From: Streptomyces sp. TG1A-60
Lineage (GTDB): Bacteria; Actinomycetota; Actinomycetes; Streptomycetales; Streptomycetaceae
Assembly: GCF_037201975.1 (NCBI RefSeq)
Contig: NZ_CP147520.1
Span: forward strand, 6,200,001 to 6,264,000
Length of the DNA: 64,000 nt
Direction of reading: 5' to 3'
The notes below the pieces were generated by a model. The model saw only the letters and a program-made list of their open reading frames with translations, did no database searches and had not been told where the DNA came from. This document shows, in pieces, positions 1-64,000 of this stretch. The position numbers were made by a program, and so were the translations under genes. The number at the start of each line of letters is the position of its first letter. Positions within the stretch are counted from its first letter, which is position 1.

Positions 1-524
1 CGGTCGAGTCGAGATTGCTCCGGGAATTGCCCCGAATCGACTCGGTTGAGGTCATCCGTTCCTGGCCCCATGGAATCGGGCTGAAAGTAAGTGAACGTAC
101 TCCGGTTCTGCTTGTCGAAGCGGCCAAAAATTCGGGCAAGTACGTCGAAGTGGACGCGAAGGGTGTGCGTTTTGCCACGGTTTCGCGAGCCCCGAAGGGT
201 GTTCCGCTCCTGCGATTGGCGGCGGCCCGGTCCGGTTCGTCCGCCGCCAGTCTGCGGCGGTTCGGCGAGGACCGGCTCGTACGGGAGGCCGTGCGGGCCG
301 CCGGTGCCATTCCGGCCGCGATCGCGCGCCAGACCCTTGCCGTCAAGGTCCGTTCCTATGACTCCATCTCGTTGGAGTTGAGCGGAGACCGTACGGTCGC
401 CTGGGGAAGTGCGGAGAAGGGGCGCGCGAAAGCCCGTGCGCTCACCGCCCTGATGAAAGCCGCCCCGGACGCGGGGCACTTCGACGTGAGTGTCCCCGCC
501 GCGCCCGCGTCATCAGGGAGTTGA
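1..524 (+). CDS. ftsQ: Cell-division protein FtsQ, C-terminal part (5' end outside window)
   Basis: This is the C-terminal half of FtsQ, the bitopic membrane protein that links FtsB/FtsL to the early divisome. The reading frame is already open at base 3 and the gene starts upstream of the window. The visible part begins in the POTRA/FtsQ region: RIDSVEVIRSWPHGIGLKV, then SERTPVLLVE, is the typical strand and turn, followed by the beta-rich extracellular domain. The N-terminal cytoplasmic tail and membrane helix are not visible. It ends 279 bp before ftsZ on the same strand, as in the actinobacterial dcw cluster. The identification rests on domain character plus its place next to ftsZ. Confidence 0.9.
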   Translation, partial: VESRLLRELPRIDSVEVIRSWPHGIGLKVSERTPVLLVEAAKNSGKYVEVDAKGVRFATVSRAPKGVPLLRLAAARSGSSAASLRRFGEDRLVREAVRAAGAIPAAIARQTLAVKVRSYDSISLELSGDRTVAWGSAEKGRAKARALTALMKAAPDAGHFDVSVPAAPASSGS

Positions 525-803
525 CGCACATCCGCGCAGGCCAGCACCCTGGTTGGGCACCGCTATGGCTGATCACATAGGGTGAAAAGAAAAACGGGAG
601 GTTCGGCGTGTTCGTTGAACGTGCGCCACTTGTCGACTTAGTGTCCTGTTCGGAAGGGTCCAAGGAACAGTCACACTGGTAACCCTAAACTTCAGCGTTA
701 GGGTTCGGGTCGGCGTTCGGACCGTCCCACTTCGGCATCAGTCGTCGGATCGCGGGTACCCCGCGAAGCGGCGACACGTAACTCGAGGCGAGAGGCCTTC
801 GAC
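525..803 (+). promoter_or_regulatory. ftsQ-ftsZ intergenic promoter region with a perfect inverted repeat
   Basis: This 279-bp gap has no convincing ORF. In Streptomyces the equivalent region carries several ftsZ promoters, one of them induced at sporulation (family knowledge, not proved here). Visible here are an AT-rich patch around 580-600 and a perfect 8-bp inverted repeat, AACCCTAA at 681-688 and TTAGGGTT at 698-705, with a 9-nt spacer about 100 bp before the start codon. A purine-rich stretch (GAGGCGAGAGG) at about 785-795 serves as the ftsZ ribosome-binding site. The repeat could be an operator or a small hairpin in the leader. Confidence 0.6.
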
Positions 804-1994
804 GTGGCAGCACCGCAGAACTACCTCGCAGTCATCAAAGTCATCGGTGTCGGCGGCGGTGGTGTCAATGCCATCAACCGGATGATCGAGGTCGGTCTCA
901 AGGGCGTCGAGTTCATCGCCATCAACACCGACGCGCAAGCTCTGTTGATGAGCGACGCCGACGTCAAGCTCGACGTCGGCCGTGAACTCACCCGCGGACT
1001 CGGCGCCGGCGCCAACCCGGCCGTCGGCCGCAAGGCCGCCGAGGACCACCGCGAGGAGATCGAGGAGGTCCTCAAGGGGGCCGACATGGTCTTCGTGACG
1101 GCCGGTGAGGGCGGAGGCACCGGCACCGGCGGCGCGCCAGTCGTGGCCAACATCGCCCGCTCGCTGGGAGCCCTCACCATCGGCGTGGTCACCCGTCCCT
1201 TCACCTTCGAGGGCCGCCGCCGCGCCAACCAGGCCGAGGACGGCATCGCCGAGCTCCGCGAAGAGGTCGACACGCTCATCGTCATCCCGAACGACCGGCT
1301 GTTGTCCATCTCGGACCGCCAGGTCTCGGTCCTCGACGCCTTCAAGTCGGCCGACCAGGTCCTGCTCTCCGGTGTCCAGGGCATCACCGACCTCATCACC
1401 ACGCCCGGTCTGATCAACCTCGACTTCGCCGACGTCAAGTCCGTGATGTCCGAGGCCGGTTCGGCCCTCATGGGCATCGGCTCGGCCCGCGGCGACGACC
1501 GCGCGGTGGCCGCCGCCGAGATGGCTATCTCCTCGCCGCTCCTGGAGGCCTCCATCGACGGCGCCCGAGGTGTGCTGCTCTCCATCTCCGGCGGCTCCGA
1601 CCTCGGTCTGTTCGAGATCAACGAGGCCGCCCAGCTGGTCAGCGAGGCCGCCCACCCCGAGGCCAACATCATCTTCGGCGCGGTCATCGACGACGCGCTC
1701 GGCGACGAGGTCAGAGTCACCGTGATCGCCGCCGGGTTCGACGGCGGTCAGCCGCCGGCCAAGCGGGACAACATCCTCGGTTCGGCCTCGGCCAAGCGTG
1801 AGGAGCCGGCGCCGGCGCGGCCCGCCGAGACCCGCCCGTCCTTCGGCTCGCTCGGCAGCGTCAAGCCGAAGGCGGAGCCCGAGCCCGCCCCGGAGCCGGT
1901 GAACGACCTGCCGGTCCCGCCGCCGGTCCCGCCGTCCCGGTCCTACTCGGACAGCGCGGCGGAGGAACTGGACGTGCCGGACTTCCTCAAGTGA
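804..1994 (+). CDS. ftsZ: Cell-division GTPase FtsZ
   Basis: FtsZ is the tubulin-like GTPase that polymerises into the cytokinetic Z-ring and, in sporulating hyphae, Z-ladders. The protein has 396 residues, normal for actinobacteria. The tubulin signature GGGTGTG lies at residues 103-109, the T7 synergy loop NLDFAD at 205-210, and a Pro/Glu-rich linker (about 315-385) leads to the C-terminal peptide DVPDFLK that binds partners such as SepF. The GTG start at 804 follows a purine-rich RBS and gives the standard [11 protein letters not shown]-terminus. Its stop overlaps the GTG of pgeF by 4 nt, implying translational coupling. All catalytic motifs are intact. Confidence 0.98.
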
Positions 1995-2719
1995 TAGGAC
2001 AGCGCGAGAACGTGAGCGGCGCGCACTTCGCCTTCACCGACCGGTGGGGCGGGGTGAGCGCCGCTCCGTATGAGGAGCTCAATCTTGGCGGGGCGGTCGG
2101 GGACGACGCCGGCGCCGTGACGACGAACCGGGAGCTGGCGGCGAAGTCGCTGGGCCTGGAGCCGGACCGGGTCGTCTGGATGAACCAGGTACATGGTGCG
2201 GACGTGGCTGTGGTCGACGGGCCCTGGGGCTCGGACGACCTCCCGTCCGTCGACGCGGTCGTCACCGCCCGGCGCGGTCTCGCGCTCGCCGTCCTCACCG
2301 CCGACTGCGTGCCCGTCCTGCTTGCCGACCCCGTCGCCGGGATCGCCGCCGCCGCCCACGCGGGCCGGCCCGGCATGGTCGCCGGAGTGGTCCCCGCCGC
2401 CGTGCGGGCCATGACCGGGATCGGTGCCGACCCCGCGCGGATCGTCGCCCGCATCGGACCCACCGTCTGCGGCCGGTGTTACGAAGTGCCCGACACGATG
2501 CGCGCCGAGGTAGCCACCGTCGAGCCGGCGGCGTACGCCGAGACCAGTTGGGGCACGCCCTCGGTCGATCTGTGCGCCGGCGTGCACACTCAGCTGGAGC
2601 GCCTCGGGGTGCACGACCGGGAACAGTCGCCGGTCTGCACGCTGGAGTCGCGCGATCACTTCTCGTACCGCCGCGACCGCACCACGGGGCGACTCGCGGG
2701 ATATGTCTGGCTGGACTGA
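1991..2719 (+). CDS. pgeF: Laccase-domain purine nucleosidase/polyphenol oxidase family protein (YfiH/PgeF)
   Basis: This 242-residue protein belongs to the YfiH/PgeF multicopper-oxidase-like family. Members of the family have been described as purine nucleoside phosphorylase/deaminase enzymes and as proteins that prevent misincorporation of L-Ser into peptidoglycan precursors. The conserved metal ligands are visible as H68 (NQVHGAD), C106 (TADCVPVLL) and H123 (AAAHAG). The usual HAGWRG motif reads HAGRPG here, a change seen in many actinobacterial members. The start GTG overlaps the ftsZ stop (GTGA) and the stop overlaps the next start (TGATG), so it sits in a tightly coupled ftsZ-pgeF-yggS unit. 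A peptidoglycan quality-control role would suit the neighbourhood. Confidence 0.9.
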
Positions 2720-3444
2720 TGGGCATGACGGACCGTAAGGCACAACTCGCCGCGAACCTGGCGAAGGTGGAGGAGCGCATCGTGGCGGCCTGCGTGGCCG
2801 CGGGCCGCAAGCGCGACGAGGTGACCCTGATCGTGGTCACCAAGACCTACCCCGCGAGCGATGTGCGGACCCTGTCGGAACTCGGTGTGCGCCATGTCGC
2901 CGAGAACAAGGACCAGGACGCGGCACCCAAGGCCGCTGAATGTTCAGATCTGTCTCTTGTGTGGCACTTTGTGGGGCAGTTGCAGACCAACAAGGTCCGT
3001 TCTGTGGTGCGTTACGCGGATCTCGTGCAGTCCGTCGATCGTTCCAGGCTTGTCACGGCTCTGTCGAAAGAGGCCGTTCGGGCCGGGCGTGAGGTGGGAT
3101 GTCTCATCCAGGTCGCGCTCGACGCCGACGAGGGCGGCCGGGGTGAGCGAGGAGGCGTCGGGCCGGACGGAATCGAAGAGTTGGCCGAACTCCTGGCGGC
3201 GTCGCCGGGACTGCGGGTCGATGGTCTGATGACCGTCGCGCCGCTCACCGGGGAATTTGCCGGACGCCAACGGGCCGCGTTCGAGCGGCTGATGGATTTG
3301 TCGACCGACCTGCGCCGGGCCCATCCGGCTGCGAACATGGTCTCGGCAGGGATGAGTGCGGACCTCGAAGAGGCCGTGGCGGCCGGAGCGACACATGTGC
3401 GCGTCGGCACTGCGGTACTCGGAGTCCGTCCCAGGCTCGGGTAA
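2719..3444 (+). CDS. YggS/PROSC-type pyridoxal-phosphate homeostasis protein
   Basis: A 241-residue single-domain PLP-binding protein of the YggS/PLPBP family, with the alanine-racemase-type TIM-barrel fold and no known catalytic reaction; it buffers PLP and affects amino-acid and keto-acid balance. The PLP lysine is K42 in VVTKTYPA; the phosphate-binding end is SAGMSADLEEAV...GATHVRVGTAVLG. The usual GENR(V/Y)QE stretch reads AENKDQDA, an actinobacterial variation. ATG 2719 overlaps the pgeF stop by one base; a second ATG lies at 2725. It is placed between pgeF and sepF, as in many Gram-positive division clusters. Confidence 0.92.
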   Translation: MGMTDRKAQLAANLAKVEERIVAACVAAGRKRDEVTLIVVTKTYPASDVRTLSELGVRHVAENKDQDAAPKAAECSDLSLVWHFVGQLQTNKVRSVVRYADLVQSVDRSRLVTALSKEAVRAGREVGCLIQVALDADEGGRGERGGVGPDGIEELAELLAASPGLRVDGLMTVAPLTGEFAGRQRAAFERLMDLSTDLRRAHPAANMVSAGMSADLEEAVAAGATHVRVGTAVLGVRPRLG

Positions 3445-3573
3445 CGTCGCCAAGAAGTCGGACCACAGCAGAAAATATGGTCATTCCGTCGAGAGGCGGG
3501 CGCAACGACCTCGTGGATCGCGGGCACTTGGGAAGTCGTCAGCCGATCCACCACAGAGCGGAGGACTCAGAGA

Positions 3574-4215
3574 ATGGCCGGCGCGATGCGCAAGATGGCG
3601 GTCTACCTCGGCCTCGTGGAGGACGATGGGTACGACGGCAGGGGATTCGACCCCGACGACGACTTCGAGCCCGAACTCGACCCGGAGCCCGAGCGGGACC
3701 ACCGCCGGCACGAGCCGGCACATCAGGCGCACCAGTCACATCAGCCCCAAAGGGACGAATCGGTGCGAGTGGTGCAGCCCCCGGCGCAACGCGAATCGGT
3801 GTCGCACGCCACTTCGCTCCCCGCGGAATCGATGCGACCCGCCCGGATCGCACCCGTGGCATCCATCACACAAGAACGTTCGAGTCTGGAGAAGAACGCA
3901 CCGGTGATCATGCCCAAGGTCGTGTCCGAACGAGAGCCTTACCGGATCACCACGTTGCACCCGCGGACCTACAACGAGGCCCGTACCATCGGGGAACACT
4001 TCCGCGAGGGCACCCCGGTGATCATGAATCTGACTGAGATGGACGACACAGATGCGAAGCGACTTGTCGACTTTGCGGCCGGTTTGGTGTTTGGTCTTCA
4101 CGGCAGCATCGAGCGGGTGACGCAGAAGGTGTTCCTGTTGTCGCCTGCTAACGTCGATGTCACGGCGGAGGACAAGGCCCGCATCGCAGAGGGCGGGTTC
4201 TTCAACCAGAGCTGA
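3574..4215 (+). CDS. sepF: Cell-division protein SepF
   Basis: SepF is the Z-ring membrane anchor of actinobacteria and firmicutes; it binds the FtsZ C-terminal peptide and bundles filaments. The 213-residue protein starts with a short amphipathic membrane-targeting helix ([14 protein letters not shown]), continues with an acidic, His/Gln-rich disordered linker (about 20-110), and ends in the conserved SepF core from about 120 ([14 protein letters not shown], then [10 protein letters not shown] and [12 protein letters not shown]). The ATG at 3574 follows a clear GGAGG at 3560-3564. The 129-bp gap after the YggS gene may hold its own promoter. Streptomyces encode further SepF paralogues; this is the dcw-linked one. 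Confidence 0.96.
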
Positions 4216-4265
4216 GACGCACTACCGGAACAAGGCATGGAACAGGGGAGAGGGAAGCACGGATC

Positions 4266-4556
4266 ATGAGCGTGGTATGGCAAGTGCTCTGGGTCGTTCT
4301 GATGTGTTTCCTCATCGTGCTGATCTTCCGGTTGGTCATGGACTACGTGTTCCAGTTCGCCCGCTCGTGGCAACCCGGCAAGGCGATGGTGGTCGTTCTG
4401 GAGGCCACCTACACTGTCACTGATCCACCGCTCAAGCTTCTGCGGCGGTTCATCCCGCCGCTGCGTCTCGGGGGCGTGGCGCTCGACCTGTCCTTCTTCG
4501 TACTGATGATCATCGTCTACATCTTGATCACCGTCGTGGGTGGACTCGCGAGGTGA
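4266..4556 (+). CDS. YggT/YlmG family small integral membrane protein
   Basis: A 96-residue YggT-family protein with two membrane helices (about residues 4-28 and 70-92) separated by the family motif region LEATYTVTDPPLKLLRRFIPP. YlmG/YggT proteins are linked to the division cluster in Gram-positive bacteria and to nucleoid or plastid-nucleoid distribution in cyanobacteria and chloroplasts; the biochemical role is unknown. It lies 50 bp after sepF and 52 bp before divIVA, almost certainly co-transcribed. A purine-rich RBS (GGGGAGAGGGAAG) precedes the ATG. Confidence 0.9.
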   Translation: MSVVWQVLWVVLMCFLIVLIFRLVMDYVFQFARSWQPGKAMVVVLEATYTVTDPPLKLLRRFIPPLRLGGVALDLSFFVLMIIVYILITVVGGLAR

Positions 4557-4608
4557 CTGTGGACGACCCGGTCTTGCCGACTGCCGATGACTACGTTGAG
4601 GTGAAGAG

Positions 4609-5859
4609 ATGCCGTTGACCCCCGAGGACGTGCGGAACAAGCAGTTCACGACCGTCCGCCTCCGAGAAGGCTATGACGAGGACGAGGTCGATGCCTTCCT
4701 CGACGAGGTCGAAGCCGAACTGACGCGTCTGCTGCGCGAGAACGAGGACCTGCGCGCCAAACTGGCCGCGGCCACGCGCGCCGCCGCGCAGAACCAGCAG
4801 AACATGCGCAAGCCCCCGGAGCAGCAGGACCAGCAGCAGGGCGGCATGCAGCAACAGGGCGGCATGCAGCAACAGGGCGGCATGCAGCAGCAAGGTGGTA
4901 TGCAGCAGCAGGGTATGCGCGGTCCCGGTGGACCCGTACCCGCCGGCATATCGGGCCCGCCGCAGCAGATGGGGGGGCCCATGGGTGGCCCGCCCCAGCT
5001 GCCGAGCGGTGCGCCGCAGCTGCCCGCCGGGCCTGGTGGCCAGGGTGGACAGCAGCAGGGTCCCGGCCCGATGGGTCAGGGACCGATGGGCCAGGGCCCC
5101 ATGGGCCAGGGCCAGATGCAGCAGCAGATGGGCCAGGGGCAGATGGGCCAGGGCCCCATGGGCGGTCAGCCTCCCATGCAGCAGCAGATGGGCGGCCCGA
5201 TGGGCGGCCCCATGGGTGGCCCGATGGGAGGCCCCGGTCAGGGACCCGGCGGCGACAGCGCCGCGCGTGTGCTCTCGCTGGCCCAGCAGACCGCCGACCA
5301 GGCGATCGCCGAGGCCCGTTCCGAGGCCAACAAGATCGTCGGTGAGGCCCGCAGCCGCGCCGAGGGTCTGGAGCGTGACGCCCGTGCGAAGGCCGACGCG
5401 CTGGAGCGGGACGCGCAGGAGAAGCACCGCGTCGCGATGGGCTCCCTGGAGTCCGCCCGCGCCACGCTGGAGCGCAAGGTCGAGGATCTGCGCGGCTTCG
5501 AGCGCGAGTACCGCACCCGTCTGAAGTCCTACCTGGAGTCGCAGCTGCGTCAGCTGGAGACCCAGGCGGACGACTCGCTGGCCCCGCCGCGCACGCCGGC
5601 GACCGCTTCGCTGCCGCCGTCCCCGGCGCCCTCCATGGCTCCGGCCGGCGCGAGCGCCCCGTCGTACGGCGGCAACCAGGGCATGGGTGGGGGCATGGGC
5701 AGTGGTCCGTCTCCGGCCGCCCCCTCCTACGGCGGTCAGCAGCAGATGTCTCCGGCCATGACCCAGCCGATGGCTCCGGTCCGGCCGCAGGGTCCCTCTC
5801 CGATGGGGCAGGCTCCCTCGCCGATGCGCGGGTTCCTCATCGACGAGGACGACAACTGA
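4609..5859 (+). CDS. divIVA: Polar growth determinant DivIVA (Wag31)
   Basis: DivIVA is the coiled-coil scaffold that marks hyphal tips and directs apical wall synthesis; it is essential in Streptomyces. The N-terminal lipid-binding domain is clear ([20 protein letters not shown], then [16 protein letters not shown]), with a first coiled coil to about residue 60. A long low-complexity Gln/Gly/Met/Pro insert (about 75-215) separates it from the second coiled coil (about 220-325), followed by a Pro/Gly/Met-rich tail. At 416 residues it is longer than Bacillus DivIVA because of the insert, a known Streptomyces trait. A GAGGTGAAGAG RBS precedes the ATG. It ends the cluster, before a strong terminator. 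Confidence 0.96.
4831..5247 (+). repeat. Coding tandem repeats in divIVA (QQQGGM and MGQGP/MGGP units)
   Basis: Two blocks of short in-frame repeats encode the DivIVA linker. At about 4831-4917 an 18-bp unit encoding QQQGGM occurs roughly four times. At about 5068-5247 shorter units encoding [10 protein letters not shown] and MGGP recur. Copy number is likely to vary between strains, changing linker length without disturbing the frame. Confidence 0.8.
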
Positions 5860-5895
5860 CGATTACTGGTACGCCGTAGGCGTCGGCAGCGTTCA

Positions 5896-5935
5896 GGGCG
5901 GGGCCCCGGATCTTGATCCGGGGCCCCGCCCTTTT
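5896..5935 (+). terminator. Rho-independent terminator of the division cluster
   Basis: A perfect 17-bp inverted repeat, 5896-5912 and 5915-5931, with a minimal loop is followed by TTTT at 5932-5935. It starts 36 bp after the divIVA stop and is the strongest factor-independent terminator shape in the window. Confidence 0.9.
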
Positions 5936-6093
5936 GCTCCGCGCGTTCGGGTTTTGGGGTGGTTGTTCGTTGCGGGCGCGCATGTGCGGCGTACGCAACG
6001 CCGAAGGCCTGGGGGTGGTGCTGGGTCGGGGGCCGGAGGCGCTTGCCGGCGTTGACGGAGTGCCGTCGCGTCCACCCGTGCCGCCCCTGGCGA

Positions 6094-6141
6094 CACGACT
6101 GCCCGCAGCTGCGCATGAGGCGAGGCTGCGGGCCAGTCGTG
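6094..6141 (-). terminator. Stem-loop terminator downstream of ileS
   Basis: An inverted repeat with arms at 6094-6109 and 6125-6141 (16 bp, one bulged C) and a 15-nt loop lies 12 bp beyond the ileS stop in the direction of ileS transcription. It lacks a U-tract, as many Streptomyces terminators do. Together with 5896-5935 it separates the convergent divIVA and ileS units. Confidence 0.8.
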
Positions 6142-6152
6142 GCGGAGAGCGT

Positions 6153-9100
6153 CTATGCCTTACGGAGGCGGAACGTCAGCGTCAGGGACTCGTCCGTGAA
6201 CGGGGCGCCGTATGTGTCGTCAGCCTCCCCCTCGGCGAAGTCCGCGGCCAATACCTCGTCCGCGATCAGAGGTGCGTGCTCGGTCAGCGCCGCGGCGACC
6301 TCCGTCTCCGTCGCCCTCCAGCGGAGCGCGATGCGGTCGGCGACGTCGAGGCCGCTGTTCTTGCGGGCCTCCTGGATCAGGCGGATCGCGTCACGCGCCA
6401 GGCCCGCCTGGCGCAGCTCCTCCGTGATCTCCAGGTCGAGCGCCACCGTCGCGCCCGAGTCGGACGCCACCGACCAGCCCTCGCGCGGGGTCTCCGTGAT
6501 GATGACCTCGTCAGGGGCGAGGGTGATGGTCTCGCCGTCGACCTCGACCGAGGCCGTGCCCTCGCGGAGGGCGAGGGACAGGGCAGCCGCGTCGGCGTTC
6601 GCGACGGCCTTGGCCACGTCCTGGACGCGCTTGCCGAACCGCTTGCCCAGGGCGCGGAAGTTGGCTTTGGCGGTCGTGTCCACCAGGGAGCCGCCGACGT
6701 CGGAGAGCGAGGCCAGCGAGCTGACGTTCAGCTCTTCCGTGATCTGGGTGTGCAGTTCGGGGTAAAGGGACTCGAAGCCCGTCGCCGCGACCAGGGCGCG
6801 TGAGAGGGGCTGGCGGGTCTTGACGCCCGACTCCGCGCGCGTGGCGCGGCCCAGCTCCACGAGCCGGCGCACCAGGACCATCTGCTGGGACAGTTCCGGG
6901 TCGATGGCCGTCAGGTCCGCCTCGGGCCAGGAGGCCAGGTGCACGGACTCGGGGGCGTCCGGGGAGACCGGCACGATCAGGTCCTGCCAGACCCGCTCGG
7001 TGATGAACGGGGTCAGCGGGGCCATCAGCTTCGTGACCGTCTCCACGACCTCGTGCAGCGTGCGCAGCGCGGCCTTGTCGCCCTGCCAGAAGCGGCGACG
7101 CGACCGGCGTACGTACCAGTTGGACAGGTCGTCGACGAACGCGGACAGGAGCTTGCCGGCGCGCTGGGTGTCGTACGCCTCCAGGGCCTTGGTCACCTGG
7201 TCGACCAGCGCGTGCAGTTCACTCAGCAGCCAGCGGTCCAGCACCGGGCGGTCGGCCGGGGCCGGGTCCGCCGCGCTGGGCGCCCAGTTCGACGTACGGG
7301 CGTACAGGGCCTGGAAAGCGACCGTGTTCCAGTATGTGAGGAGGGTCTTGCGCACCACTTCCTGGATCGTGCCGTGGCCGACGCGGCGGGCCGCCCAGGG
7401 GGAGCCGCCGGCGGCCATGAACCAGCGGACGGCGTCGGCGCCGTGCTGGTCCATCAGCGGGATCGGCTGCAGGATGTTGCCCAGGTGCTTGGACATCTTG
7501 CGGCCGTCCTCGGCGAGGATGTGGCCGAGGCACACGACGTTCTCGTAACTGGACTTGTCGAAGACCAGGGTGCCGACGGCCATCAAGGTGTAGAACCAGC
7601 CGCGGGTCTGGTCGATGGCCTCGCTGATGAACTGGGCCGGGTAGCGGGACTCGAAGAGTTCCTTGTTCTTGTACGGGTAGCCCCACTGCGCGAACGGCAT
7701 CGAACCCGAGTCGTACCAGGCGTCGATGACTTCCGGGACGCGGGTGGCGGTGCTGCCGCAGCCCTCCTGGGGGCAGACGAAGGTGACCGCGTCGATGAAC
7801 GGGCGGTGCGGGTCGAGCTCCGACTGGTCGGCGCCGGAGAGCTGGGTCAGCTCGTCGCGGGAGCCCACGCAGGTGAGGTGGCCCTCCTCGCAGCGCCAGA
7901 TGGGCAGCGGGGTGCCCCAGTAGCGGTTGCGGGACAGCGCCCAGTCGATGTTGTTGTTCAGCCAGTCGCCGTACCGGCCGTGTTTGACCGTGTCCGGGAA
8001 CCAGTTGGTGTTCTCGTTCTCCTGGAGGAGGCGGTCCTTGACCGCCGTGGTGCGGATGTACCAGGACGGCTGCGCGTAGTAGAGGAGCGCGGTGTGGCAG
8101 CGCCAGCAGTGGGGGTAGCTGTGCTCGTACGGGGTGTGCTTGAAGAGGAGGCCACGCTGCTGGAGGTCCTCGGTGAGCTTTTCGTCCGCCTTCTTGAAGA
8201 ACACGCCGCCCACCAGCGGGACGTCCTCCTCGAACGTGCCGTCGGGGCGCACCGGGTTGACCACGGGCAGGCCGTACGAGCGGCAGACCTTGAGGTCGTC
8301 CTCACCGAACGCGGGGGACTGGTGGACCAGACCCGTACCGTCGTCGGTCGTGACGTACTCCGCGTTGACGACGAAATGGGCCGCCTCCGGGAACTCCACG
8401 AGCTCGAACGGACGTTGATAGGACCAGCGCTCCATCTCGGCGCCGGTGAAGGTCTGGCCTGTGGTCTCCCAGCCCTCACCGAGCGCCTTGGCGACGAGCG
8501 GCTCGGCGACGACGACCTTCTCCTGGCCGTCCGTGGCGACCACGTAGGTGACCTCGGGGTGGGTGGCGACCGCGGTGTTGGACACCAGCGTCCACGGCGT
8601 GGTCGTCCACACCAGGAGCGCGGCCTCACCCGCGAGCGGACCGGAGGCGAGCGGGAAACGGACGTACACCGACGGGTCGACGACCGTCTCGTAGCCCTGT
8701 GCCAGTTCGTGGTCCGACAGGCCGGTGCCGCAGCGGGGGCACCAGGGCGCCACGCGGTGGTCCTGGACCAGCAGCCCCTTCTTGAAGATCTCCTTCAGCG
8801 ACCACCAGACGGACTCGATGTACTCCGGCTCCATGGTCACGTACGCCTCGTCGAGGTCGACCCAGTAGCCCATGCGGGTCGTCAGCTCAGCGAAGGCGTC
8901 GGTGTGCCGGAGCACGGAGTCGCGGCACCTGGCGTTGAACTCGGCGATGCCGTACGCCTCGATGTCCTTCTTGCCGTTGAAGCCCAGCTCCTTCTCGACC
9001 GCCAGCTCCACGGGGAGGCCGTGGCAGTCCCAGCCGGCCTTGCGGGCCACGTGGTAGCCGCGCATGGTGCGGAAGCGGGGGAAGACGTCCTTGAAGACGC

Positions 9101-9296
9101 GTGCCTCGATGTGGTGGGCGCCCGGCATGCCGTTCGCGGTGGGCGGGCCCTCGTAGAACACCCACTCGGGGCGGCCTTCGGACCGCTCCAGGCTCTTGGC
9201 GAAGATCTTCTGCTCGCGCCACAAGTCGAGCACGGCGTGCTCCAGCGCGGGCAGGTCGACCTGGGCGGGCACCTGGCGGTATGTCGGCTCTGTCAT
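6153..9296 (-). CDS. ileS: Isoleucyl-tRNA synthetase
   Basis: Class I aminoacyl-tRNA synthetase charging tRNA-Ile, 1047 residues, of the long eukaryote-like type usual in actinobacteria. Motifs are PTANGMPGAHH (the HIGH region), the CP1 editing domain with WTTTPWTL, Cys-rich zinc knots (CPRCG and CWRC), and DGRKMSKHLGN (KMSKS). The C-terminal tRNA anticodon-binding region is complete. I chose the ATG at 9296 because it directly follows the GGAGGA Shine-Dalgarno and gives the standard MTEPTYRQVPAQ start; longer in-frame starts lie inside the T-box leader. It is the only aminoacyl-tRNA synthetase in the window and stands as a single-gene unit. Confidence 0.97.
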   Translation of the reverse strand: MTEPTYRQVPAQVDLPALEHAVLDLWREQKIFAKSLERSEGRPEWVFYEGPPTANGMPGAHHIEARVFKDVFPRFRTMRGYHVARKAGWDCHGLPVELAVEKELGFNGKKDIEAYGIAEFNARCRDSVLRHTDAFAELTTRMGYWVDLDEAYVTMEPEYIESVWWSLKEIFKKGLLVQDHRVAPWCPRCGTGLSDHELAQGYETVVDPSVYVRFPLASGPLAGEAALLVWTTTPWTLVSNTAVATHPEVTYVVATDGQEKVVVAEPLVAKALGEGWETTGQTFTGAEMERWSYQRPFELVEFPEAAHFVVNAEYVTTDDGTGLVHQSPAFGEDDLKVCRSYGLPVVNPVRPDGTFEEDVPLVGGVFFKKADEKLTEDLQQRGLLFKHTPYEHSYPHCWRCHTALLYYAQPSWYIRTTAVKDRLLQENENTNWFPDTVKHGRYGDWLNNNIDWALSRNRYWGTPLPIWRCEEGHLTCVGSRDELTQLSGADQSELDPHRPFIDAVTFVCPQEGCGSTATRVPEVIDAWYDSGSMPFAQWGYPYKNKELFESRYPAQFISEAIDQTRGWFYTLMAVGTLVFDKSSYENVVCLGHILAEDGRKMSKHLGNILQPIPLMDQHGADAVRWFMAAGGSPWAARRVGHGTIQEVVRKTLLTYWNTVAFQALYARTSNWAPSAADPAPADRPVLDRWLLSELHALVDQVTKALEAYDTQRAGKLLSAFVDDLSNWYVRRSRRRFWQGDKAALRTLHEVVETVTKLMAPLTPFITERVWQDLIVPVSPDAPESVHLASWPEADLTAIDPELSQQMVLVRRLVELGRATRAESGVKTRQPLSRALVAATGFESLYPELHTQITEELNVSSLASLSDVGGSLVDTTAKANFRALGKRFGKRVQDVAKAVANADAAALSLALREGTASVEVDGETITLAPDEVIITETPREGWSVASDSGATVALDLEITEELRQAGLARDAIRLIQEARKNSGLDVADRIALRWRATETEVAAALTEHAPLIADEVLAADFAEGEADDTYGAPFTDESLTLTFRLRKA

Positions 9297-9305
9297 GAGC
9301 GGGCT

Positions 9306-9600
9306 TCCTCCAACGGACTTGCTGCCTTCCGTCGGAGGGACGAGAGCTTCGATCCTTCGTACGCCATGTGCGGCGCGCTCCCGCGGTACCACCCTCCTTG
9401 GCTCCCCTGTGCGCCGTACGCGCTGGTGAGCCCCCTCATTGAGGCCGCGATACCGGGTCTACTCGCCGTGCCCGGCGGGCTGCGGCTTTCTTCCGGCGGC
9501 TCCGGGGTGATCTTCACGCCGCGCTCGCCCCCGGGCTTCCACCGTCCCCGGGTCGCTCTGGGCTGCGTACGACGCTACTCGTCCCCATCCACGCTTTTCG
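9306..9600 (-). promoter_or_regulatory. Translational T-box riboswitch leader of ileS
   Basis: Read on the - strand the leader carries the hallmark T-box AGGGTGGTACCGCGG at 9395-9381, whose bulge pairs with the free CCA end of uncharged tRNA. Upstream, a short hairpin (stem arms 9518-9522 and 9496-9500) exposes GAAGATCACC in its loop; ATC at 9511-9509 fits the isoleucine specifier of the ultrashort stem I class described in actinobacteria. Downstream, 9328-9340 is complementary, with one bulge, to 9306-9317, which contains the ileS Shine-Dalgarno. There is no terminator with a U-run, so control is by SD sequestration: uncharged tRNA-Ile should free the RBS. The specifier placement is inference; the T-box and sequestering helix are seen directly. 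Confidence 0.9.
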
Positions 9601-9934
9601 CTCCGCCCAGTGTACGGCGCCGCACGGACAGCGGCCGACCGGTTTTCCGGCGGCCGGACGAGCGGCGCGGCGGGGTTTTCGGCGGACCCGCCGACCGGGG
9701 ACGCGGTGACCTGCGCGCTGACCCGAATGGAGCGGGTCGGGCGTCCGGATCCTGGGACGTACGGATCGGCGGAATACCCGGCGGGGAGCTGGGCACAACG
9801 CTTGCAGGCTCGCCGCGCGACGGTCGCGGGGCGGGTGGAACAGGTGGTCTGCCCCGTTGCCGCGGAACTCGGGTCGATTTATCGTCCCAGCACGATTCGC
9901 GTGCAAGATCACAATATGTGAAGGGGCCGCGGCC
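9601..9934. promoter_or_regulatory. Divergent intergenic region between the ileS leader and the TraR/DksA gene
   Basis: These 334 bp have no convincing gene. They must hold the promoters for ileS (leftward) and the TraR/DksA-like gene (rightward). A GC-rich hairpin with TTTT in its loop lies at about 9631-9656 (CGGCCGACCGG facing CCGGCGGCCG, one base short of perfect). The last 30 bp (CACAATATGTGAAGGGG) include an AT-rich patch and the RBS of the rightward gene. Confidence 0.4.
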
Positions 9935-10897
9935 ATGGTGGCGAAGAAGACCGCCGTACAGCAGTCGGCATCAGGCAGATCCACGGTGGCCTCCGGTGGT
10001 GAGACGGGTGGGAAAGGCGCGGCGGTGAAGGCGGCAAGCAGGAAGTCGGTCGCCAGGACAATGGCGACCGAGAAGGCCGCGACCGAGAAGGCCGCGACCG
10101 AGAAGGCCGCGACCGAGAAGGCCGCGACCGAGAAGGCCGCCGTCAGGGAGGTGGCGGCCAAGAAGGGGGCGGCCACGAATCCGGTGGCCGGGAGGGCCGG
10201 AGTCAAGAAGACTGCGGTCAGGAAGGCCGTGGTCGGGAAGACGGCGGCCGAGAAGGCGGTGGCCAAGAAGGCGGCCAGGAAGAGTGCCTCCGCGAAGGGT
10301 GCTGCTGGGAAGGGCGCGGTCAAGAAGAACGCCACGAAGAGCACCTCCGCGAAGAAGAGCACGGTCAAGAAGGCGGGCGCGGCCGAGGCCGCCGAGACGA
10401 CGGGAGCCACGACGGTGGTTGCGAAGAACACTCCTCCTGGTACGGCTACGGCAGCGAAGAAGCCCACCGCCGTCCCCAAGGCACGGCCCGCCGCGGTGGA
10501 GCCCGGCGAGCTCGCGGTACGTCCCGGTGAGGACCCCTGGAGTCCGGCCGAGGTCGACGCGGCCCGGACGGAGCTGGAGTCAGAGGCGATGCGGCTGCGC
10601 GCCGAACTGGAGGCCTCCGAGCGGTCGCTCACGGGCCTGATGCGGGACTCCGGTGACGGCGCGGGCGACGACCAGGCCGACACCGGGGCGAAGAACATCA
10701 CCCGCGAGCACGAGATGGCGCTCGCCAACAACGCGCGCGAGATGCTCGACCAGACCGAGCGGGCCCTGGACCGGCTCGCCTCGGGCACGTACGGGCTCTG
10801 CGAGAACTGTGGCAATCCGATCGGAAAGGCACGGATGCAGGCGTTCCCCCGGGCCACCCTGTGCGTCGAGTGCAAGCAGAAGCAGGAACGCCGCTGA
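9935..10897 (+). CDS. TraR/DksA family zinc-finger protein with long Lys/Ala-rich N-terminal arm
   Basis: A 320-residue protein. Residues 1 to about 185 are Lys/Ala-rich like histone H1 or HU tails, including five ATEKA repeats and many AKKA motifs; about 200-320 is a DksA/TraR domain with a coiled coil and a C4 zinc finger (C289, C292, C310, C313: CENCG and CVECK). DksA proteins enter the RNA polymerase secondary channel; the basic arm suggests DNA or RNA binding. Both parts are one frame, a natural fusion seen in Streptomyces. ATG 9935 follows AAGGGG. It lacks a clear DxxDxA coiled-coil tip (LTGLMRDSGDGAGD is seen), so canonical DksA activity is uncertain. It is followed by lspA. Confidence 0.88.
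   Translation: MVAKKTAVQQSASGRSTVASGGETGGKGAAVKAASRKSVARTMATEKAATEKAATEKAATEKAATEKAAVREVAAKKGAATNPVAGRAGVKKTAVRKAVVGKTAAEKAVAKKAARKSASAKGAAGKGAVKKNATKSTSAKKSTVKKAGAAEAAETTGATTVVAKNTPPGTATAAKKPTAVPKARPAAVEPGELAVRPGEDPWSPAEVDAARTELESEAMRLRAELEASERSLTGLMRDSGDGAGDDQADTGAKNITREHEMALANNAREMLDQTERALDRLASGTYGLCENCGNPIGKARMQAFPRATLCVECKQKQERR
10064..10138 (+). repeat. Five perfect 15-bp tandem repeats in the TraR/DksA gene
   Basis: The 15-bp unit GCGACCGAGAAGGCC is repeated five times without change and encodes ATEKA repeated. Perfect identity at DNA level points to recent slippage expansion; copy number should differ between strains. Confidence 0.95.
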
Positions 10898-10978
10898 CGA
10901 TCGTCGCCTGAGCCCCTGGTCCGAGGAGGTCGTGTCGTACCTTTGTCCTCAGTCAGGAACCTAGGTTGAGGGACTCAC

Positions 10979-11590
10979 GTGGCAGAGGCGGAGCGCATCA
11001 TCGGTACGCCGGACATTCCAGACGCGGCGGGGGCCGACCCGGAGCAGCCCGGGGGTGAGAACGGCGCCACGGCGGAGCAGGCCGACACGGCCGCGCAGCC
11101 GCGCGGCAGGCGCCGGATCGCCGTGCTGTTCTGGGTCGCCGCGCTGGCGTACGCGCTCGACCTGGTCAGCAAGATGATCGTGGTGGCGAAGCTGGAGCAT
11201 CAGGAGCCGATCGAGATCATCGGGGACTGGCTGAAGTTCGAGGCGATCCGCAACGCGGGCGCGGCCTTCGGCTTCGGCGAGGCATTCACGATCATCTTCA
11301 CGGTGATCGCGACGATCGTGATCGTGGTGATCGCCCGGCTCGCCCGCAAGCTCTACAGCCGGCCCTGGGCGATCGCGCTCGGCCTGCTGCTCGGCGGTGC
11401 GCTGGGCAACCTCACCGACCGGATCTTCCGGTCGCCGGGTGTCTTCGAGGGCGCCGTCGTCGACTTCATCGCGCCCAAGGGCTTCGCGGTGTTCAACCTC
11501 GCCGATTCGGCCATCGTGTGCGGCGGCATCCTGATCGTGCTGCTGTCCTTCCGGGGGCTCGATCCGGACGGGACCGTCCACAAGGACTGA
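10979..11590 (+). CDS. lspA: Lipoprotein signal peptidase (prolipoprotein signal peptidase II)
   Basis: LspA is the membrane aspartyl protease that removes signal peptides from diacylglyceryl-prolipoproteins made by Lgt (also encoded here, at 47996). The 203-residue protein has a 45-residue acidic/Pro-rich cytoplasmic extension, usual in Streptomyces, then four membrane helices. Catalytic aspartates are D147 (NLTDRIF) and D176 (FNLADSA); the [10 protein letters not shown] loop is also conserved. The start GTG lies 81 bp after the TraR/DksA gene. The rluD gene follows at 11668, the common lspA-rluD order. Confidence 0.96.
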
Positions 11591-11667
11591 GGGCCACCGG
11601 TCACGTCGCGCGGGGGTTGTCCACAGGCCCGGTCGGGCGGGTCTCACCCGTCCGGCATACTCGACGG

Positions 11668-12612
11668 GTGAGCACGATTCCCGAGATCCGTATCCTGCCC
11701 GTGCCCGACGGCCTGGAGGGCGAGCGTGTCGACGCCGCCATCTCCCGCATGTTCGGCTTCTCCCGGACGAAGGCGGCCGAGCTCGCCGCCACGGGGAAGG
11801 TCACGGTCGACGGGTCGGTGGTCGGCAAGTCGGAGCGGGTGCACGGTGGGGCCCGGCTGGAGGTCGAGATGCCTCAGGCGCCCGCGCCGGTGCAGGTGGT
11901 CGCCGAGCCGGTCGAGGGCATGGAGATCGTGCACGACGACGATGACCTGGTACTGATCGTCAAGCCGGTCGGCGTGGCCGCGCACCCCAGCCCCGGCTGG
12001 TCCGGGCCGACCGTCATCGGCGGGCTCGCCGCCGCCGGGTACCGGATCTCGACGTCCGGCGCCGCCGAGCGCCAGGGCATCGTGCACCGGCTCGACGTGG
12101 GCACGTCGGGCCTGATGGTGGTCGCCAAGTCGGAGTACGCGTACACGTCCCTGAAGCGCCAGTTCAAGGAGCGGACCGTCGACAAGCGGTACCACGCGCT
12201 GGTCCAGGGCCACCCCGACCCCACGAGCGGCACCATCGACGCGCCCATCGGACGGCACCCGAACCACGACTACAAGTGGGCCGTCATCGCCGAGGGCAAG
12301 CCGTCCGTCACGCACTACGACCTCATCGAGGCCTTCCGCGCCGCCTCCCTGCTCGACATCAAGCTGGAGACCGGGCGCACCCACCAGATCCGCGTCCACA
12401 TGTCAGCCCACCGGCACCCGTGCGTGGGCGACCTGACGTACGGCGCCGACCCGACGCTCGCCAAACGGCTCGGCATCACCCGCCAGTGGCTGCACGCGGT
12501 GCGGCTCGGCTTCGAGCACCCCGGTGACGGCAGCTGGGTCGAGTTCGGGAGCGACTACCCGGCGGACCTGCAGAAGGCCCTCGACAAGGTCCGGGAGGAG
12601 ACGTACGCGTAA
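11668..12612 (+). CDS. rluD: RluD-family 23S rRNA pseudouridine synthase
   Basis: RNA pseudouridylate synthase of the RluA/RluD family, 314 residues. An N-terminal S4 RNA-binding domain ([20 protein letters not shown] to VDG) precedes the catalytic domain with [12 protein letters not shown], in which D143 is the nucleophile, and the RTHQIRVH motif. Activity on helix-69 uridines of 23S rRNA is inferred from the family. GTG 11668 has a -10-like CATACT at 11656-11661, 6 nt upstream, and no Shine-Dalgarno, suggesting a leaderless transcript rather than simple read-through from lspA. Confidence 0.95.
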
Positions 12613-12639
12613 GCGTGGAGCCGGTCCCGTACACCGTGC

Positions 12640-12846
12640 GTGCCGCCGGTGCGGATCAGTCCGGATGTGGGGGAGGAGTCGCGACGGGAGAGGAATGAGC
12701 AGCGGTTGCGGAGGGTGCGGCGGATCCAGGGGGAGATGCTGAGCGCGGCTCGCCACGAGGTACTGGCGGCGCGGGGTGAGCCGAGGGCTGATCCGGAGGT
12801 GGTGGATCGGGTGTTGCGGCATCTGGACGTGCGCAGCCTTCGGTGA
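12640..12846 (+). pseudogene. Short ORF resembling the C-terminal tail of a CPA1 Na+/H+ antiporter (probable remnant)
   Basis: The 68-residue frame ends in QRLRRVRRIQGEMLSAARHE, ARGEPRADPEVV and DRVLRHLDVRS. This strongly recalls the cytoplasmic C-terminal helix pair of actinobacterial NhaP/CPA1 antiporters, where the last residues are of the type VLRRVQRELDLEE. No membrane region precedes it: the stop of rluD lies only 27 bp upstream in the same frame. It is therefore either a leftover of a deleted antiporter gene or a small independent helical protein. The likeness is from memory of the family. The GTG has no convincing RBS. Confidence 0.4.
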
Positions 12847-12930
12847 CCGGCCGTGGGCTTGCCCACCCACGCACCGCCCGTTACTCCCTGGTGGAGAAGT
12901 GCGGGTCTCCCGTGAGGGCGTCCGCCGTTG

Positions 12931-12990
12931 GCGGGTGCGGGTGCGGGTGCGGGTGCGGGTGCGGGTGCGGGTGCGGGTGCGGGTGCCGGT
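12931..12990. repeat. GGGTGC-type hexanucleotide microsatellite
   Basis: Nine perfect copies of the hexamer GCGGGT run from 12931 to 12984, followed by the variant GCCGGT. The array sits in the otherwise featureless gap between the antiporter-like fragment and the mscS-type gene (12847-13111), where I see no credible gene. Translations through it on either strand give only simple Ala-Pro or Val-Arg repeats. Confidence 0.95.
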
Positions 12991-13111
12991 GCCGGCCACG
13001 GCTCCCCCGAGGACTGTCGCAGTCCGTCAAGGGCGGGCTGCGGTGTGTCGGGGTTGATCGGGGGTGCCGTGGGGCGCTGCTGATGTCGGATCGTGTGCGG
13101 GCGCTGTCGGG

Positions 13112-14266
13112 TTACCCCTTGCCCGGAGGGCTCGGGGGTTGGTGGACGCGGTCCCGGGGCGTGCGGCGGGCCCGGCCGTCGGACTCGGGGGTGCGGCGGG
13201 CCAGGCCGTCGGATTCGGGCGTGCGGCGGGGCGGGGGGAGGGCCGCGTTGGTGGTGTTGATGCGGGGGAGGGCGTAGGGGTGGGTCTCCGTGAGCCAGTG
13301 AAGGAGTTCTTCGCGGACGGTGACGCGGAGGGTCCACAGGTCGTCGGGGTCCTTGGCGGTGACGAGGGCGCGGACCTCCATGGTGGAGGGGGTCGAGTCG
13401 GTGACGGACAGGTTGTAGGCGCGGCCGTCCCAGGTGGGACAGTCGCGCAGGATGTCACGGAGCCGCTCGCGCATCTCGGGGAGCGGCGCGGAGTGGTCGA
13501 CATGGAGGAAGACCGTGCCGGTCATCTGCGTGCCGCCGCGCGACCAGTTCTCGAAGGGTTTCGCGGTGAAGTACGAGACCGGCATCGTGATGCGGCGCTC
13601 GTCCCACGTACGGACCGTCAGGAAGGTGAGGGTGATCTCGTCCACCGTGCCCCACTCGCCCTCCACCACGACCACGTCACCGAGGCGGACCATGTCGCCG
13701 AATGCGATCTGCAGCCCGGCGAAGATGTTGCTCAGCGTGGACTGCGCGGCGATACCGGCGACGATGCCCAGGAGCCCGGCGGAGGCCAGCAGCGAGGTGC
13801 CGGCCGCGCGCATCGCGGGGAAGGTCAGCAGCATCGAGGCCACGGCCACCACACCGACGATCGCGGAGAGCACCCGCATGATCAACGTCACCTGGGTGCG
13901 CACCCGGCGTAGCCGGGCCGGATCGCGGTGGACGCGGGCGTACCGGCTGTACGTCGTCTCCACTATCGCCGCCGCGATACGGATCACCAGCCACGCCGTC
14001 GCCCCGATCATCACCAGGGTCAGGGTCTGGCCGACGGCGGCCCGGTACTGCTCCAGCAGCTGCGCCTCGTCGTACGACCCTCTGAGGAAGGCCGCGCACA
14101 GGACCAGCTGGTAGGGGATACGGCCGCGGCGCAGCAGACCCCACAGAGGTGTCTCGTGGTGCCGCAGGTCGGCCTTGCGCAGCAGCAGGTCGGTGGCCCA
14201 GCCGATGAGAAGCGTGAGGACGACCGAGCCACCGATGACGATCAATGGGCGGAGTAGGTTCTCCAT
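13112..14266 (-). CDS. MscS-family mechanosensitive ion channel
   Basis: A small-conductance mechanosensitive channel (MscS superfamily), 384 residues from ATG 14266; an in-frame GTG at 14290 would add 8. Three or four membrane helices occupy about 1-190. The pore-lining helix (GTSLLASAGLLGIVAGIAAQ, then STLSNIFAGLQIAFGD) and the beta domain motif (VRLGDVVVVEGEWGTVDEI) are typical. The cytoplasmic C-domain is present. The last 30 residues are a basic Pro-rich tail with a duplicated RRTPESDG unit. Such channels open on membrane tension to release solutes. It is a monocistronic gene, divergent from the hydrolase at 14374. Confidence 0.93.
   Translation of the reverse strand: MENLLRPLIVIGGSVVLTLLIGWATDLLLRKADLRHHETPLWGLLRRGRIPYQLVLCAAFLRGSYDEAQLLEQYRAAVGQTLTLVMIGATAWLVIRIAAAIVETTYSRYARVHRDPARLRRVRTQVTLIMRVLSAIVGVVAVASMLLTFPAMRAAGTSLLASAGLLGIVAGIAAQSTLSNIFAGLQIAFGDMVRLGDVVVVEGEWGTVDEITLTFLTVRTWDERRITMPVSYFTAKPFENWSRGGTQMTGTVFLHVDHSAPLPEMRERLRDILRDCPTWDGRAYNLSVTDSTPSTMEVRALVTAKDPDDLWTLRVTVREELLHWLTETHPYALPRINTTNAALPPPRRTPESDGLARRTPESDGRARRTPRDRVHQPPSPPGKG
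13161..13220 (-). repeat. Two 30-bp direct repeats in the 3' end of the MscS gene
   Basis: Units at 13161-13190 and 13191-13220 differ at three positions, and the first 10 bp recur at 13221-13230. They encode two copies of a ten-residue RRTPESDG-containing tail segment, so the channel's C-terminus can lengthen or shorten in frame. Confidence 0.9.
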
Positions 14267-14373
14267 GCCTTCGAACGTAACCGGCCGCACGGGGTGATGA
14301 ACATGTGACTTCGGACGCCCTCGGGGTATGGGCGTCCCGGCCCGTTGTCATACCCGGCTGGCACCATGGCCTC

Positions 14374-14943
14374 ATGAACATCATGCTGTTCCATTCGACC
14401 TACGGTCTGCGGCCCGCTGTGCGCCAGGCCGCGGACCGGCTGCGCGCCGCCGGACACGAGGTGTGGACCCCCGACCTCTTCGACGGACGGACGTTCGAGA
14501 CGGTCGAGGAGGGCATGGCCTTCAACGAGGAGCTGGGCCGGGAGGAGTTGCTCAAGCGGGCCGTCATGGCCGCCGCGCCCTACTCGGAGCGAGGGCTCGT
14601 CTACGCCGGGTTCTCGCTGGGCGCCGCGACCGCGCAGACCCTGGCCCTGGGCGACAAGCAGGCCAGGGGGCTGCTGCTCCTGCACGGCACGTCGGACATC
14701 GCCGCCACCGCCTCCGTGGACGACCTGGCCGTGCAGTTGCATGTGGCGGAGCCCGACCCCTTCGAGCCGGACGACTGGCTGAGCGCCTGGTACCTCCAGA
14801 TGCGCAAGGCCGGCGCCGATGTCGAGGTCTACAGATACGCCGGTGCCGGGCACCTCTACACCGACCCCGGCCTGCCCGACTACGACGAGGAGGCCGCCGA
14901 GGCCACCTGGCGGGTGGCGCTCGGCTTCCTCGAAACCCTGTGA
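14374..14943 (+). CDS. Dienelactone-hydrolase family alpha/beta hydrolase
   Basis: A 189-residue alpha/beta-hydrolase of the dienelactone hydrolase family. The early strand reads MNIMLFHSTYGL; the nucleophile elbow is GFSLGAA, with Ser rather than the Cys of true dienelactone hydrolase; the acid and base are probably in EPDDW and GAGHLY (the His of the triad). The substrate is unknown. The start at 14374 has CACCAT 6 nt upstream and no Shine-Dalgarno, which fits a leaderless mRNA. The gene converges with phoD, with only 10 bp between the stops. Confidence 0.88.
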   Translation: MNIMLFHSTYGLRPAVRQAADRLRAAGHEVWTPDLFDGRTFETVEEGMAFNEELGREELLKRAVMAAAPYSERGLVYAGFSLGAATAQTLALGDKQARGLLLLHGTSDIAATASVDDLAVQLHVAEPDPFEPDDWLSAWYLQMRKAGADVEVYRYAGAGHLYTDPGLPDYDEEAAEATWRVALGFLETL

Positions 14944-14953
14944 GACCGACGGC

Positions 14954-16609
14954 CTACACGGGGTCGTAGGTGCGCTCCACCTTCTGCGTCCCGCTGCGCG
15001 TCCGGTACGAGCGCGCCCAGGACGACGTCGCGTCGGCCTTCGTCCGGTCGGAGAGGACGTAGAAGTCCATCTGCGCCCGCGCGGCGGTGATGTCCAGAAC
15101 GCCGTAGCCGTGCCGGTCGGTGTCGACCCAGTGGACGTGCCGGTTGGCGGCGCGGATCAAGGGGGAGGCCAGCGCGGAGACGGTGCCTTCGGGGACCTTC
15201 ACGATGTCGTCGAGGTTGTCGGAGGTGACCGACGTGACGACGAACTCGGTGGCGGCGGACGGCGACAGCGGATACGTACCGGCGTTGACCGGCACGTCGT
15301 TGGCCCACGCCATGTGGATGTCGCCGGTGAGGAAGACCGTGTTGCGGATGGCGTTGCCGCGCAGGTGGGCGAGGAGTTCGCGGCGGTCGTCGGTGTAGCC
15401 GTCCCACTGGTCGGGGTTGAGGGCGAGACCTTCCTTCGGCAGCCCGAGCAGCTCCGCGAGGGGTTCGAAGAGGTCGGCGGTGAGGTTGCCGAGGGCGAAC
15501 GGGGCGACCATCACCGAGTTGCCGACCAGGCGCCAGATGGTGTCGGAGGACTTCAACCCGGCCTTCAACCAGTCGAGCTGGGCCCGGCCCGTCAGCGTAC
15601 GGTCCGGGTTGTCGACCTGGCCGTCGCCGATGCCCGCCTGCTGGGAGCGGAAGGAGCGCAGGTCGAGCAGGGAGAGGTCGACGAGCTTGCCGAAGCGCAG
15701 CCGGCGGTAGGTGGTGCCCGCGACCGCCGGGCGTACCGGCATCCACTCGAAGTAGGCTCGCTTGGCCGCCGACTGGCGGGCCGCCCAGGTGCCCTCAGCG
15801 TCCTCGGTGTGGTTCTCGGCGCCGCCCGACCAGGCGTCGTTGGCGATCTCGTGGTCGTCCCAGATCGCGACGACCGGCGCGACCGCGTGCAGGGCCTGGA
15901 GGTCCGGATCGGTCTTGTAACGGGCGTGCCGGGCGCGGTAGTCGGCGAGGGTGACGATCTCGTGGCTGGGTGCGTGCGGTCGTACGACCTTGTCGCGGGC
16001 GCCGTACTCGCCGGTGCCGTACTCGTAGATGTAGTCCCCGAGATGCAGCCAGGCGTCCAGGTCGCCGCGCGCGGCCAGGTGGCGGTAGGCGGCGAAGTAG
16101 CCGCCCTCCCAGTTGGCGCAGGAGACCACGCCGAAGCGCAGGCCGGTCGTCGCCGCGTCGGCGGCCGGGGCGGTGCGGGTACGGGCGGCGGGCGATTCGG
16201 TGCCGCCGGCCGAGAAGCGGAACCAGTGGTCCGTGGCGGGCGCGAGGCCCCGTACGTCCGCCTTGACGGTGTGGTCGGAGGCGGCGGTCGCGGTGGTCGA
16301 GCCCTTGGCGACGATGTTCGTGAAGGCCTTGTCCAGGGCGACGGTCCAGCCGACCTCGACGTCGGGGCCGAGTCCGGAGCCGGGTATCGCGGCGGCGGTG
16401 GGCGTCACCCGGGTCCAGAGCAGTACGCCGTCGGGCAGTGGATCGCCGGAGGCCACGCCGTGCAGGAACGCCGGTGCCTCGGCGGCGCTCGCCGCGCCCG
16501 CCGCGGTCGGCGGTGCCGCGAGAACGGCCCCGGCCGCTGCGGCCTTGACGACCGAACGGCGGCTCAGGGCGGAAGAGTTGAGGTGGAAGTGAGATCTGCG
16601 ACTGGTCAC
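14954..16609 (-). CDS. phoD: Tat-exported PhoD-type alkaline phosphatase/phosphodiesterase
   Basis: A 551-residue PhoD-family enzyme releasing phosphate from phosphomono- and diesters outside the cell. The N-terminus carries a twin-arginine signal, [15 protein letters not shown], followed by an Ala-rich h-region and an Ala-X-Ala-like site near ASAAEA. A PhoD N-terminal domain ([19 protein letters not shown]) precedes the metallophosphatase core: [23 protein letters not shown] and TGDIHMAW supply metal ligands. GTG 16609 places the Tat motif at about residue 16. In Streptomyces phoD genes are PhoP-controlled; I could not find a convincing PHO box upstream. The symbol denotes the family; paralogues exist. 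Confidence 0.93.
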
Positions 16610-16723
16610 GCCGGATGAGATTACTGATCGGTAGGGATCTGGGTAAGACGGCTGACCTGAAATCCCTTCAGAGTTCAGACGGACGTGCCCTGTTCGACGG
16701 CCGGCGCGGCCGGACATGAAACG

Positions 16724-16761
16724 GCCCCGGCCCGCGCCGCTCGTGCGGCGGCGGCCGGGGC
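16724..16761 (-). terminator. GC-rich stem-loop between the RTX-like fragment and phoD
   Basis: Arms at 16724-16740 and 16745-16761 pair at 15 of 17 positions with a TCGT loop. It lies 20 bp beyond the stop codon at 16781 of the RTX-like fragment and upstream of phoD, so it is probably that lost gene's terminator. Confidence 0.65.
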
Positions 16762-16780
16762 GCGCGCGGCTGAGGTGCTG

Positions 16781-17000
16781 TCAGTCGTCGGGGGAGAACT
16801 CCGGCCTCCGACGTCACTCGCGCAGACGTCTGTGCCGAGGTCGCCGTCGGAGTGGTCGTCACCCCCGAGGTCGTCGCGGGCGGTGATGCGGTCGCTGTCG
16901 GCGCCGCCCACCACGGGCCGTGGCCCGTGCGCCGATGATCTCCGTCGTCGCCGGATTCGCCGTACAGGCTGTCGTGCCCTCGGCCGTGCGGGCGGGGGCA
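16781..17000 (-). pseudogene. Fragment of an RTX-type (hemolysin-like) calcium-binding repeat gene, frameshifted
   Basis: On the - strand three frames each hold part of one recognisable sequence. The first reads GHDSLYGESGDDGDH, a near-perfect RTX nonapeptide region. After a shift near 16915 the second reads GGADSDRITARDDLGGDD and HSDGDLGTDVC, the pattern that ends many actinobacterial calcium-binding repeat proteins (GGxGTDTC). After another shift near 16806 a third frame reads PEFSPDD and stops at 16781, just before a hairpin. Only about 70 codons remain, with no signal peptide. No single frame explains it. Each shift could also be a sequencing error, but the missing 5' part argues for decay. 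Recognition is from motif memory. Confidence 0.45.
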
Positions 17001-17034
17001 CCCCGGGTGACCCTCCGGGGTGCCAGCCCGCACG
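16985..17034 (-). terminator. Long stem-loop terminator of the DsbA-like gene
   Basis: A two-part hairpin, CGTGCGGGC (16985-16993) with GCCCGCACG (17026-17034), plus inner arms GGCACCCCGG with CCGGGGTGCC, lies 25 bp beyond the stop of the - strand DsbA-like gene. The pairing is near perfect with a small interior bulge. Confidence 0.8.
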
Positions 17035-17058
17035 GCGTACGGCGCGGGCGCCGACGCG

Positions 17059-17859
17059 CTACTTGGTGACCCCGGCGTCCTGCAGTGCCTTCTCCCACTC
17101 CGCGACCGACCTCGGGTTGGTGATCGTCTTGTCGTTGATCTTGACGGTCGGGGTCGACTCGACGCCCTCGGCGTCCTCGAAGGACTTGCTCATCTTCATC
17201 GCCCAGGCGTCGTAGGTGCCCTTCTCCACGGCGTCCTGGAACTTCTTGTTGTTCTTCAGCACGTCGACCGTGTCGGCCACCTTGATCAGGTAGCTGTCCT
17301 TGGCGAACTCGTCGGTTGTCTCCGCCGGGTGGTACTTCGCCGAGTACAGCGCCGCCTTGTAGTCGAGGAACGCCTCGGGGCTGACGTTCAGCGCCGCGCC
17401 GAGCGCGCTCAGCGCGTTCTTGGAGCCCTCGCCGGCGAGCCGGTCGTCGAGGAAGGTGCCGACGGTGAAGGAGAGCTTGTAGTCGCCGTCCTCCATGCCC
17501 TTGTCGACGGTCTCGCCGACGGTCTGCTCGAACTGGGCGCAGGCCGGGCAACGCGGGTCCTCGTACAGGTGGACCACGTTGTCGGTCTTGGAGTCGCCGA
17601 GCAGCACGGTGGTGCCGTTCTTGCCTGACGTGTTGGCCGGGGCGACCACCGTGGCGTCGGCGGCCTCCTCCCACTTCGTGGGCTGGCTGTTCTGCACGAC
17701 GGCGTAGCCGATGCCGCCGGCAATCGCGAGGACCGCGACGATCGAGGACGCCACGATCGCCTGCCGCCTGACCTTCGCGCGCCTGGCCTGCCGCTCGCGC
17801 TCCTGGCGCAGCCGCTCACGGGCCGCCGACTTCGCCGCACTGCTGTTCCGCTTGCTCAT
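17059..17859 (-). CDS. Membrane-anchored DsbA-like thioredoxin-fold protein
   Basis: A 266-residue protein with a short cytoplasmic Arg/Lys-rich region (about 1-35), one membrane helix (IVASSIVAVLAIAGGIGYAV) and an extracytoplasmic thioredoxin fold of the DsbA/DSBA-like type. The redox site is CPAC in YEDPRCPACAQFE; the cis-Pro loop is probably VESTPTVKIN. It may form or isomerise disulfides in secreted proteins. ATG 17859 has a GGGAG RBS; upstream in-frame starts lack one. It shares architecture with the protein at 47120-47896, so the window holds two paralogues. The next gene upstream on the same strand encodes a membrane protein, ending 75 bp away, possibly the same operon. Confidence 0.9.
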   Translation of the reverse strand: MSKRNSSAAKSAARERLRQERERQARRAKVRRQAIVASSIVAVLAIAGGIGYAVVQNSQPTKWEEAADATVVAPANTSGKNGTTVLLGDSKTDNVVHLYEDPRCPACAQFEQTVGETVDKGMEDGDYKLSFTVGTFLDDRLAGEGSKNALSALGAALNVSPEAFLDYKAALYSAKYHPAETTDEFAKDSYLIKVADTVDVLKNNKKFQDAVEKGTYDAWAMKMSKSFEDAEGVESTPTVKINDKTITNPRSVAEWEKALQDAGVTK

Positions 17860-17934
17860 AAGGGTGAACTCCCTGGGGACGCGCACGTGTGCGCGGATGT
17901 GTGGTGGGGGGACCTGCTCGTGCTCAGGAGGTGG

Positions 17935-18621
17935 TCACGCGAAGGTGACCGAGCACGGCGGCCCACGCCGTCCCAGGGAGTGCGCGTGGAGGAGGGTGCG
18001 GACGGTGGCCGTACGGTGCGCGGTGCGTGTCGGCCGGTGCTCCGCCGGGGCGGGCACCACCGTGACCACGGCGACCGCGATCAGCAGCGGCCGGAAACCG
18101 GCGGCGACCGCGGCGCCCAGCAACTGGGCCAACGCCCGCTCGCCGCGCCGCAGCCATGCGGCGGCCAGCAGCCCCACCCCGATGTGCGCGGCGAGCAGCA
18201 GCCAGACTGCGGCCGGACCGGCGCCCGCCAGCAGGTTCGCCGCCCGCTCGGAGTCGCCGGTGACCCGCGCCAGCGGGGTGCCGACGCTGCCGCCGCCGCA
18301 CAGCACGCCCAGCCCGACCTGGCGCAGCGGACCCGTGACCGGGCCGCCCGCCTCGCCGTAGCAGGCGTGCTGGCCGGTGGTGAAGACCGTGTCGGCGGCC
18401 AGCTCCAGCGGGATCAGCACGCCGGCGATCCGGCCGAAACCGCGCTCACGGCCGGCCAGCGCGTACGCGACGGCGTAGACGACGGCGGCGATCGCGGCGA
18501 CGGTGGCCAGCGGCAGCGGGACCCCGGACAGCAGCACGTGCGACGCGGTGCCGAGCGTCACGACGAGTGCCGTGAACAGCGCCGCGCGTACGGCTCTGAA
18601 GTGGGTCCCGGATATGTCCAT
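17935..18621 (-). CDS. Polytopic membrane protein of unknown function
   Basis: A 228-residue protein with about five hydrophobic helices (near residues 11-30, 39-57, 65-83, 137-157 and 165-189) and a basic, Ser/His-rich tail ending in PPCSVTFA. A loop between helices three and four contains FTTGQHACYGEAGG. I do not recognise a family with a known function. It lies just upstream of the DsbA-like gene in the same orientation, so a role in cell-envelope redox or export is possible but unproved. The ATG at 18621 is the first codon giving a natural N-terminus. Confidence 0.75.
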   Translation of the reverse strand: MDISGTHFRAVRAALFTALVVTLGTASHVLLSGVPLPLATVAAIAAVVYAVAYALAGRERGFGRIAGVLIPLELAADTVFTTGQHACYGEAGGPVTGPLRQVGLGVLCGGGSVGTPLARVTGDSERAANLLAGAGPAAVWLLLAAHIGVGLLAAAWLRRGERALAQLLGAAVAAGFRPLLIAVAVVTVVPAPAEHRPTRTAHRTATVRTLLHAHSLGRRGPPCSVTFA

Positions 18622-18730
18622 GGCGTTGGAGAGTGTCCCACGTACTCACGTAAGGGACCGTTAAAGGCCGCTGTGAGTGCGCGCCGCCTCGTTTCTGGCG
18701 GAGACCTGCGGACAACCCTTCGGCGGGTGC

Positions 18731-20056
18731 CTACAGGCCGGGGATCCGGCCGTTGCGGAAGAGGTCGACGAAGATCTGGTGGTCCGCACGGGCACGTGCC
18801 CCGTACGCGTGCGCGAAGTCCACCAGGAGGGGAGCGAAGCCGTCCTCGTCGGCCGCGATGGCCGCGTCGATGGCCCGCTCCGTGGAGAACGGCACCAGGG
18901 ACTGCCCGGTCAGGTCGTCCGCCGCCGCGTGCATCGTGGCCGTGGCCCGGCCGAGGTCGGCGACGACCGCCGCGATCTCCTCGGGATCGTCGATGTCGCC
19001 CCAGTCCAGGTCCACCGCGTACGGAGACACCTCGGCGACCAGCTGGCCCGCGCCGTCCAGCTCGGTCCAGCCCAGCCACGGGTCGGCGTGCGCCTGCAGA
19101 GCACGCTGGGAGATCACCGTGCGGTGGCCCTCGTGCTCGAAGTAGTCACGGATCCGCTGGTCGGTGATGTGGCGGGAGACCGCCGGAGTCTGGGCCTGCT
19201 TGATGTAGATCACGACGTCGTTCTCCAGCGCGTCGCTCTGCCCCTCCAGCAGGATGTTGTACGACGGCAGCCCCGCCGAGCCGATGCCGATGCCCCGTCG
19301 GCCGACGACGTCCTTCACGCGGTAGGAGTCCGGGCGGGTCAGGGAGGACTCCGGGAGCGTCTCCAGATAGCCGTCGAAGGCGGCCAGCACCTTGTAGCGG
19401 GTCGCCGCGTCCAGCTCGACGGAACCGCCGCCCGGCGCGAAGCGGCGCTCGAACTCACGGATCTCCGTCATCGAGTCGAGCAGCCCGAAACGGGTCAGCG
19501 AGCGGGCGTCGCGCAGCGCGTCGAGCAGCGACCCCTCGGCGGTGTCCAGCGTGAACGGCGGCACCTCGTCCCGCTTGGCGCCCGCCGCGACGGCGTGGAT
19601 CCGCTCGCGGTAGGCGACCGCGTAGATGTGCACCAGCTCCGTGATCTGCTCGTCGCTGAGCGCCTTCGCGTACCCGATGAGTGCGACGGAGGCGGCGAAC
19701 CGCTTGAGGTCCCAGGTGAAGGGGGCGACATACGCCTCGTCGAAGTCGTTCACATTGAAGATCAGGCGGCCCGTGGAGTCCATGTACGTGCCGAAGTTCT
19801 CCGCGTGCAGGTCGCCGTGGATCCACACGCGTGAGGTGCGCTCGTCCAGGTAGGGGTCGTCGGCCTTCTCCGCGTCGAGGTCGCTGTAGAAGAGACCCGC
19901 CGTACCCCGGTAGAACGCGAAGGCCGAGGCCGCCATCTTCCGGAACTTCACGCGGAACGCGGCCGGGTCGGCGGCCAGGAGCCGGCCGAAGGCGGTGTCG
20001 AAGACGGCGAGGATCTCCTCGCCGCGTCGCTCGTCGTTGAGCTGCGGGACCGACAT
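18731..20056 (-). CDS. DUF2252 family protein (kinase-like fold)
   Basis: A 441-residue DUF2252 protein. The family has protein-kinase-like motifs: here HGDLHAENFGT at 80-90 resembles the HGDxxxxN catalytic loop of aminoglycoside phosphotransferases, and NDFDEA at 103-108 resembles the metal-binding D of DFG. Order within the chain differs from classical kinases. Substrate and role are unknown. It is common and duplicated in Streptomyces. It is transcribed away from dnaE; the intervening 308 bp hold both promoters. The RBS CCAGGAGGC precedes the ATG. Confidence 0.9.
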   Translation of the reverse strand: MSVPQLNDERRGEEILAVFDTAFGRLLAADPAAFRVKFRKMAASAFAFYRGTAGLFYSDLDAEKADDPYLDERTSRVWIHGDLHAENFGTYMDSTGRLIFNVNDFDEAYVAPFTWDLKRFAASVALIGYAKALSDEQITELVHIYAVAYRERIHAVAAGAKRDEVPPFTLDTAEGSLLDALRDARSLTRFGLLDSMTEIREFERRFAPGGGSVELDAATRYKVLAAFDGYLETLPESSLTRPDSYRVKDVVGRRGIGIGSAGLPSYNILLEGQSDALENDVVIYIKQAQTPAVSRHITDQRIRDYFEHEGHRTVISQRALQAHADPWLGWTELDGAGQLVAEVSPYAVDLDWGDIDDPEEIAAVVADLGRATATMHAAADDLTGQSLVPFSTERAIDAAIAADEDGFAPLLVDFAHAYGARARADHQIFVDLFRNGRIPGL

Positions 20057-20364
20057 CGCTGGGTGCCTCCTGGTGGATCACGGGTGGGTCGGGTTGTCAA
20101 CGTCCGAAGGGGCGCGCAAGTGCCCACGACCCCTCCACGAAAGGTACGGGGCAGGCCCACCCGTCACCCGGCCACCACCCCTCGTCGAGGTGCTTCACGC
20201 CGCGGTACCGATTCCGGTGTCAGTGCCGAGGCATAGACTTCGACGCTGTCCCCCAGACTGTCCGCAGCCCGTGGGGAACCTGTTCACGCCTGCCCACCCG
20301 TCACCCGACCACCGCCCCTCAACGAGGCGCCACGCGCCGCATCTGTTCCCTGGAGGCCGAAGCC
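20057..20364. promoter_or_regulatory. Divergent promoter region upstream of dnaE
   Basis: There is no gene in these 308 bp. They hold the promoters of the DUF2252 gene (left) and dnaE (right). Features are the 38-bp imperfect direct repeat (separate entry), a TA-containing hexamer CATAGACT at about 20232-20239 that could be a -10, and the dnaE RBS CTGGAGG near 20350. Confidence 0.5.
20156..20330. repeat. 38-bp imperfect direct repeat flanking the dnaE promoter
   Basis: Copies at 20156-20193 and 20293-20330 match at 33 of 38 positions; both begin CCCACCCGTCACCCG and end near CGAGG. Their starts are 137 bp apart. The second copy ends 35 bp before the dnaE start codon. They could be regulator sites or the scar of a small duplication. 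Confidence 0.85.
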
Positions 20365-23300
20365 GTGTCAAAGCCGCCGTTCACGCACCTGCACGTCCAC
20401 ACCCAGTACTCGCTGCTGGACGGTGCCGCGCGGCTGAAGGACATGTTCGACGCGTGCAACGAGATGGGCATGACCCATATCGCCATGTCCGACCACGGCA
20501 ACCTCCACGGGGCGTACGACTTCTTCCACTCCGCGAAGAAGGCCGGCGTCACCCCGATCATCGGCATCGAGGCGTACGTCGCCCCCGAGTCCCGGCGAAA
20601 CAAGCGCAAGATCCAGTGGGGCCAGCCGCACCAGAAGCGGGACGACGTGTCCGGTTCCGGCGGTTACACGCACAAGACCATCTGGGCTGCGAACAGGACG
20701 GGCCTGCACAACCTCTTCAAGCTCTCCTCGGACGCGTACGCCGAGGGCTGGCTGCAGAAGTGGCCCCGGATGGACAAGGAGACCATCTCCCAGTGGTCCG
20801 AGGGGCTCATCGCCTCCACCGGCTGCCCCTCCGGCGAGCTCCAGACCCGGCTGCGCCTCGGTCAGTTCGACGAGGCGCTGAAGGCGGCCTCCGAGTACCA
20901 GGACATCTTCGGCAAGGACCGCTACTTCCTGGAGTTGATGGACCACGGCATCGAGATCGAGCGCCGGGTCCGCGACGGCCTCCTGGAGATCGGCAAGAAG
21001 CTCGGCATCCCGCCCCTGGTGACGAACGACTCGCACTACACGTATCCGCACGAGTCAGCCGCGCACGACGCGCTGCTGTGTATCCAGACCGGCAAGAACG
21101 TCTCCGACCCGGACCGCTTCAAGTTCGACGGCACCGGCTACTACCTGAAGTCCACGGAAGAGATGTACGCCATCGACTCCTCGGACGCCTGGCAGGAAGG
21201 CTGCGCCAACACCCTCCTGGTCGCCGAACAGGTCGACACCACCGGCATGTTCGAGGCCAGGAACCTCATGCCGAAGTTCGACATCCCCGAGGGTTTCACC
21301 GAGGTCACCTGGTTCCAGGAGGAGGTCCGCCGCGGCATGGAGCGACGCTTCCCCGGCGGCGTCCCCGAGGACCGCCAGAAGCAGGCCGAGTACGAGATGG
21401 ACGTCATCATCCAGATGGGGTTCCCGGGGTACTTCCTCGTCGTCGCCGACTTCATCATGTGGGCCAAGAGCCAGGGCATCGCGGTCGGCCCCGGCCGTGG
21501 CTCCGCCGCCGGTTCGATCGTCGCGTACGCCATGGGCATCACCGACCTCGACCCGATCCCGCACGGCCTGATCTTCGAGCGGTTCCTCAACCCCGAGCGC
21601 GTCTCCATGCCCGACGTCGACATCGACTTCGACGAGCGCCGGCGCGTCGAGGTGATCCGGTACGTGACGGAGAAGTACGGCGCCGACAAGGTCGCCATGA
21701 TCGGCACGTACGGCAAGATCAAGGCGAAGAACGCCATCAAGGACTCCGCGCGCGTGCTGGGCTACCCGTACGCGATGGGCGACCGGCTCACCAAGGCCAT
21801 GCCCGCCGACGTCCTCGGCAAGGGCATCGACCTCAACGGCATCACCGACCCCTCCCACCCGCGCTACAGCGAGGCCGGCGAGATCCGGGCGATGTACGAG
21901 AACGAACCGGACGTGAAGAAGGTCATCGACACCGCCAAGGGCGTCGAGGGCCTGGTCCGGCAGATGGGTGTGCACGCGGCCGGCGTGATCATGTCCAGCG
22001 AGCCCATCGTCGACCACGCCCCGATCTGGGTGCGGCACACCGACGGCGTGACCATCACCCAGTGGGACTACCCGCAGTGCGAGTCGCTCGGCCTGCTGAA
22101 GATGGACTTCCTGGGCCTGCGCAACCTCACGATCATGGACGACGCCATCAAGATGGTGAAGGCCAACAAGGGCATCGACCTGGAGATGCTCTCCCTCCCG
22201 CTGGACGACCCCAAGACCTTCGAACTGCTCTGCCGCGGTGACACCCTCGGCGTCTTCCAGTTCGACGGCGGCCCCATGCGCTCGCTGCTCCGCCAGATGC
22301 AGCCCGACAACTTCGAGGACATCTCCGCCGTCTCGGCCCTCTACCGCCCGGGCCCCATGGGCATGAACTCGCACATCAACTACGCCGAGCGCAAGAACGG
22401 CCGCCAGGAGATCACCCCGATCCACAAGGAGCTGGAGGAGCCGCTCGAAGAGGTCCTCGCGGTCACCTACGGCCTGATCGTCTACCAGGAGCAGGTGCAG
22501 AAGGCCGCCCAGATCATCGCCGGGTACTCGCTGGGCGAGGCCGACATCCTCCGCCGGGTGATGGGCAAGAAGAAGCCCGAGGAGCTGGCGAAGAACTTCA
22601 CCATCTTCCAGGCCGGCGCCCGCAAGAACGGCTACAGCGACGAGGCCGTCCAGGCCCTGTGGGACGTGCTGGTCCCCTTCGCCGGCTACGCCTTCAACAA
22701 GGCGCACTCCGCCGCGTACGGCCTGGTCTCGTACTGGACGGCGTACCTCAAGGCCAACTACCCGGCCGAGTACATGGCCGCGCTGCTCACCTCGGTCAAG
22801 GACGACAAGGACAAGTCGGCCGTCTACCTCAACGAGTGCCGGCGCATGCGCATCAAGGTGCTCCCGCCGAACGTCAACGAGTCCGAGCAGAACTTCGCCG
22901 CCCAGGGCGACGACGTGATCCTCTTCGGCCTCTCCGCCGTCCGCAACGTCGGTACGAACGTCGTCGAGTCGATCATCCGCAGCCGCAAGGCCAAGGGCAA
23001 GTACGCCTCCTTCCCGGACTACCTCGACAAGGTCGAGGCGGTGGCCTGCAACAAGCGGACCACGGAATCGCTGATCAAGGCGGGCGCCTTCGACTCCATG
23101 GGGCACACCCGCAAGGGCCTCACCGCGCACTTCGACTCGATGATCGACAACGTGGTCGCGGTCAAGCGCAAGGAGGCCGAGGGCCAGTTCGACCTCTTCG
23201 GGGGCATGGGCGAGGAGGAGAGCGACGAGCCGGGCTTCGGGCTCGACGTGGAGTTCACCACCGAGGAGTGGGAGAAGACCTATCTGCTCGCCCAGGAGCG

Positions 23301-23904
23301 GGAGATGCTCGGTCTCTACGTCTCCGACCACCCCCTCTTCGGCCTCGAACACGTGCTGTCCGACAAGGCCGACGCGGGCATCTCCCAGCTCACCGGCGGT
23401 GAGCACGCGGACGGCGCGGTCGTCACCATCGGCGGCATCATCTCCGGCCTCCAGCGCAAGATGACCAAGCAGGGCAACGCCTGGGCCATCGCCACCGTGG
23501 AGGACCTCGCCGGCTCCATCGAGTGCATGTTCTTCCCTGCGACCTACCAACTCGTCTCGACCCAACTCGTCGAGGACGCCGTCGTGTTCGTCAAGGGCCG
23601 CCTCGACAAGCGCGAGGAGGTCCCGCGCCTGGTCGCGATGGAGATGCAGGTCCCCGACCTGTCGAACGCGGGCACCAACGCACCGGTGATCCTCACCATC
23701 CCGGCCACCCGGGTCACCCCGCCCATGGTCAGCCGGCTCGGAGAGATCCTCACCCACCACAAGGGCGACAGCGAGGTGCGGATCAGGCTGCAGGGCCCGA
23801 CCAAGACGACCGTGCTGCGCCTCGACCGGCACCGGGTGAAGCCGGACCCGGCTCTGTTCGGCGACCTCAAGGTGCTGCTCGGCCCGTCCTGCCTGGCCGG
23901 CTGA
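20365..23904 (+). CDS. dnaE: DNA polymerase III alpha subunit (replicative, DnaE1)
   Basis: The 1179-residue catalytic subunit of the replicative polymerase. An N-terminal PHP domain (FTHLHVHTQYSLLDG, MSDHGNLHG) keeps its histidines, which in actinobacterial DnaE1 supports proofreading. The palm has PDVDIDFD with D417 and D419, and D581 in KMDFLGLRN. Fingers (FNKAHSAAYG), the helix-hairpin-helix, the beta-clamp motif QFDLFGG at about 950, and the C-terminal OB domain follow. Length and order match DnaE1 rather than the shorter mutagenic DnaE2. GTG 20365 follows TGGAGG. It is monocistronic with its own terminator. Confidence 0.97.
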   Translation: MSKPPFTHLHVHTQYSLLDGAARLKDMFDACNEMGMTHIAMSDHGNLHGAYDFFHSAKKAGVTPIIGIEAYVAPESRRNKRKIQWGQPHQKRDDVSGSGGYTHKTIWAANRTGLHNLFKLSSDAYAEGWLQKWPRMDKETISQWSEGLIASTGCPSGELQTRLRLGQFDEALKAASEYQDIFGKDRYFLELMDHGIEIERRVRDGLLEIGKKLGIPPLVTNDSHYTYPHESAAHDALLCIQTGKNVSDPDRFKFDGTGYYLKSTEEMYAIDSSDAWQEGCANTLLVAEQVDTTGMFEARNLMPKFDIPEGFTEVTWFQEEVRRGMERRFPGGVPEDRQKQAEYEMDVIIQMGFPGYFLVVADFIMWAKSQGIAVGPGRGSAAGSIVAYAMGITDLDPIPHGLIFERFLNPERVSMPDVDIDFDERRRVEVIRYVTEKYGADKVAMIGTYGKIKAKNAIKDSARVLGYPYAMGDRLTKAMPADVLGKGIDLNGITDPSHPRYSEAGEIRAMYENEPDVKKVIDTAKGVEGLVRQMGVHAAGVIMSSEPIVDHAPIWVRHTDGVTITQWDYPQCESLGLLKMDFLGLRNLTIMDDAIKMVKANKGIDLEMLSLPLDDPKTFELLCRGDTLGVFQFDGGPMRSLLRQMQPDNFEDISAVSALYRPGPMGMNSHINYAERKNGRQEITPIHKELEEPLEEVLAVTYGLIVYQEQVQKAAQIIAGYSLGEADILRRVMGKKKPEELAKNFTIFQAGARKNGYSDEAVQALWDVLVPFAGYAFNKAHSAAYGLVSYWTAYLKANYPAEYMAALLTSVKDDKDKSAVYLNECRRMRIKVLPPNVNESEQNFAAQGDDVILFGLSAVRNVGTNVVESIIRSRKAKGKYASFPDYLDKVEAVACNKRTTESLIKAGAFDSMGHTRKGLTAHFDSMIDNVVAVKRKEAEGQFDLFGGMGEEESDEPGFGLDVEFTTEEWEKTYLLAQEREMLGLYVSDHPLFGLEHVLSDKADAGISQLTGGEHADGAVVTIGGIISGLQRKMTKQGNAWAIATVEDLAGSIECMFFPATYQLVSTQLVEDAVVFVKGRLDKREEVPRLVAMEMQVPDLSNAGTNAPVILTIPATRVTPPMVSRLGEILTHHKGDSEVRIRLQGPTKTTVLRLDRHRVKPDPALFGDLKVLLGPSCLAG

Positions 23905-23935
23905 GCGACCTCGACCGGCGGCGAGCGTGAACGCG

Positions 23936-23970
23936 CGAGGGGCGCGTCCGTGATCCGGACGCGCCCCTCG
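23936..23970. terminator. Stem-loop terminator between convergent dnaE and the small basic gene
   Basis: A perfect 15-bp stem, 23936-23950 with 23956-23970, and a TGATC loop. It begins 32 bp after the dnaE stop and 34 bp beyond the stop of the - strand gene at 24005, so it can serve both. No U-tract is present. Confidence 0.85.
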
Positions 23971-24004
23971 GTGCAACCGGGCTGCGACAGCCCCTGTGCG
24001 GACG

Positions 24005-24169
24005 TCAGTTGTGACCAAAACGCTTCTGCCGGCCCTTGCGGGCCATGTCGCCCGTGGTCATCGGGGTCGCGCGCTGCTCGGCCTGCGGCTCCAGCGAGGA
24101 CTGCTGGACCTCCTGCTGACCACGCTCGGACTGCGGCTGCTTACGGTCCTGCTTCTTGTTCTTGGCCAT
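24005..24169 (-). CDS. Small basic hydrophilic protein
   Basis: A 54-residue protein, MAKNKKQDRK..., rich in Lys, Gln and Arg, ending DMARKGRQKRFGHN. It has no hydrophobic segment and is probably disordered. The ATG at 24169 follows a textbook AGGAGG at 24179-24184, which makes it a credible real gene despite its size. From memory, similar small proteins occur in many Streptomyces with no known function. The charge pattern would suit nucleic-acid or ribosome binding, but this is speculation. Confidence 0.75.
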   Translation of the reverse strand: MAKNKKQDRKQPQSERGQQEVQQSSLEPQAEQRATPMTTGDMARKGRQKRFGHN

Positions 24170-24412
24170 GGTGATCTGCCTCCTGTCGGGGATCTGGGGG
24201 CCGGGGACGCGACCAGATTCACATGGCGCGACACGGTGCGCATTTCGGAAAATCACCGTCCGTGACGAGAGTTGTCGGGAAGTGTGCCGCGATGGCGAGG
24301 GCGGACGGCGCATGCGCCACGCCGAAGATCGAGTTCCGGCCGTTAACCTCCGCGTGGTCGGGCAGACTCGAAGGAAGCCCGAAGCAAACCTCCCGGAAAG
24401 AGGGTGGATCGC

Positions 24413-25627
24413 GTGGACCGCTGCATCGTCCTGGTGGACGCCGGGTATCTGCTCGGCGCGGCCGCCAGCCTCCTCGCCGGGGAACCCTCCCGCTCCCGCA
24501 TCACCGTCGATCACGCCGCCCTCATCCAGGGGCTGCGCGAGCGTGCCGAGGCCGACACCGATCGCCCGCTGCTGCGCATCTACTGGTTCGACGGCGCCCC
24601 CGACCGCGTCCCGCAGCCCGAGCACCGCAGGCTGCGCGTCATGCCGCGGGTGACCGTCCGGCTCGGCGCGCTGACCCGCAGCGACGGGCGGTGGGCGCAG
24701 AAGGGCGTGGACGCCGCCATGCACGCCGAGCTGACCGAGCTGGCCCGCAACCGCGCCTGCTCCGACGTGGTCCTCGTGACCGGCGACGGAGATCTGCTGC
24801 CGGGCATGATGGCCGCCAAGGAGCACGGCGTCGCCGTACACCTGTGGGCGGTGCAGGCCGCCGACGGTGACTACAACCAGTCCGAGGACCTGGTCGCCGA
24901 GGCGGACGAGCGGCGGGTGCTCGACCGGATGTGGATCACCAAGGCCGTACGGGCCAAGGACCTTGGCGGGGTCTGCGCGCCGCCGCCGGTGCCGCGTCCG
25001 GAGATCGCCGCGATCCTGTCGGCGCCGCTGCCCGAGTCGGCCCTCGCGGCGGCCGAGCGGGCCTCCGGGGAGCCCGAGCCGGCCCCCGCGGGGCGCAACG
25101 GGACCGAGGAGCGGGCACAGGCCGCGGCCAAGGGCGTACCGACCCCGAAGGATCTCGCCGCCATGCGGGGGCCCGGGGCGCATGCCGCGCAGCATCCGGC
25201 GACCGCGACGCTGCGGTGGTCCTCCGACAAGGGATGGGTGGACCGGCCCGGGGGCGCGGCGGAACCGCCCGAGGCGGCGGCGATGCCGACGCTGGCGCAG
25301 CTCACCACAGCCGAGCAGCGGTGGGCCGACCGCGAGGAGGACATCACCACGGTGGGTGGTGACCCCTATGAGGTCGGGCAGGTGTTCGCGCGGCGGTGGA
25401 TGGCGCGGCTGACCGACCAGTCCCATCTGCAGAAGCTGTCGGGGATGTATCCGCGGGTTCCGCATCGGGTGGACGGGGAGTTGCTGCGGTACGCCGCGCG
25501 GTTCGGGTTGCTCGCGCACAAGGACGATCAGATCGACGAGCATGACCGGTACGCGATCCGGGCCGGGTTCTGGCGGGAGATCGATGTGCGGACGGGGGCG
25601 GAGCATGCGCCGGCCGGGGAGCGGTAG
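24413..25627 (+). CDS. NYN-domain (PIN-like) protein, putative RNase
   Basis: A 404-residue protein whose N-terminal third is a NYN domain, a PIN-like nuclease fold: MDRCIVLVDAGYLLG supplies the first Asp (D9), DAAMHAELTELA and DVVLVTGDGDLLPG the acidic cluster expected to bind Mg2+. The C-terminal two thirds contain a Pro/Ala-rich linker and a conserved helical domain (about 300-390: DREEDITTVGGDPYEVGQVF). RNA cleavage is inferred from the family. GTG 24413 is preferred to GTG 24404 because the GGAAAGAGG Shine-Dalgarno lies 9 nt upstream of it. It is divergent from the small basic gene. Confidence 0.9.
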   Translation: MDRCIVLVDAGYLLGAAASLLAGEPSRSRITVDHAALIQGLRERAEADTDRPLLRIYWFDGAPDRVPQPEHRRLRVMPRVTVRLGALTRSDGRWAQKGVDAAMHAELTELARNRACSDVVLVTGDGDLLPGMMAAKEHGVAVHLWAVQAADGDYNQSEDLVAEADERRVLDRMWITKAVRAKDLGGVCAPPPVPRPEIAAILSAPLPESALAAAERASGEPEPAPAGRNGTEERAQAAAKGVPTPKDLAAMRGPGAHAAQHPATATLRWSSDKGWVDRPGGAAEPPEAAAMPTLAQLTTAEQRWADREEDITTVGGDPYEVGQVFARRWMARLTDQSHLQKLSGMYPRVPHRVDGELLRYAARFGLLAHKDDQIDEHDRYAIRAGFWREIDVRTGAEHAPAGER

Positions 25628-25655
25628 GGGCGCCTGAGCTCGGGCCCACTCCTTG

Positions 25656-25727
25656 CGGGCGGCTGCGGGGTGATCGTGGCTGGTCGCGCCCACGCGGCGG
25701 CGCCGCGTGTGTGACAGCCTCCCGCGC
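25656..25727. repeat. Streptomyces-type dispersed intergenic repeat
   Basis: The segment GGCTGCGGGGTGATCGTGGC followed by TGGTCGCGCCCACGCGGCGG and CGCCGCG matches, from memory, a REP-like element scattered through intergenic regions of Streptomyces chromosomes. It contains the inverted repeat CGCGGCGGCGCCGCG. It fills most of the gap between the NYN gene and the ABC transporter genes. Confidence 0.6.
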
Positions 25728-25779
25728 TGGGGTGACCCGGAGGGAAATCGGTGCCCGGGACCCCGTAGGCTCGTTCCTC

Positions 25780-26805
25780 GTGAGTACGCGTACGGCACAG
25801 GCGATCCGGCACGGTGGGGATGTCGTGTGCTCTGTGCGGGGGCTCACCAAGACGTATCCGGCGTCGCGGGGGCGGCGGGGGACGCCGGGCACCCCCGAAG
25901 TGCGGGCCAACGACGCGGTGGCGCTGGAGGTCCGGCGCGGCGAGATCTTCGGGCTGCTCGGGCCCAACGGGGCGGGCAAGACCACGCTGGTACGGCAGCT
26001 GACCGGGCTGATGCGGCCCGATGACGGCACCGTCGACATTCTGGGCCACGACATCGTGCGGCACCCGGAGCGGGCCGCGCGGATCCTCGCCTATCTGGGG
26101 CAGGAGTCGAGCGCCCTCGACGAGCTGACCGTGGCGCTGGCCGCGGAGACCACCGGGCGGTTGCGCGGACTCGACGTACGGCGGGCGCGGGCCGAGCGCG
26201 ACGCGGTGCTGGCGGAGCTGGGGCTGACCGGGCTCGCCTCGCGCCCGCTGAAGAAGCTGTCCGGCGGGCAGCGGCGGCTCGCCTGTTTCGCCACGGCGCT
26301 CGTCGGGGAGCGGCCCCTGCTCGTGCTCGACGAGCCGACCAGCGGCATGGACCCGGTGGCCCGGCGGGCCGTCTGGGCCGCCGTCGACCGGCGGCGGGCC
26401 GAGTCCGGCACGACCGTCCTGCTGGTCACGCACAACGTCATCGAGGCGGAGACCGTGCTCGACCGGGTCGCCGTCCTCGACGAAGGGCGGGTCATCGCCT
26501 GTGACACCCCGGCCGGGCTGAAGGAGAAGGTCGCGGGCGAGGTGCGCGTCGAGCTGGTGTGGCGGGAGAAGGCCCCGCTGGACGTGCCCGAGGTCGCCGC
26601 GCTGCGCCCGCGTGCCGTGGAGTCCGGGCGCCTCTGGACGCTCCGGCTCGCGCCCGAGGAGGCGCGCGCGGTGGTGGCCACGGTGACCGGGGGCGCCGCC
26701 TTCGTCGCGCTCGACGACTTCACGCTCGCCACGCCGAGCCTGGAGGACGTCTATCTCGCGCTCGGCGGCAGCACGGGCAGCGCACAGGGGCTGATCAAGG
26801 GGTGA
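25780..26805 (+). CDS. ABC exporter ATP-binding protein
   Basis: A 341-residue ABC ATPase of the drug/antibiotic exporter (DrrA/CcmA-like) type. Walker A is GPNGAGKT (61-68), the signature is LSGGQ (160-164), and Walker B is LVLDEP (181-186), followed by the switch His in THN. A C-terminal extension (about 245-341) is typical of two-component exporters. GTG 25780 gives a natural start, with TAGGCT 8 nt upstream and no Shine-Dalgarno, suggesting a leaderless mRNA; longer starts are unlikely. The permease follows 106 bp downstream. The substrate is unknown. Confidence 0.92.
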   Translation: MSTRTAQAIRHGGDVVCSVRGLTKTYPASRGRRGTPGTPEVRANDAVALEVRRGEIFGLLGPNGAGKTTLVRQLTGLMRPDDGTVDILGHDIVRHPERAARILAYLGQESSALDELTVALAAETTGRLRGLDVRRARAERDAVLAELGLTGLASRPLKKLSGGQRRLACFATALVGERPLLVLDEPTSGMDPVARRAVWAAVDRRRAESGTTVLLVTHNVIEAETVLDRVAVLDEGRVIACDTPAGLKEKVAGEVRVELVWREKAPLDVPEVAALRPRAVESGRLWTLRLAPEEARAVVATVTGGAAFVALDDFTLATPSLEDVYLALGGSTGSAQGLIKG

Positions 26806-26911
26806 GGACCGCGGGCGTGAGCCGGAGCGCAATCGATGCGGATGTGAACGACAGGGCTGTCGCAGCCGTACGAACATGGGCGACAGCCGAAGCGAAGAGG
26901 AGCAGCTCGAC

Positions 26912-27736
26912 GTGAGTGTCGTACCCGCCGAGATCCTGCCGGGCAGCACCCTGGCCGTGGAGGAGCGCGTGGAGCGCGGAGCCGTTGAGCTCGGGCCCCG
27001 CGCGCGGCTGTGGCCGTCGCTCGCCGCGGTGTACCGGGCGCAGCTGTCCCGGGCGCGGGTCGCGCGTATCCCGCTGCTGTTCGTGGCCACCTTCCAGTCG
27101 ATCGGGATCATGATCCTGATGCGCGGCGTGGTGGACGGCGGCGCCGAGGCGCACGCCGTGGTCGCCGGTTCGGCGGTGCTCGTCGTCGCCTTCGTCGCGC
27201 TGAACCTGCTGGCCCAGTACTTCGGGCAGCTGCGGTCCAGCGGCGGGCTCGACCACTACGCGACCCTGCCGGTGCCGCCGGCGGCGGTGGTGCTGGGCGC
27301 GGCGGGGGCGTACGCCTCCTTCACCGTGCCGGGGACCGTCGTGACCGCCGTCTTCGGCTGTGTGCTCTTCGGGCTGCCGCTGACCCACCTCTGGGTGCTC
27401 GCCGCCGTGATCCCGCTCGCCGGGGCCGCGCTCGCCGGACTGGGCGCCGCGCTGGGCCTGCTCGCCCCGCGTCCGGAACTCGCCACCGTGCTAGGGCAGC
27501 TGGGCATGTCGGCGGCGCTGCTGCTGGGAGTGCTGCCGGCCGACCGGATGCCGGGCTTCATCCAGTTCGCGCGGGACCTGCTCCCCTCGACGTACGGCGT
27601 GGAGGCGCTCGCGCGGACCTTCGGGCCGGACCCCGACTGGGCGTTCGTGCTCGCTGACCTCGCCGTGTGCGCGGGGGTGGGGGGCGTCTCGCTCGCGGTC
27701 GCCACCTGGGCGTACCGTCGCGCGGCCGTCCGGTGA
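26912..27736 (+). CDS. ABC-2 type exporter permease
   Basis: A 274-residue membrane protein with six hydrophobic segments from about residue 50 (IPLLFVATFQSIGIMILMRG, then AVVAGSAVLVVAFVALNLLA, VVLGAAGAYASFTVPGTVVT and so on), typical of ABC-2 permeases such as DrrB. It pairs with the ATPase immediately upstream. GTG 26912 is chosen because GAAGAGGAG lies about 10 nt before it; an ATG at 26876 would add 12 residues without an RBS. The pair probably exports a lipid or small hydrophobic compound (family inference). Confidence 0.88.
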   Translation: MSVVPAEILPGSTLAVEERVERGAVELGPRARLWPSLAAVYRAQLSRARVARIPLLFVATFQSIGIMILMRGVVDGGAEAHAVVAGSAVLVVAFVALNLLAQYFGQLRSSGGLDHYATLPVPPAAVVLGAAGAYASFTVPGTVVTAVFGCVLFGLPLTHLWVLAAVIPLAGAALAGLGAALGLLAPRPELATVLGQLGMSAALLLGVLPADRMPGFIQFARDLLPSTYGVEALARTFGPDPDWAFVLADLAVCAGVGGVSLAVATWAYRRAAVR

Positions 27737-27770
27737 CGCGGCGCACAGCCGCGCCTGGCACGATGGCAGA

Positions 27771-28460
27771 GTGACCGCACCGTTTTCCTCGCCTTCGCCG
27801 CGACCGCACCACCAGCCGTCGGACGACCCCTGGGCTCCGCCGCCCACCAGCGGTGGGAACGTCGGGCATCTCGGGTACGAGCCGGACCAGCCGTCCGGCC
27901 CCGGGCTGAGGACCGAGCTGACCGAGGCCGCCGTCGTCACCGTGGTCATGGCCCTGCTCGGTGGTGCGGTGCTCGGCGTGCTGTGGTGGTGGCTGGCGCC
28001 GCACGTACCGCTCGTCTCCGACGGGTCGGCGGTCTATTTCAGGGACACCGAGGGCGAACAGGCCGTCGGTGTCGACGGGACGTTCACCCTGCTGGCCCTG
28101 GGCGCGGGCGCCCTCAGCGCGCTCGTCGTCTTCCCGCTGCGCCGGCGCGGCGGTGTGCCCCTAGTGGTCGCGCTCACGCTCGGCGGGCTGCTGGGCGCCC
28201 TGCTGGCGTGGCGGCTCGGGGTGTGGCTCGGGCCCGAGACCGATGTCGCGGCGCGGGCGAAGGAACTCGGAGAAGGGGTGACGTTCACGGCGCCGCTCAA
28301 GCTCGGGGCGAAGGGGGCGTTGCTGGCCTGGCCGCTGGCGGGACTGCTCGTCCATCTCGGGCTGACCGCCCTGTTCGGGCCACGCGATCCCGACCCCGAC
28401 GAGGCGGAGCAGTACAAGGACGGGTACGGCGCGCCGGTGGGGCCGCCGCCGGCCGGCTGA
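27771..28460 (+). CDS. Actinobacterial integral membrane protein (DUF2567-like)
   Basis: A 229-residue protein with a Pro-rich disordered N-terminus (1-50) and four membrane helices (near 53-75, 103-122, 130-150 and 183-203), one of them carrying LGVLWWWLAPHVPLVSDGS. The layout resembles DUF2567 proteins of actinobacteria, whose role is unknown. GTG 27771 has CACGAT 6 nt upstream and no Shine-Dalgarno, so it is probably leaderless. It lies 34 bp after the ABC permease but likely has its own promoter; a link to the exporter is unproved. Confidence 0.75.
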   Translation: MTAPFSSPSPRPHHQPSDDPWAPPPTSGGNVGHLGYEPDQPSGPGLRTELTEAAVVTVVMALLGGAVLGVLWWWLAPHVPLVSDGSAVYFRDTEGEQAVGVDGTFTLLALGAGALSALVVFPLRRRGGVPLVVALTLGGLLGALLAWRLGVWLGPETDVAARAKELGEGVTFTAPLKLGAKGALLAWPLAGLLVHLGLTALFGPRDPDPDEAEQYKDGYGAPVGPPPAG

Positions 28461-28540
28461 CGGTCTTTCGTCCCGCCCCCGCCTCCGGTCCCGCCCCCAG
28501 GGGCGCCGCCGCTTCGCCCCCGTGGGGCGGGGTGTCCGGC

Positions 28541-28591
28541 TGCTGCTGCGGGTGGGTGGGGACTGGTCGCGCAGTTCCCCGCGCCCCCTGA
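28541..28591. repeat. Streptomyces-type dispersed intergenic repeat
   Basis: TGCTGCTGCGGGTGGGTGGG, then GACTGGTCGCGCAGTTCCCC and GCGCCCC, is a sequence I recognise as very common between genes in Streptomyces genomes. It lies in the 160-bp convergent gap between the DUF2567-like gene and ybaK. It could act as a transcription terminator or a REP-like element. Confidence 0.65.
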
Positions 28592-28620
28592 AATGCCTGA
28601 AAGGCGGGGGCCGCGCCCCG

Positions 28621-29124
28621 TCATGCGCGGGCGATGGGCGCGGAGGTCGCTTCCGTGAGCTTCAGGAGGTCCATCGGGGACAGCTCGACCTCCAGGCCGC
28701 GGCGGCCGGCCGAGACGCAGACCGTGGCGTGGGTGTCCGCCGACGCGTCCAGCACGGTGCGGAGCTTCTTGCGCTGGCCGAGCGGGGAGATGCCGCCCCG
28801 GACATAGCCCGTCGTGCGCTCCGCGAGGGCGGGGTCGGCCATCGCCGCGCGCTTGCCGCCGACCGCCGTCGCCAGGGACTTCAGGTCCAGCGACCCGGCC
28901 ACCGGCACGACCGCGACGACGAGCGCGCCGTCCACGTCCGCCACCAGGGTCTTGAAGACCCGCTCGGGGGAGACGCCCATCGCCTCGGCCGCCTCCTCAC
29001 CGTAGGACGGGTGGGCCGGATCGTGCTCGTAGGCGTGGACGGTGAACTCCACGCCCGCCGCGCTCAGAGCCACGGTCGCGGGGGTGCCGCCCGCCTGCTG
29101 CTTCTTCTTCGGCTTCTTCGCCAT
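28621..29124 (-). CDS. ybaK: Cys-tRNA(Pro) deacylase (YbaK/EbsC family)
   Basis: A 167-residue YbaK/ProX-domain protein that hydrolyses mischarged Cys-tRNA(Pro) in trans. Family features are FKTLVADVDGALVVAVVP (with the catalytic Lys), the AVGGKRAAMAD loop and TGYVRGGISPLGQRKKL with the GGxSPxG motif. An N-terminal Lys-rich stretch precedes the fold. The ATG lies 26 bp from the downstream end of the LON-domain gene on the same strand, so the two are likely co-transcribed. Confidence 0.93.
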   Translation of the reverse strand: MAKKPKKKQQAGGTPATVALSAAGVEFTVHAYEHDPAHPSYGEEAAEAMGVSPERVFKTLVADVDGALVVAVVPVAGSLDLKSLATAVGGKRAAMADPALAERTTGYVRGGISPLGQRKKLRTVLDASADTHATVCVSAGRRGLEVELSPMDLLKLTEATSAPIARA

Positions 29125-29150
29125 CGGCCTTCTCGTGTACGTCGGTCACG

Positions 29151-29891
29151 TCAGTTGAGGCTTGTCGGAGTCCGCGTCAGCTCCGACGCGGGCAACGACG
29201 GCAGACTACGGATGATGGCGGACTCGGCGCGCAGGAGTTTCAGCTCGTCGCGCAGCCGGGACGCGGTGTCGGGGGCCTGCAGCAGCCGCTGCTTGGCGGG
29301 GGTGTCCAGCATCATCGCCGCGGCGACCAGGTACGAGACGACCGCCGGCTCGTCCGGGAGGTCCGCCCCCGTCGACAGGGAACGCTCCCGGGCACCCGCG
29401 AGGCGCTTCTGGTACTGGCGGAACGCCCGCAGCACACCCTCCGCGAGCGCGCCCGCCTCGTCACCGGCGTCCTCCTCCAGCTCCTCCAGCTCCGCCACGA
29501 GGAACGGACCCGAGGTGTCCACCGAGAGCAGACGCACCCGGGTGGTGCCGGTCGCGAGGACCTCGTATGTGCCGTTGTCGCGCTCCCGGATGGTGGCAGC
29601 GTCCGCGACGCAGCCCACGGAGTGGAACGCCTTCGTCGGTTCGTCGCCGAAGCCCGCCGTCGGGCCCCGGTCGGGCAGGGCCGTCGTATCCGGCATTCCG
29701 GATACGCTCGGCGCGACCTCGTGGCCGTCGCGGATGGCCACGACGGCGAAGCGGCGGGGTTGGTCCTCGGGGGTCTTCAGCAACTCGCGCATCATGGCGC
29801 GATAGCGCTCCTCGAAGATGTTCAGAGGAAGCACGAGCCCCGGGTACAACACCGAGTTCAGGGGGAAGAGCGGCAGCCGGACGGTGGTCAC
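29151..29891 (-). CDS. LON peptidase substrate-binding (LAN) domain protein
   Basis: A 246-residue stand-alone LON N-terminal domain protein without ATPase or protease parts. The start MTTVRLPLFPLNSVLYPGLV, then LPLNIFEERYRAM, is diagnostic (PLFPL...LYPG...LxIFExRY); GVGCVA-like (HSVGCVADAATI) follows at about 90. The helical C-terminal part (about 135-235) completes the fold. It probably binds proteins or acts as an adaptor; no reaction is known. It is upstream of ybaK on the same strand. Confidence 0.93.
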   Translation of the reverse strand: MTTVRLPLFPLNSVLYPGLVLPLNIFEERYRAMMRELLKTPEDQPRRFAVVAIRDGHEVAPSVSGMPDTTALPDRGPTAGFGDEPTKAFHSVGCVADAATIRERDNGTYEVLATGTTRVRLLSVDTSGPFLVAELEELEEDAGDEAGALAEGVLRAFRQYQKRLAGARERSLSTGADLPDEPAVVSYLVAAAMMLDTPAKQRLLQAPDTASRLRDELKLLRAESAIIRSLPSLPASELTRTPTSLN

Positions 29892-29961
29892 GAGGCCAGA
29901 GCCTAATGGTCCTCCGGGTGCGCGCGTTCGCCCGTACTCGATTGGTGACCTCCCCGGCGGC

Positions 29962-30972
29962 CTACCTCCGGGCCCGTGTCGGCCTCTTCGGCCGTGCGCG
30001 CAGCGGTATCGAGGACGCCACCTCCAGGCGTACGCCGTCCCGCAGCTGGAGGAACTGGCCCAGCGGATCGTCCGAGACCCGGTCCCAGGGGAAGGACGTG
30101 GCGTACGGGCCGATCATGCGCAGCTGGGCCAGGGCGTCCGGCCAGCGCTCCAGGCGGACCAGGACATAGGCCAGGAGGTTGCGGACCTCGGCCGGCCACG
30201 GGTCGCCGGGGTCGTACGCGGCGGAGAGCGCGATCGCGCCGTCCGCCCCCGCCTCCAGGCGTGTGCGGGGGACCACGGCCGCGCCGCCCTCGGTGAGGTA
30301 CGCGAACGCCGCCCGCACCGGCAGGGCCCGCACCAGGGAGCCGGGGAGGGCGTCCTCGGCGGCCCGCTCGGCGAAGTCGAGGCACTCGCGGTGCGAGCCG
30401 TACCAGGAGGCCGACAGATACTTCAGAGCCGCGACGTGGCAGCCGTAGTGGTGCGGGGAGCGGCGGACCGCCTCCCTCCACAGCTGTTCGAAACCACTGC
30501 GACCGAGGCCCGTGCCCCGGGCGTGGTCGAGGGCGATCCGCCAGGGCACCGGGTCACGCGGCTCGCCCTCGGCGGCTGCGGCGATCAACGGGCCCGCCTC
30601 GCGCAGCAGTTCCTCCCGGGCGGGGGAGCGCAGGCCGCGGGCCACCGCCAGCTCCGCCCTGATCAGCAGGGCGTCCGGGTCGTGCGGGGCGGCCGTCTGC
30701 CAGGACCGCAGCCACTCGTCGCGCGCGCGGGCGAACCCGGCGAGCCGCAGCGCGTACCGGTCGCGGTTCTCCCACTCGGCGGACTCCCGGGTGATCGCCA
30801 GCAGCTTCGCCGCGGGCGCGTACTCACCGCGGCGCGCCGCCACCAGCGCGGGCGCGAGCCGCTCGTCGGGGCAGTCGAGCAGCACCTCGTCGTCGGCGGG
30901 CAGCCCGGCGGCGAGCCGTGAGGTGTGGCGGGCCATCCGGGCCGTCCGGACGAGCGCACGCAGCGGACCCAC
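29962..30972 (-). CDS. Helical-repeat (TPR-like) protein of unknown function
   Basis: A 336-residue, almost entirely helical protein. Segments such as LAPALVAARRGEYAPAAKLL, DPDALLIRAELAVARG and LLAYVLVRLERWPDALAQLR look like degenerate tetratricopeptide repeats. There is no signal peptide, membrane helix or catalytic motif. It could be a scaffold. It lies 70 bp upstream of the LON-domain gene in the same orientation. From memory, similar proteins occur across Streptomyces. Confidence 0.8.
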   Translation of the reverse strand: MGPLRALVRTARMARHTSRLAAGLPADDEVLLDCPDERLAPALVAARRGEYAPAAKLLAITRESAEWENRDRYALRLAGFARARDEWLRSWQTAAPHDPDALLIRAELAVARGLRSPAREELLREAGPLIAAAAEGEPRDPVPWRIALDHARGTGLGRSGFEQLWREAVRRSPHHYGCHVAALKYLSASWYGSHRECLDFAERAAEDALPGSLVRALPVRAAFAYLTEGGAAVVPRTRLEAGADGAIALSAAYDPGDPWPAEVRNLLAYVLVRLERWPDALAQLRMIGPYATSFPWDRVSDDPLGQFLQLRDGVRLEVASSIPLRARPKRPTRARR

Positions 30973-31115
30973 GGCGACCCCCTTCCACCTGAACCGGCGC
31001 CGCTCCCGCGGACCGGGTGCTCACCGTCGCGCTTTCGCGCGTGTCGGTTTCGGTAAGAAGACGGCGCCGAGGCGGATCAGGTTGTGTGCTGTGCGATGAC
31101 GGTCCGGATCACGGA

Positions 31116-32699
31116 TCAGTTCCTGCTCAGGAGCCGGGTGGCCCCCGCCGCCACCGTCGTCGCGAGGATCCAGCCCAGGATGATCACCACCGCGGCCAGC
31201 CACTGCCAGCCGCCGTGCAGCTGCCAGTAGCCGACCTGACCGAGGTCGATGACCGGCAGCAGCAGATCCAGGGCGAACAGCGACGGGCTCCAGTGCGGAT
31301 GCTCGCCGTTCTTGATCGGCGGATGGTGCGTGTGCGAAAAGGCGTACGAGGTCAGCGCCCACAGCACCGCCATCCACACGGCGGCCCGGCCCGGCCGGTA
31401 CCCGTACGCGACCGTCCAGTCCTGCGCGTAGCCCCAGAGCTTGGCCGCGGCGGGCAGGTTCTCCCGCCGGTGGCGCTGCTTGGCGAGCAGCACCTCGCGG
31501 GCGCCCTCGTCGTCGCCGCCGGCCCGCAGCACGGTCGCCAGCCGCTCGTACGGCTCCGGGCTGTACTCGGCGGTCGCCGCCGCCACCCACTCCAGCCGCA
31601 TGGCCAGCGGGAACCGGTCACGAGGGACGAGGCTCTCGTACTGGAAGCCGCCCATGTGGAGGTTGCCGGGGCCCGGCCAGCTCTCCGACTTGTCGATCAG
31701 GACGCCGACGCGGGCGCCGGACAGCACCACCTTGCCCCGCTCGGGTCTCTCACCGAGGAAGCGGAGCTCGGGCACCTGTACGCGGCGCAGGGACAGCTCC
31801 TGTTCGTCCGTGAAGGTGAACCGGGCGCGCTCCAGGTCGACGGAGTCGCCGAACCGGCCGTCGTCCAGCCGGATCCCGCCCTGGCACACGAACCGCTGGA
31901 CGCGGGTGCCGCGCGCGGGGGTGCTGCCGCTGGTGTGCAGCGGATTGCCGACGCCGGCCGGGGTCAGGTAGAGGGTGCGCTCGACGGTCAGCTGCGGCGC
32001 GTTGAGGGCGAGGCGGCCGTAGGGGTTGGCGAGCCGACTGCCGCGCAGACTGAGCGAGGCGCCGACGGTCGCGCCGCGCAGGCTCAGCTCGCCGTGCGAC
32101 TCCAGCATCTCGGCCTGCACGTCCTGGGCGACGGTCAGCCCGTCGGCGGAGAGCGAGCGGCCGTGCCGGTCGCGGTAGACGACCGCCTGGTTGAGCAGCA
32201 GATCGGTGCCGATCTGCGCGTCCGCCAGCCGCACCCCGTTGTGGAACCGACAGCGCGGCAGATGCAGATCGCCCTCCGTGTGCAGCCGGGCCGCCTCCAG
32301 GCGCGGCACCGAGCAGTCCACCAGCCGTACGGTCGTGAACCGGGCCTCCGGCAGCAGGATCTCCTTCTCGAACCGGCAGCTCTTCATCTCCACGTACGGC
32401 ACCACCTGGCCGCCCGCCAGCTCCAGGACGTCCTTGATCTGGACGCCGACCAGCTTCAGCGCGGACACCCGGCCGGCCAGCGCGGGCGGCCCGTCCAGCA
32501 GCAGCCAGGCCACGATCCGGGACCGCACGGTCCGCTCGGGCCCCCAGGGGTGGCCGCCGTGCGGATCGTCCACGGCGGTGTCCCCGTCCCGCAGGTCGTA
32601 CACGCTGCCGTTGCGGAAGGCCTGCCACATGCCGGCCTCGGCGGCGGTCAGGTCCTCCGGCAGGTCCCCGTCGTCCCGGACACCGACACCCTCCGTCAC
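31116..32699 (-). CDS. Membrane protein with pentapeptide-like beta-helix N-domain
   Basis: A 527-residue protein, usually labelled a membrane-associated oxidoreductase in Streptomyces, a name I see no catalytic evidence for. Residues 60-370 show repeating short strands (RLHTEGDLHLPRCRFHNG, VRLADAQIGTDLLL, GELSLRGATVGASLSLRGS) like a right-handed beta-helix of the pentapeptide type. Residues about 430-527 include two or three membrane helices (AVWMAVLWALTSYAF, LAAVVIILGWILATTVAAGA). GTG 32699 is chosen because GGGGGAAGGAAAG precedes it; longer in-frame starts reach to 32861. It is divergent from hisD. Confidence 0.78.
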   Translation of the reverse strand: MTEGVGVRDDGDLPEDLTAAEAGMWQAFRNGSVYDLRDGDTAVDDPHGGHPWGPERTVRSRIVAWLLLDGPPALAGRVSALKLVGVQIKDVLELAGGQVVPYVEMKSCRFEKEILLPEARFTTVRLVDCSVPRLEAARLHTEGDLHLPRCRFHNGVRLADAQIGTDLLLNQAVVYRDRHGRSLSADGLTVAQDVQAEMLESHGELSLRGATVGASLSLRGSRLANPYGRLALNAPQLTVERTLYLTPAGVGNPLHTSGSTPARGTRVQRFVCQGGIRLDDGRFGDSVDLERARFTFTDEQELSLRRVQVPELRFLGERPERGKVVLSGARVGVLIDKSESWPGPGNLHMGGFQYESLVPRDRFPLAMRLEWVAAATAEYSPEPYERLATVLRAGGDDEGAREVLLAKQRHRRENLPAAAKLWGYAQDWTVAYGYRPGRAAVWMAVLWALTSYAFSHTHHPPIKNGEHPHWSPSLFALDLLLPVIDLGQVGYWQLHGGWQWLAAVVIILGWILATTVAAGATRLLSRN

Positions 32700-32908
32700 G
32701 GCTTTCCTTCCCCCGTTCTCCGCGCTCACGTGTATCGCACAACTGTTCATGCTGGTGATGCCCGCTGAGTGACGCCCCGAACACGCGGCGTGCTGTGCAT
32801 TCTGGGGGACGCCCCGGACCCCGGGATCTTTTAGGCTCCCGCGCGGGTCCGTATCAGCCATTGGAACGCGCGGACGGCCGCCCGCGCCGGTCTGAGAGAA
32901 TTGGGCGT
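32700..32908. promoter_or_regulatory. Divergent promoter region of the membrane protein gene and the his operon
   Basis: These 209 bp lie between two divergent starts. On the + strand GAGAAT at 32896-32901, 7 nt before the hisD GTG, is a plausible -10 for a leaderless his mRNA. On the - strand the RBS of the membrane protein gene is at about 32702-32713. I see no histidine-rich leader peptide or attenuator. Confidence 0.5.
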
Positions 32909-34234
32909 GTGATCTCCCGAATCGATCTGCGCGGCGACGCCCTCCCGGAGGGACCCGCCCTGCGCGACCTGCTGCCCCGAGCCGACTTCGACGTCTCGGC
33001 CGCCCTGGAGAAGGTGCGTCCGATCTGCGAGGCCGTGCATCATCGGGGCGACGCGGCGCTGATCGACTTCGCGGAGAAGTTCGACGGCGTCCGTCTGCAG
33101 TCGGTACGGGTCCCGGCCGAGGCCCTCGCCCAGGCGCTGGAGCAACTCGACCCGGCCGTCCGCGCGGCCCTGGAGGAGTCGGCCCGCCGTGCCCGCGTCG
33201 TCCACCGCGAGCAGCGCCGCACCACCCACACCACCGAGGTCGTCTCCGGCGGCACGGTCACCGAAAAGTGGGTACCGGTCGAGCGCGTCGGCCTTTACGC
33301 CCCCGGCGGCCGGTCGGTGTACCCCTCCTCCGTCATCATGAACGTGGTCCCGGCCCAGGAGGCCGGCGTAGGCTCCATCGCCCTCGCCTCGCCCGCGCAG
33401 GCCGAATTCGGCGGGCTCCCGCACCCCACGATCCTCGCCGCCTGCGCGCTGCTCGGCGTCGACGAGGTGTACGCGGCCGGTGGCGCCACCGCCGTCGCGA
33501 TGTTCGCGTACGGCACCGAGTCCTGCCCGCCGGCCACCATGGTCACCGGGCCGGGCAACATCTGGGTGGCCGCCGCCAAGCGGTACTTCACCGGCGTCAT
33601 CGGCATCGACTCCGAGGCGGGCCCGACCGAGATCGCGGTCCTCGCGGACGACACCGCCGACCCGGTGCACGTCGCCGCCGACCTGATCAGCCAGGCCGAG
33701 CACGACCCGCTCGCCGCCGCCGTCCTCGTCACCGACTCCGTCGCCCTCGCCGACGCGGTCGAGAAGGAGCTGCAGCCGCAGGTCGAGGCCACCAAGCACG
33801 TCGAGGACCGTGTCCGCCCCTCCCTCGCGGGCCGGCAGTCCGCGATCGTGCTAGTCGACGGCGTCGACGAGGGCCTGCGCGTCGTCAACGCGTACGGCGC
33901 CGAACACCTGGAGATCCAGACGGCTGACGCCAAGGCGGTCGCCGAGCGCGTCGTCAACGCGGGCGCGATCTTCATCGGTCCCTGGGCGCCGGTCTCGCTG
34001 GGCGACTACGCGGCCGGCTCCAACCACGTGCTCCCGACCGGCGGCTGCGCCTGCCACTCCTCCGGCCTGTCGGTCCAGTCCTTCCTGCGCGGCATCCACA
34101 TCGTCGACTACACGAAGGACGCGCTGGCCGAGGTCGCGCACCACGTGGTGACGCTGGCGGAGGCGGAGGACCTGCCCGCGCACGGCGCGGCGATCAAGGC
34201 GAGGTTCGGCTGGAAGGTACCTGAGGGCAAGTGA
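32909..34234 (+). CDS. hisD: Histidinol dehydrogenase
   Basis: Catalyses the last two steps of histidine synthesis, L-histidinol to L-histidine, using NAD and zinc. The 441-residue protein has the family signatures [26 protein letters not shown] and [15 protein letters not shown], and the catalytic/zinc residues in [11 protein letters not shown] and AGSNHVLPT. The GTG at 32909 gives the standard [10 protein letters not shown] start. It heads the his operon and overlaps hisC by 4 nt (GTGA). Confidence 0.97.
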
Positions 34235-35343
34235 GCGACGTACGTATCGACGATCTCCCCGTACGCGACGAGCTGCGCGGCAAGTCCCCCTACGGCGCGC
34301 CCCAGCTCGACGTCCCCGTACGGCTGAACACCAACGAGAACCCCTACCCCCTGCCGGAGCCACTGGTCGAGCGGATCGCCGAACGGGTGCGGGAGGCGGC
34401 CCGGCACCTCAACCGGTACCCGGACCGGGACGCGGTGGAGCTGCGCACGCGCCTCGCCGAGTACCTGACGAAGACCTCCGGACACGAGGTCGGCCTGACG
34501 AACGTCTGGGCGGCGAACGGCTCCAACGAGGTCATCCAGCAACTCCTGCAGACCTTCGGCGGGCCCGGCCGTACGGCGATCGGCTTCGAGCCGTCGTACT
34601 CCATGCACGGGCTGATCTCGCGCGGCACGGGTACGGGATGGATCTCAGGCCCCCGCAACGAGGACTTCACGATCGACCTCTCCGCCGCCGAGAAGGCCGT
34701 CGCCGAGCGTCGCCCGGACGTCGTCTTCATCACCACACCCAACAACCCCACGGGCAACGCGGTCTCGCGCGAGACCGTCCTCGCGCTGTACGAGGCCGCG
34801 CAGGCGGCCAAGCCGTCGATGGTGGTCGTGGACGAGGCCTACGTCGAGTTCAGCCACGGCGACTCACTGCTGCCGCTGCTCGAAGGACGGCCGAATCTCG
34901 TCGTCTCACGCACGATGTCCAAGGCCTTCGGCGCGGCCGGCCTGCGCCTCGGCTACCTCGCCGCCCACCCGGCGGTCGTCGAAGCGGTCCAGCTCGTCCG
35001 GCTGCCGTACCATCTCTCCGCCGTCACCCAGGCGACCGCGCTGGCCGCCCTGGAGCACACCGACACCCTGCTCGGTTATGTCGAACAGCTGAAGGCGGAG
35101 CGGGACCGGCTGGTCGAGGAACTGCGTGCGATCGGCTACGAGGTGACCGAGTCCGACGCGAACTTCGTGCAGTTCGGCAGGTTCGAGGACGCGCACGAGG
35201 TCTGGCGCGAGATCCTCGACCGGGGCGTTCTGGTCCGGGACAACGGCGTTCCGGGGTGGCTGCGCGTGACCGCGGGAACCCCGGCCGAAAACGACGCGTT
35301 CCTCGACGCGGTACGTGACTTGAAGAAGGAGCAGAGCGCATGA
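34231..35343 (+). CDS. hisC: Histidinol-phosphate aminotransferase
   Basis: PLP-dependent class II-like aminotransferase converting imidazole-acetol phosphate to L-histidinol phosphate. The 370-residue protein has the substrate loop [12 protein letters not shown], the PLP-phosphate motif and K231 in [12 protein letters not shown] as the Schiff-base lysine, plus the NNPTGN motif. It is coupled to hisD by GTGA overlap and to hisB by ATGA overlap. Confidence 0.96.
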
Positions 35344-35942
35344 CTCGCGAGGGACGCCTCGGAAGAATCGAGCGAACCACCAAGGAGACGTCGGTCCTCG
35401 TCGAGATCAATCTCGACGGCACCGGCCGGACGGAGATCTCCACCGGGGTCGGCTTCTACGACCACATGCTCGACCAGCTCGGCCGCCACGGTCTGTTCGA
35501 CCTGACCGTGAAGACCGACGGTGACCTGCACATCGACTCCCACCACACGATCGAGGACACCGCCCTCGCGCTGGGCGCCGCCTTCAAGCAGGCCCTCGGC
35601 GACAAGGTGGGCATCTACCGCTTCGGCAACTGCACGGTCCCGCTGGACGAGTCCCTCGCCCAGGTCACCGTCGACCTGTCCGGCCGCCCCTACCTCGTGC
35701 ACACCGAGCCCGAGAAGATGGCGCCGATGATCGGCGAGTACGACACCACGATGACCCGGCACATCCTGGAGTCCTTCGTCGCCCAGGCCCAGATCGCGCT
35801 GCACGTGCACGTGCCGTACGGGCGCAACGCGCACCACATCGTCGAGTGCCAGTTCAAGGCGCTGGCGCGGGCGCTGCGCTACGCGTCCGAGCGCGACCCG
35901 CGCGCGGCCGGCATCCTGCCCTCCACGAAGGGCGCGCTGTGA
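35340..35942 (+). CDS. hisB: Imidazoleglycerol-phosphate dehydratase
   Basis: Monofunctional IGPD, 200 residues, sixth step of histidine synthesis. The two Mn-binding histidine motifs [14 protein letters not shown] and [11 protein letters not shown] are intact. It lacks the histidinol-phosphatase domain of the E. coli enzyme, as usual in actinobacteria; the phosphatase is encoded elsewhere. Starts at ATG 35340 overlapping the hisC stop; its own stop overlaps the next small gene. Confidence 0.97.
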
Positions 35943-36103
35943 ACGGCCTGTCCACCGTCCTGATCGTCGTCGGCCTCTTCCTGGTCGGCGGGATCATCTC
36001 GTTCGCCAAGCAGCAGATGCCGAAGAGTCTCATCACGCTGCTCTCGATCGGCGCCGCGATGTGTCTCGTCGCGGGCATCCTGCGGCTGGAGGTGTGGAAT
36101 TGA
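35939..36103 (+). CDS. Small two-helix membrane protein in the his operon
   Basis: A 54-residue protein with two hydrophobic helices ([19 protein letters not shown], and [19 protein letters not shown]) around a KQQMPKS turn. GTG 35939 overlaps the hisB stop (GTGA) and its own stop overlaps the TTG of hisH, so it is firmly embedded in the operon. From memory it is retained in this position in many Streptomyces. No function is known; it is too small to be an enzyme of the pathway. Confidence 0.8.
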
Positions 36104-36744
36104 GCACCGCGTCCAAGAAGGTCGTCGTCTTCGACTACGGCTTCGGCAACGTGAGGTCCGCCGAGCGTGCCCTCGCGCGCACGGGAGCCGACGTCGAGAT
36201 CACGCGTGACTTCGACAGGGCCATGAACGCCGACGGGCTGCTGGTGCCCGGCGTCGGCGCCTTCGCCGCCTGCATGAAGGGGCTGAAGGAGGCCCGCGGT
36301 GACTGGATCATCGACCGCCGGCTCGCCGGCGGCCGACCGGTGATGGGCATCTGCGTCGGTATGCAGATCCTCTTCGCGCGCGGCATCGAGCACGGCGTGG
36401 AGACCGAGGGCCTCGACGAGTGGCCGGGCGCGGTCGAGCCGCTCCAGGCCGAGGTCGTGCCGCACATGGGCTGGAACACCGTCGACGCCCCGGCCGGCAC
36501 CGAACTCTTCGCCGGGCTGGACACCGACGCCCGCTTCTACTTCGTGCACTCCTACGCCGTCCACGACTGGTCCCTGGAGACGCACAACCCCGCCCTGACC
36601 GCCCCCAGGGTCACCTGGTCCACGCACGGCAAACCGTTCGTGGCGGCCGTCGAGAACGGCACCCTGTGGGCCACGCAGTTCCACCCCGAGAAGTCCGGCG
36701 ACGCCGGAGCGCAGCTGCTGAACAACTGGATCGGAACCCTGTAG
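36100..36744 (+). CDS. hisH: Imidazole glycerol phosphate synthase, glutamine amidotransferase subunit
   Basis: Class I glutaminase that delivers ammonia to HisF. The 214-residue protein has nucleophile C85 in [10 protein letters not shown] and the His/Glu pair H195 and E197 in QFHPEKSG; the oxyanion strand and YGFGNVRS N-terminal region are typical. The start is a TTG at 36100, overlapping the preceding stop (TTGA), which is the only start compatible with the conserved [10 protein letters not shown] beginning. Confidence 0.96.
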
Positions 36745-36746
36745 CC

Positions 36747-37481
36747 ATGGCAAAGCTCGAACTCCTTCCCGCCGTCGACGTCCGTGACGGCCGGGCGGTC
36801 CGGCTCGTCCACGGCGAGTCCGGCACGGAGACCTCCTACGGCTCCCCGCTGGAGGCCGCCCTCGCCTGGCAGCGCGCGGGCGCCCAGTGGCTGCACCTGG
36901 TCGACCTGGACGCCGCGTTCGGCACCGGCGACAACCGGGACCTGGTCGCCGAGGTCACCGAGAGCCTGAAGGAACTGCACGTCAAGGTCGAGCTGTCCGG
37001 CGGCATCCGGGACGACGCCTCCCTGGCGAAGGCCCTGGCCACCGGCTGCACCCGGGTGAACCTCGGCACCGCCGCCCTGGAGACCCCCGAATGGGTCGCC
37101 AAGGTCATCGCCGAACACGGCGACAGGATCGCGGTGGGCCTCGACGTGAAGGGCACCACCCTGCGCGGCCGTGGCTGGACCCGCGACGGCGGCGACCTCT
37201 ACGAGACGCTGGAGCGCCTCGACAAGGAGGGCTGCGCCCGGTACGTCGTCACGGACATCGCCAAGGACGGCACCCTCCAGGGACCCAACCTGGAGCTGCT
37301 GAAGAACGTCTGCGCGGCGACGGACCGTCCGGTCGTGGCCTCCGGCGGCGTGTCCTCCCTCGACGACCTGCGGGCCATCGCCGAGCTGGTTCCGCTCGGT
37401 GTCGAGGGCGCCATCGTCGGGAAGGCCCTGTACGCGAAGGCGTTCACCCTGGAAGAGGCCTTGGAGGCTGTGTCCACATGA
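36747..37481 (+). CDS. priA: Phosphoribosyl isomerase A (bifunctional HisA/TrpF)
   Basis: PriA isomerises both ProFAR (histidine) and phosphoribosyl anthranilate (tryptophan) in actinobacteria that lack trpF; no trpF is present in the trp genes here. The 244-residue TIM barrel has acid/base D11 ([15 protein letters not shown]) and D170 ([13 protein letters not shown]) and phosphate motifs [18 protein letters not shown] and [12 protein letters not shown] 36747 is 2 bp after the hisH stop. Bifunctionality is inferred from family and context. Confidence 0.95.
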
Positions 37482-37879
37482 GCGGATCCGTGCGGCGCGT
37501 GCAGAGCGGCAGTCCCTGGGAAGAGTCCTTCGGCTTCGCACGCGCCGTCGCGGTGGGCGACCGCGTCCTGGTGGCGGGCACGACGGCCTTCAAGGGCGAG
37601 GTGCTGTACGGGGAGGGCGACCCGTACGAGCAGGCCAAGGTGGCCTTCGCGAGCGCGATCGAGGCGATCGGCGAGTTCGGGCTCGGCGTCGAGTCCGTGA
37701 TCCGCACGCGGATGTACCTGACACACATGCGGGACGTGGACGACGTGGGGCGGGCCCACAAGGAGCTCTTCGACCCGGTCCGCCCGGCCGCGACCCTGCT
37801 GGTCGTGGACGGTTTCGTCGACTCGCGCATCCTTGTCGAAGTAGAAGTCGAAGCATTCAGAGGAGCCGTGGATTCATGA
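37478..37879 (+). CDS. RidA family (YjgF/YER057c/UK114) protein
   Basis: A 133-residue RidA-superfamily protein, probably a trimeric enamine/imine deaminase that detoxifies PLP-derived intermediates. Family motifs: [39 protein letters not shown], and [20 protein letters not shown], where an Arg/Pro pair (VRPAAT) and the terminal Glu line the site. It lacks the exact RAAVGV segment of archetypal RidA (RPAATL here), so catalytic competence is not certain. It overlaps priA (ATGA) and hisF (ATGA), so it is an integral operon member. Confidence 0.88.
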
Positions 37880-38631
37880 CCCTGGCGGTCCGAGTCATCC
37901 CCTGCCTGGACGTGGACAACGGCCGGGTCGTCAAGGGCGTCAACTTCCAGAACCTGCGCGACGCGGGCGACCCCGTCGAGATGGCCAAGGTGTACGACGC
38001 CGAGGGCGCCGACGAGCTGACGTTCCTGGACATCACCGCCTCGTCGGGCAACCGCGAGACGACGTACGACGTGGTGCGCCGCACCGCCGAGCAGGTCTTC
38101 ATCCCGCTGACGGTCGGCGGCGGTGTCCGCACGGGCGAGGACGTGGACAAGCTGCTGCGGGCGGGCGCGGACAAGGTCGGCGTCAACACGGCGGCGATCG
38201 CCCGCCCGGACCTGATCCGAGAGATCGCCGAGCGCTTCGGCCGCCAGGTGCTGGTCCTGTCCGTGGACGCGCGCCGTACCGAGTCCGGATCCTTCGAGGT
38301 CACCACCCACGGCGGTCGCAAGGGCACCGGCATCGACGCCGTCGAGTGGGCCCACCGGGCCGCCGAACTGGGCGCCGGCGAGATCCTGCTCAACTCGATG
38401 GACGCCGACGGCACGAAGGACGGCTACGACCTGGAGATGATCACGGCCGTCCGCAAGCACGTCACCGTCCCCGTCATCGCCTCCGGCGGCGCGGGCAGGC
38501 TCGCCGACTTCTCCCCGGCCGTCGAGGCGGGCGCGGACGCCGTCCTCGCCGCGTCGGTGTTCCACTTCGGCGACCTGCGCATCGGCGAGGTCAAGGACGC
38601 GCTGCGGGGCGCGGGACACCCCGTGCGGTGA
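37876..38631 (+). CDS. hisF: Imidazole glycerol phosphate synthase, cyclase subunit
   Basis: Cyclase partner of HisH, 251 residues, making imidazole glycerol phosphate and AICAR. The TIM barrel has catalytic D12 ([16 protein letters not shown]) and D131 (LSVDARR), phosphate sites [11 protein letters not shown] and ASGGAGRL, and a normal C-terminus. ATG 37876 overlaps the ridA-like stop. It ends the main his operon, followed by a hairpin terminator. Confidence 0.97.
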
Positions 38632-38704
38632 CACCGCGCTCAGCTTGACGTTCAACCCCGACAAGATCGTCTCTTGCCGGGGGCGGACGTCAACTTCAGG
38701 AACG

Positions 38705-38733
38705 AGCCCCGGCCGCCATCGGCGACCGGGGCT
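38705..38733. terminator. Stem-loop terminator between convergent hisF and the TIGR03085 gene
   Basis: AGCCCCGG at 38705-38712 pairs with CCGGGGCT at 38726-38733, extended by GCC/GGC inside. It lies 74 bp after hisF and 12 bp beyond the - strand gene's stop, so it can stop transcription from both sides. Confidence 0.8.
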
Positions 38734-38744
38734 TCCCGCTCGGC

Positions 38745-39380
38745 TCAGAGCCCCAGCTGCTTCGTCTCGTGCAGCTTCGCGATCGCTTCCTTCTCGCCGT
38801 CCAGCTCCACGTCGGCGACCTGCTGCCGGCCGTACAGGAACAGCAGCAGCTCCGAGGGCTCGCCGGTGACCGTGACGACGGGGGCGCCGCGGTGGGCCAC
38901 CACGGTCTGGCCGTCAGGGCGGCGCAGCACCAGGCCGGTGGGGGCGCCGCGGCCCATGAGGCGGGCGGTGCGCTCCAGACGCGACCAGAGGGCGTCCTGG
39001 AAGACGTGGTCCAGCTCGCGCGGCGACCACTCGGGCCGGGCGCGACGGATGTCTTCGGTGTGGACGTAGAACTCGATCGTGTTCGACACCTCGTCGATCT
39101 GTTTGAGGGAGAAGGGCGAGAAACGCGGCGGACCGGTGCGCACGAGCTGGATCAGCTCCTCGTACGGCTTCGCGGCGAACTCCTCCATCACCCGGTCCAG
39201 GCGCGGCGCGAGCTGCTTGATGATGATGCCCCCGGCGGCGTCGGGGCGGCGCTCGCGCACCACCACGTGCGCGGCGAGGTCACGGGTGGTCCAGCCGTCG
39301 CACAGGGTGGGAGCCTCCGGGCCCGCGGTCTCCAACAGGTCGGCGAAGAGAAGCCGTTCACGCTTGGCATGGGTCGACAT
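38745..39380 (-). CDS. TIGR03085-type actinobacterial metal-binding protein (DinB/mycothiol-dependent enzyme fold)
   Basis: A 211-residue protein of the maleylpyruvate-isomerase/DinB superfamily used by mycothiol-dependent enzymes. Metal-site candidates: the [20 protein letters not shown] helix with His, and [13 protein letters not shown] with HxxD. The opening [17 protein letters not shown] is typical of the TIGR03085 group. The reaction is unknown. It is divergent from hisI. Confidence 0.85.
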
Positions 39381-39522
39381 ACGACCAGCCTACGACCGTG
39401 CCACCGCTTCGCCCAGCGCAGGTCCGGCCGAATCGCGGCAGCGATGCCGTTCGTATGACAAGAAGGTCCGGCCTGTGGACAACGGACGAGGCGGGTCACC
39501 GCGGCGCGGCACAATGGCACGC

Positions 39523-39969
39523 ATGACCAGCACGCCGTCCTCCAGCAGCCGCCGTAGTCCCGGAGCCCCCAGCGGCCCCGGCGCTCCCAGCGCGCTGGAC
39601 CCCGAGATCGCCGCGCGCCTCAGGCGCAGCGCCGACGGGCTCCTGCCCGCCATCGCCCAGCAGTACGACACCGGAGAGGTGCTCATGCTCGGCTGGATGG
39701 ACGACGAGGCCCTGCACCGCACCCTCACCACCGGCCGCTGCACCTACTGGTCGCGCAGCCGCCGCGCGTACTGGGTGAAGGGCGACACCTCCGGCCACTT
39801 CCAGTGGGTGAAGTCCGTCGCCCTGGACTGCGACGCCGACACCGTCCTCGTCAAGGTCGACCAGGTGGGCGCCGCCTGCCACACCGGCGCCCGCACCTGC
39901 TTCGACGAGGACGTCCTCAAGGCCGTCGTGGGCGGCGCCGATTCCGACGTACCGTCACCGGGTCAGTAA
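39523..39969 (+). CDS. hisI: Phosphoribosyl-AMP cyclohydrolase
   Basis: Opens the purine ring of PR-AMP in histidine synthesis; 148 residues, HisI only (hisE is not fused and not in this window). Zn/Mg motifs: [14 protein letters not shown] with C103, then C119 and C126 ([10 protein letters not shown]); [13 protein letters not shown] and YWSRSR are conserved. ATG 39523 is preferred over ATG 39514: CACAAT at 39510-39515 lies 7 nt upstream, fitting a leaderless start. It lies 11 bp upstream of trpE, linking the his and trp blocks. Confidence 0.94.
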
Positions 39970-39980
39970 GGTCAGCAGCC

Positions 39981-41495
39981 ATGGACCTCGACACGTTCCG
40001 CAAGCTGGCCTCCGACCGCCGTGTCATCCCCGTCAGCCGCAAGCTCCTCGCCGACGGCGACACCCCGGTCGCGCTCTACCGCAAGCTCGCAGCCGAGCGC
40101 ACCGGCACCTTCCTCCTGGAGTCGGCGGAGAACGGCCGTACGGCGTTTCAATGGTCTCGCTACTCCTTCGTGGGCGTCCGCAGCCACGCCACCCTCACCT
40201 CCCGGGACGGCCGGGCGCACTGGCTCGGAACCCCGCCCGTCGGCGTCCCGGCCGAGGGCGACCCCCTCGCCGCCCTGCGCGCCACCATCGAGGCGCTGCA
40301 CACCCCGCACCAGGAGGGCATGCCCCCCTTCACCGGCGGCATGGTCGGCTACCTCGGCTACGACATCGTGCGCCGCCTGGAGAAGATCGGCCCCGGCGAG
40401 CGCGACGACCTCCAGCTCCCCGAGCTGACCATGCTGCTCACGAGCGACCTGGCGGTCATGGACCACTGGGAGGGCTCGGTCCTGCTGATCGCCAACGCGA
40501 TCAACCACAACGACCTGGACACCGGCGTCGACGAGGCCCACGCCGACGCCGTCGCCCGCCTGGATGCCATGCAGGCCGACCTCGCCCGGCCCGTCGCCCA
40601 GCCCCCGGCGGCCCTCCCGCCCTCCGAACTGCCCGAGTACACCGCACTGTGGGGCGGCCCCGACTTCCAGGCGGCCGTCGAGGACGTCAAGGAGCGCATC
40701 CGGGCCGGCGAGGCATTCCAGGTCGTCCCCTCCCAGCGCTTCGAAACACCGTGCACGGCAAGCGCGTTGGACGTCTACCGGGTTCTCAGGGCGACCAACC
40801 CCTCCCCGTACATGTACCTGTTCCGCTTCGACGGCTTCGACGTCGTCGGTTCCTCCCCCGAGGCCCTGGTCAAGGTCGAGGACGGGCAGGCCATGGTCCA
40901 CCCCATCGCCGGCACCCGGCACCGGGGGGCGACTCCGCAGGAGGACCAGGCCCTCGCCGACGAGCTGCTCGCCGACCCCAAGGAGCGCGCCGAGCACCTG
41001 ATGCTCGTCGACCTGGGCCGCAACGACCTGGGCCGGGTCTGCGAGCCGGGCTCCGTCGAAGTGGTGGACTTCATGTCCGTCGAGCGGTACTCGCACGTCA
41101 TGCACATCGTCTCCACCGTCACCGGCCGGGTCGCGCCGGGCCGTACGGCCTTCGACGTGCTGACCGCCTGCTTCCCCGCGGGCACCCTCTCCGGCGCCCC
41201 GAAGCCGCGCGCCATGCAGATCATCGACGAGCTGGAGCCGTCCCGCCGGGGCCTGTACGGCGGCTGTGTCGGCTACCTCGACTTCGCGGGCGACTCCGAC
41301 ACCGCCATCGCCATCCGCACCGCCCTGCTGCGCGACGGCACGGCATACGTCCAGGCCGGCGCCGGCATCGTCGCCGACTCCGACCCCGTCGCCGAGGACA
41401 CCGAGTGCCGCAACAAGGCGGCGGCGGTCCTGCGCGCGGTGCACACGGCGAACCGACTCGGACAAGAGGGCGCCTGTCACGTGAGCCCCGGGTGA
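39981..41495 (+). CDS. trpE: Anthranilate synthase component I
   Basis: Converts chorismate and ammonia to anthranilate, 504 residues. The feedback-inhibition element [10 protein letters not shown] and the chorismate-binding core ([77 protein letters not shown]) are intact. It is 11 bp after hisI with no visible Trp-rich leader peptide, so classical attenuation at this gene is unlikely. The glutaminase TrpG is not in this window. Confidence 0.97.
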
Positions 41496-41529
41496 CAGGC
41501 ACCCCGGGACGCAGGCGATAGTGGAGTAC

Positions 41530-42164
41530 GTGACCGCAGTACCTCCCCCCGACCCGAACCCGAGTCCGTCCGCGCCGGTCGGCGCAGCCTCGCCCTGGCG
41601 CTGCTGAGCGGCGCGCTGGGCGCGGCCGTCGTGCTGCTCGCCAGCCGCCAGCGCTGGTCGGAGGGCACCGCCTCGGTGGCCGGCGGCGCCTTCCCGCTGA
41701 CCGCCAAGGGCGGCGACGTCACGGGTGTGCCCGCGGCCCTCGCCATAGTGGGCCTCGCCGCGCTCGTCGCCGTCTTCGCCGTGCGCCGGTCCGGGCGCGT
41801 CCTGGTCGCCCTCCTGCTCGCCCTCTCCGGCGCGGGCACCATCGCCGCCGCGCTGCTCGGCGTGAACGACAGCTCGGCGCTCGACGACAAGGCGGCCGAG
41901 GCCTCCGGCGACAACGCCGCGACCGTCGACGCGCTCAGCCACACAGGCTGGCCGTACGTCGCGGCCGCCGGCGGCGCGCTCATCCTGCTCGCCGGGCTGC
42001 TCGCGCTCCGCTACGGACGGCTGTGGCCCGCGATGTCCGGCCGCTACGAGCGAGACGGCACCCCCCGCCCGCGCAAGGCCGAGCCGGTCGACCCCGACCG
42101 GCCGGAGGACATGTGGAAGGCCCTGGACCGAGGAGAGGACCCCACGGGGCGGGACCCGGCCTAG
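41530..42164 (+). CDS. Trp-region-associated membrane protein (TIGR02234-like), apparent frameshift near the start
   Basis: The intact frame from 41541 to 42164 encodes a four-helix membrane protein (SLALALLSGALGAAVVLLA, VPAALAIVGLAALVAVFAV, VLVALLLALSGAGTIAAALL, YVAAAGGALILLAGLLAL) found beside trpE in actinobacteria. The only good start, GTG 41530 with GATAGT 7 nt upstream (leaderless type), is in another frame: it reads VTAVPPP, then leaves the frame at a six-C run (41545-41550). One extra C would join it to RPEPESVRAGRR. Either the assembly lost a base or translation starts internally at GTG 41631. Function unknown. Confidence 0.8.
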
Positions 42165-42346
42165 AGTCGTACGACTTCATGGTTGGAGCCGTACGCCCCC
42201 CGGTGACGGGGCGGGCCGGGCCGGGAGTGAGACCCCCGCTCAAGGCACTCGCGCGGGTACGGGACAATGGACGGCGAGCGTCCGACTCACCCGGGCATCG
42301 AGCGACACGCATCGAGCACCACGCATTGAACAACGAGGAGCAAGTC

Positions 42347-42613
42347 ATGGCGGGCAGCAGCCACGGTCACACCCCGGCCGCCTGGACCGGCGTCACCATC
42401 GCCTTCATCGGTTTCTGCGTCTCGGGCGCCTACATGGTGATGGCCGAGCCGCTGGGATTCTGGGCCGGCATGGTCATCGTCGTCCTCGGCGGCGTCGTCG
42501 GCATGATCATGCGAGCCATGGGCATGGGCCGGCCGAAGGACGCGAACGCCGCGTACGAGACGGCGGAGCGCGACAGGGCCAAGGGCCCCGAGCCGGCCGG
42601 CGCCAAGAGCTGA
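42347..42613 (+). CDS. Small membrane protein of the HGxxPAAW type
   Basis: An 88-residue protein with two helices (VTIAFIGFCVSGAYMVMAE, and FWAGMVIVVLGGVVGMIMRA), the diagnostic HGHTPAAWTGV start and a charged tail. The function is unknown, but such genes sit in trp clusters of actinobacteria. ATG 42347 follows GAGGAGC. The 182-bp gap upstream contains a perfect 12-bp palindrome AGTCGTACGACT (42165-42176) and a possible -10, GACAAT, near 42263, so it has its own promoter. Confidence 0.88.
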   Translation: MAGSSHGHTPAAWTGVTIAFIGFCVSGAYMVMAEPLGFWAGMVIVVLGGVVGMIMRAMGMGRPKDANAAYETAERDRAKGPEPAGAKS

Positions 42614-42620
42614 CTTCCAG

Positions 42621-42663
42621 GTGAGGGGCAGCCCGGCACGTACGTCGCCGGGCCGCCCCTCAC
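42621..42663 (+). terminator. Stem-loop terminator after the HGxxPAAW gene
   Basis: GTGAGGGGC-A-GCCCGGC pairs with GCCGGGC-C-GCCCCTCAC across a 9-nt loop (42621-42663); about 16 bp with one symmetric mismatch. It starts 8 bp after the stop codon. Confidence 0.85.
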
Positions 42664-42760
42664 CCGCGTCACAGAGCCCGGACAGGCGGTTCCCCCGGGA
42701 GCCGGGCACCCGGCCGCCCCGCGGGCGCGCTCACGGCCCGCGCGGGGCAGAATGCGGTGT

Positions 42761-43246
42761 GTGAACGCCGAGACCCCTCCAGTGTCGCCGCAGCCCCCCG
42801 ACCCGGCCGCCGCGCTCGCAGGCCCCGACACGGGGACCGGGCCGCGCACGGGGCGGGCGCGTGGGCTCTGGGTGCCCGCCGGGGTGCTCGCGGGCGTCGG
42901 CGGGGCCTTCGCGTACGTCGCCGCCGTCGACCCCAACGAGCCCGGCCACTACCCGGTCTGCCCGCTGCTGCGCTTCACCGGCCTCTACTGCCCCGGCTGC
43001 GGCGGTCTGCGCAGCGCGCACGCCTTCGCGCACGGGGACATCGCGACCGCCTTCACCGCCAACGCCCTCGCCGTGGCCGGTTTCGTGGGCTTCGCGGTGC
43101 TGTGGACGGTCTGGGTCGTCCATGAGGCGCGCGGACGACCGTTGCGCGTCCCGGTCGGTCCTGTCGGGTTGTGGACGCTCGGCGCGTTGGCCCTGGCATT
43201 CACGGTGGTCCGGAACCTGCCTTTCGGCGGCTGGCTCCATCCTTGA
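42761..43246 (+). CDS. DUF2752 family membrane protein
   Basis: A 161-residue protein with a Pro-rich disordered N-terminus (1-40), then three helices. The DUF2752 motif is complete: YPVCPLLRFTGLYCPGCGGL followed by R and HAFAHGD, with Cys residues that could bind metal or form disulfides. Function unknown. GTG 42761 has CAGAAT 7 nt upstream and no RBS, a leaderless-type start. It lies between two trp gene blocks. Confidence 0.88.
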   Translation: MNAETPPVSPQPPDPAAALAGPDTGTGPRTGRARGLWVPAGVLAGVGGAFAYVAAVDPNEPGHYPVCPLLRFTGLYCPGCGGLRSAHAFAHGDIATAFTANALAVAGFVGFAVLWTVWVVHEARGRPLRVPVGPVGLWTLGALALAFTVVRNLPFGGWLHP

Positions 43247-43418
43247 TCGAACGGCGAACGTCCAGGTAGTGGGACCGTCGTCAACCGGATGCGAGGCCTA
43301 CGCCCTCCTGCGGATACCATCGCAGTGAACTGCCAGAACCCTGAGAACCGCTCGACTGTCCACACACGACCGTCAAACGTTGTCACCGATTCACACCGTC
43401 TGAAAGGGGGCCGCTCGC

Positions 43419-44228
43419 GTGAGTGTGCTCGACGAGATCATCGACGGAGTCCGTGCCGACCTCGCGGAGCGGCAGGCGCGCGTCAGCCTCGACGAGCTCA
43501 AGGAACGCGCGGCGAAGGCTCCGGCGGCCAAGGACGGCGCGGCAGCCCTGCGCGGCGACGGCGTCAAGGTGATCTGCGAGGTCAAGCGGTCCAGCCCCTC
43601 CAAGGGCGCGCTCGCCGCGATCGCCGACCCGGCAGGCCTGGCGGCCGACTACGAGGCGGGCGGCGCGGCGGTCATCTCCGTGCTCACGGAACAGCGCCGT
43701 TTCGGCGGTTCGCTCGCCGACCTGGAGGCGGTCCGCGCGCGCGTGGACATCCCCGTCCTGCGCAAGGACTTCGTCGTCACCTCGTACCAGCTGTGGGAGG
43801 CCCGGGCGTACGGCGCCGACGTGGTGCTGCTGATCGTCGCGGCCCTCGACCAGCCGGCGCTGGAGTCTCTGGTCGAGCGCGCCGAGTCCATCGGGCTCAC
43901 CCCGCTCGTCGAGGTCCACGACGAGGACGAGGTCGAGCGCGCGGTCGACGCCGGTGCCCGGGTGATCGGCGTCAACGCCCGCAACCTCAAGACCCTGGAG
44001 GTCGACCGCTCCACCTTCGAGCGCGTCGCCCCCGAGATCCCCGACTCCATCGTCAAGATCGCCGAGTCCGGCGTCCGGGGCCCGCACGACCTCATCGCCT
44101 ACGCCAACGTCGGCGCCGACGCGGTCCTCGTGGGCGAGTCCCTCGTCACCGGCAGGGACCCCAGGACCGCCGTGGCCGACCTCGTCGCCGCGGGCGAACA
44201 CCCGGCGCTCCGGCACGGGCGGGGCTGA
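43419..44228 (+). CDS. trpC: Indole-3-glycerol-phosphate synthase
   Basis: Closes the indole ring from CdRP; 269 residues, monofunctional (no TrpF fusion). The TIM barrel has catalytic Lys/Glu motifs [12 protein letters not shown] (K and E), [12 protein letters not shown] and [17 protein letters not shown], and the phosphate site [11 protein letters not shown] 43419 follows GAAAGGGGG. The 172-bp gap upstream should carry its promoter, with GATACCAT near 43314 as one candidate -10. Confidence 0.97.
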
Positions 44229-44374
44229 CCCGCGCCATGACCGACCACACCTTCGTCGCCGACCGGCCGGGGCCCGCCTCGGCCGGGGCACCGGGGTGCG
44301 TACGGTCGGCGGCGGTGTCGCCCGTCACCGGTTTCACCCACACGGGTGATTCGGGGCCGGTAGGATGTGCCGCG

Positions 44375-44584
44375 ATGTTCTCGATCGCCATGACGACCAG
44401 GGACCCCTACGCCCGCCTCGCGCGCGGGTGCCGTCCCCGTGGCTGCCGGGCGCCCGCCCGACGCGTCCACGGGCGCCGGGTCCGCTATGTCATCGGTGAC
44501 GAGCCGGGCCAGGTGAACGGTATGCGATGGCCCCGGACGCGTGTCACCCGCGGTGAGCTGAGTCCATCTCCGAACGCCGGGTGA
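44375..44584 (+). CDS. trpM: TrpM-like small basic protein (tryptophan biosynthesis modulator)
   Basis: A 69-residue Arg-rich protein (MFSIAMTTRDPYARLARGCR, then PRGCRAPARRVHGRRV, RYVIGDEPGQVNGMRW) at the position where S. coelicolor has trpM, between trpC and trpB. TrpM there influences tryptophan formation and development (literature recalled, not tested here). TAGGAT at 44361-44366 lies 8 nt before ATG 44375, a leaderless-type start; ATG 44390 is an alternative giving 64 residues. Codon use is less clearly coding than in its neighbours because of the Arg content. Confidence 0.65.
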   Translation: MFSIAMTTRDPYARLARGCRPRGCRAPARRVHGRRVRYVIGDEPGQVNGMRWPRTRVTRGELSPSPNAG

Positions 44585-44889
44585 GGTGCACCGCCGGATG
44601 CCGGGTGCGGCCTCCGGCCGGTCCGGCACCGCGGCCTCGCCGTCCGGGGTACTCGTCGCCACGGCGGAAGGCCGTCCGGCGGCGGGATTCGACAGGCCCG
44701 ACGAGTTCGACGAGGCCGGGTCGAGCGGACGGAGTCCCTCAGCCCTGCCGTGAGCTGCCCGCGCCGTCCCATGAGCTGCCCGTGGCTGCCATCATCCGCT
44801 CACACCACCGGTGACACCCCTGCGTGGGTCTCTTCCTCACCCCTGCCGACCGATCGACATCGGGGCTGCGCCCCCTGCGAGGTAACCGC
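44585..44889. other. Gap between trpM and trpB with short direct repeats
   Basis: 305 bp without a credible gene. The 13-mer with core TGAGCTGCCCG occurs twice, at about 44751 and 44770. ATGAGCTGCCCGTGGCTGCC would begin a frame with single Trp codons, but it runs on into trpB in the wrong frame and has no consecutive Trp codons, so I do not call it an attenuator. The trpB RBS (GCGAGGTAAC) is at the right end. Confidence 0.4.
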
Positions 44890-46179
44890 ATGTCCAGTGA
44901 GTTCTTCATTCCCGACCCGGAGGGTCAGGTCCCCAGCACCGAGGGGTACTTCGGCGCGTACGGCGGCAAGTTCATCCCGGAGGCGCTGGTCGCCGCCGTG
45001 GACGAGGTCGCCGTGGAGTACGACAAGGCCAAGCACGACCCCGAGTTCGCCCGCGAGCTCGACGATCTGCTCGTGAACTACACCGGGCGGCCCAGTTCGC
45101 TCACCGAGGTGCCGCGGTTCGCCGAGCACGCCGGCGGGGCCCGGGTGTTCCTCAAGCGCGAGGATCTCAACCACACCGGGTCGCACAAGATCAACAACGT
45201 GCTGGGGCAGGCCCTGCTCACCAAGCGTATGGGCAAGACCCGGGTCATCGCCGAGACGGGAGCGGGCCAGCACGGCGTCGCCACCGCCACCGCCTGCGCG
45301 CTCTTCGGGCTCGACTGCACGGTCTACATGGGTGAGATCGACACCCAGCGGCAGGCCCTCAACGTCGCGCGCATGCGCATGCTGGGCGCCGAGGTCGTCG
45401 CCGTGAAGTCCGGGTCCCGGACCCTGAAGGACGCCATCAACGAGGCCTTCCGCGACTGGGTCGCCAACGTCGACCGCACCCACTACCTCTTCGGTACGGT
45501 CGCCGGGCCCCACCCCTTCCCCGCCATGGTCCGCGACTTCCACCGGGTCATCGGCGTGGAGGCCAGGCGCCAGCTCCTCGAACGCGCCGGGCGGCTGCCC
45601 GACGCCGCCGTCGCCTGCGTCGGCGGCGGGTCCAACGCCATCGGGCTCTTCCACGCCTTCATCCCGGACACCGGCGTACGCCTCATCGGCTGCGAGCCAG
45701 CCGGGCACGGCGTCGAGACCGGTGAGCACGCCGCGACCCTGACCGCCGGTGAGCCGGGCATCCTGCACGGATCGCGGTCGTACGTCCTGCAGGACGAGGA
45801 AGGGCAGATCACCGAGCCGTACTCGATCTCGGCGGGCCTCGACTACCCGGGCATCGGCCCCGAGCACTCGTACCTCAAGGACAGCGGTCGCGGCGAGTAC
45901 CGCGCGGTCACCGACGACGCGGCCATGCAGGCGCTGCGTCTGCTGTCGCGCACGGAGGGCATCATCCCGGCGATCGAGAGCGCGCACGCACTCGCCGGTG
46001 CCCTGGAGGTCGGCAAGGAGCTGGGCAGGGACGGGCTGATCGTCGTCAACCTGTCCGGGCGTGGCGACAAGGACATGGACACGGCGGCACGCTACTTCGA
46101 CCTGTACGACACAGCTGCCGACGCCGAGGTCGCCGCCGACGCGGCCGACCTCGCCGAGATCGAGGGGGACGCCAAGTGA
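44890..46179 (+). CDS. trpB: Tryptophan synthase beta subunit
   Basis: PLP enzyme joining indole and serine; 429 residues. PLP lysine K100 in [10 protein letters not shown], the E109-type region [13 protein letters not shown], and the phosphate loop [10 protein letters not shown] are intact. An Ala/Asp-rich C-terminal tail (about 405-429) extends the usual length. ATG 44890 follows CGAGG. It overlaps trpA by 4 nt (GTGA). Confidence 0.98.
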
Positions 46180-46991
46180 GCGGCAACATCCAGCTGTTGA
46201 GCGACACCCTCGCCGCCGCCAAGGCGGAGGGGCGGTCCGCGCTCATCGCCTACCTGCCGGCCGGGTTCCCGACCGTCGACGGCGGTATCGCCGCCGTCAA
46301 GGCGGCCTTCGAGGGGGGCGCCGACGTCGTCGAGGTCGGGCTGCCGCACAGTGACCCGGTCCTCGACGGGCCCGTCATCCAGACCGCCGACGACATCGCG
46401 CTGCGCGGTGGCGTCAGGATCGCGGATGTGATGCGTACGGTGAGGGAGGCCTTCGAGGCCACCGGGAAGCCCGTCCTCGTCATGACGTACTGGAACCCGA
46501 TCGACCGCTACGGCGTGGAGCGCTTCACGGCCGAGCTCGCGGAGGCGGGCGGCGCGGGCTGCATCCTGCCCGACCTGCCCGTCCAGGAGTCGGCGCTGTG
46601 GCGGGAGCACGCCGAGAAGCACGGACTCGGCACGGTCTTCGTCGTCGCGCCCAGCAGCAGGGACGCCCGTCTCGCCGAGATCACCGCGGTGGGCAGCGGC
46701 TTCGTCTACGCCGCCTCGCTGATGGGCGTCACGGGCACCCGGGAGTCCGTGGGCGCGCAGGCAGAGGACCTGGTGCGGCGCACCAAGGCGACCACGGACC
46801 TGCCCGTCTGCGTGGGCCTCGGCGTCTCCGACGCCCGGCAGGCCGCCGAGGTCGCCGGGTTCGCCGACGGGGTGATCGTCGGCTCCGCCTTCGTGAAGCG
46901 GATGCTGGACGCGCCGGACGAGGCGGCCGGCCTGGACGCCGTACGGGAACTGGCGGGCGAGCTCGCGAAGGGCGTGCGCCGGGGCGCGTGA
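46176..46991 (+). CDS. trpA: Tryptophan synthase alpha subunit
   Basis: Cleaves indole-3-glycerol phosphate and channels indole to TrpB; 271 residues. Catalytic E53 ([11 protein letters not shown]) and D64 (LDGPVIQ) are present, with the loop [12 protein letters not shown] and the phosphate site [20 protein letters not shown] and VIVGSAFV. Coupled to trpB by overlap. Its terminator is at 47077. Confidence 0.97.
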
Positions 46992-47076
46992 CAGGGCGCG
47001 TGACGTTCACCCCTTTGTCGTACGAGGGTGGCTGGACGTAACGGGCAATCCGCTCACTCGAACGGGTGGAAGTGGG

Positions 47077-47105
47077 ACCGGGGAGGCGCTGTGCGCCTCC
47101 CCGGT
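47077..47105 (+). terminator. trpA terminator, immediately before the DsbA-like gene
   Basis: A perfect 13-bp stem, ACCGGGGAGGCGC (47077-47089) with GCGCCTCCCCGGT (47093-47105), and a TGT loop. It is 85 bp after trpA and ends only 14 nt before the proposed start of the next gene, so it either ends trp transcription or forms a hairpin in that gene's leader. Confidence 0.8.
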
Positions 47106-47119
47106 TCGTTCTGCGGGAT

Positions 47120-47896
47120 GTGAGCGAGAAGAACCGTGAGGGAAAGCGCACCGCCCGTGAACGGCTGGCGGAGGAGCGAGCGAAGCAGAAGGCCGCCGAG
47201 AAGCGCCGTCGGGTGTTGATCGTGGGTGCCTCGGTACTGGGCGTGCTGGGGCTGGCGGCCGTGATCGGCGTCGTGGCGGCGAACGCGGGCAAGGACGACG
47301 CCGCCGCCACCGCGGGCCCGGTCGTGGCGCCCTCCGGGGCGAACGGCGAGGACAGCCTCGCGATCCCCGTCGGGGACGCCGACGCGAGATCGACCCTCTC
47401 GGTGTGGGAGGACTTCCGCTGCCCGGCCTGCAAGTCCTTCGAGGACGCGTACCGCTCGACGATCCACGAGCTGACCGAGGCCGGAAAGCTGAAGGTCGAA
47501 TATCACCTGGTCACCCTGATCGACGGGAACATGGGCGGCAGCGGCTCCCGGAAAGCCGCCAACGCAGCCGCGTGCGCGCAGAACGAGGGCAGGTTCCCCG
47601 AGTACCACGACGTGCTGTTCGAGAACCAGCCCGCCGAGACCAGTGACGACTTCGCCAGCAACCGCAAGCTGCTCGACCTGGCGGGGAAGGTGGACGGGCT
47701 GGACTCCTCCGCCTTCCGCAGCTGCGTCGAGGACGGCAGGCACAACAGCTGGGTGGCGAAGTCGAACGACGCCTTCCGCAAGGGCGGCCTCTCGGGCACG
47801 CCGAGCGTCTTCCTCAACGGCACCAACATCTACGCGGACCAGTCCATGACCCCCGCCAAGCTGAAGCAGATGGTGGAGGCGAAGGCCCAGGGCTGA
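47120..47896 (+). CDS. Membrane-anchored DsbA-like thioredoxin-fold protein
   Basis: A 258-residue protein with a charged cytoplasmic N-terminus (SEKNREGKRTARERLAEERA), one helix (VLIVGASVLGVLGLAAVIGV) and an extracytoplasmic DsbA-type domain with CPAC (EDFRCPACKSFE) and cis-Pro loop GTPSVFLNG. It is a paralogue of the 17059-17859 protein with different linker and insert. GTG 47120 is chosen for the family-like VSEKN start; a start at 47066 is possible. The nearest promoter is unclear because a terminator-like hairpin lies just upstream. lgt follows, so a role in envelope protein maturation is plausible. Confidence 0.9.
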   Translation: MSEKNREGKRTARERLAEERAKQKAAEKRRRVLIVGASVLGVLGLAAVIGVVAANAGKDDAAATAGPVVAPSGANGEDSLAIPVGDADARSTLSVWEDFRCPACKSFEDAYRSTIHELTEAGKLKVEYHLVTLIDGNMGGSGSRKAANAAACAQNEGRFPEYHDVLFENQPAETSDDFASNRKLLDLAGKVDGLDSSAFRSCVEDGRHNSWVAKSNDAFRKGGLSGTPSVFLNGTNIYADQSMTPAKLKQMVEAKAQG

Positions 47897-47995
47897 GTCC
47901 CCGGTGAGGCCAGGGGCGTGGGGCGGGGCGTTATGGACCCGTTGCCGTCCCTGCCCGCCGTCGCCCCTGCCCGGCAGGGTAGCGTCGACCCTGCC

Positions 47996-48967
47996 ATGGA
48001 ACTTGCCTACATTCCCAGCCCGTCGCGCGGGGTGCTCTACCTCGGTCCCGTCCCGCTGCGCGGCTACGCCTTCTGCATCATCATCGGAGTCTTCGTAGCC
48101 GTCTGGCTCGGCAACAAACGCTGGGTCGGCCGCGGCGGGCGGGCCGGTACGGTCGCCGACATCGCTGTCTGGGCCGTGCCCTTCGGGCTCGTCGGTGGAC
48201 GGCTCTACCACGTGATCACGGACTACGAGCTGTACTTCAGCGAGGGCCGCGACTGGGTGGACGCCTTCAAGATCTGGGAGGGCGGGCTCGGCATCTGGGG
48301 CGCGGTCGCGCTCGGTGCGGTGGGTGCCTGGATCGGGTGCCGTCGTCGGGGCATTCCGCTTCCCGCGTACGCCGACGCCGTGGCGCCCGGCATCGCCCTC
48401 GCGCAGGCGATCGGGCGATGGGGCAACTGGTTCAACCAGGAGCTGTACGGCAGGCCGACGGATCTGCCGTGGGCCCTGGAGATCACGTCCTCCACGGACG
48501 GGCGGGTGCCGGGCACCTACCACCCGACCTTCCTCTACGAGTCGCTGTGGTGCGTCGGCGTCGCGGTCCTCGTCATCTGGGCCGACCGTCGCTTCCGGCT
48601 CGGGCACGGGCGGGCGTTCGCGCTGTACGTCGCCTCCTACTGCGCGGGGCGGTTCTGGATCGAGTACCTGCGGGTGGACGACGCCCACCACATCCTGGGC
48701 CTGCGCCTGAACAACTGGACCGCGCTGTTCGTCTTCCTCCTCGCCGTGGCCTACATCATCCTGTCGGCCCGCAAGCGGCCTGGGCGCGAGGAAGTCGTCG
48801 AGCCGGGTGTCTCCGACGGGAACGGGGACGAGGGTGCGGCTTCGGTGGAGTCCGCGGCCAAGTCGGACGATGAGAAGAAGGACGAGAAGACCTCCGACTC
48901 CGCCGCTGAGGGTACGGAGACTACGGAGGCCCCTGAGGACAAGGCCAAGTCCGCCGAGAAGAGCTGA
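47996..48967 (+). CDS. lgt: Prolipoprotein diacylglyceryl transferase
   Basis: Transfers diacylglycerol to the lipobox Cys of prolipoproteins, the step before LspA. The 323-residue protein has seven membrane helices, the Lgt signature GRWGNWFNQELYG (140-152), PVPLRGYAFCIIIG and the RFWIEYLRVDD motif. A 50-residue acidic/Lys tail after 275 is typical in Streptomyces. ATG 47996 is the first Met matching family starts; TAGCGT lies 10 nt upstream, a marginal leaderless signal. Confidence 0.96.
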   Translation: MELAYIPSPSRGVLYLGPVPLRGYAFCIIIGVFVAVWLGNKRWVGRGGRAGTVADIAVWAVPFGLVGGRLYHVITDYELYFSEGRDWVDAFKIWEGGLGIWGAVALGAVGAWIGCRRRGIPLPAYADAVAPGIALAQAIGRWGNWFNQELYGRPTDLPWALEITSSTDGRVPGTYHPTFLYESLWCVGVAVLVIWADRRFRLGHGRAFALYVASYCAGRFWIEYLRVDDAHHILGLRLNNWTALFVFLLAVAYIILSARKRPGREEVVEPGVSDGNGDEGAASVESAAKSDDEKKDEKTSDSAAEGTETTEAPEDKAKSAEKS

Positions 48968-48996
48968 TCCGCCGCTCCGCGACGGTTCGTCCCCAG

Positions 48997-49027
48997 CCCA
49001 CCCGCCCTGTCAGGGCGGGTGGGTTTT
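48997..49027. terminator. Bidirectional terminator between lgt and the CitE-like gene
   Basis: A perfect 12-bp stem, CCCACCCGCCCT (48997-49008) with AGGGCGGGTGGG (49012-49023), and TTTT at 49024-49027. It lies 30 bp after lgt and 33 bp past the stop of the convergent - strand operon. Confidence 0.9.
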
Positions 49028-49059
49028 CGGGTTCGGGGGAGAGAGGCCCGGGCGGCTGG

Positions 49060-49913
49060 TCAGTGTCTGATGGAGCGGTTCGCCAGGGACAGGGTTCTCC
49101 GGGCGCCCGCTACCACCGCCGGGTCGATGAAGCGGCCGTCGGGAAGGGCTTGGGCGCCGGGGGCGGTGGTCGCGGCTTCGAGGATCTCCTCGGCCGACTC
49201 GATCTCCGCCGGGGTGGGGGCGTAGGCGCGTTCGATCACCGGGAGTTGCCGGGGATGGACGGCGGCGCGGCCGAGAAAGCCGAGAGCGCGGCCGTGGGCG
49301 GAGGTGACCGCCAGGCCTTCGAGGTCTCTCGTGTCCGGGTACAGGGACTGGGCGGGGGAGGGGAGGCCGGCGGCGCGGGCGGCCAGGACTGTGCGGCAGC
49401 GGGGCCAGTCGAGGGCCGGGTCGTGGCGGACGGCCAGATCGGCGCGGAGGTCCGCCTCGCCGAGGGCGATGCCGTGGAGGGCGGGGTGGGAGGCGGCGAT
49501 GTCGTAGGCCCGTTCCACGCCCAGAGCCGATTCCAGGAGGGCGTACAGCGGGAGGCTGCCTCCTCGCGCGGGTGCGGTGCGTTCCGCGACACGTACGACC
49601 TCGGCGGGGGAGGTGATCTTCGGAAGGCGGAGGGCCGCCAGGCCGGGGAGGGGGGAGAGGGCGGTGAGGTCGTCCTCGGCGAGCGGCGTGTCCAGGGCGT
49701 TCACGCGGACGTGGACCGGAACGGGAGGAGGGCCCGCGAGGAGTTCCGCCGTGGCCGCGCGTGAGTAGGCCTTGCGGTCGGGGGCCACGGCGTCCTCCAG
49801 GTCCACGATCACCACGTCCGCGCCCGAGGCCAGGGCCTTGGCGACCACCTCCGGGCGGTCACCGGGGACGTACAGCCAGGTCAGGGGAAAGGGGGCGTCG
49901 GCCGGTCGGTCAT
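49060..49913 (-). CDS. CitE-like HpcH/HpaI family lyase, apparent frameshift near the start
   Basis: A CitE/malyl-CoA-lyase-like (beta/alpha)8 protein. The open frame runs from GTG 49848 (262 residues): ASGADVVIVDLEDAVAPDRK, RVNALDT, RLPKITSP, ALLESALGVERAY (metal Glu), IALGEADLRADL and GRAAVHPRQ are typical. The natural N-terminus is split: ATG 49913 reads MTDRPTPPFP, then a stop, while TWLYVPGDRPEVV, the expected family sequence, is in the lyase frame. One additional C in the C-run near 49894-49898 would join them into a 284-residue protein. Either a base is missing in the assembly or the gene is damaged. The partner CoA-transferase gene upstream suggests acyl-CoA chemistry; the substrate is unknown. 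Confidence 0.85.
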
Positions 49914-51109
49914 AGGGCGCCCTCCTGGCGGAGGGTCTCGATGTCCGGTTCCGACAGGCCCAGTTCGGTCAGGATCGCGTCGGTGTCGGCGCCGTGCGGA
50001 CGGCCCGCCCAGCGGATGGCGCCGGGAGTGTCGGAGAGCCGGAAGAGCACGTTCTGCATGCGCAGGGGGCCGAGGTCGGGGTCGTCGATGGTGGTGAGGG
50101 TGTCCAGGGCCCGGTATTGGGGGTCGGTCATCACCTCCCTGATGTCCTGGATGGGGGCCACCGCCGCCTCCGCCTTCTCGAACGCCTCGATGACCTCCTC
50201 GCGGGTGTGGCGGGCGATCCACGTGCCGACCGCCTCGTCCAGGACGTCCGCGTGGCGGGCCCGGTCCGCCCCCGAACCGAACCACGGCTCCTCGATCAGC
50301 TCGGGGCGGCCGACCAGGCGCATCACCCGTTCCGCGACGGACTGGGCGGAGGTGGAGACGGCCACCCAGGAGCCGTCCGCCGTGCGGTAGGTGTTGCGGG
50401 GCGCGTTGTTGGCGGAGCGGTTGCCGGTGCGGGGCTGGACGTGGCCGAGCTGGTCGTACCAGAGGGGCTGGGGGCCCAGGACGGTGAGGATCGGCTCGAT
50501 GATGGCCATGTCGACGATCTGCCCCTCGCCCGTACGGTCACGCCCGGCGAGTGCCGTCATCACCGCGTACGCCGTCGCCAGGCCCGCGATCGAGTCGGCG
50601 AGACCGAAGGGCGGCAGCACCGGCGGGGCGTCCGGTTCGCCGGTGATCGCGGCGAAGCCGCTCATCGCCTCGGCGAGCGTGCCGAAGCCGGGACGTTGGG
50701 CGTACGGGCCGAACTGGCCGAAGCCGGTGACGCGGGCCAGGACCAGGCGCGGGTTCGCGGCGGACAGCTCCTGCCAGCCCAGGCCCCATTTCTCCAGGGT
50801 GCCGGGGCGGAAGTTCTCGATGATCACGTCGGAGGTGGCGGCGAGGCGGAGGAGGGTGTCACGGCCGCCGGGGGTGGAGAGGTTCAGCGTCAGTGTGCGC
50901 TTGTTGCGGCCCAGCAGTTTCCACCACAGGCCCACGCCGTCCTTCGAGGGGCCGTGGCCGCGGGACGGATCCGGCTTCGTGGGGTGCTCGATCTTGATGA
51001 CCTCCGCGCCGAAGTCGCCCAGCATCGTGGCGGCGAGGGGACCGGCGAAGAGGGTGGCGAGGTCGATGACGCGGAGGCGGGTGAGCGGGGGGTCGTACGC
51101 CTGGGTCAT
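49910..51109 (-). CDS. CaiB/BaiF (class III) CoA-transferase
   Basis: A 399-residue family III CoA-transferase. LRVIDLATLFAGPLAATMLG, DFGAEVIKIEHP, GRNKRTLTLNL and DVIIENFRPGTLEKWGL are diagnostic. At the position where formyl-CoA transferase has the catalytic Asp (PGYD), this protein reads RPGFGTLAEAMSG, with G143, so the usual aspartyl-CoA intermediate cannot form there; a nearby Glu may substitute. From memory, this RPGFG variant is a recurring subfamily. ATG 51109 overlaps the upstream gene's stop (ATGA), and its 3' end overlaps the ATG (49913) of the CitE-like gene. The substrate is unknown. Confidence 0.9.
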   Translation of the reverse strand: MTQAYDPPLTRLRVIDLATLFAGPLAATMLGDFGAEVIKIEHPTKPDPSRGHGPSKDGVGLWWKLLGRNKRTLTLNLSTPGGRDTLLRLAATSDVIIENFRPGTLEKWGLGWQELSAANPRLVLARVTGFGQFGPYAQRPGFGTLAEAMSGFAAITGEPDAPPVLPPFGLADSIAGLATAYAVMTALAGRDRTGEGQIVDMAIIEPILTVLGPQPLWYDQLGHVQPRTGNRSANNAPRNTYRTADGSWVAVSTSAQSVAERVMRLVGRPELIEEPWFGSGADRARHADVLDEAVGTWIARHTREEVIEAFEKAEAAVAPIQDIREVMTDPQYRALDTLTTIDDPDLGPLRMQNVLFRLSDTPGAIRWAGRPHGADTDAILTELGLSEPDIETLRQEGAL

Positions 51110-52518
51110 GGGCGGTGGGTCTCCCGGAGGGTGAGGCGGGCCAGGGCGTCGAAGCCGATGCCGTCGAAGTCGGAGATCGAGGTGGCCAGGCGGTTCTTGA
51201 GGGGGACCGTCCAGCGGTCGGGGAGGGCGCTTGGGGAGCCGGCCAAAAGGCCCGCGATGCTGCCTGCCGTCGCGCCGTTGGAGTCGGTGTCCCAACCGCC
51301 CGACACCGCACGGCAGACGGAGGCCGTGAAGTCGCCGTCCGCGTGGGTGAGGGCGGCGGTGAGCAGGGCCGCGTTGGGAAGGGCGTGGACCCAGTGGTGG
51401 TCGGCGTAGGTGGTGTGGAGTTCGTCGACGATCGTGTCGAAGTCGTCGGTTTCGGCGGCGAGCCGGAGGGCGTGGTTGACCGCCCTCGCCAGGCGGGATT
51501 CCGGGGGGACGACCTTGAGGCCGGTGCGCAGGCAGTGGTGGATGTCGTGGGTGTGGGTGTGGGTGTGGGTGTGGGTGCGGGTGCCGGTGTCTGCGGCGGC
51601 TTCGGCGATGGTGGCAGCGATGAACATCGCCGCGTAGACCCCGTTCGCCGTGTGGGTGAGGGTGGCGTCACGGTGGGCCTGCTCTGCTGCGGCGGCCGGG
51701 TCGCCGGGGTTGGTCCAGCCGTGGACGTCGGCGCGGATCAGGGCGCCGATCCATTCGCGGAACGGGTTGCGGTGGCGGGCGGTGTGCGGGGGGCCGACGC
51801 CGGTGAGGAGGTTGCGGTAGGCGATGCGTTCGGCGGTGAACGTGCGCCCTGCGGGGAGTTCGTCCAGCCAGAGCCTCGCCACGTCGGTGGTGGTGAAGTC
51901 GCTGCCGTGGCGGGCCAGGAGGAGGAGGTTCAGGAGAGGGTAGTCGAGGTCGTCGTCCTCGGGCATGCCGTCGATGTTCTCGGCGAGGGAGGTGGAGGCC
52001 GAGCGGCGGTTCCAGGGGTGGGCGGCGAGGAGTTCCGGGGGGACGCCTCGGGCGGTGAACCAGGTGGTGAGGGGCCAGTTGCCGGCGGCGGCGGCGAGGT
52101 GGCGGATGGCGGTGAGAGGGAGTTTTTCGACGGGTTTGCCCAGGAGGCAGCCGACGGCGCGGCCCAGCCAGGCGGCCTCGAGGCGGGGAAGGTACGTGGC
52201 CGGGGCGGGCGCGGGCCGAGCCGGGTGAGCGGGCCAGTTCGGGCACAGGGCCCTGATCCTGTCCAGCTCTGTCGGCTCGCTCTCCGCCAAGCCGCTCGGT
52301 AGGTCTGCCAGTTCGTCCAGCAGGTCCTCGGCCAGCAGTCTCACGTAGCGGGAGGCCGGCCGGCCGGACGCGCCGGCGCGGAGGGGGGCCGGGGGGCCGC
52401 CTGCCGCCTGCCAGCGAGCGGCGATGGCCGAGGATTCGCGGCCGTCCTGTACCGCCTGGTGGAGTTCGTGGCCCAGGAGGTCCTCCGGCTGGACCCAGGT
52501 GAGGCGGAGGGGGGTCAC
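51106..52518 (-). CDS. ADP-ribosylglycohydrolase family protein (paralogue D)
   Basis: A 470-residue ARH/DraG-fold protein with a 110-residue N-terminal extension. The core starts at LEAAWLGRAVGCLLGKPVEKL; MPEDDDLDYPLL replaces TDDT as the first metal motif and GGWDTDSNGATAGSIAG is the second, both intact for this subfamily. It may remove ADP-ribose from protein or small-molecule substrates; which is unknown. A His-rich insert THTHTHTHTHDIHH lies at about residues 308-321. GTG 52518 overlaps the upstream paralogue's stop. It precedes the CoA-transferase gene in the same operon. Confidence 0.9.
   Translation of the reverse strand: MTPLRLTWVQPEDLLGHELHQAVQDGRESSAIAARWQAAGGPPAPLRAGASGRPASRYVRLLAEDLLDELADLPSGLAESEPTELDRIRALCPNWPAHPARPAPAPATYLPRLEAAWLGRAVGCLLGKPVEKLPLTAIRHLAAAAGNWPLTTWFTARGVPPELLAAHPWNRRSASTSLAENIDGMPEDDDLDYPLLNLLLLARHGSDFTTTDVARLWLDELPAGRTFTAERIAYRNLLTGVGPPHTARHRNPFREWIGALIRADVHGWTNPGDPAAAAEQAHRDATLTHTANGVYAAMFIAATIAEAAADTGTRTHTHTHTHTHDIHHCLRTGLKVVPPESRLARAVNHALRLAAETDDFDTIVDELHTTYADHHWVHALPNAALLTAALTHADGDFTASVCRAVSGGWDTDSNGATAGSIAGLLAGSPSALPDRWTVPLKNRLATSISDFDGIGFDALARLTLRETHRP
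51549..51590 (-). repeat. GGGTGT hexamer array encoding a Thr-His repeat
   Basis: Four perfect GGGTGT units (51549-51572), two GGGTGC and one CGGTGT variant follow in frame and encode alternating Thr-His/Thr-Arg. It is of the same hexamer class as the array at 12931, but within a gene. Unit number can change without frameshift. Confidence 0.9.
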
Positions 52519-53699
52519 CGGAGGGGCGCCAGGGTGGTGAAGGCGGCCTCGTGGGCGCGCCGGCGCCGTACGTCCTGGTCGTGGATCTGGAGGGTGACCT
52601 CCGTCAGTGTCGTGGCGGGGGCGTGCAGGTCCAGGCGGCTGGCCTCCGCCACCGTCTTGGCCCAGTCGGGCGGGATCTCCGAGCCCAGCGCGCCCGCCAG
52701 AGCACCGGACATCGTGGCGATCGAGTCGCAGTCGCGGCCGTAGTTCACCGAGCCCAGGACCGCGTGGCGGTAGTCGCCGCGGGCCACGAGCAGCATGCCC
52801 AGGGCGATGGGGAGTTCCTCGATCGCGTGGAGGCGGGAGGGGCGGCGGGCGCCGAGGGAGGGGGTGCGGTAGTCGGGGCCGACCGTGTCGAAGGGGGCCA
52901 CCGCCTCGCGCAGCGGCCGTAGCGCCGACTCGAAGTCCGTGTACCTGGACGCCACTTCGCACACCGCCTCGACCGCCGCGTGCGTGCCGTCCTTCGCCAG
53001 CCGGAGGACGGCCTCGGTCACCGACTCCGCCGTCGCGCCCGGCAGACACGCCGCCGCCACCGCCGCGGCGAACACGCCCGCCGCCTCCCTGCCGTACGAC
53101 GACTGGTGGGCGCCCGCGATGTCGAGGGCCTCGGCGTACGCGCCCGCCGGGTCGGCCGCGTTGACCAGGCCGACGGGGGCCATGTACATCGCGGCGCCGC
53201 AGTTGACGATGTTGCCGGTGCCGGCCTCGCGGGGGTCGATGTGGCCGTAGTGGAGGCGGGCCGCCAGCCACTTCTCGGCGAGGAAGACCCGCTGGAGGGG
53301 GAGGGCCTCGGCCTCCAGCTCCGGGATCCAGCGCGGCGTCGTCATCATGTCCGGTACGAGGTGCTCGGCGACGGCGTACGCGTCCAGGTGGTCGCGGACG
53401 CGGTCGTACACCCGGACCAGCGCGTGCGTCATCAAGGTGTCGTCGGTGACGTGGCCGTCGCCCTTGTGGTACGGGGCGAGGGGGCGGGCGGTGCGCCAGT
53501 CGTCGCCGCTCCAGGGGCCGACGACGCCGTGGATACGGCCGCCGTGGCGTTCGAGGATCTGCTCCGGTGTGTAGCCCTCGACCGGGCCGCCGAGGGCGTC
53601 GCCGACGGCGGCGCCGACCAAGGCGCCGGTGATGCGCTCTTCGAGGCCTGCTTCGGCGGGGGGCATGGCGTGCAGGTTGGCTTCCGTGGGGGGCGTCAT
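52515..53699 (-). CDS. ADP-ribosylglycohydrolase family protein (paralogue C)
   Basis: A 394-residue ARH/DraG family member with canonical motifs: GALVGAAVGDALGGPVEGY at 26-44, GHVTDDTLMTHAL for the first metal site and NYGRDCDSIATMSGALAGAL for the second. The Cys in GRDCDS is a common variant. It is the most standard hydrolase of the four in this operon, with that at 55281. It starts with ATG 53699, 8 bp after the stop of the upstream paralogue, and overlaps the next gene. Confidence 0.93.
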   Translation of the reverse strand: MTPPTEANLHAMPPAEAGLEERITGALVGAAVGDALGGPVEGYTPEQILERHGGRIHGVVGPWSGDDWRTARPLAPYHKGDGHVTDDTLMTHALVRVYDRVRDHLDAYAVAEHLVPDMMTTPRWIPELEAEALPLQRVFLAEKWLAARLHYGHIDPREAGTGNIVNCGAAMYMAPVGLVNAADPAGAYAEALDIAGAHQSSYGREAAGVFAAAVAAACLPGATAESVTEAVLRLAKDGTHAAVEAVCEVASRYTDFESALRPLREAVAPFDTVGPDYRTPSLGARRPSRLHAIEELPIALGMLLVARGDYRHAVLGSVNYGRDCDSIATMSGALAGALGSEIPPDWAKTVAEASRLDLHAPATTLTEVTLQIHDQDVRRRRAHEAAFTTLAPLR

Positions 53700-53706
53700 G
53701 CCCGAA

Positions 53707-55284
53707 TCATCCTCCTGGGTTGGCGAGTTCCGCGGCTGCGAGAAGTTCGGCGAGGTGTACGAGGTCCGTGCCGGTGAGGCGGGGGAGGGCGCAGCCGGAG
53801 AGGGTGCGGCAGGCGTCCCGCCAGGCGCCGGGGATGGCGGCGGCGGCGCCGAGCGCGCCGGTCAGGGCGCCGGCGAGGGCCGGGGCTGAGTCGGCGACGC
53901 GGGAGAGGCAGGCGGCGGCGGGGACGGCCTCGGCGATCCGGCCGCGCGCGGCTGTGGCGAGGGCCAGGGCCACGGGGACGGTCTCGGCGGCGGCGATGCC
54001 GTAGCTGTAGACGTGGTCGACGATCTGGTGCTCGAGGAGCGGTACGAGAGCGAATGTGCCTTCTTTCCTGTGCCGGCGGGCGAGGTCCAGGGCGTGGCGG
54101 GCGTTGCGGCCGATCTCCGTCTCCTCGGGGAGTTCGGCGAGGGCGGCCTCCACGCAGTCACCGACGTCCGCGCCGACGAGCGCCAGCGCGAGCGCGGCGG
54201 CCATCGCGCGGGCGCCGTGCACGCCGTCGCCGTCCTGGGTGTACCGGGCGTCGAACTCGGCGAGTTCCGCCGCGAGTCGGGGGTCGCCCGGGTGGGCGAC
54301 GGCGAGCACGCAGGCGCGTACGCAGGCGGCGTCGTCGAAGTAGTGGGGGTTGTCGTGGCCGGTGGCGGGTGGGCGCAGGCCGGCGGCGAGGTTACCGAGG
54401 CCGGCGCGGACGGAGATCCGGGCGCGCAGGGGGAGTACGGCGGACTCGACCTCGGGCGCGCGTTCGGCTGCCGCCGCGATCTCGCTGGCGACGGCGTTCC
54501 AGGACAGGTCGATCGAGGCGCGCGTGCGGCGCTCCAGGCTCAGGCCGCCGAGGGCGCCCGCGTCGCCGGCCCGCAGGAGGGCCTCCGCCGCGAACGCCGC
54601 CCACTCCGCGTCGTCGGAGGGGCCGAGGCGGAGCGGCTCGGGGGGCTGGTTGAGTGCGATGGGGACCGGCAGCGTGGTTGTGGCGTTCTGCTCGGCGAAC
54701 GTGTCCAGCTCGCGGGTGAGGCGCCGGGTCCACTCCGGCATCCGGGCGGCCCGGTGCCGGGCGGCGGGCCAGCCGGCGGCGTCGCCCGCGGCGAGGCCGA
54801 GGAGGAGGCCCTCGATACGGCGGGCACCCGGGGGGCGTGTCGTGCCGGCCTCGGCTCCGCCTTCGGCCAGGGCGTTCCCACCCGCACCCGTGCGACTGTC
54901 GTCGTCGGGTGCGGGTGGCTCCCGTGGGGCGCCCTCGCCGCCGGTGACCGCACGTCCGGCCTCGATCGGCTTCGCCGCGAGCGGGGGTCGGGTTCTGGTG
55001 CGCTTCGCCACGACGGTGGGTTCGAGTGGGGCAAGCTTCGCCGTGAGCGTACGTTCGGCTTCGGTCGGTTCTGCCGCGATCGGGGGCTGGGCCCGGGTGG
55101 GCTTCGCCACGAGGGTGGGTTCGGTCCCGGTCGGGTTCGCCATGACCGTGCCTTCGGCTTCGGTGTGCTCCGCCGTGAGCGGGAGTTCCGTTCCGGCCGT
55201 GCTCTTCGCCCGCGGGGTGGGTGTCGAGGCGGGCGTCGTCCTCTCGCGCGGCTCGGGCTCGTGCCACGCAGTGGGCGGGGTCAT
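53707..55284 (-). CDS. Divergent ADP-ribosylglycohydrolase-like protein with repetitive N-terminal extension (paralogue B)
   Basis: A 525-residue protein. The first 160 residues are a low-complexity Thr/Pro/Ala region with two 33-residue repeats. The ARH-like fold begins at GLLLGLAAGDAAGWPAAR. The first metal motif TDDT is replaced by PSDDAEW, and the second, normally GxDxDT, reads SRVADSAPALAGALTGALG, keeping one Asp. FDDAACVRACVLAV may offer other ligands. It may be catalytically altered or inactive. ATG 55284 overlaps the upstream paralogue's stop (ATGA). The GC3 pattern is normal, so I take it to be a real gene. Confidence 0.83.
   Translation of the reverse strand: MTPPTAWHEPEPRERTTPASTPTPRAKSTAGTELPLTAEHTEAEGTVMANPTGTEPTLVAKPTRAQPPIAAEPTEAERTLTAKLAPLEPTVVAKRTRTRPPLAAKPIEAGRAVTGGEGAPREPPAPDDDSRTGAGGNALAEGGAEAGTTRPPGARRIEGLLLGLAAGDAAGWPAARHRAARMPEWTRRLTRELDTFAEQNATTTLPVPIALNQPPEPLRLGPSDDAEWAAFAAEALLRAGDAGALGGLSLERRTRASIDLSWNAVASEIAAAAERAPEVESAVLPLRARISVRAGLGNLAAGLRPPATGHDNPHYFDDAACVRACVLAVAHPGDPRLAAELAEFDARYTQDGDGVHGARAMAAALALALVGADVGDCVEAALAELPEETEIGRNARHALDLARRHRKEGTFALVPLLEHQIVDHVYSYGIAAAETVPVALALATAARGRIAEAVPAAACLSRVADSAPALAGALTGALGAAAAIPGAWRDACRTLSGCALPRLTGTDLVHLAELLAAAELANPGG
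54967..55164 (-). repeat. Two 99-bp coding repeats in the divergent ARH-like gene
   Basis: Residues 41-73 and 74-106 form two 33-residue units, each starting TEAE, with EPT(L/V)VAK in the middle and ending PP(I/L)AA(E/K)P. Part of a third unit (IEAGRAVTGG) follows and a partial one (TELPLTAEH) precedes. The DNA copies have diverged moderately, so the expansion is older than the perfect 15-bp array at 10064. Confidence 0.8.
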
Positions 55285-56435
55285 GCGGGGGTCTCCGTCT
55301 GGTCGTCCGCCGCGAGGGTGAAGGCGCTCGGGTCCGGTGGTGGCCACTCTGCGCGGTGCAGGGGTTCCGTGTCGGTACCTCGCTTCTCGCGCTCGTCCGG
55401 TGTCCGTTTCCGGCCCTCGCCCGGTACCCACTTCCCGCCCTCACCCGGTACCAGGAGTTCCGCCACGTCCAGCACGTGGTGGCCGGTCATGGAGGGGAGG
55501 CAGCTGCCTCTTGCCGGGCCGATCGCGGCGGCCCACTCGGGTGGGATCGACGATGCTCCCCGGGTCGCGCCGGCCAGCGCGCCGGCGACGGCGGCGGTCG
55601 TGTCGGCGTCGCGGCCCATGTTGACGGCGGTGAGGACGGACTCGGTGAAGTCGCCGTCGGCCGCCGTGTAGGCGCCGAAGGCGAGGGCGACGGCTTCGGG
55701 GGCGAGGTCGGTCCAGGGGTAGCCGCCGATGACGACGGCGGAGCGGACCGCGCGTTCGCCGCGGTGGGCGACGGCCACCGCCCGGCGCAGGGAGCGGGCG
55801 GTCCAGGAGTCGTCGGGGACGGCGGCGAGGGCGGAGGCCACGACCGCGATGGTGGGGGCGCCCGCCATGGCCGCCGCCACGCCGGCGGCGACCGCCTGGC
55901 CGCCGTAGATGCCCTCGCCGTCGTGGCTGACCGAGCCGTCGACGGCGACCAGGCGGGCGGCTTCCGCGGGTCGGCCCGCCGCGAAGACGCCGAAGGGGGC
56001 CGCGCGCATGGCCAGGCCGTCGCTCCAGGCGTGCCGGTGCTGGGCGGAGATCGGCGCGGCAAGGCCCCGGCGGAGGTTCTCCAGGGTGCCGCGTTCGCTG
56101 AAGCCGGCGCCCCGGAACGGTCCCTCGTCCAGATCCGCGATCCACTGGTGCCAGGCCGTCTCCACATGCGCGACGGTGAGCGCCGAGCCGTGCCGGGCCA
56201 GCAGCAGCCCGGAGAAGATGGCGTACTCGGTGTCGTCCGTCCCCGCGGGGGTCTGCGCCACGTACCCCGTGATGCGCCCCCAGCGCGCACGGATCTCGGA
56301 GGGCTTCATGTTCTCGGCGGGCGCACCCAGTGCGTCCCCGACGGCGAGCCCGAGCATGGCCCCACGTGCCCGTTCACGGAGGCCGGCGGCGTCCCCCGGC
56401 GCCGGAACCGGAGGAATACAGACGATGGAAGGCAT
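55281..56435 (-). CDS. ADP-ribosylglycohydrolase family protein (paralogue A)
   Basis: A 384-residue ARH/DraG member: RGAMLGLAVGDALGAPAENM, then AGTDDTEYAIFSGLLLARHG (first metal motif TDDT) and VNMGRDADTTAAVAGALAG (second), all intact. It heads the six-gene operon. ATG 56435 has GAGAGGC upstream and gives the natural MPSIVCIPPVP start. About 60 C-terminal residues are a charged, Pro-rich tail. Removal of ADP-ribose is inferred from family. Confidence 0.93.
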   Translation of the reverse strand: MPSIVCIPPVPAPGDAAGLRERARGAMLGLAVGDALGAPAENMKPSEIRARWGRITGYVAQTPAGTDDTEYAIFSGLLLARHGSALTVAHVETAWHQWIADLDEGPFRGAGFSERGTLENLRRGLAAPISAQHRHAWSDGLAMRAAPFGVFAAGRPAEAARLVAVDGSVSHDGEGIYGGQAVAAGVAAAMAGAPTIAVVASALAAVPDDSWTARSLRRAVAVAHRGERAVRSAVVIGGYPWTDLAPEAVALAFGAYTAADGDFTESVLTAVNMGRDADTTAAVAGALAGATRGASSIPPEWAAAIGPARGSCLPSMTGHHVLDVAELLVPGEGGKWVPGEGRKRTPDEREKRGTDTEPLHRAEWPPPDPSAFTLAADDQTETPA

Positions 56436-56725
56436 ATGGCGCCTCTCTGACCCGGTGGGCAGATCTGGCCCGATGGGCAGTTGATCCGCTCTGAGGATTT
56501 CCGAGATTTCCCAGCTTTCGCTGGGAAGATCCCTGCCACATCGGGTGCTTCGGCGGCCCCGGAACGCCTCCGTATCACCCGGTCGACATCTGTGCAGGGT
56601 CATATACGAATGAGCGGAAGCGTTCCTCGAACAAGTCGAGAGGGCTCGTCCGGACGCCTGGCGGAGCCGGGTAAGTACGGCCTTCCTTGCTGGCAGAAGC
56701 GATTATCCGAGCGTACGTTCGAGAT
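56436..56725. promoter_or_regulatory. Divergent promoter region of the ADP-ribosylglycohydrolase operon and the VIT gene
   Basis: 290 bp with no gene. A perfect 8-bp inverted repeat with a four-base loop, TTCCCAGC-TTTC-GCTGGGAA, lies at 56508-56527, about 73-92 bp before the ARH operon start. GATGGGCAG and GGTGGGCAG recur near 56455-56480. TACGTT at 56714-56719, 6 nt before the VIT ATG, looks like a -10 for a leaderless message. Confidence 0.55.
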
Positions 56726-57454
56726 ATGGCGATCGTTGAGACCGAGGCCGCGCCGCACGAGGCGCACCGCGACAACCACACCCACCGGGACGTCAACGGA
56801 GGCTGGCTGCGGCCGGCCGTGTTCGGGGCGATGGACGGACTCGTGTCCAACCTGGCGCTGATGACGGGTGTGGCGGGCGGATCGATGGGCCGGGAGGCGA
56901 TCGTCGTCGCCGGTCTCGCGGGGCTCGCCGCCGGGGCCTTCTCCATGGCCGCCGGCGAATACACCTCCGTCGCCTCGCAGCGTGAACTCGTCGAGGCCGA
57001 GCTCGACGTCGAACGGCGGGAGTTGCGCCAGCATCCCCAGGACGAGGAGAAGGAGCTGGCCGCGCTGTACGAGGCGCGCGGTGTCGAGCCGGGGCTCGCG
57101 CGTGAGGTGGCGAGCCAGCTGTCGCGCGACGCCGAGCGGGCTCTGGAGATCCATGCGCGCGAGGAGTTGGGGGTCGACCCCGGTGGCCTTCCCTCGCCGG
57201 TCGTCGCCGCCGTGTCGAGCTTCGGCGCCTTCGCGGTGGGCGCCCTGCTGCCCGTCCTGCCGTATCTGCTCGGTGCGAGCGCGCTGTGGCCGGCCGTGCT
57301 GGTGGCGCTCGTCGGGCTCTTCGGGTGCGGCGCGGTGGTGGCCAGGGTGACGGCCAGAACCTGGTGGTTCAGCGGACTGCGTCAGCTGGCCCTGGGGGGC
57401 GCCGCGGCGGGTGTGACGTATGCCCTGGGCAGTCTGTTCGGTGCGGCCGTATGA
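56726..57454 (+). CDS. VIT1/CCC1 family iron/manganese transporter
   Basis: A 242-residue VIT/CCC1-type membrane protein. The N-terminal part reads WLRPAVFGAMDGLVSNLALM and GVAGGSMGREAIVVAGLAGL; GAFSMAAGEYTSVASQRE is the conserved second-helix motif. A cytosolic helical segment with Glu-rich HPQDEEKELAAL (metal-binding region in plant VIT1) precedes three more helices. It probably moves Fe2+ or Mn2+ out of the cytoplasm. ATG 56726 is of leaderless type. Confidence 0.93.
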   Translation: MAIVETEAAPHEAHRDNHTHRDVNGGWLRPAVFGAMDGLVSNLALMTGVAGGSMGREAIVVAGLAGLAAGAFSMAAGEYTSVASQRELVEAELDVERRELRQHPQDEEKELAALYEARGVEPGLAREVASQLSRDAERALEIHAREELGVDPGGLPSPVVAAVSSFGAFAVGALLPVLPYLLGASALWPAVLVALVGLFGCGAVVARVTARTWWFSGLRQLALGGAAAGVTYALGSLFGAAV

Positions 57455-57826
57455 TGGATCGGGTGGCTATCTATACGAGGGGCCGCATAAATAGTCGTTA
57501 CCAGGCGGTTTCGAATGCTTAACCACTGGGCATGAGCCGTAAGCGCCGCGGGCAATGACGCCCGTCAAGCAATCGAAGTGGTGGGCGACGACGCCTCCTG
57601 CGCCTCCGGTCGACCGACACCGATCTGTCCGGTCGACTCCCCCTTGAGTGCGCCACCGTGCGCAGTACCCCCTCCGCACCTGTGGCGTCCGCATGTTGGG
57701 ACGAAGTATCCGCTTCCCGAGAATCGTTCCATCATGTAATCTGCACGAAATTTTGCACTTTACGCAGAGGGCCAGCGTCGTCCCTCGGCACTTTGCATAT
57801 GCCAGATGACGACGACGGGAGAGCCG
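57455..57826 (+). promoter_or_regulatory. gltB upstream region with an AT-rich, TTTGCA-repeated segment
   Basis: 372 bp without a credible gene. The left part has CCGGTCGAC twice (about 57608 and 57630). From about 57716 to 57805 base composition drops well below the surroundings; this part contains TAATCT (possible -10), TGCACGAAATTTTGCA (57742-57757) and further TTTACGCA and CTTTGCATATGC motifs. Repeats of TTTGCA/TGCA suggest a regulator site. I saw no convincing GlnR box. GGGAGAG lies 5 nt before ATG 57827. Confidence 0.5.
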
Positions 57827-62429
<4,603 letters not shown>

Positions 62430-62437
<8 letters not shown>

Positions 62438-63893
62438 CCCGAAGGGCTTCCTCAACCACGGGCGCGAGGTCGCCAGGTCCCGCCCCGTCGACGTACGCCT
62501 GAAGGACTGGAACGAGGTCTACGTCCCCGGCTCCCTGCTGCCGATCATCAGCAAGCAGGCCAGCCGCTGCATGGACTGCGGCATCCCGTTCTGCCACAAC
62601 GGCTGTCCGCTCGGGAACCTCATCCCCGAGTGGAACGACTACGCCTACCGCGAGGACTGGGAGGCGGCGTCGGAGCGGCTGCACGCGACGAACGACTTCC
62701 CGGAGTTCACCGGCCGCCTGTGCCCCGCTCCGTGCGAGTCGGCGTGTGTCCTCGGCATCAACCAGCCGGCCGTCACCATCAAGAACGTCGAGGTCTCGAT
62801 CATCGACAAGGCGTGGGACAGCGGTGATGTCGCGCCGCAGATCCCGGAGCGCCTGTCCGGCAAGACGGTCGCGGTCATCGGCTCGGGCCCGGCGGGCCTG
62901 GCGGCGGCGCAGCAGCTGACGCGGGCCGGCCACACGGTCGCCGTGTACGAGCGCGCCGACCGCGTCGGCGGTCTGCTGCGCTACGGCATCCCCGAGTTCA
63001 AGATGGAGAAGCGGCACATCAACCGCCGTACCGAGCAGATGCGCGCGGAGGGCACCCGCTTCCGTACGGGCATCGAGATCGGCCGCGACCTCAAGGCGAC
63101 GGACCTGAAGAAGCGGTACGACGCCGTCGTCATCGCGGCCGGCGCCACCACGGCCCGTGACCTCACGGTCCCCGGCCGCGAGCTGACCGGCATCCACCAG
63201 GCCATGGAGTACCTGCCCCTGGCCAACAAGGTCCAGGAGGGCGACTTCGTGGCGCCCCCCATCACGGCCGAGGGCAAGCACGTCGTCGTCATCGGCGGCG
63301 GCGACACGGGCGCGGACTGCGTGGGCACCGCCCACCGCCAGGGCGCGGCCTCCGTCACGCAGCTGGAGATCATGCCCAGGCCCGGCGACGACCGTGACCC
63401 GGTCTCCCAGCCCTGGCCGACCTTCCCGATGCTCTACAAGGTCACCTCGGCCCACGAGGAGGGCGGCGAGCGGGTCTACTCCGTCTCCACCACCCACTTC
63501 GAGGGCGACGAGGACGGCAACGTCCAGTGGCTGCACCTCACCGAGGTCGAGTTCATCGACGGCAGGCTGACCCCGAAGCCGGGCACGGAGCACAAGATCC
63601 CCGCCCAGCTGGTCACCCTCGCCATGGGCTTCACGGGCACCGACCGCGAGAACGGCCTGGTCGAGCAGTTCGGCCTGGAGCTCGACGAGCGGGGCAACAT
63701 CGCCCGCGACGCCGACTTCCAGACCAACGTGCCGGGTGTCTTCGTGGCCGGTGACGCCGGCCGCGGGCAGTCGCTCATCGTGTGGGCGATCGCGGAAGGC
63801 CGCTCGGCGGCCCGTGGCTGCGACCGCTTCCTCACGGGCGCGAGCGACCTGCCCGCACCGATCCGTCCCACGGACCGCGCCCTGATGGCCTGA
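62430..63893 (+). CDS. gltD: Glutamate synthase (NADPH) small subunit
   Basis: The 487-residue FAD/iron-sulphur subunit passes electrons from NADPH to GltB. Cysteines C47, C50, C55 and C59 ([14 protein letters not shown]) and C98, C102 and C106 ([10 protein letters not shown]) ligate the two [4Fe-4S] clusters. Two Rossmann folds are seen: [17 protein letters not shown] (FAD) and [17 protein letters not shown] (NADPH), with the C-terminal FAD motif [22 protein letters not shown] 62430 lies inside the end of gltB, so translation is coupled. Confidence 0.98.
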
Positions 63894-64000
63894 CGGCTCA
63901 GAGGGCCTTCGGGCCAGAGGGCCTTCGGGCCAGAGGTTCGGAGAGGTTCAGCACGGTGACCTGAGGGTCACCCTCCACACGTCCCGTACAACGGCGTACG
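63894..64000. repeat. Direct and inverted repeats after gltD
   Basis: CAGAGGGCCTTCGGGC occurs twice back to back at 63899-63930, with CAGAGG starting a third copy. GGTGACC-TGA-GGGTCACC follows at about 63956-63973. No U-run terminator is seen. The window ends here, and no coding region is recognised. Confidence 0.6.

Follow-up and report, generated by a model that had tools for sequence, protein, structure and literature searches.

Genes of the ARH family are commonly interpreted as encoding erasers of ADP-ribosylation; the two-metal site of known ARHs holds a ribose. In Streptomyces coelicolor, the sections that mention them list SCO2028–2030 (PMC5087735) and SCO2028–2031 (PMC9411070) as uncharacterised DraG/ARH homologues, treating them as DraG/ARH-type hydrolases and describing there neither an operon nor its relatives; gene numbering and order suggest that SCO2028–SCO2031 are the ARHs of the block analysed here. 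Within CC-licensed PMC text, four papers name any of SCO2028–SCO2033, and the mention in one of them, PMC5036795, looks like a slip for SCO2038. The term "glycohydrolase" is absent from the main text, in the portions available, of the regulon papers PMC4052901 and PMC3750489, and a search of CC-licensed PMC text found no description of the operon.

Three described systems resemble the block or the longer operon that we find in its relatives. Escherichia coli yegTUV, likened here by description, likewise combines an ARH gene with a sugar kinase, a transporter, and a dedicated repressor, GgaR/YegW, but in the section of PMC10819704 that describes it the transporter is an MFS symporter and the repressor belongs to the GntR family, where the relatives have an ABC importer and LacI; there is also one ARH instead of four, and neither a CoA-transferase nor a lyase. 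LacI-controlled ABC sugar-utilization operons of the CUT1 type, like the relatives, unite LacI, an operator, two permeases, an SBP, hydrolases, and a sugar kinase, whereas here ARHs replace or join the ordinary glycosidases, and a CoA-transferase and a lyase come in addition; the importer, LacI, and operator occur in the relatives and not in the window, our term for the whole 64,000-nucleotide stretch of Streptomyces sp. TG1A-60 DNA that was analysed. Itaconate-type degradation pairs RipC/citramalyl-CoA lyase with a class III CoA-transferase, the same two enzyme folds as in the block, but the block contains no hydratase and its two enzymes fall below all listed equivalog cut-offs.

Architecture of the six-gene block

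Six genes lie head to tail on the minus strand: ARH1 (55281..56435), an ARH/DraG-family hydrolase and the block's first gene; ARH2 (53707..55284), a predicted conserved pseudo-ARH; ARH3 (52515..53699), the operon's core ARH; ARH4 (51106..52518), an ARH with a GTG start; CoAT (49910..51109), a class III (CaiB/BaiF) CoA-transferase; and CitE (49060..~49884, start uncertain), a CitE-like acyl-CoA lyase of the HpcH/HpaI fold. All four ARHs exceed the 26.2-bit Pfam cut-off for PF03747 (197.5, 119.8, 163.7, and 163.8 bits for ARH1 to ARH4), CoAT matches PF02515 at 408 bits, and CitE matches PF03328 at 121 bits. Coordinates and Pfam matches thus bear out the preliminary description, which had reported four tandem ARHs with a CoA-transferase and a CitE-like lyase, joined by 4-nt overlaps (ARH1/ARH2, ARH3/ARH4, and ARH4/CoAT) and one 7-bp gap (ARH2/ARH3). 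Outside the system, the Streptomyces site has two fixed flanks on the plus strand: on the left 47999..48967, which from position and sequence is presumably lgt, and on the right a VIT1-family protein (56726..57454; PF01988, 230 bits). The ARH1–VIT1 intergenic region (56436..56725) is the slot occupied by the SBP, permeases, and LacI in the relative L184.

In the window's CitE, no in-frame ATG, GTG, or TTG precedes the first strand; the candidate starts are CTG 49884 or GTG 49848, and an ATG at 49913, which overlaps the CoAT stop, is out of frame. Among relatives whose match covers the first strand, such a start lies at most 40 codons upstream in 45/45 (a 46th, L150, is unreadable). This difference, together with the loss of the importer, LacI, and ribokinase, is what would be expected if the block were decaying and no longer functional in this strain, but all six genes are under purifying selection (dN/dS 0.085–0.425 across six comparisons, against a tighter 0.116–0.146 for trpA) and the reading frames are intact save for the CitE start, so we regard decay as very unlikely.

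The ARH proteins

The preliminary description held that both metal motifs persist in ARH1, ARH3, and ARH4 and that ARH2 has lost the standard forms and gained a repetitive arm, and the orthologues agree on both counts. Among those covering each motif, the flap E and D-D of ARH1 are retained in 118/118 and its D-x-D in 119/119 (E-flap, TDDT, and DADT in the window), the T-D-D of ARH3 in 150/150 and its E and D-x-D-S in 149/149, and the E, D-D-D, and D-T-D of ARH4 in 145/145, the ARH4 motifs reading DDD(L)(N/D)(Y/F) and DTDS. ARH4 also carries a helical N-terminal domain of ~100 aa, and its AF2 model (pLDDT 89.2) has DraG and ARH3 as top structural matches. In the ARH3 alignment A1, the other nine members are 52–59% identical to the most distant one, from L121. 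At a few loci (L083, L086–L088) ARH4 matches are fragmented.

Fold and two-metal ligands therefore liken the window's ARH1, ARH3, and ARH4 to the described DraG/ARH1/ARH3 hydrolases. The block nevertheless falls far under the DraG equivalog TIGR02662 (cut-off 337 bits; ARH1 80, ARH3 45, and ARH4 20 bits, with none listed for ARH2), its relatives occur in a context of sugar import, and ARH2 is a predicted pseudo-enzyme. The window's ARH1, whose nearest solved relative is DraG, differs as well: in an alignment to 2woc that is gapped in this region (the D97N chain indicates a residue offset of 5; Tyr212 lies outside the alignment), DraG Asp97 corresponds to Arg and the Glu of ExxA to Ala. Asp97 and the adenine contact of ExxA are features of DraG in the relevant section of PMC7050489.

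These comparisons bear on a reading in which the block undoes ADP-ribosylation or serves in the salvage of O-acyl-ADP-ribose, with sirtuins moving an acyl group from lysine to ADP-ribose, the ARHs freeing the acid, and CoAT and CitE recycling it. The ARH fold and metal sites are consistent with this reading, as are a report, in the section consulted, that human ARH3 can degrade O-acetyl-ADP-ribose (PMC7050489) and the best NCBIfam model for CoAT, a succinate-glutarate CoA-transferase whose cut-off is not reached. Against it stand the Arg and Ala of ARH1 at the positions so aligned; the absence of ADP-ribosyltransferase, sirtuin, Nudix, and macrodomain genes among the recurrent neighbours identified, which are part of the flanking frames; and the lack of detectable activity of SCO2028 and SCO2030, whose positions make them the probable ARH1 and ARH3, on U-alpha-ADPr, the only substrate concerned in the relevant part of PMC13036486. 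We consider the reading unlikely. The preliminary description had seen no macrodomain gene nearby, and the whole genome has 0 matches to PF01661 at the sensitivity of the search.

The window's ARH2 lacks the flap Glu and the Asp that opens motif 2 but still has S-D-D-x-E-W. Among its orthologues, these two residues are retained in 0/121 and 0/122, respectively, and S-D-D-x-E-W is mostly kept (each D in 120/123). Excluding its variable N-terminal arm, which is rich in Ala, Thr, Pro, and Glu (~residues 1–150), the ARH2 domain has a dN/dS of 0.085–0.285. The arm was rejected as a functional domain, the space from the ARH1 stop to the ARH2 domain ranging from 0 to 627 nt at 11 loci (the twelfth measured, L214, yields a meaningless negative value). 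Across 151 loci, ARH1 and ARH2 are both present at 119 and both absent at 27, and ARH2 occurs alone at five, at contig ends. By its motifs, ARH2 is thus a predicted conserved pseudo-hydrolase accompanying ARH1, and since the two co-occur, a mixed ARH1–ARH2 complex is plausible. If paired, they would constitute a new active/pseudo-enzyme pair.

Recent duplication of the ARHs was considered and rejected. The four share ~26–34% identity over the longer BLASTP alignments, that of ARH2 with ARH3 spanning only 59 residues, and each forms its own cross-family group in 100% of 200 bootstrap trees (71 rows, chosen from ~20 loci and supplemented with four further ARHs from this genome; long branches were flagged by the software).

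Gene order and the operon in relatives

The preliminary description proposed that the block serves a single pathway tying ADP-ribose removal to acyl-CoA metabolism. The single-pathway idea passes the check on conserved gene order: of the 40 Streptomycetaceae loci fetched, 37 show the complete order and three are truncated by a contig end, and in other actinobacterial families the block turns up at different sites and with different flanks. The tie is not supported, because relatives join the block to a sugar importer, LacI, and a ribokinase, and because CoAT and CitE are optional and occur also without ARHs. Among loci picked by ARH4 match (L053–L132), 31 belong to other families (L093–L123); ARH3 adjoins ARH4 in all 31, and CoAT plus CitE are present in 28.

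A second set, L139–L218, comprises the best 80 of at least 586 relatives found with alignment A1. Throughout the analysis, a gene was scored as present if tblastn matched it anywhere in the fetched locus; the loci, many of them from Streptomyces, are not independent, so the counts are not probabilities. Of these best 80, 53 sit away from lgt/VIT1, and those with enough flank contain LacI in 45/45, the permeases PermF and PermG each in 47/47, the SBP in 48/48, the ribokinase in 34/45, and CoAT and CitE each in 33/41. The full order is LacI, permease, permease, SBP, ARH1, ARH2, ARH3, ARH4, ribokinase, CoAT, CitE. In L184 (Streptomyces sp. HNM0575) the whole operon lies between lgt and VIT1, the window's own site, and L191 retains LacI alone. 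The importer and LacI are missing from most of the Streptomyces loci that were read, among them the window, which also lacks the operator and the ribokinase; the closest SBP match elsewhere in the window's genome shares 26% identity. In L212 the ribokinase lies beyond LacI. The operon was also seen in two MAGs labelled Trueperaceae.

The recurrent neighbours identified are the importer, LacI, ribokinase, an esterase, and an FGE/EgtB-like protein. Two relatives' ribokinases were tested against TIGR02152 (cut-off 299.65 bits): L115 passes (310) and L075 falls just under (298.3), and the L115 protein matches solved ribokinases at E 4.4e-62. The SBP profile, PF01547, matches sugar- and oligosaccharide-binding proteins, and the best models for LacI are GntR, CytR, and RbsR, every one below its cut-off. 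The esterase is present at 13 of 41 loci among the best 80 of at least 586, directly 3′ of CitE on the same strand at 11, and is a PF00756 protein in the four searched. For the FGE/EgtB-like partner, a model with pLDDT 69.2 and low TM-scores to amylase-type barrels and to FGE/EgtB makes the fold assignment suggestive only.

The ribokinase and the models scoring highest for LacI, albeit below cut-off, would also fit nucleoside scavenging, in which an ordinary or modified nucleoside is imported, the ARHs are N-ribosyl hydrolases, and CoAT and CitE degrade a base-derived acid. The operon would then be a large cousin of yegTUV, in which, according to the same section of PMC10819704, a predicted ARH is accompanied by a putative sugar kinase and by a symporter predicted to carry nucleosides. 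The sugar- and oligosaccharide-binding profile of the SBP is at odds with this scheme, and the esterase and barrel/FGE-like partners point to a larger, acylated conjugate; we think a nucleoside improbable as the substrate.

A LacI-type palindromic operator core occurs in 52 of 53 upstream regions, L169 being the one without (84 cores versus 0.08 expected; 32 loci with LacI at the locus end are left out of the count), and LacI would repress the full operon at a CTGTAAACGTTTACAG-type operator. The whole window, including the ARH1–VIT1 intergenic region, contains no AAACGTTT-type core. The operator, sugar-operon context, and fixed gene order of the relatives make it barely credible that the block provides defence or immunity, with several ARHs neutralizing different attacks by ADP-ribosylating toxins or phages. 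The Protein Data Bank does contain ARHs that act as immunity proteins to partner ADP-ribosyltransferase toxins (6dre, 8za7), but a defence role was rejected, PADLOC matching 0/6 of the proteins.

The CoAT–CitE module and a proposed catabolic role

CoAT lies under each NCBIfam equivalog cut-off listed, its best model being the succinate-glutarate CoA-transferase NF052585 (243 bits versus 750), and CitE scores best against the RipC citramalyl-CoA lyase NF038242 (RipC_Ccl; 150 bits versus 375), likewise below cut-off. CoAT was discarded as an exclusive partner of the ARHs, 192 of 394 genomes having a match at E≤1e-60. Of the CoAT places listed for the 394 genomes, the best 79 (≥62% identity) were sorted by hand: 58 are near an ARH4 match and 21 are not. 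Twenty CoAT places chosen for having no nearby ARH4 were fetched; CitE is present in 16 and ARHs in one (L234). MmgE/PrpD-, cyclase-, and amidohydrolase-like genes were recognized by eye at other ARH4-free CoAT places, some of which end at contig ends. CoAT and CitE are missing from the fetched flank at 8 of 41 loci away from lgt/VIT1 (among the best 80 of at least 586), so the acid step appears optional; the pair is an optional module that also occurs without ARHs. Both genes are missing from the fetched flank of the full-operon strain Nonomuraea dietziae (L174), and both are present in Microbispora corallina (L157).

A signalling role in ADP-ribose metabolism is not supported for the block, though it retains a small probability for the reduced Streptomyces form. 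Because the relatives' operon looks built for importing and breaking down a sugar conjugate, hydrolysis of nutrients is a more likely job for the ARHs than participation in ADP-ribose signalling, and as L184 has every gene of the operon at the site that the block occupies in the window, the window's block is, on comparative grounds, a reduced form from which importer, regulator, operator, and ribokinase are missing. On balance we favour, as the probable explanation, that the block is a pared-down version, still under selection, of an actinobacterial operon catabolizing an imported ribosyl conjugate. To our knowledge, the substrates of PF03747 enzymes with known activity are ADP-ribosyl bonds, which counts against this explanation, as do the missing importer, LacI, operator, and ribokinase of the window, the loci that lack CoAT and CitE, the CoAT places away from ARHs, and the missing operator core of L169.

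In the complete operon, the ABC sugar importer would bring in a ribosyl (ribofuranosyl-type) conjugate, and ARH-fold enzymes, with ARH1 acting together with its putatively inactive partner ARH2, would hydrolyse its glycosidic or acyl-ribosyl bonds. The imported sugar is probably ribose, an assignment suggested by the ARH fold and the ribokinase, which would phosphorylate the ribose once freed. In the predicted order and direction of reactions, the freed carboxylic acid would be converted by CoAT to a CoA thioester, which CitE would split into acetyl-CoA (or propionyl-CoA) and an oxo-acid. As the importer, LacI, operator, and ribokinase are gone from the window, its enzymes would now have to use an internal substrate or one imported by another system.

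A broader proposal, which we put forward tentatively, is that ARH-fold enzymes have a widespread, unrecognised role inside cells as glycosidases acting on a ribose conjugate that is abundant in the environment. They would be encoded in a LacI/ABC/ribokinase operon of many actinobacterial families, in which up to three active ARHs, one of them, ARH1, obligately paired with the pseudo-enzyme ARH2, might strip an ester-linked hydroxy-acid riboside while CoAT and CitE activate and split the acid. If this proposal is correct, the Streptomyces ARHs studied as possible ADP-ribosylation erasers (SCO2028–2031) would be remnants of a nutrient pathway. The operon points to a metabolic role for a sizeable branch of the ARH family, which alters the choice of substrates to try, and the SBP, the LacI with its defined operator, and the kinase are handles that together can name the substrate.

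Shorter ARH4 paralogues occur elsewhere, and LacI, ABC, or ribokinase genes lie nearby in five of nine loci.

The six-gene block and its conservation

In the window, which lies at 6200001-6264000 of the 7.83 Mb chromosome (G000 C1), four ARH/DraG-family (PF03747) genes, ARH1, ARH2, ARH3, and ARH4, are followed on the minus strand by a class III CoA-transferase (CoAT) and a CitE-like lyase (CitE), between lgt and a VIT1-family gene. The preliminary description of this gene set and its head-to-tail joints was accurate: in order, these are a 4-nt overlap, a 7-bp gap, and two 4-nt overlaps. It had also noted no macrodomain in view, and a search of the whole genome likewise gave zero PF01661 matches. 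The genome holds nine PF03747 places, four of them in the block; Streptomyces coelicolor, by comparison, is credited with three macrodomain hydrolases in a part of PMC9411070.

Three local features were noted. The CitE start region (window 49848-49920, minus strand) contains no in-frame ATG, GTG, or TTG upstream of the first strand, and the ATG that overlaps the stop codon of CoAT is not in the CitE frame, unlike in 45/45 readable relatives; a CTG start, a start change, or an assembly error are the alternatives. A GT-rich microsatellite in ARH4 (window 51553-51582) is translated as a Thr-His repeat, which the structure model places in a loop of low confidence (residues 313-322), and the ARH4 relatives listed are 452-521 aa long. 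The N-terminal arm of ARH2 (window 54835-55284) is Ala-, Thr-, Pro-, and Glu-rich; the corresponding space is 0-627 nt in 11 relatives and 0-19 nt in three measured outside Streptomycetaceae.

Conservation of gene order had been named beforehand as a test. A search of 150 genomes of the family with ARH4 gave a match in 55, and about 15 kb (shorter at contig ends) was fetched around 40 of these, the other 15 being the genome that contains the window and 14 whose matches were all weaker (36-49% identity). CitE-CoAT-ARH4-ARH3-ARH2-ARH1 is complete in 37 of the 40 Streptomycetaceae loci, the remaining three being cut by contig ends. The block lies between lgt and VIT1/gltB in the window's genus (g1), and the same block occurs in genera g7 and g17 (12 loci) with none of the lgt, VIT1, and gltB flanks. 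Class-wide, 70 of 394 genomes matched ARH4 at E<=1e-20, and another 31 loci, belonging to other families, were examined: ARH3 adjoins ARH4 in every one, and 28 have both CoAT and CitE (of the remaining three, L093 ends at a contig edge). In L118 the block genes are still together in altered order. Because the order is shared, the flanks are not, and CitE identity falls to 32-57%, conservation is far beyond chance and exceeds mere synteny.

A sugar-importer operon and its reduction in Streptomyces

Outside the lgt/VIT1 site, the block forms the middle of a longer unit, found by clustering flanking reading frames and then repeating the same query set. Its order is a LacI-family regulator, two BPD_transp_1 permeases (PermF and PermG), an SBP_bac_1 sugar-binding protein (SBP), the ARHs, a PfkB kinase, CoAT, and CitE; the kinase scores as a ribokinase in L115 (310 bits, cut-off 299.65), with L075 just below at 298.3. 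An alignment of ARH3, run against GTDB contigs, recovered at least 586 relatives, the best 80 of which were named and include Streptosporangiaceae, Haloactinopolyspora, Phytoactinopolyspora, Kribbella, Nocardioides, Glycomyces, Micromonospora, Herbiconiux, Leifsonia, Agreia, Cellulosimicrobium, Prauserella, Allokutzneria, and Nanopelagicaceae. Two MAGs labelled Trueperaceae (Deinococcota) also hold the operon (L204, and L152 in part, on a short contig), through either horizontal transfer or binning error.

Among these best 80 of at least 586, the lgt/VIT1 site accounts for 27 and other sites for the remaining 53. Counting only loci with enough flank, those elsewhere contain LacI (45/45), PermF and PermG (47/47 each), SBP (48/48), ARH1 and ARH2 (28/48), ARH4 (45/47), ribokinase (34/45), CoAT and CitE (33/41 each), an FGE/EgtB-like protein (20/41), and an esterase (13/41); those at the lgt/VIT1 site contain LacI (2/25), permeases (1/25), SBP (1/25), ribokinase (12/26), CoAT (25/25), and CitE (24/24). 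We regard the unit as a sugar operon of the LacI-ABC type in which ARHs fill the hydrolase position.

The region from 150 bp 5' of LacI to 30 bp inside the gene was scanned for an operator, leaving aside 32 loci in which LacI or its upstream fell outside the fetched stretch. A AAACGTTT-type palindrome, with the extended consensus C-T-G-T-AAACGTTT-A-C-A-G, is present in 52/53 loci, L169 being the sole exception, with 84 copies in 9,540 bp and 0.08 expected from the remaining locus DNA. The core is absent throughout the window.

The window block has no LacI, importer, or ribokinase gene. In a second set, Streptomycetaceae loci at the lgt/VIT1 site have ribokinase in 19/27 and the importer in 0/27, and those elsewhere have the importer in 12/12. 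L191 (Streptomyces sp. CB02923) has, of the importer and regulator genes, LacI alone at this site, and L184 (Streptomyces sp. HNM0575) has the full operon there: trpA-dsbA-lgt, CitE-CoAT-RbsK-ARH4-ARH3-ARH2-ARH1-SBP-PermG-PermF-LacI, VIT1. Since the L184 ARH proteins also group with those of the window and L073, with strong support for each ARH separately, the simplest reading of the window block is this operon with its importer, regulator, and ribokinase lost. No close binding-protein copy is kept elsewhere in the window genome, whose best match to SBP is only 26% identical; its best match to ribokinase is 46% identical.

CoAT and CitE are a separate module: of 79 listed CoAT places with >=62% identity, 58 are near an ARH4 match and 21 are not (hand count), and 20 fetched places of the latter kind include CitE in 16 and ARHs in one. 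L234, which combines the pair with ARH1-, ARH2-, and LacI-like genes and has no ARH3 or ARH4 match, is an alternative arrangement of the same operon parts. In 11 of 13 loci with the esterase, it is directly 3' of CitE on the same strand (L145, L146, L149, L154, L158, L170, L172, L183, L194, L202, and L207); in L215 it sits inside the operon, ahead of CitE, and in L212 upstream. PF00756 was confirmed in four; six of those inspected by eye have a signal-like N-terminus, several with beta-propeller-like repeats. The FGE/EgtB-like partner (L116 3701-5689 and orthologues, set A3) combines a barrel-like N-terminal part with an FGE/EgtB-type C-terminal domain, according to a weak model.

The four ARH proteins

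The ARHs are about 26-34% identical to one another (longer BLASTP alignments), and each forms one group across families in the tree. Recent tandem duplication is thereby ruled out, and the sequences indicate old paralogues. As the preliminary description proposed, three retain their metal motifs, with ligands in every ARH1 (E and D-D 118/118, D-x-D 119/119), ARH3 (T-D-D 150/150, E and D-x-D 149/149), and ARH4 (E, D-D-D, and D-T-D 145/145) orthologue read. ARH2, said to have lost the standard forms, indeed has the flap Glu in 0/121 and the first Asp of motif 2 in 0/122; the two Asp residues of S-D-D are each retained in 120/123, and a later D in 119/122. Of 151 loci, 119 carry ARH1 together with ARH2, 27 carry neither, and five (short or contig-ended) carry ARH2 alone; this co-occurrence and the ligand loss suggest that ARH1 is an active subunit paired with ARH2 as a pseudo-enzyme. 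ARH3 is the core ARH, as 20/48 loci have ARH3 and ARH4 without ARH1/2, and L142 and L143 (Nanopelagicaceae-type) have ARH1-ARH2-ARH3 and no ARH4.

Every gene of the block is under purifying selection (dN/dS 0.085-0.425 against six relatives, ARH2 without its arm; controls lgt 0.15-0.377 and trpA 0.116-0.146). The ARH4 model (pLDDT 89.2) best matches DraG and ARH3 (E ~1e-6 to 1e-5, TM ~0.66-0.76 by target length). ARH1 is the member nearest DraG, with Arg and Ala aligned, in a gapped region, to DraG Asp97 and the ExxA Glu, whose roles are taken from part of PMC7050489.

Proposed pathway and published record

Known ARH members hold the ribose of the substrate over two metals. Beyond the operon, its gene losses, the operator, and the motifs, which were observed directly, we infer that the ABC importer would bring in a glycoside, because SBP is related to sugar- and oligosaccharide-binding proteins, that the ARHs would cut bonds at ribose C1, and that the ribokinase would take the freed ribose; CoAT and then CitE would process the freed hydroxy-acid. 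The esterase and the barrel/FGE-like protein (weak model) suggest that the imported compound is a larger acylated conjugate. As the Streptomyces enzymes persist without the importer, they would have to find their substrate inside the cell or receive it through another transporter. Counted against this pathway are the 8/41 loci without CoAT/CitE and the window's lack of sugar genes. Elsewhere in the window genome, the L245 ARH adjoins a Nudix-like gene (read by eye), an ADP-ribose context more typical than that of the block, and at L244 (11846-12580) the ARH4 paralogue lies ~3.6 kb from a sirtuin-like gene, also read by eye.

Searches of CC-licensed PMC text gave no description of the operon; the nearest precedent found is E. 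coli yegTUV (PMC10819704, consulted in part). For specialists, the surprise would be a set of ARHs re-read as nutrient enzymes. In the portions of these sources available, SCO2028-2030 (PMC5087735) and SCO2028-2031 (PMC9411070) are listed as uncharacterised DraG/ARH homologues, and the purified products of SCO2028 and SCO2030, which from their numbering probably correspond to ARH1 and ARH3, had no detectable activity on a single substrate, U-alpha-ADPr (PMC13036486). An excerpt of PMC5036795 names SCO2028 where its TrpM primer context indicates SCO2038, probably a typing slip.
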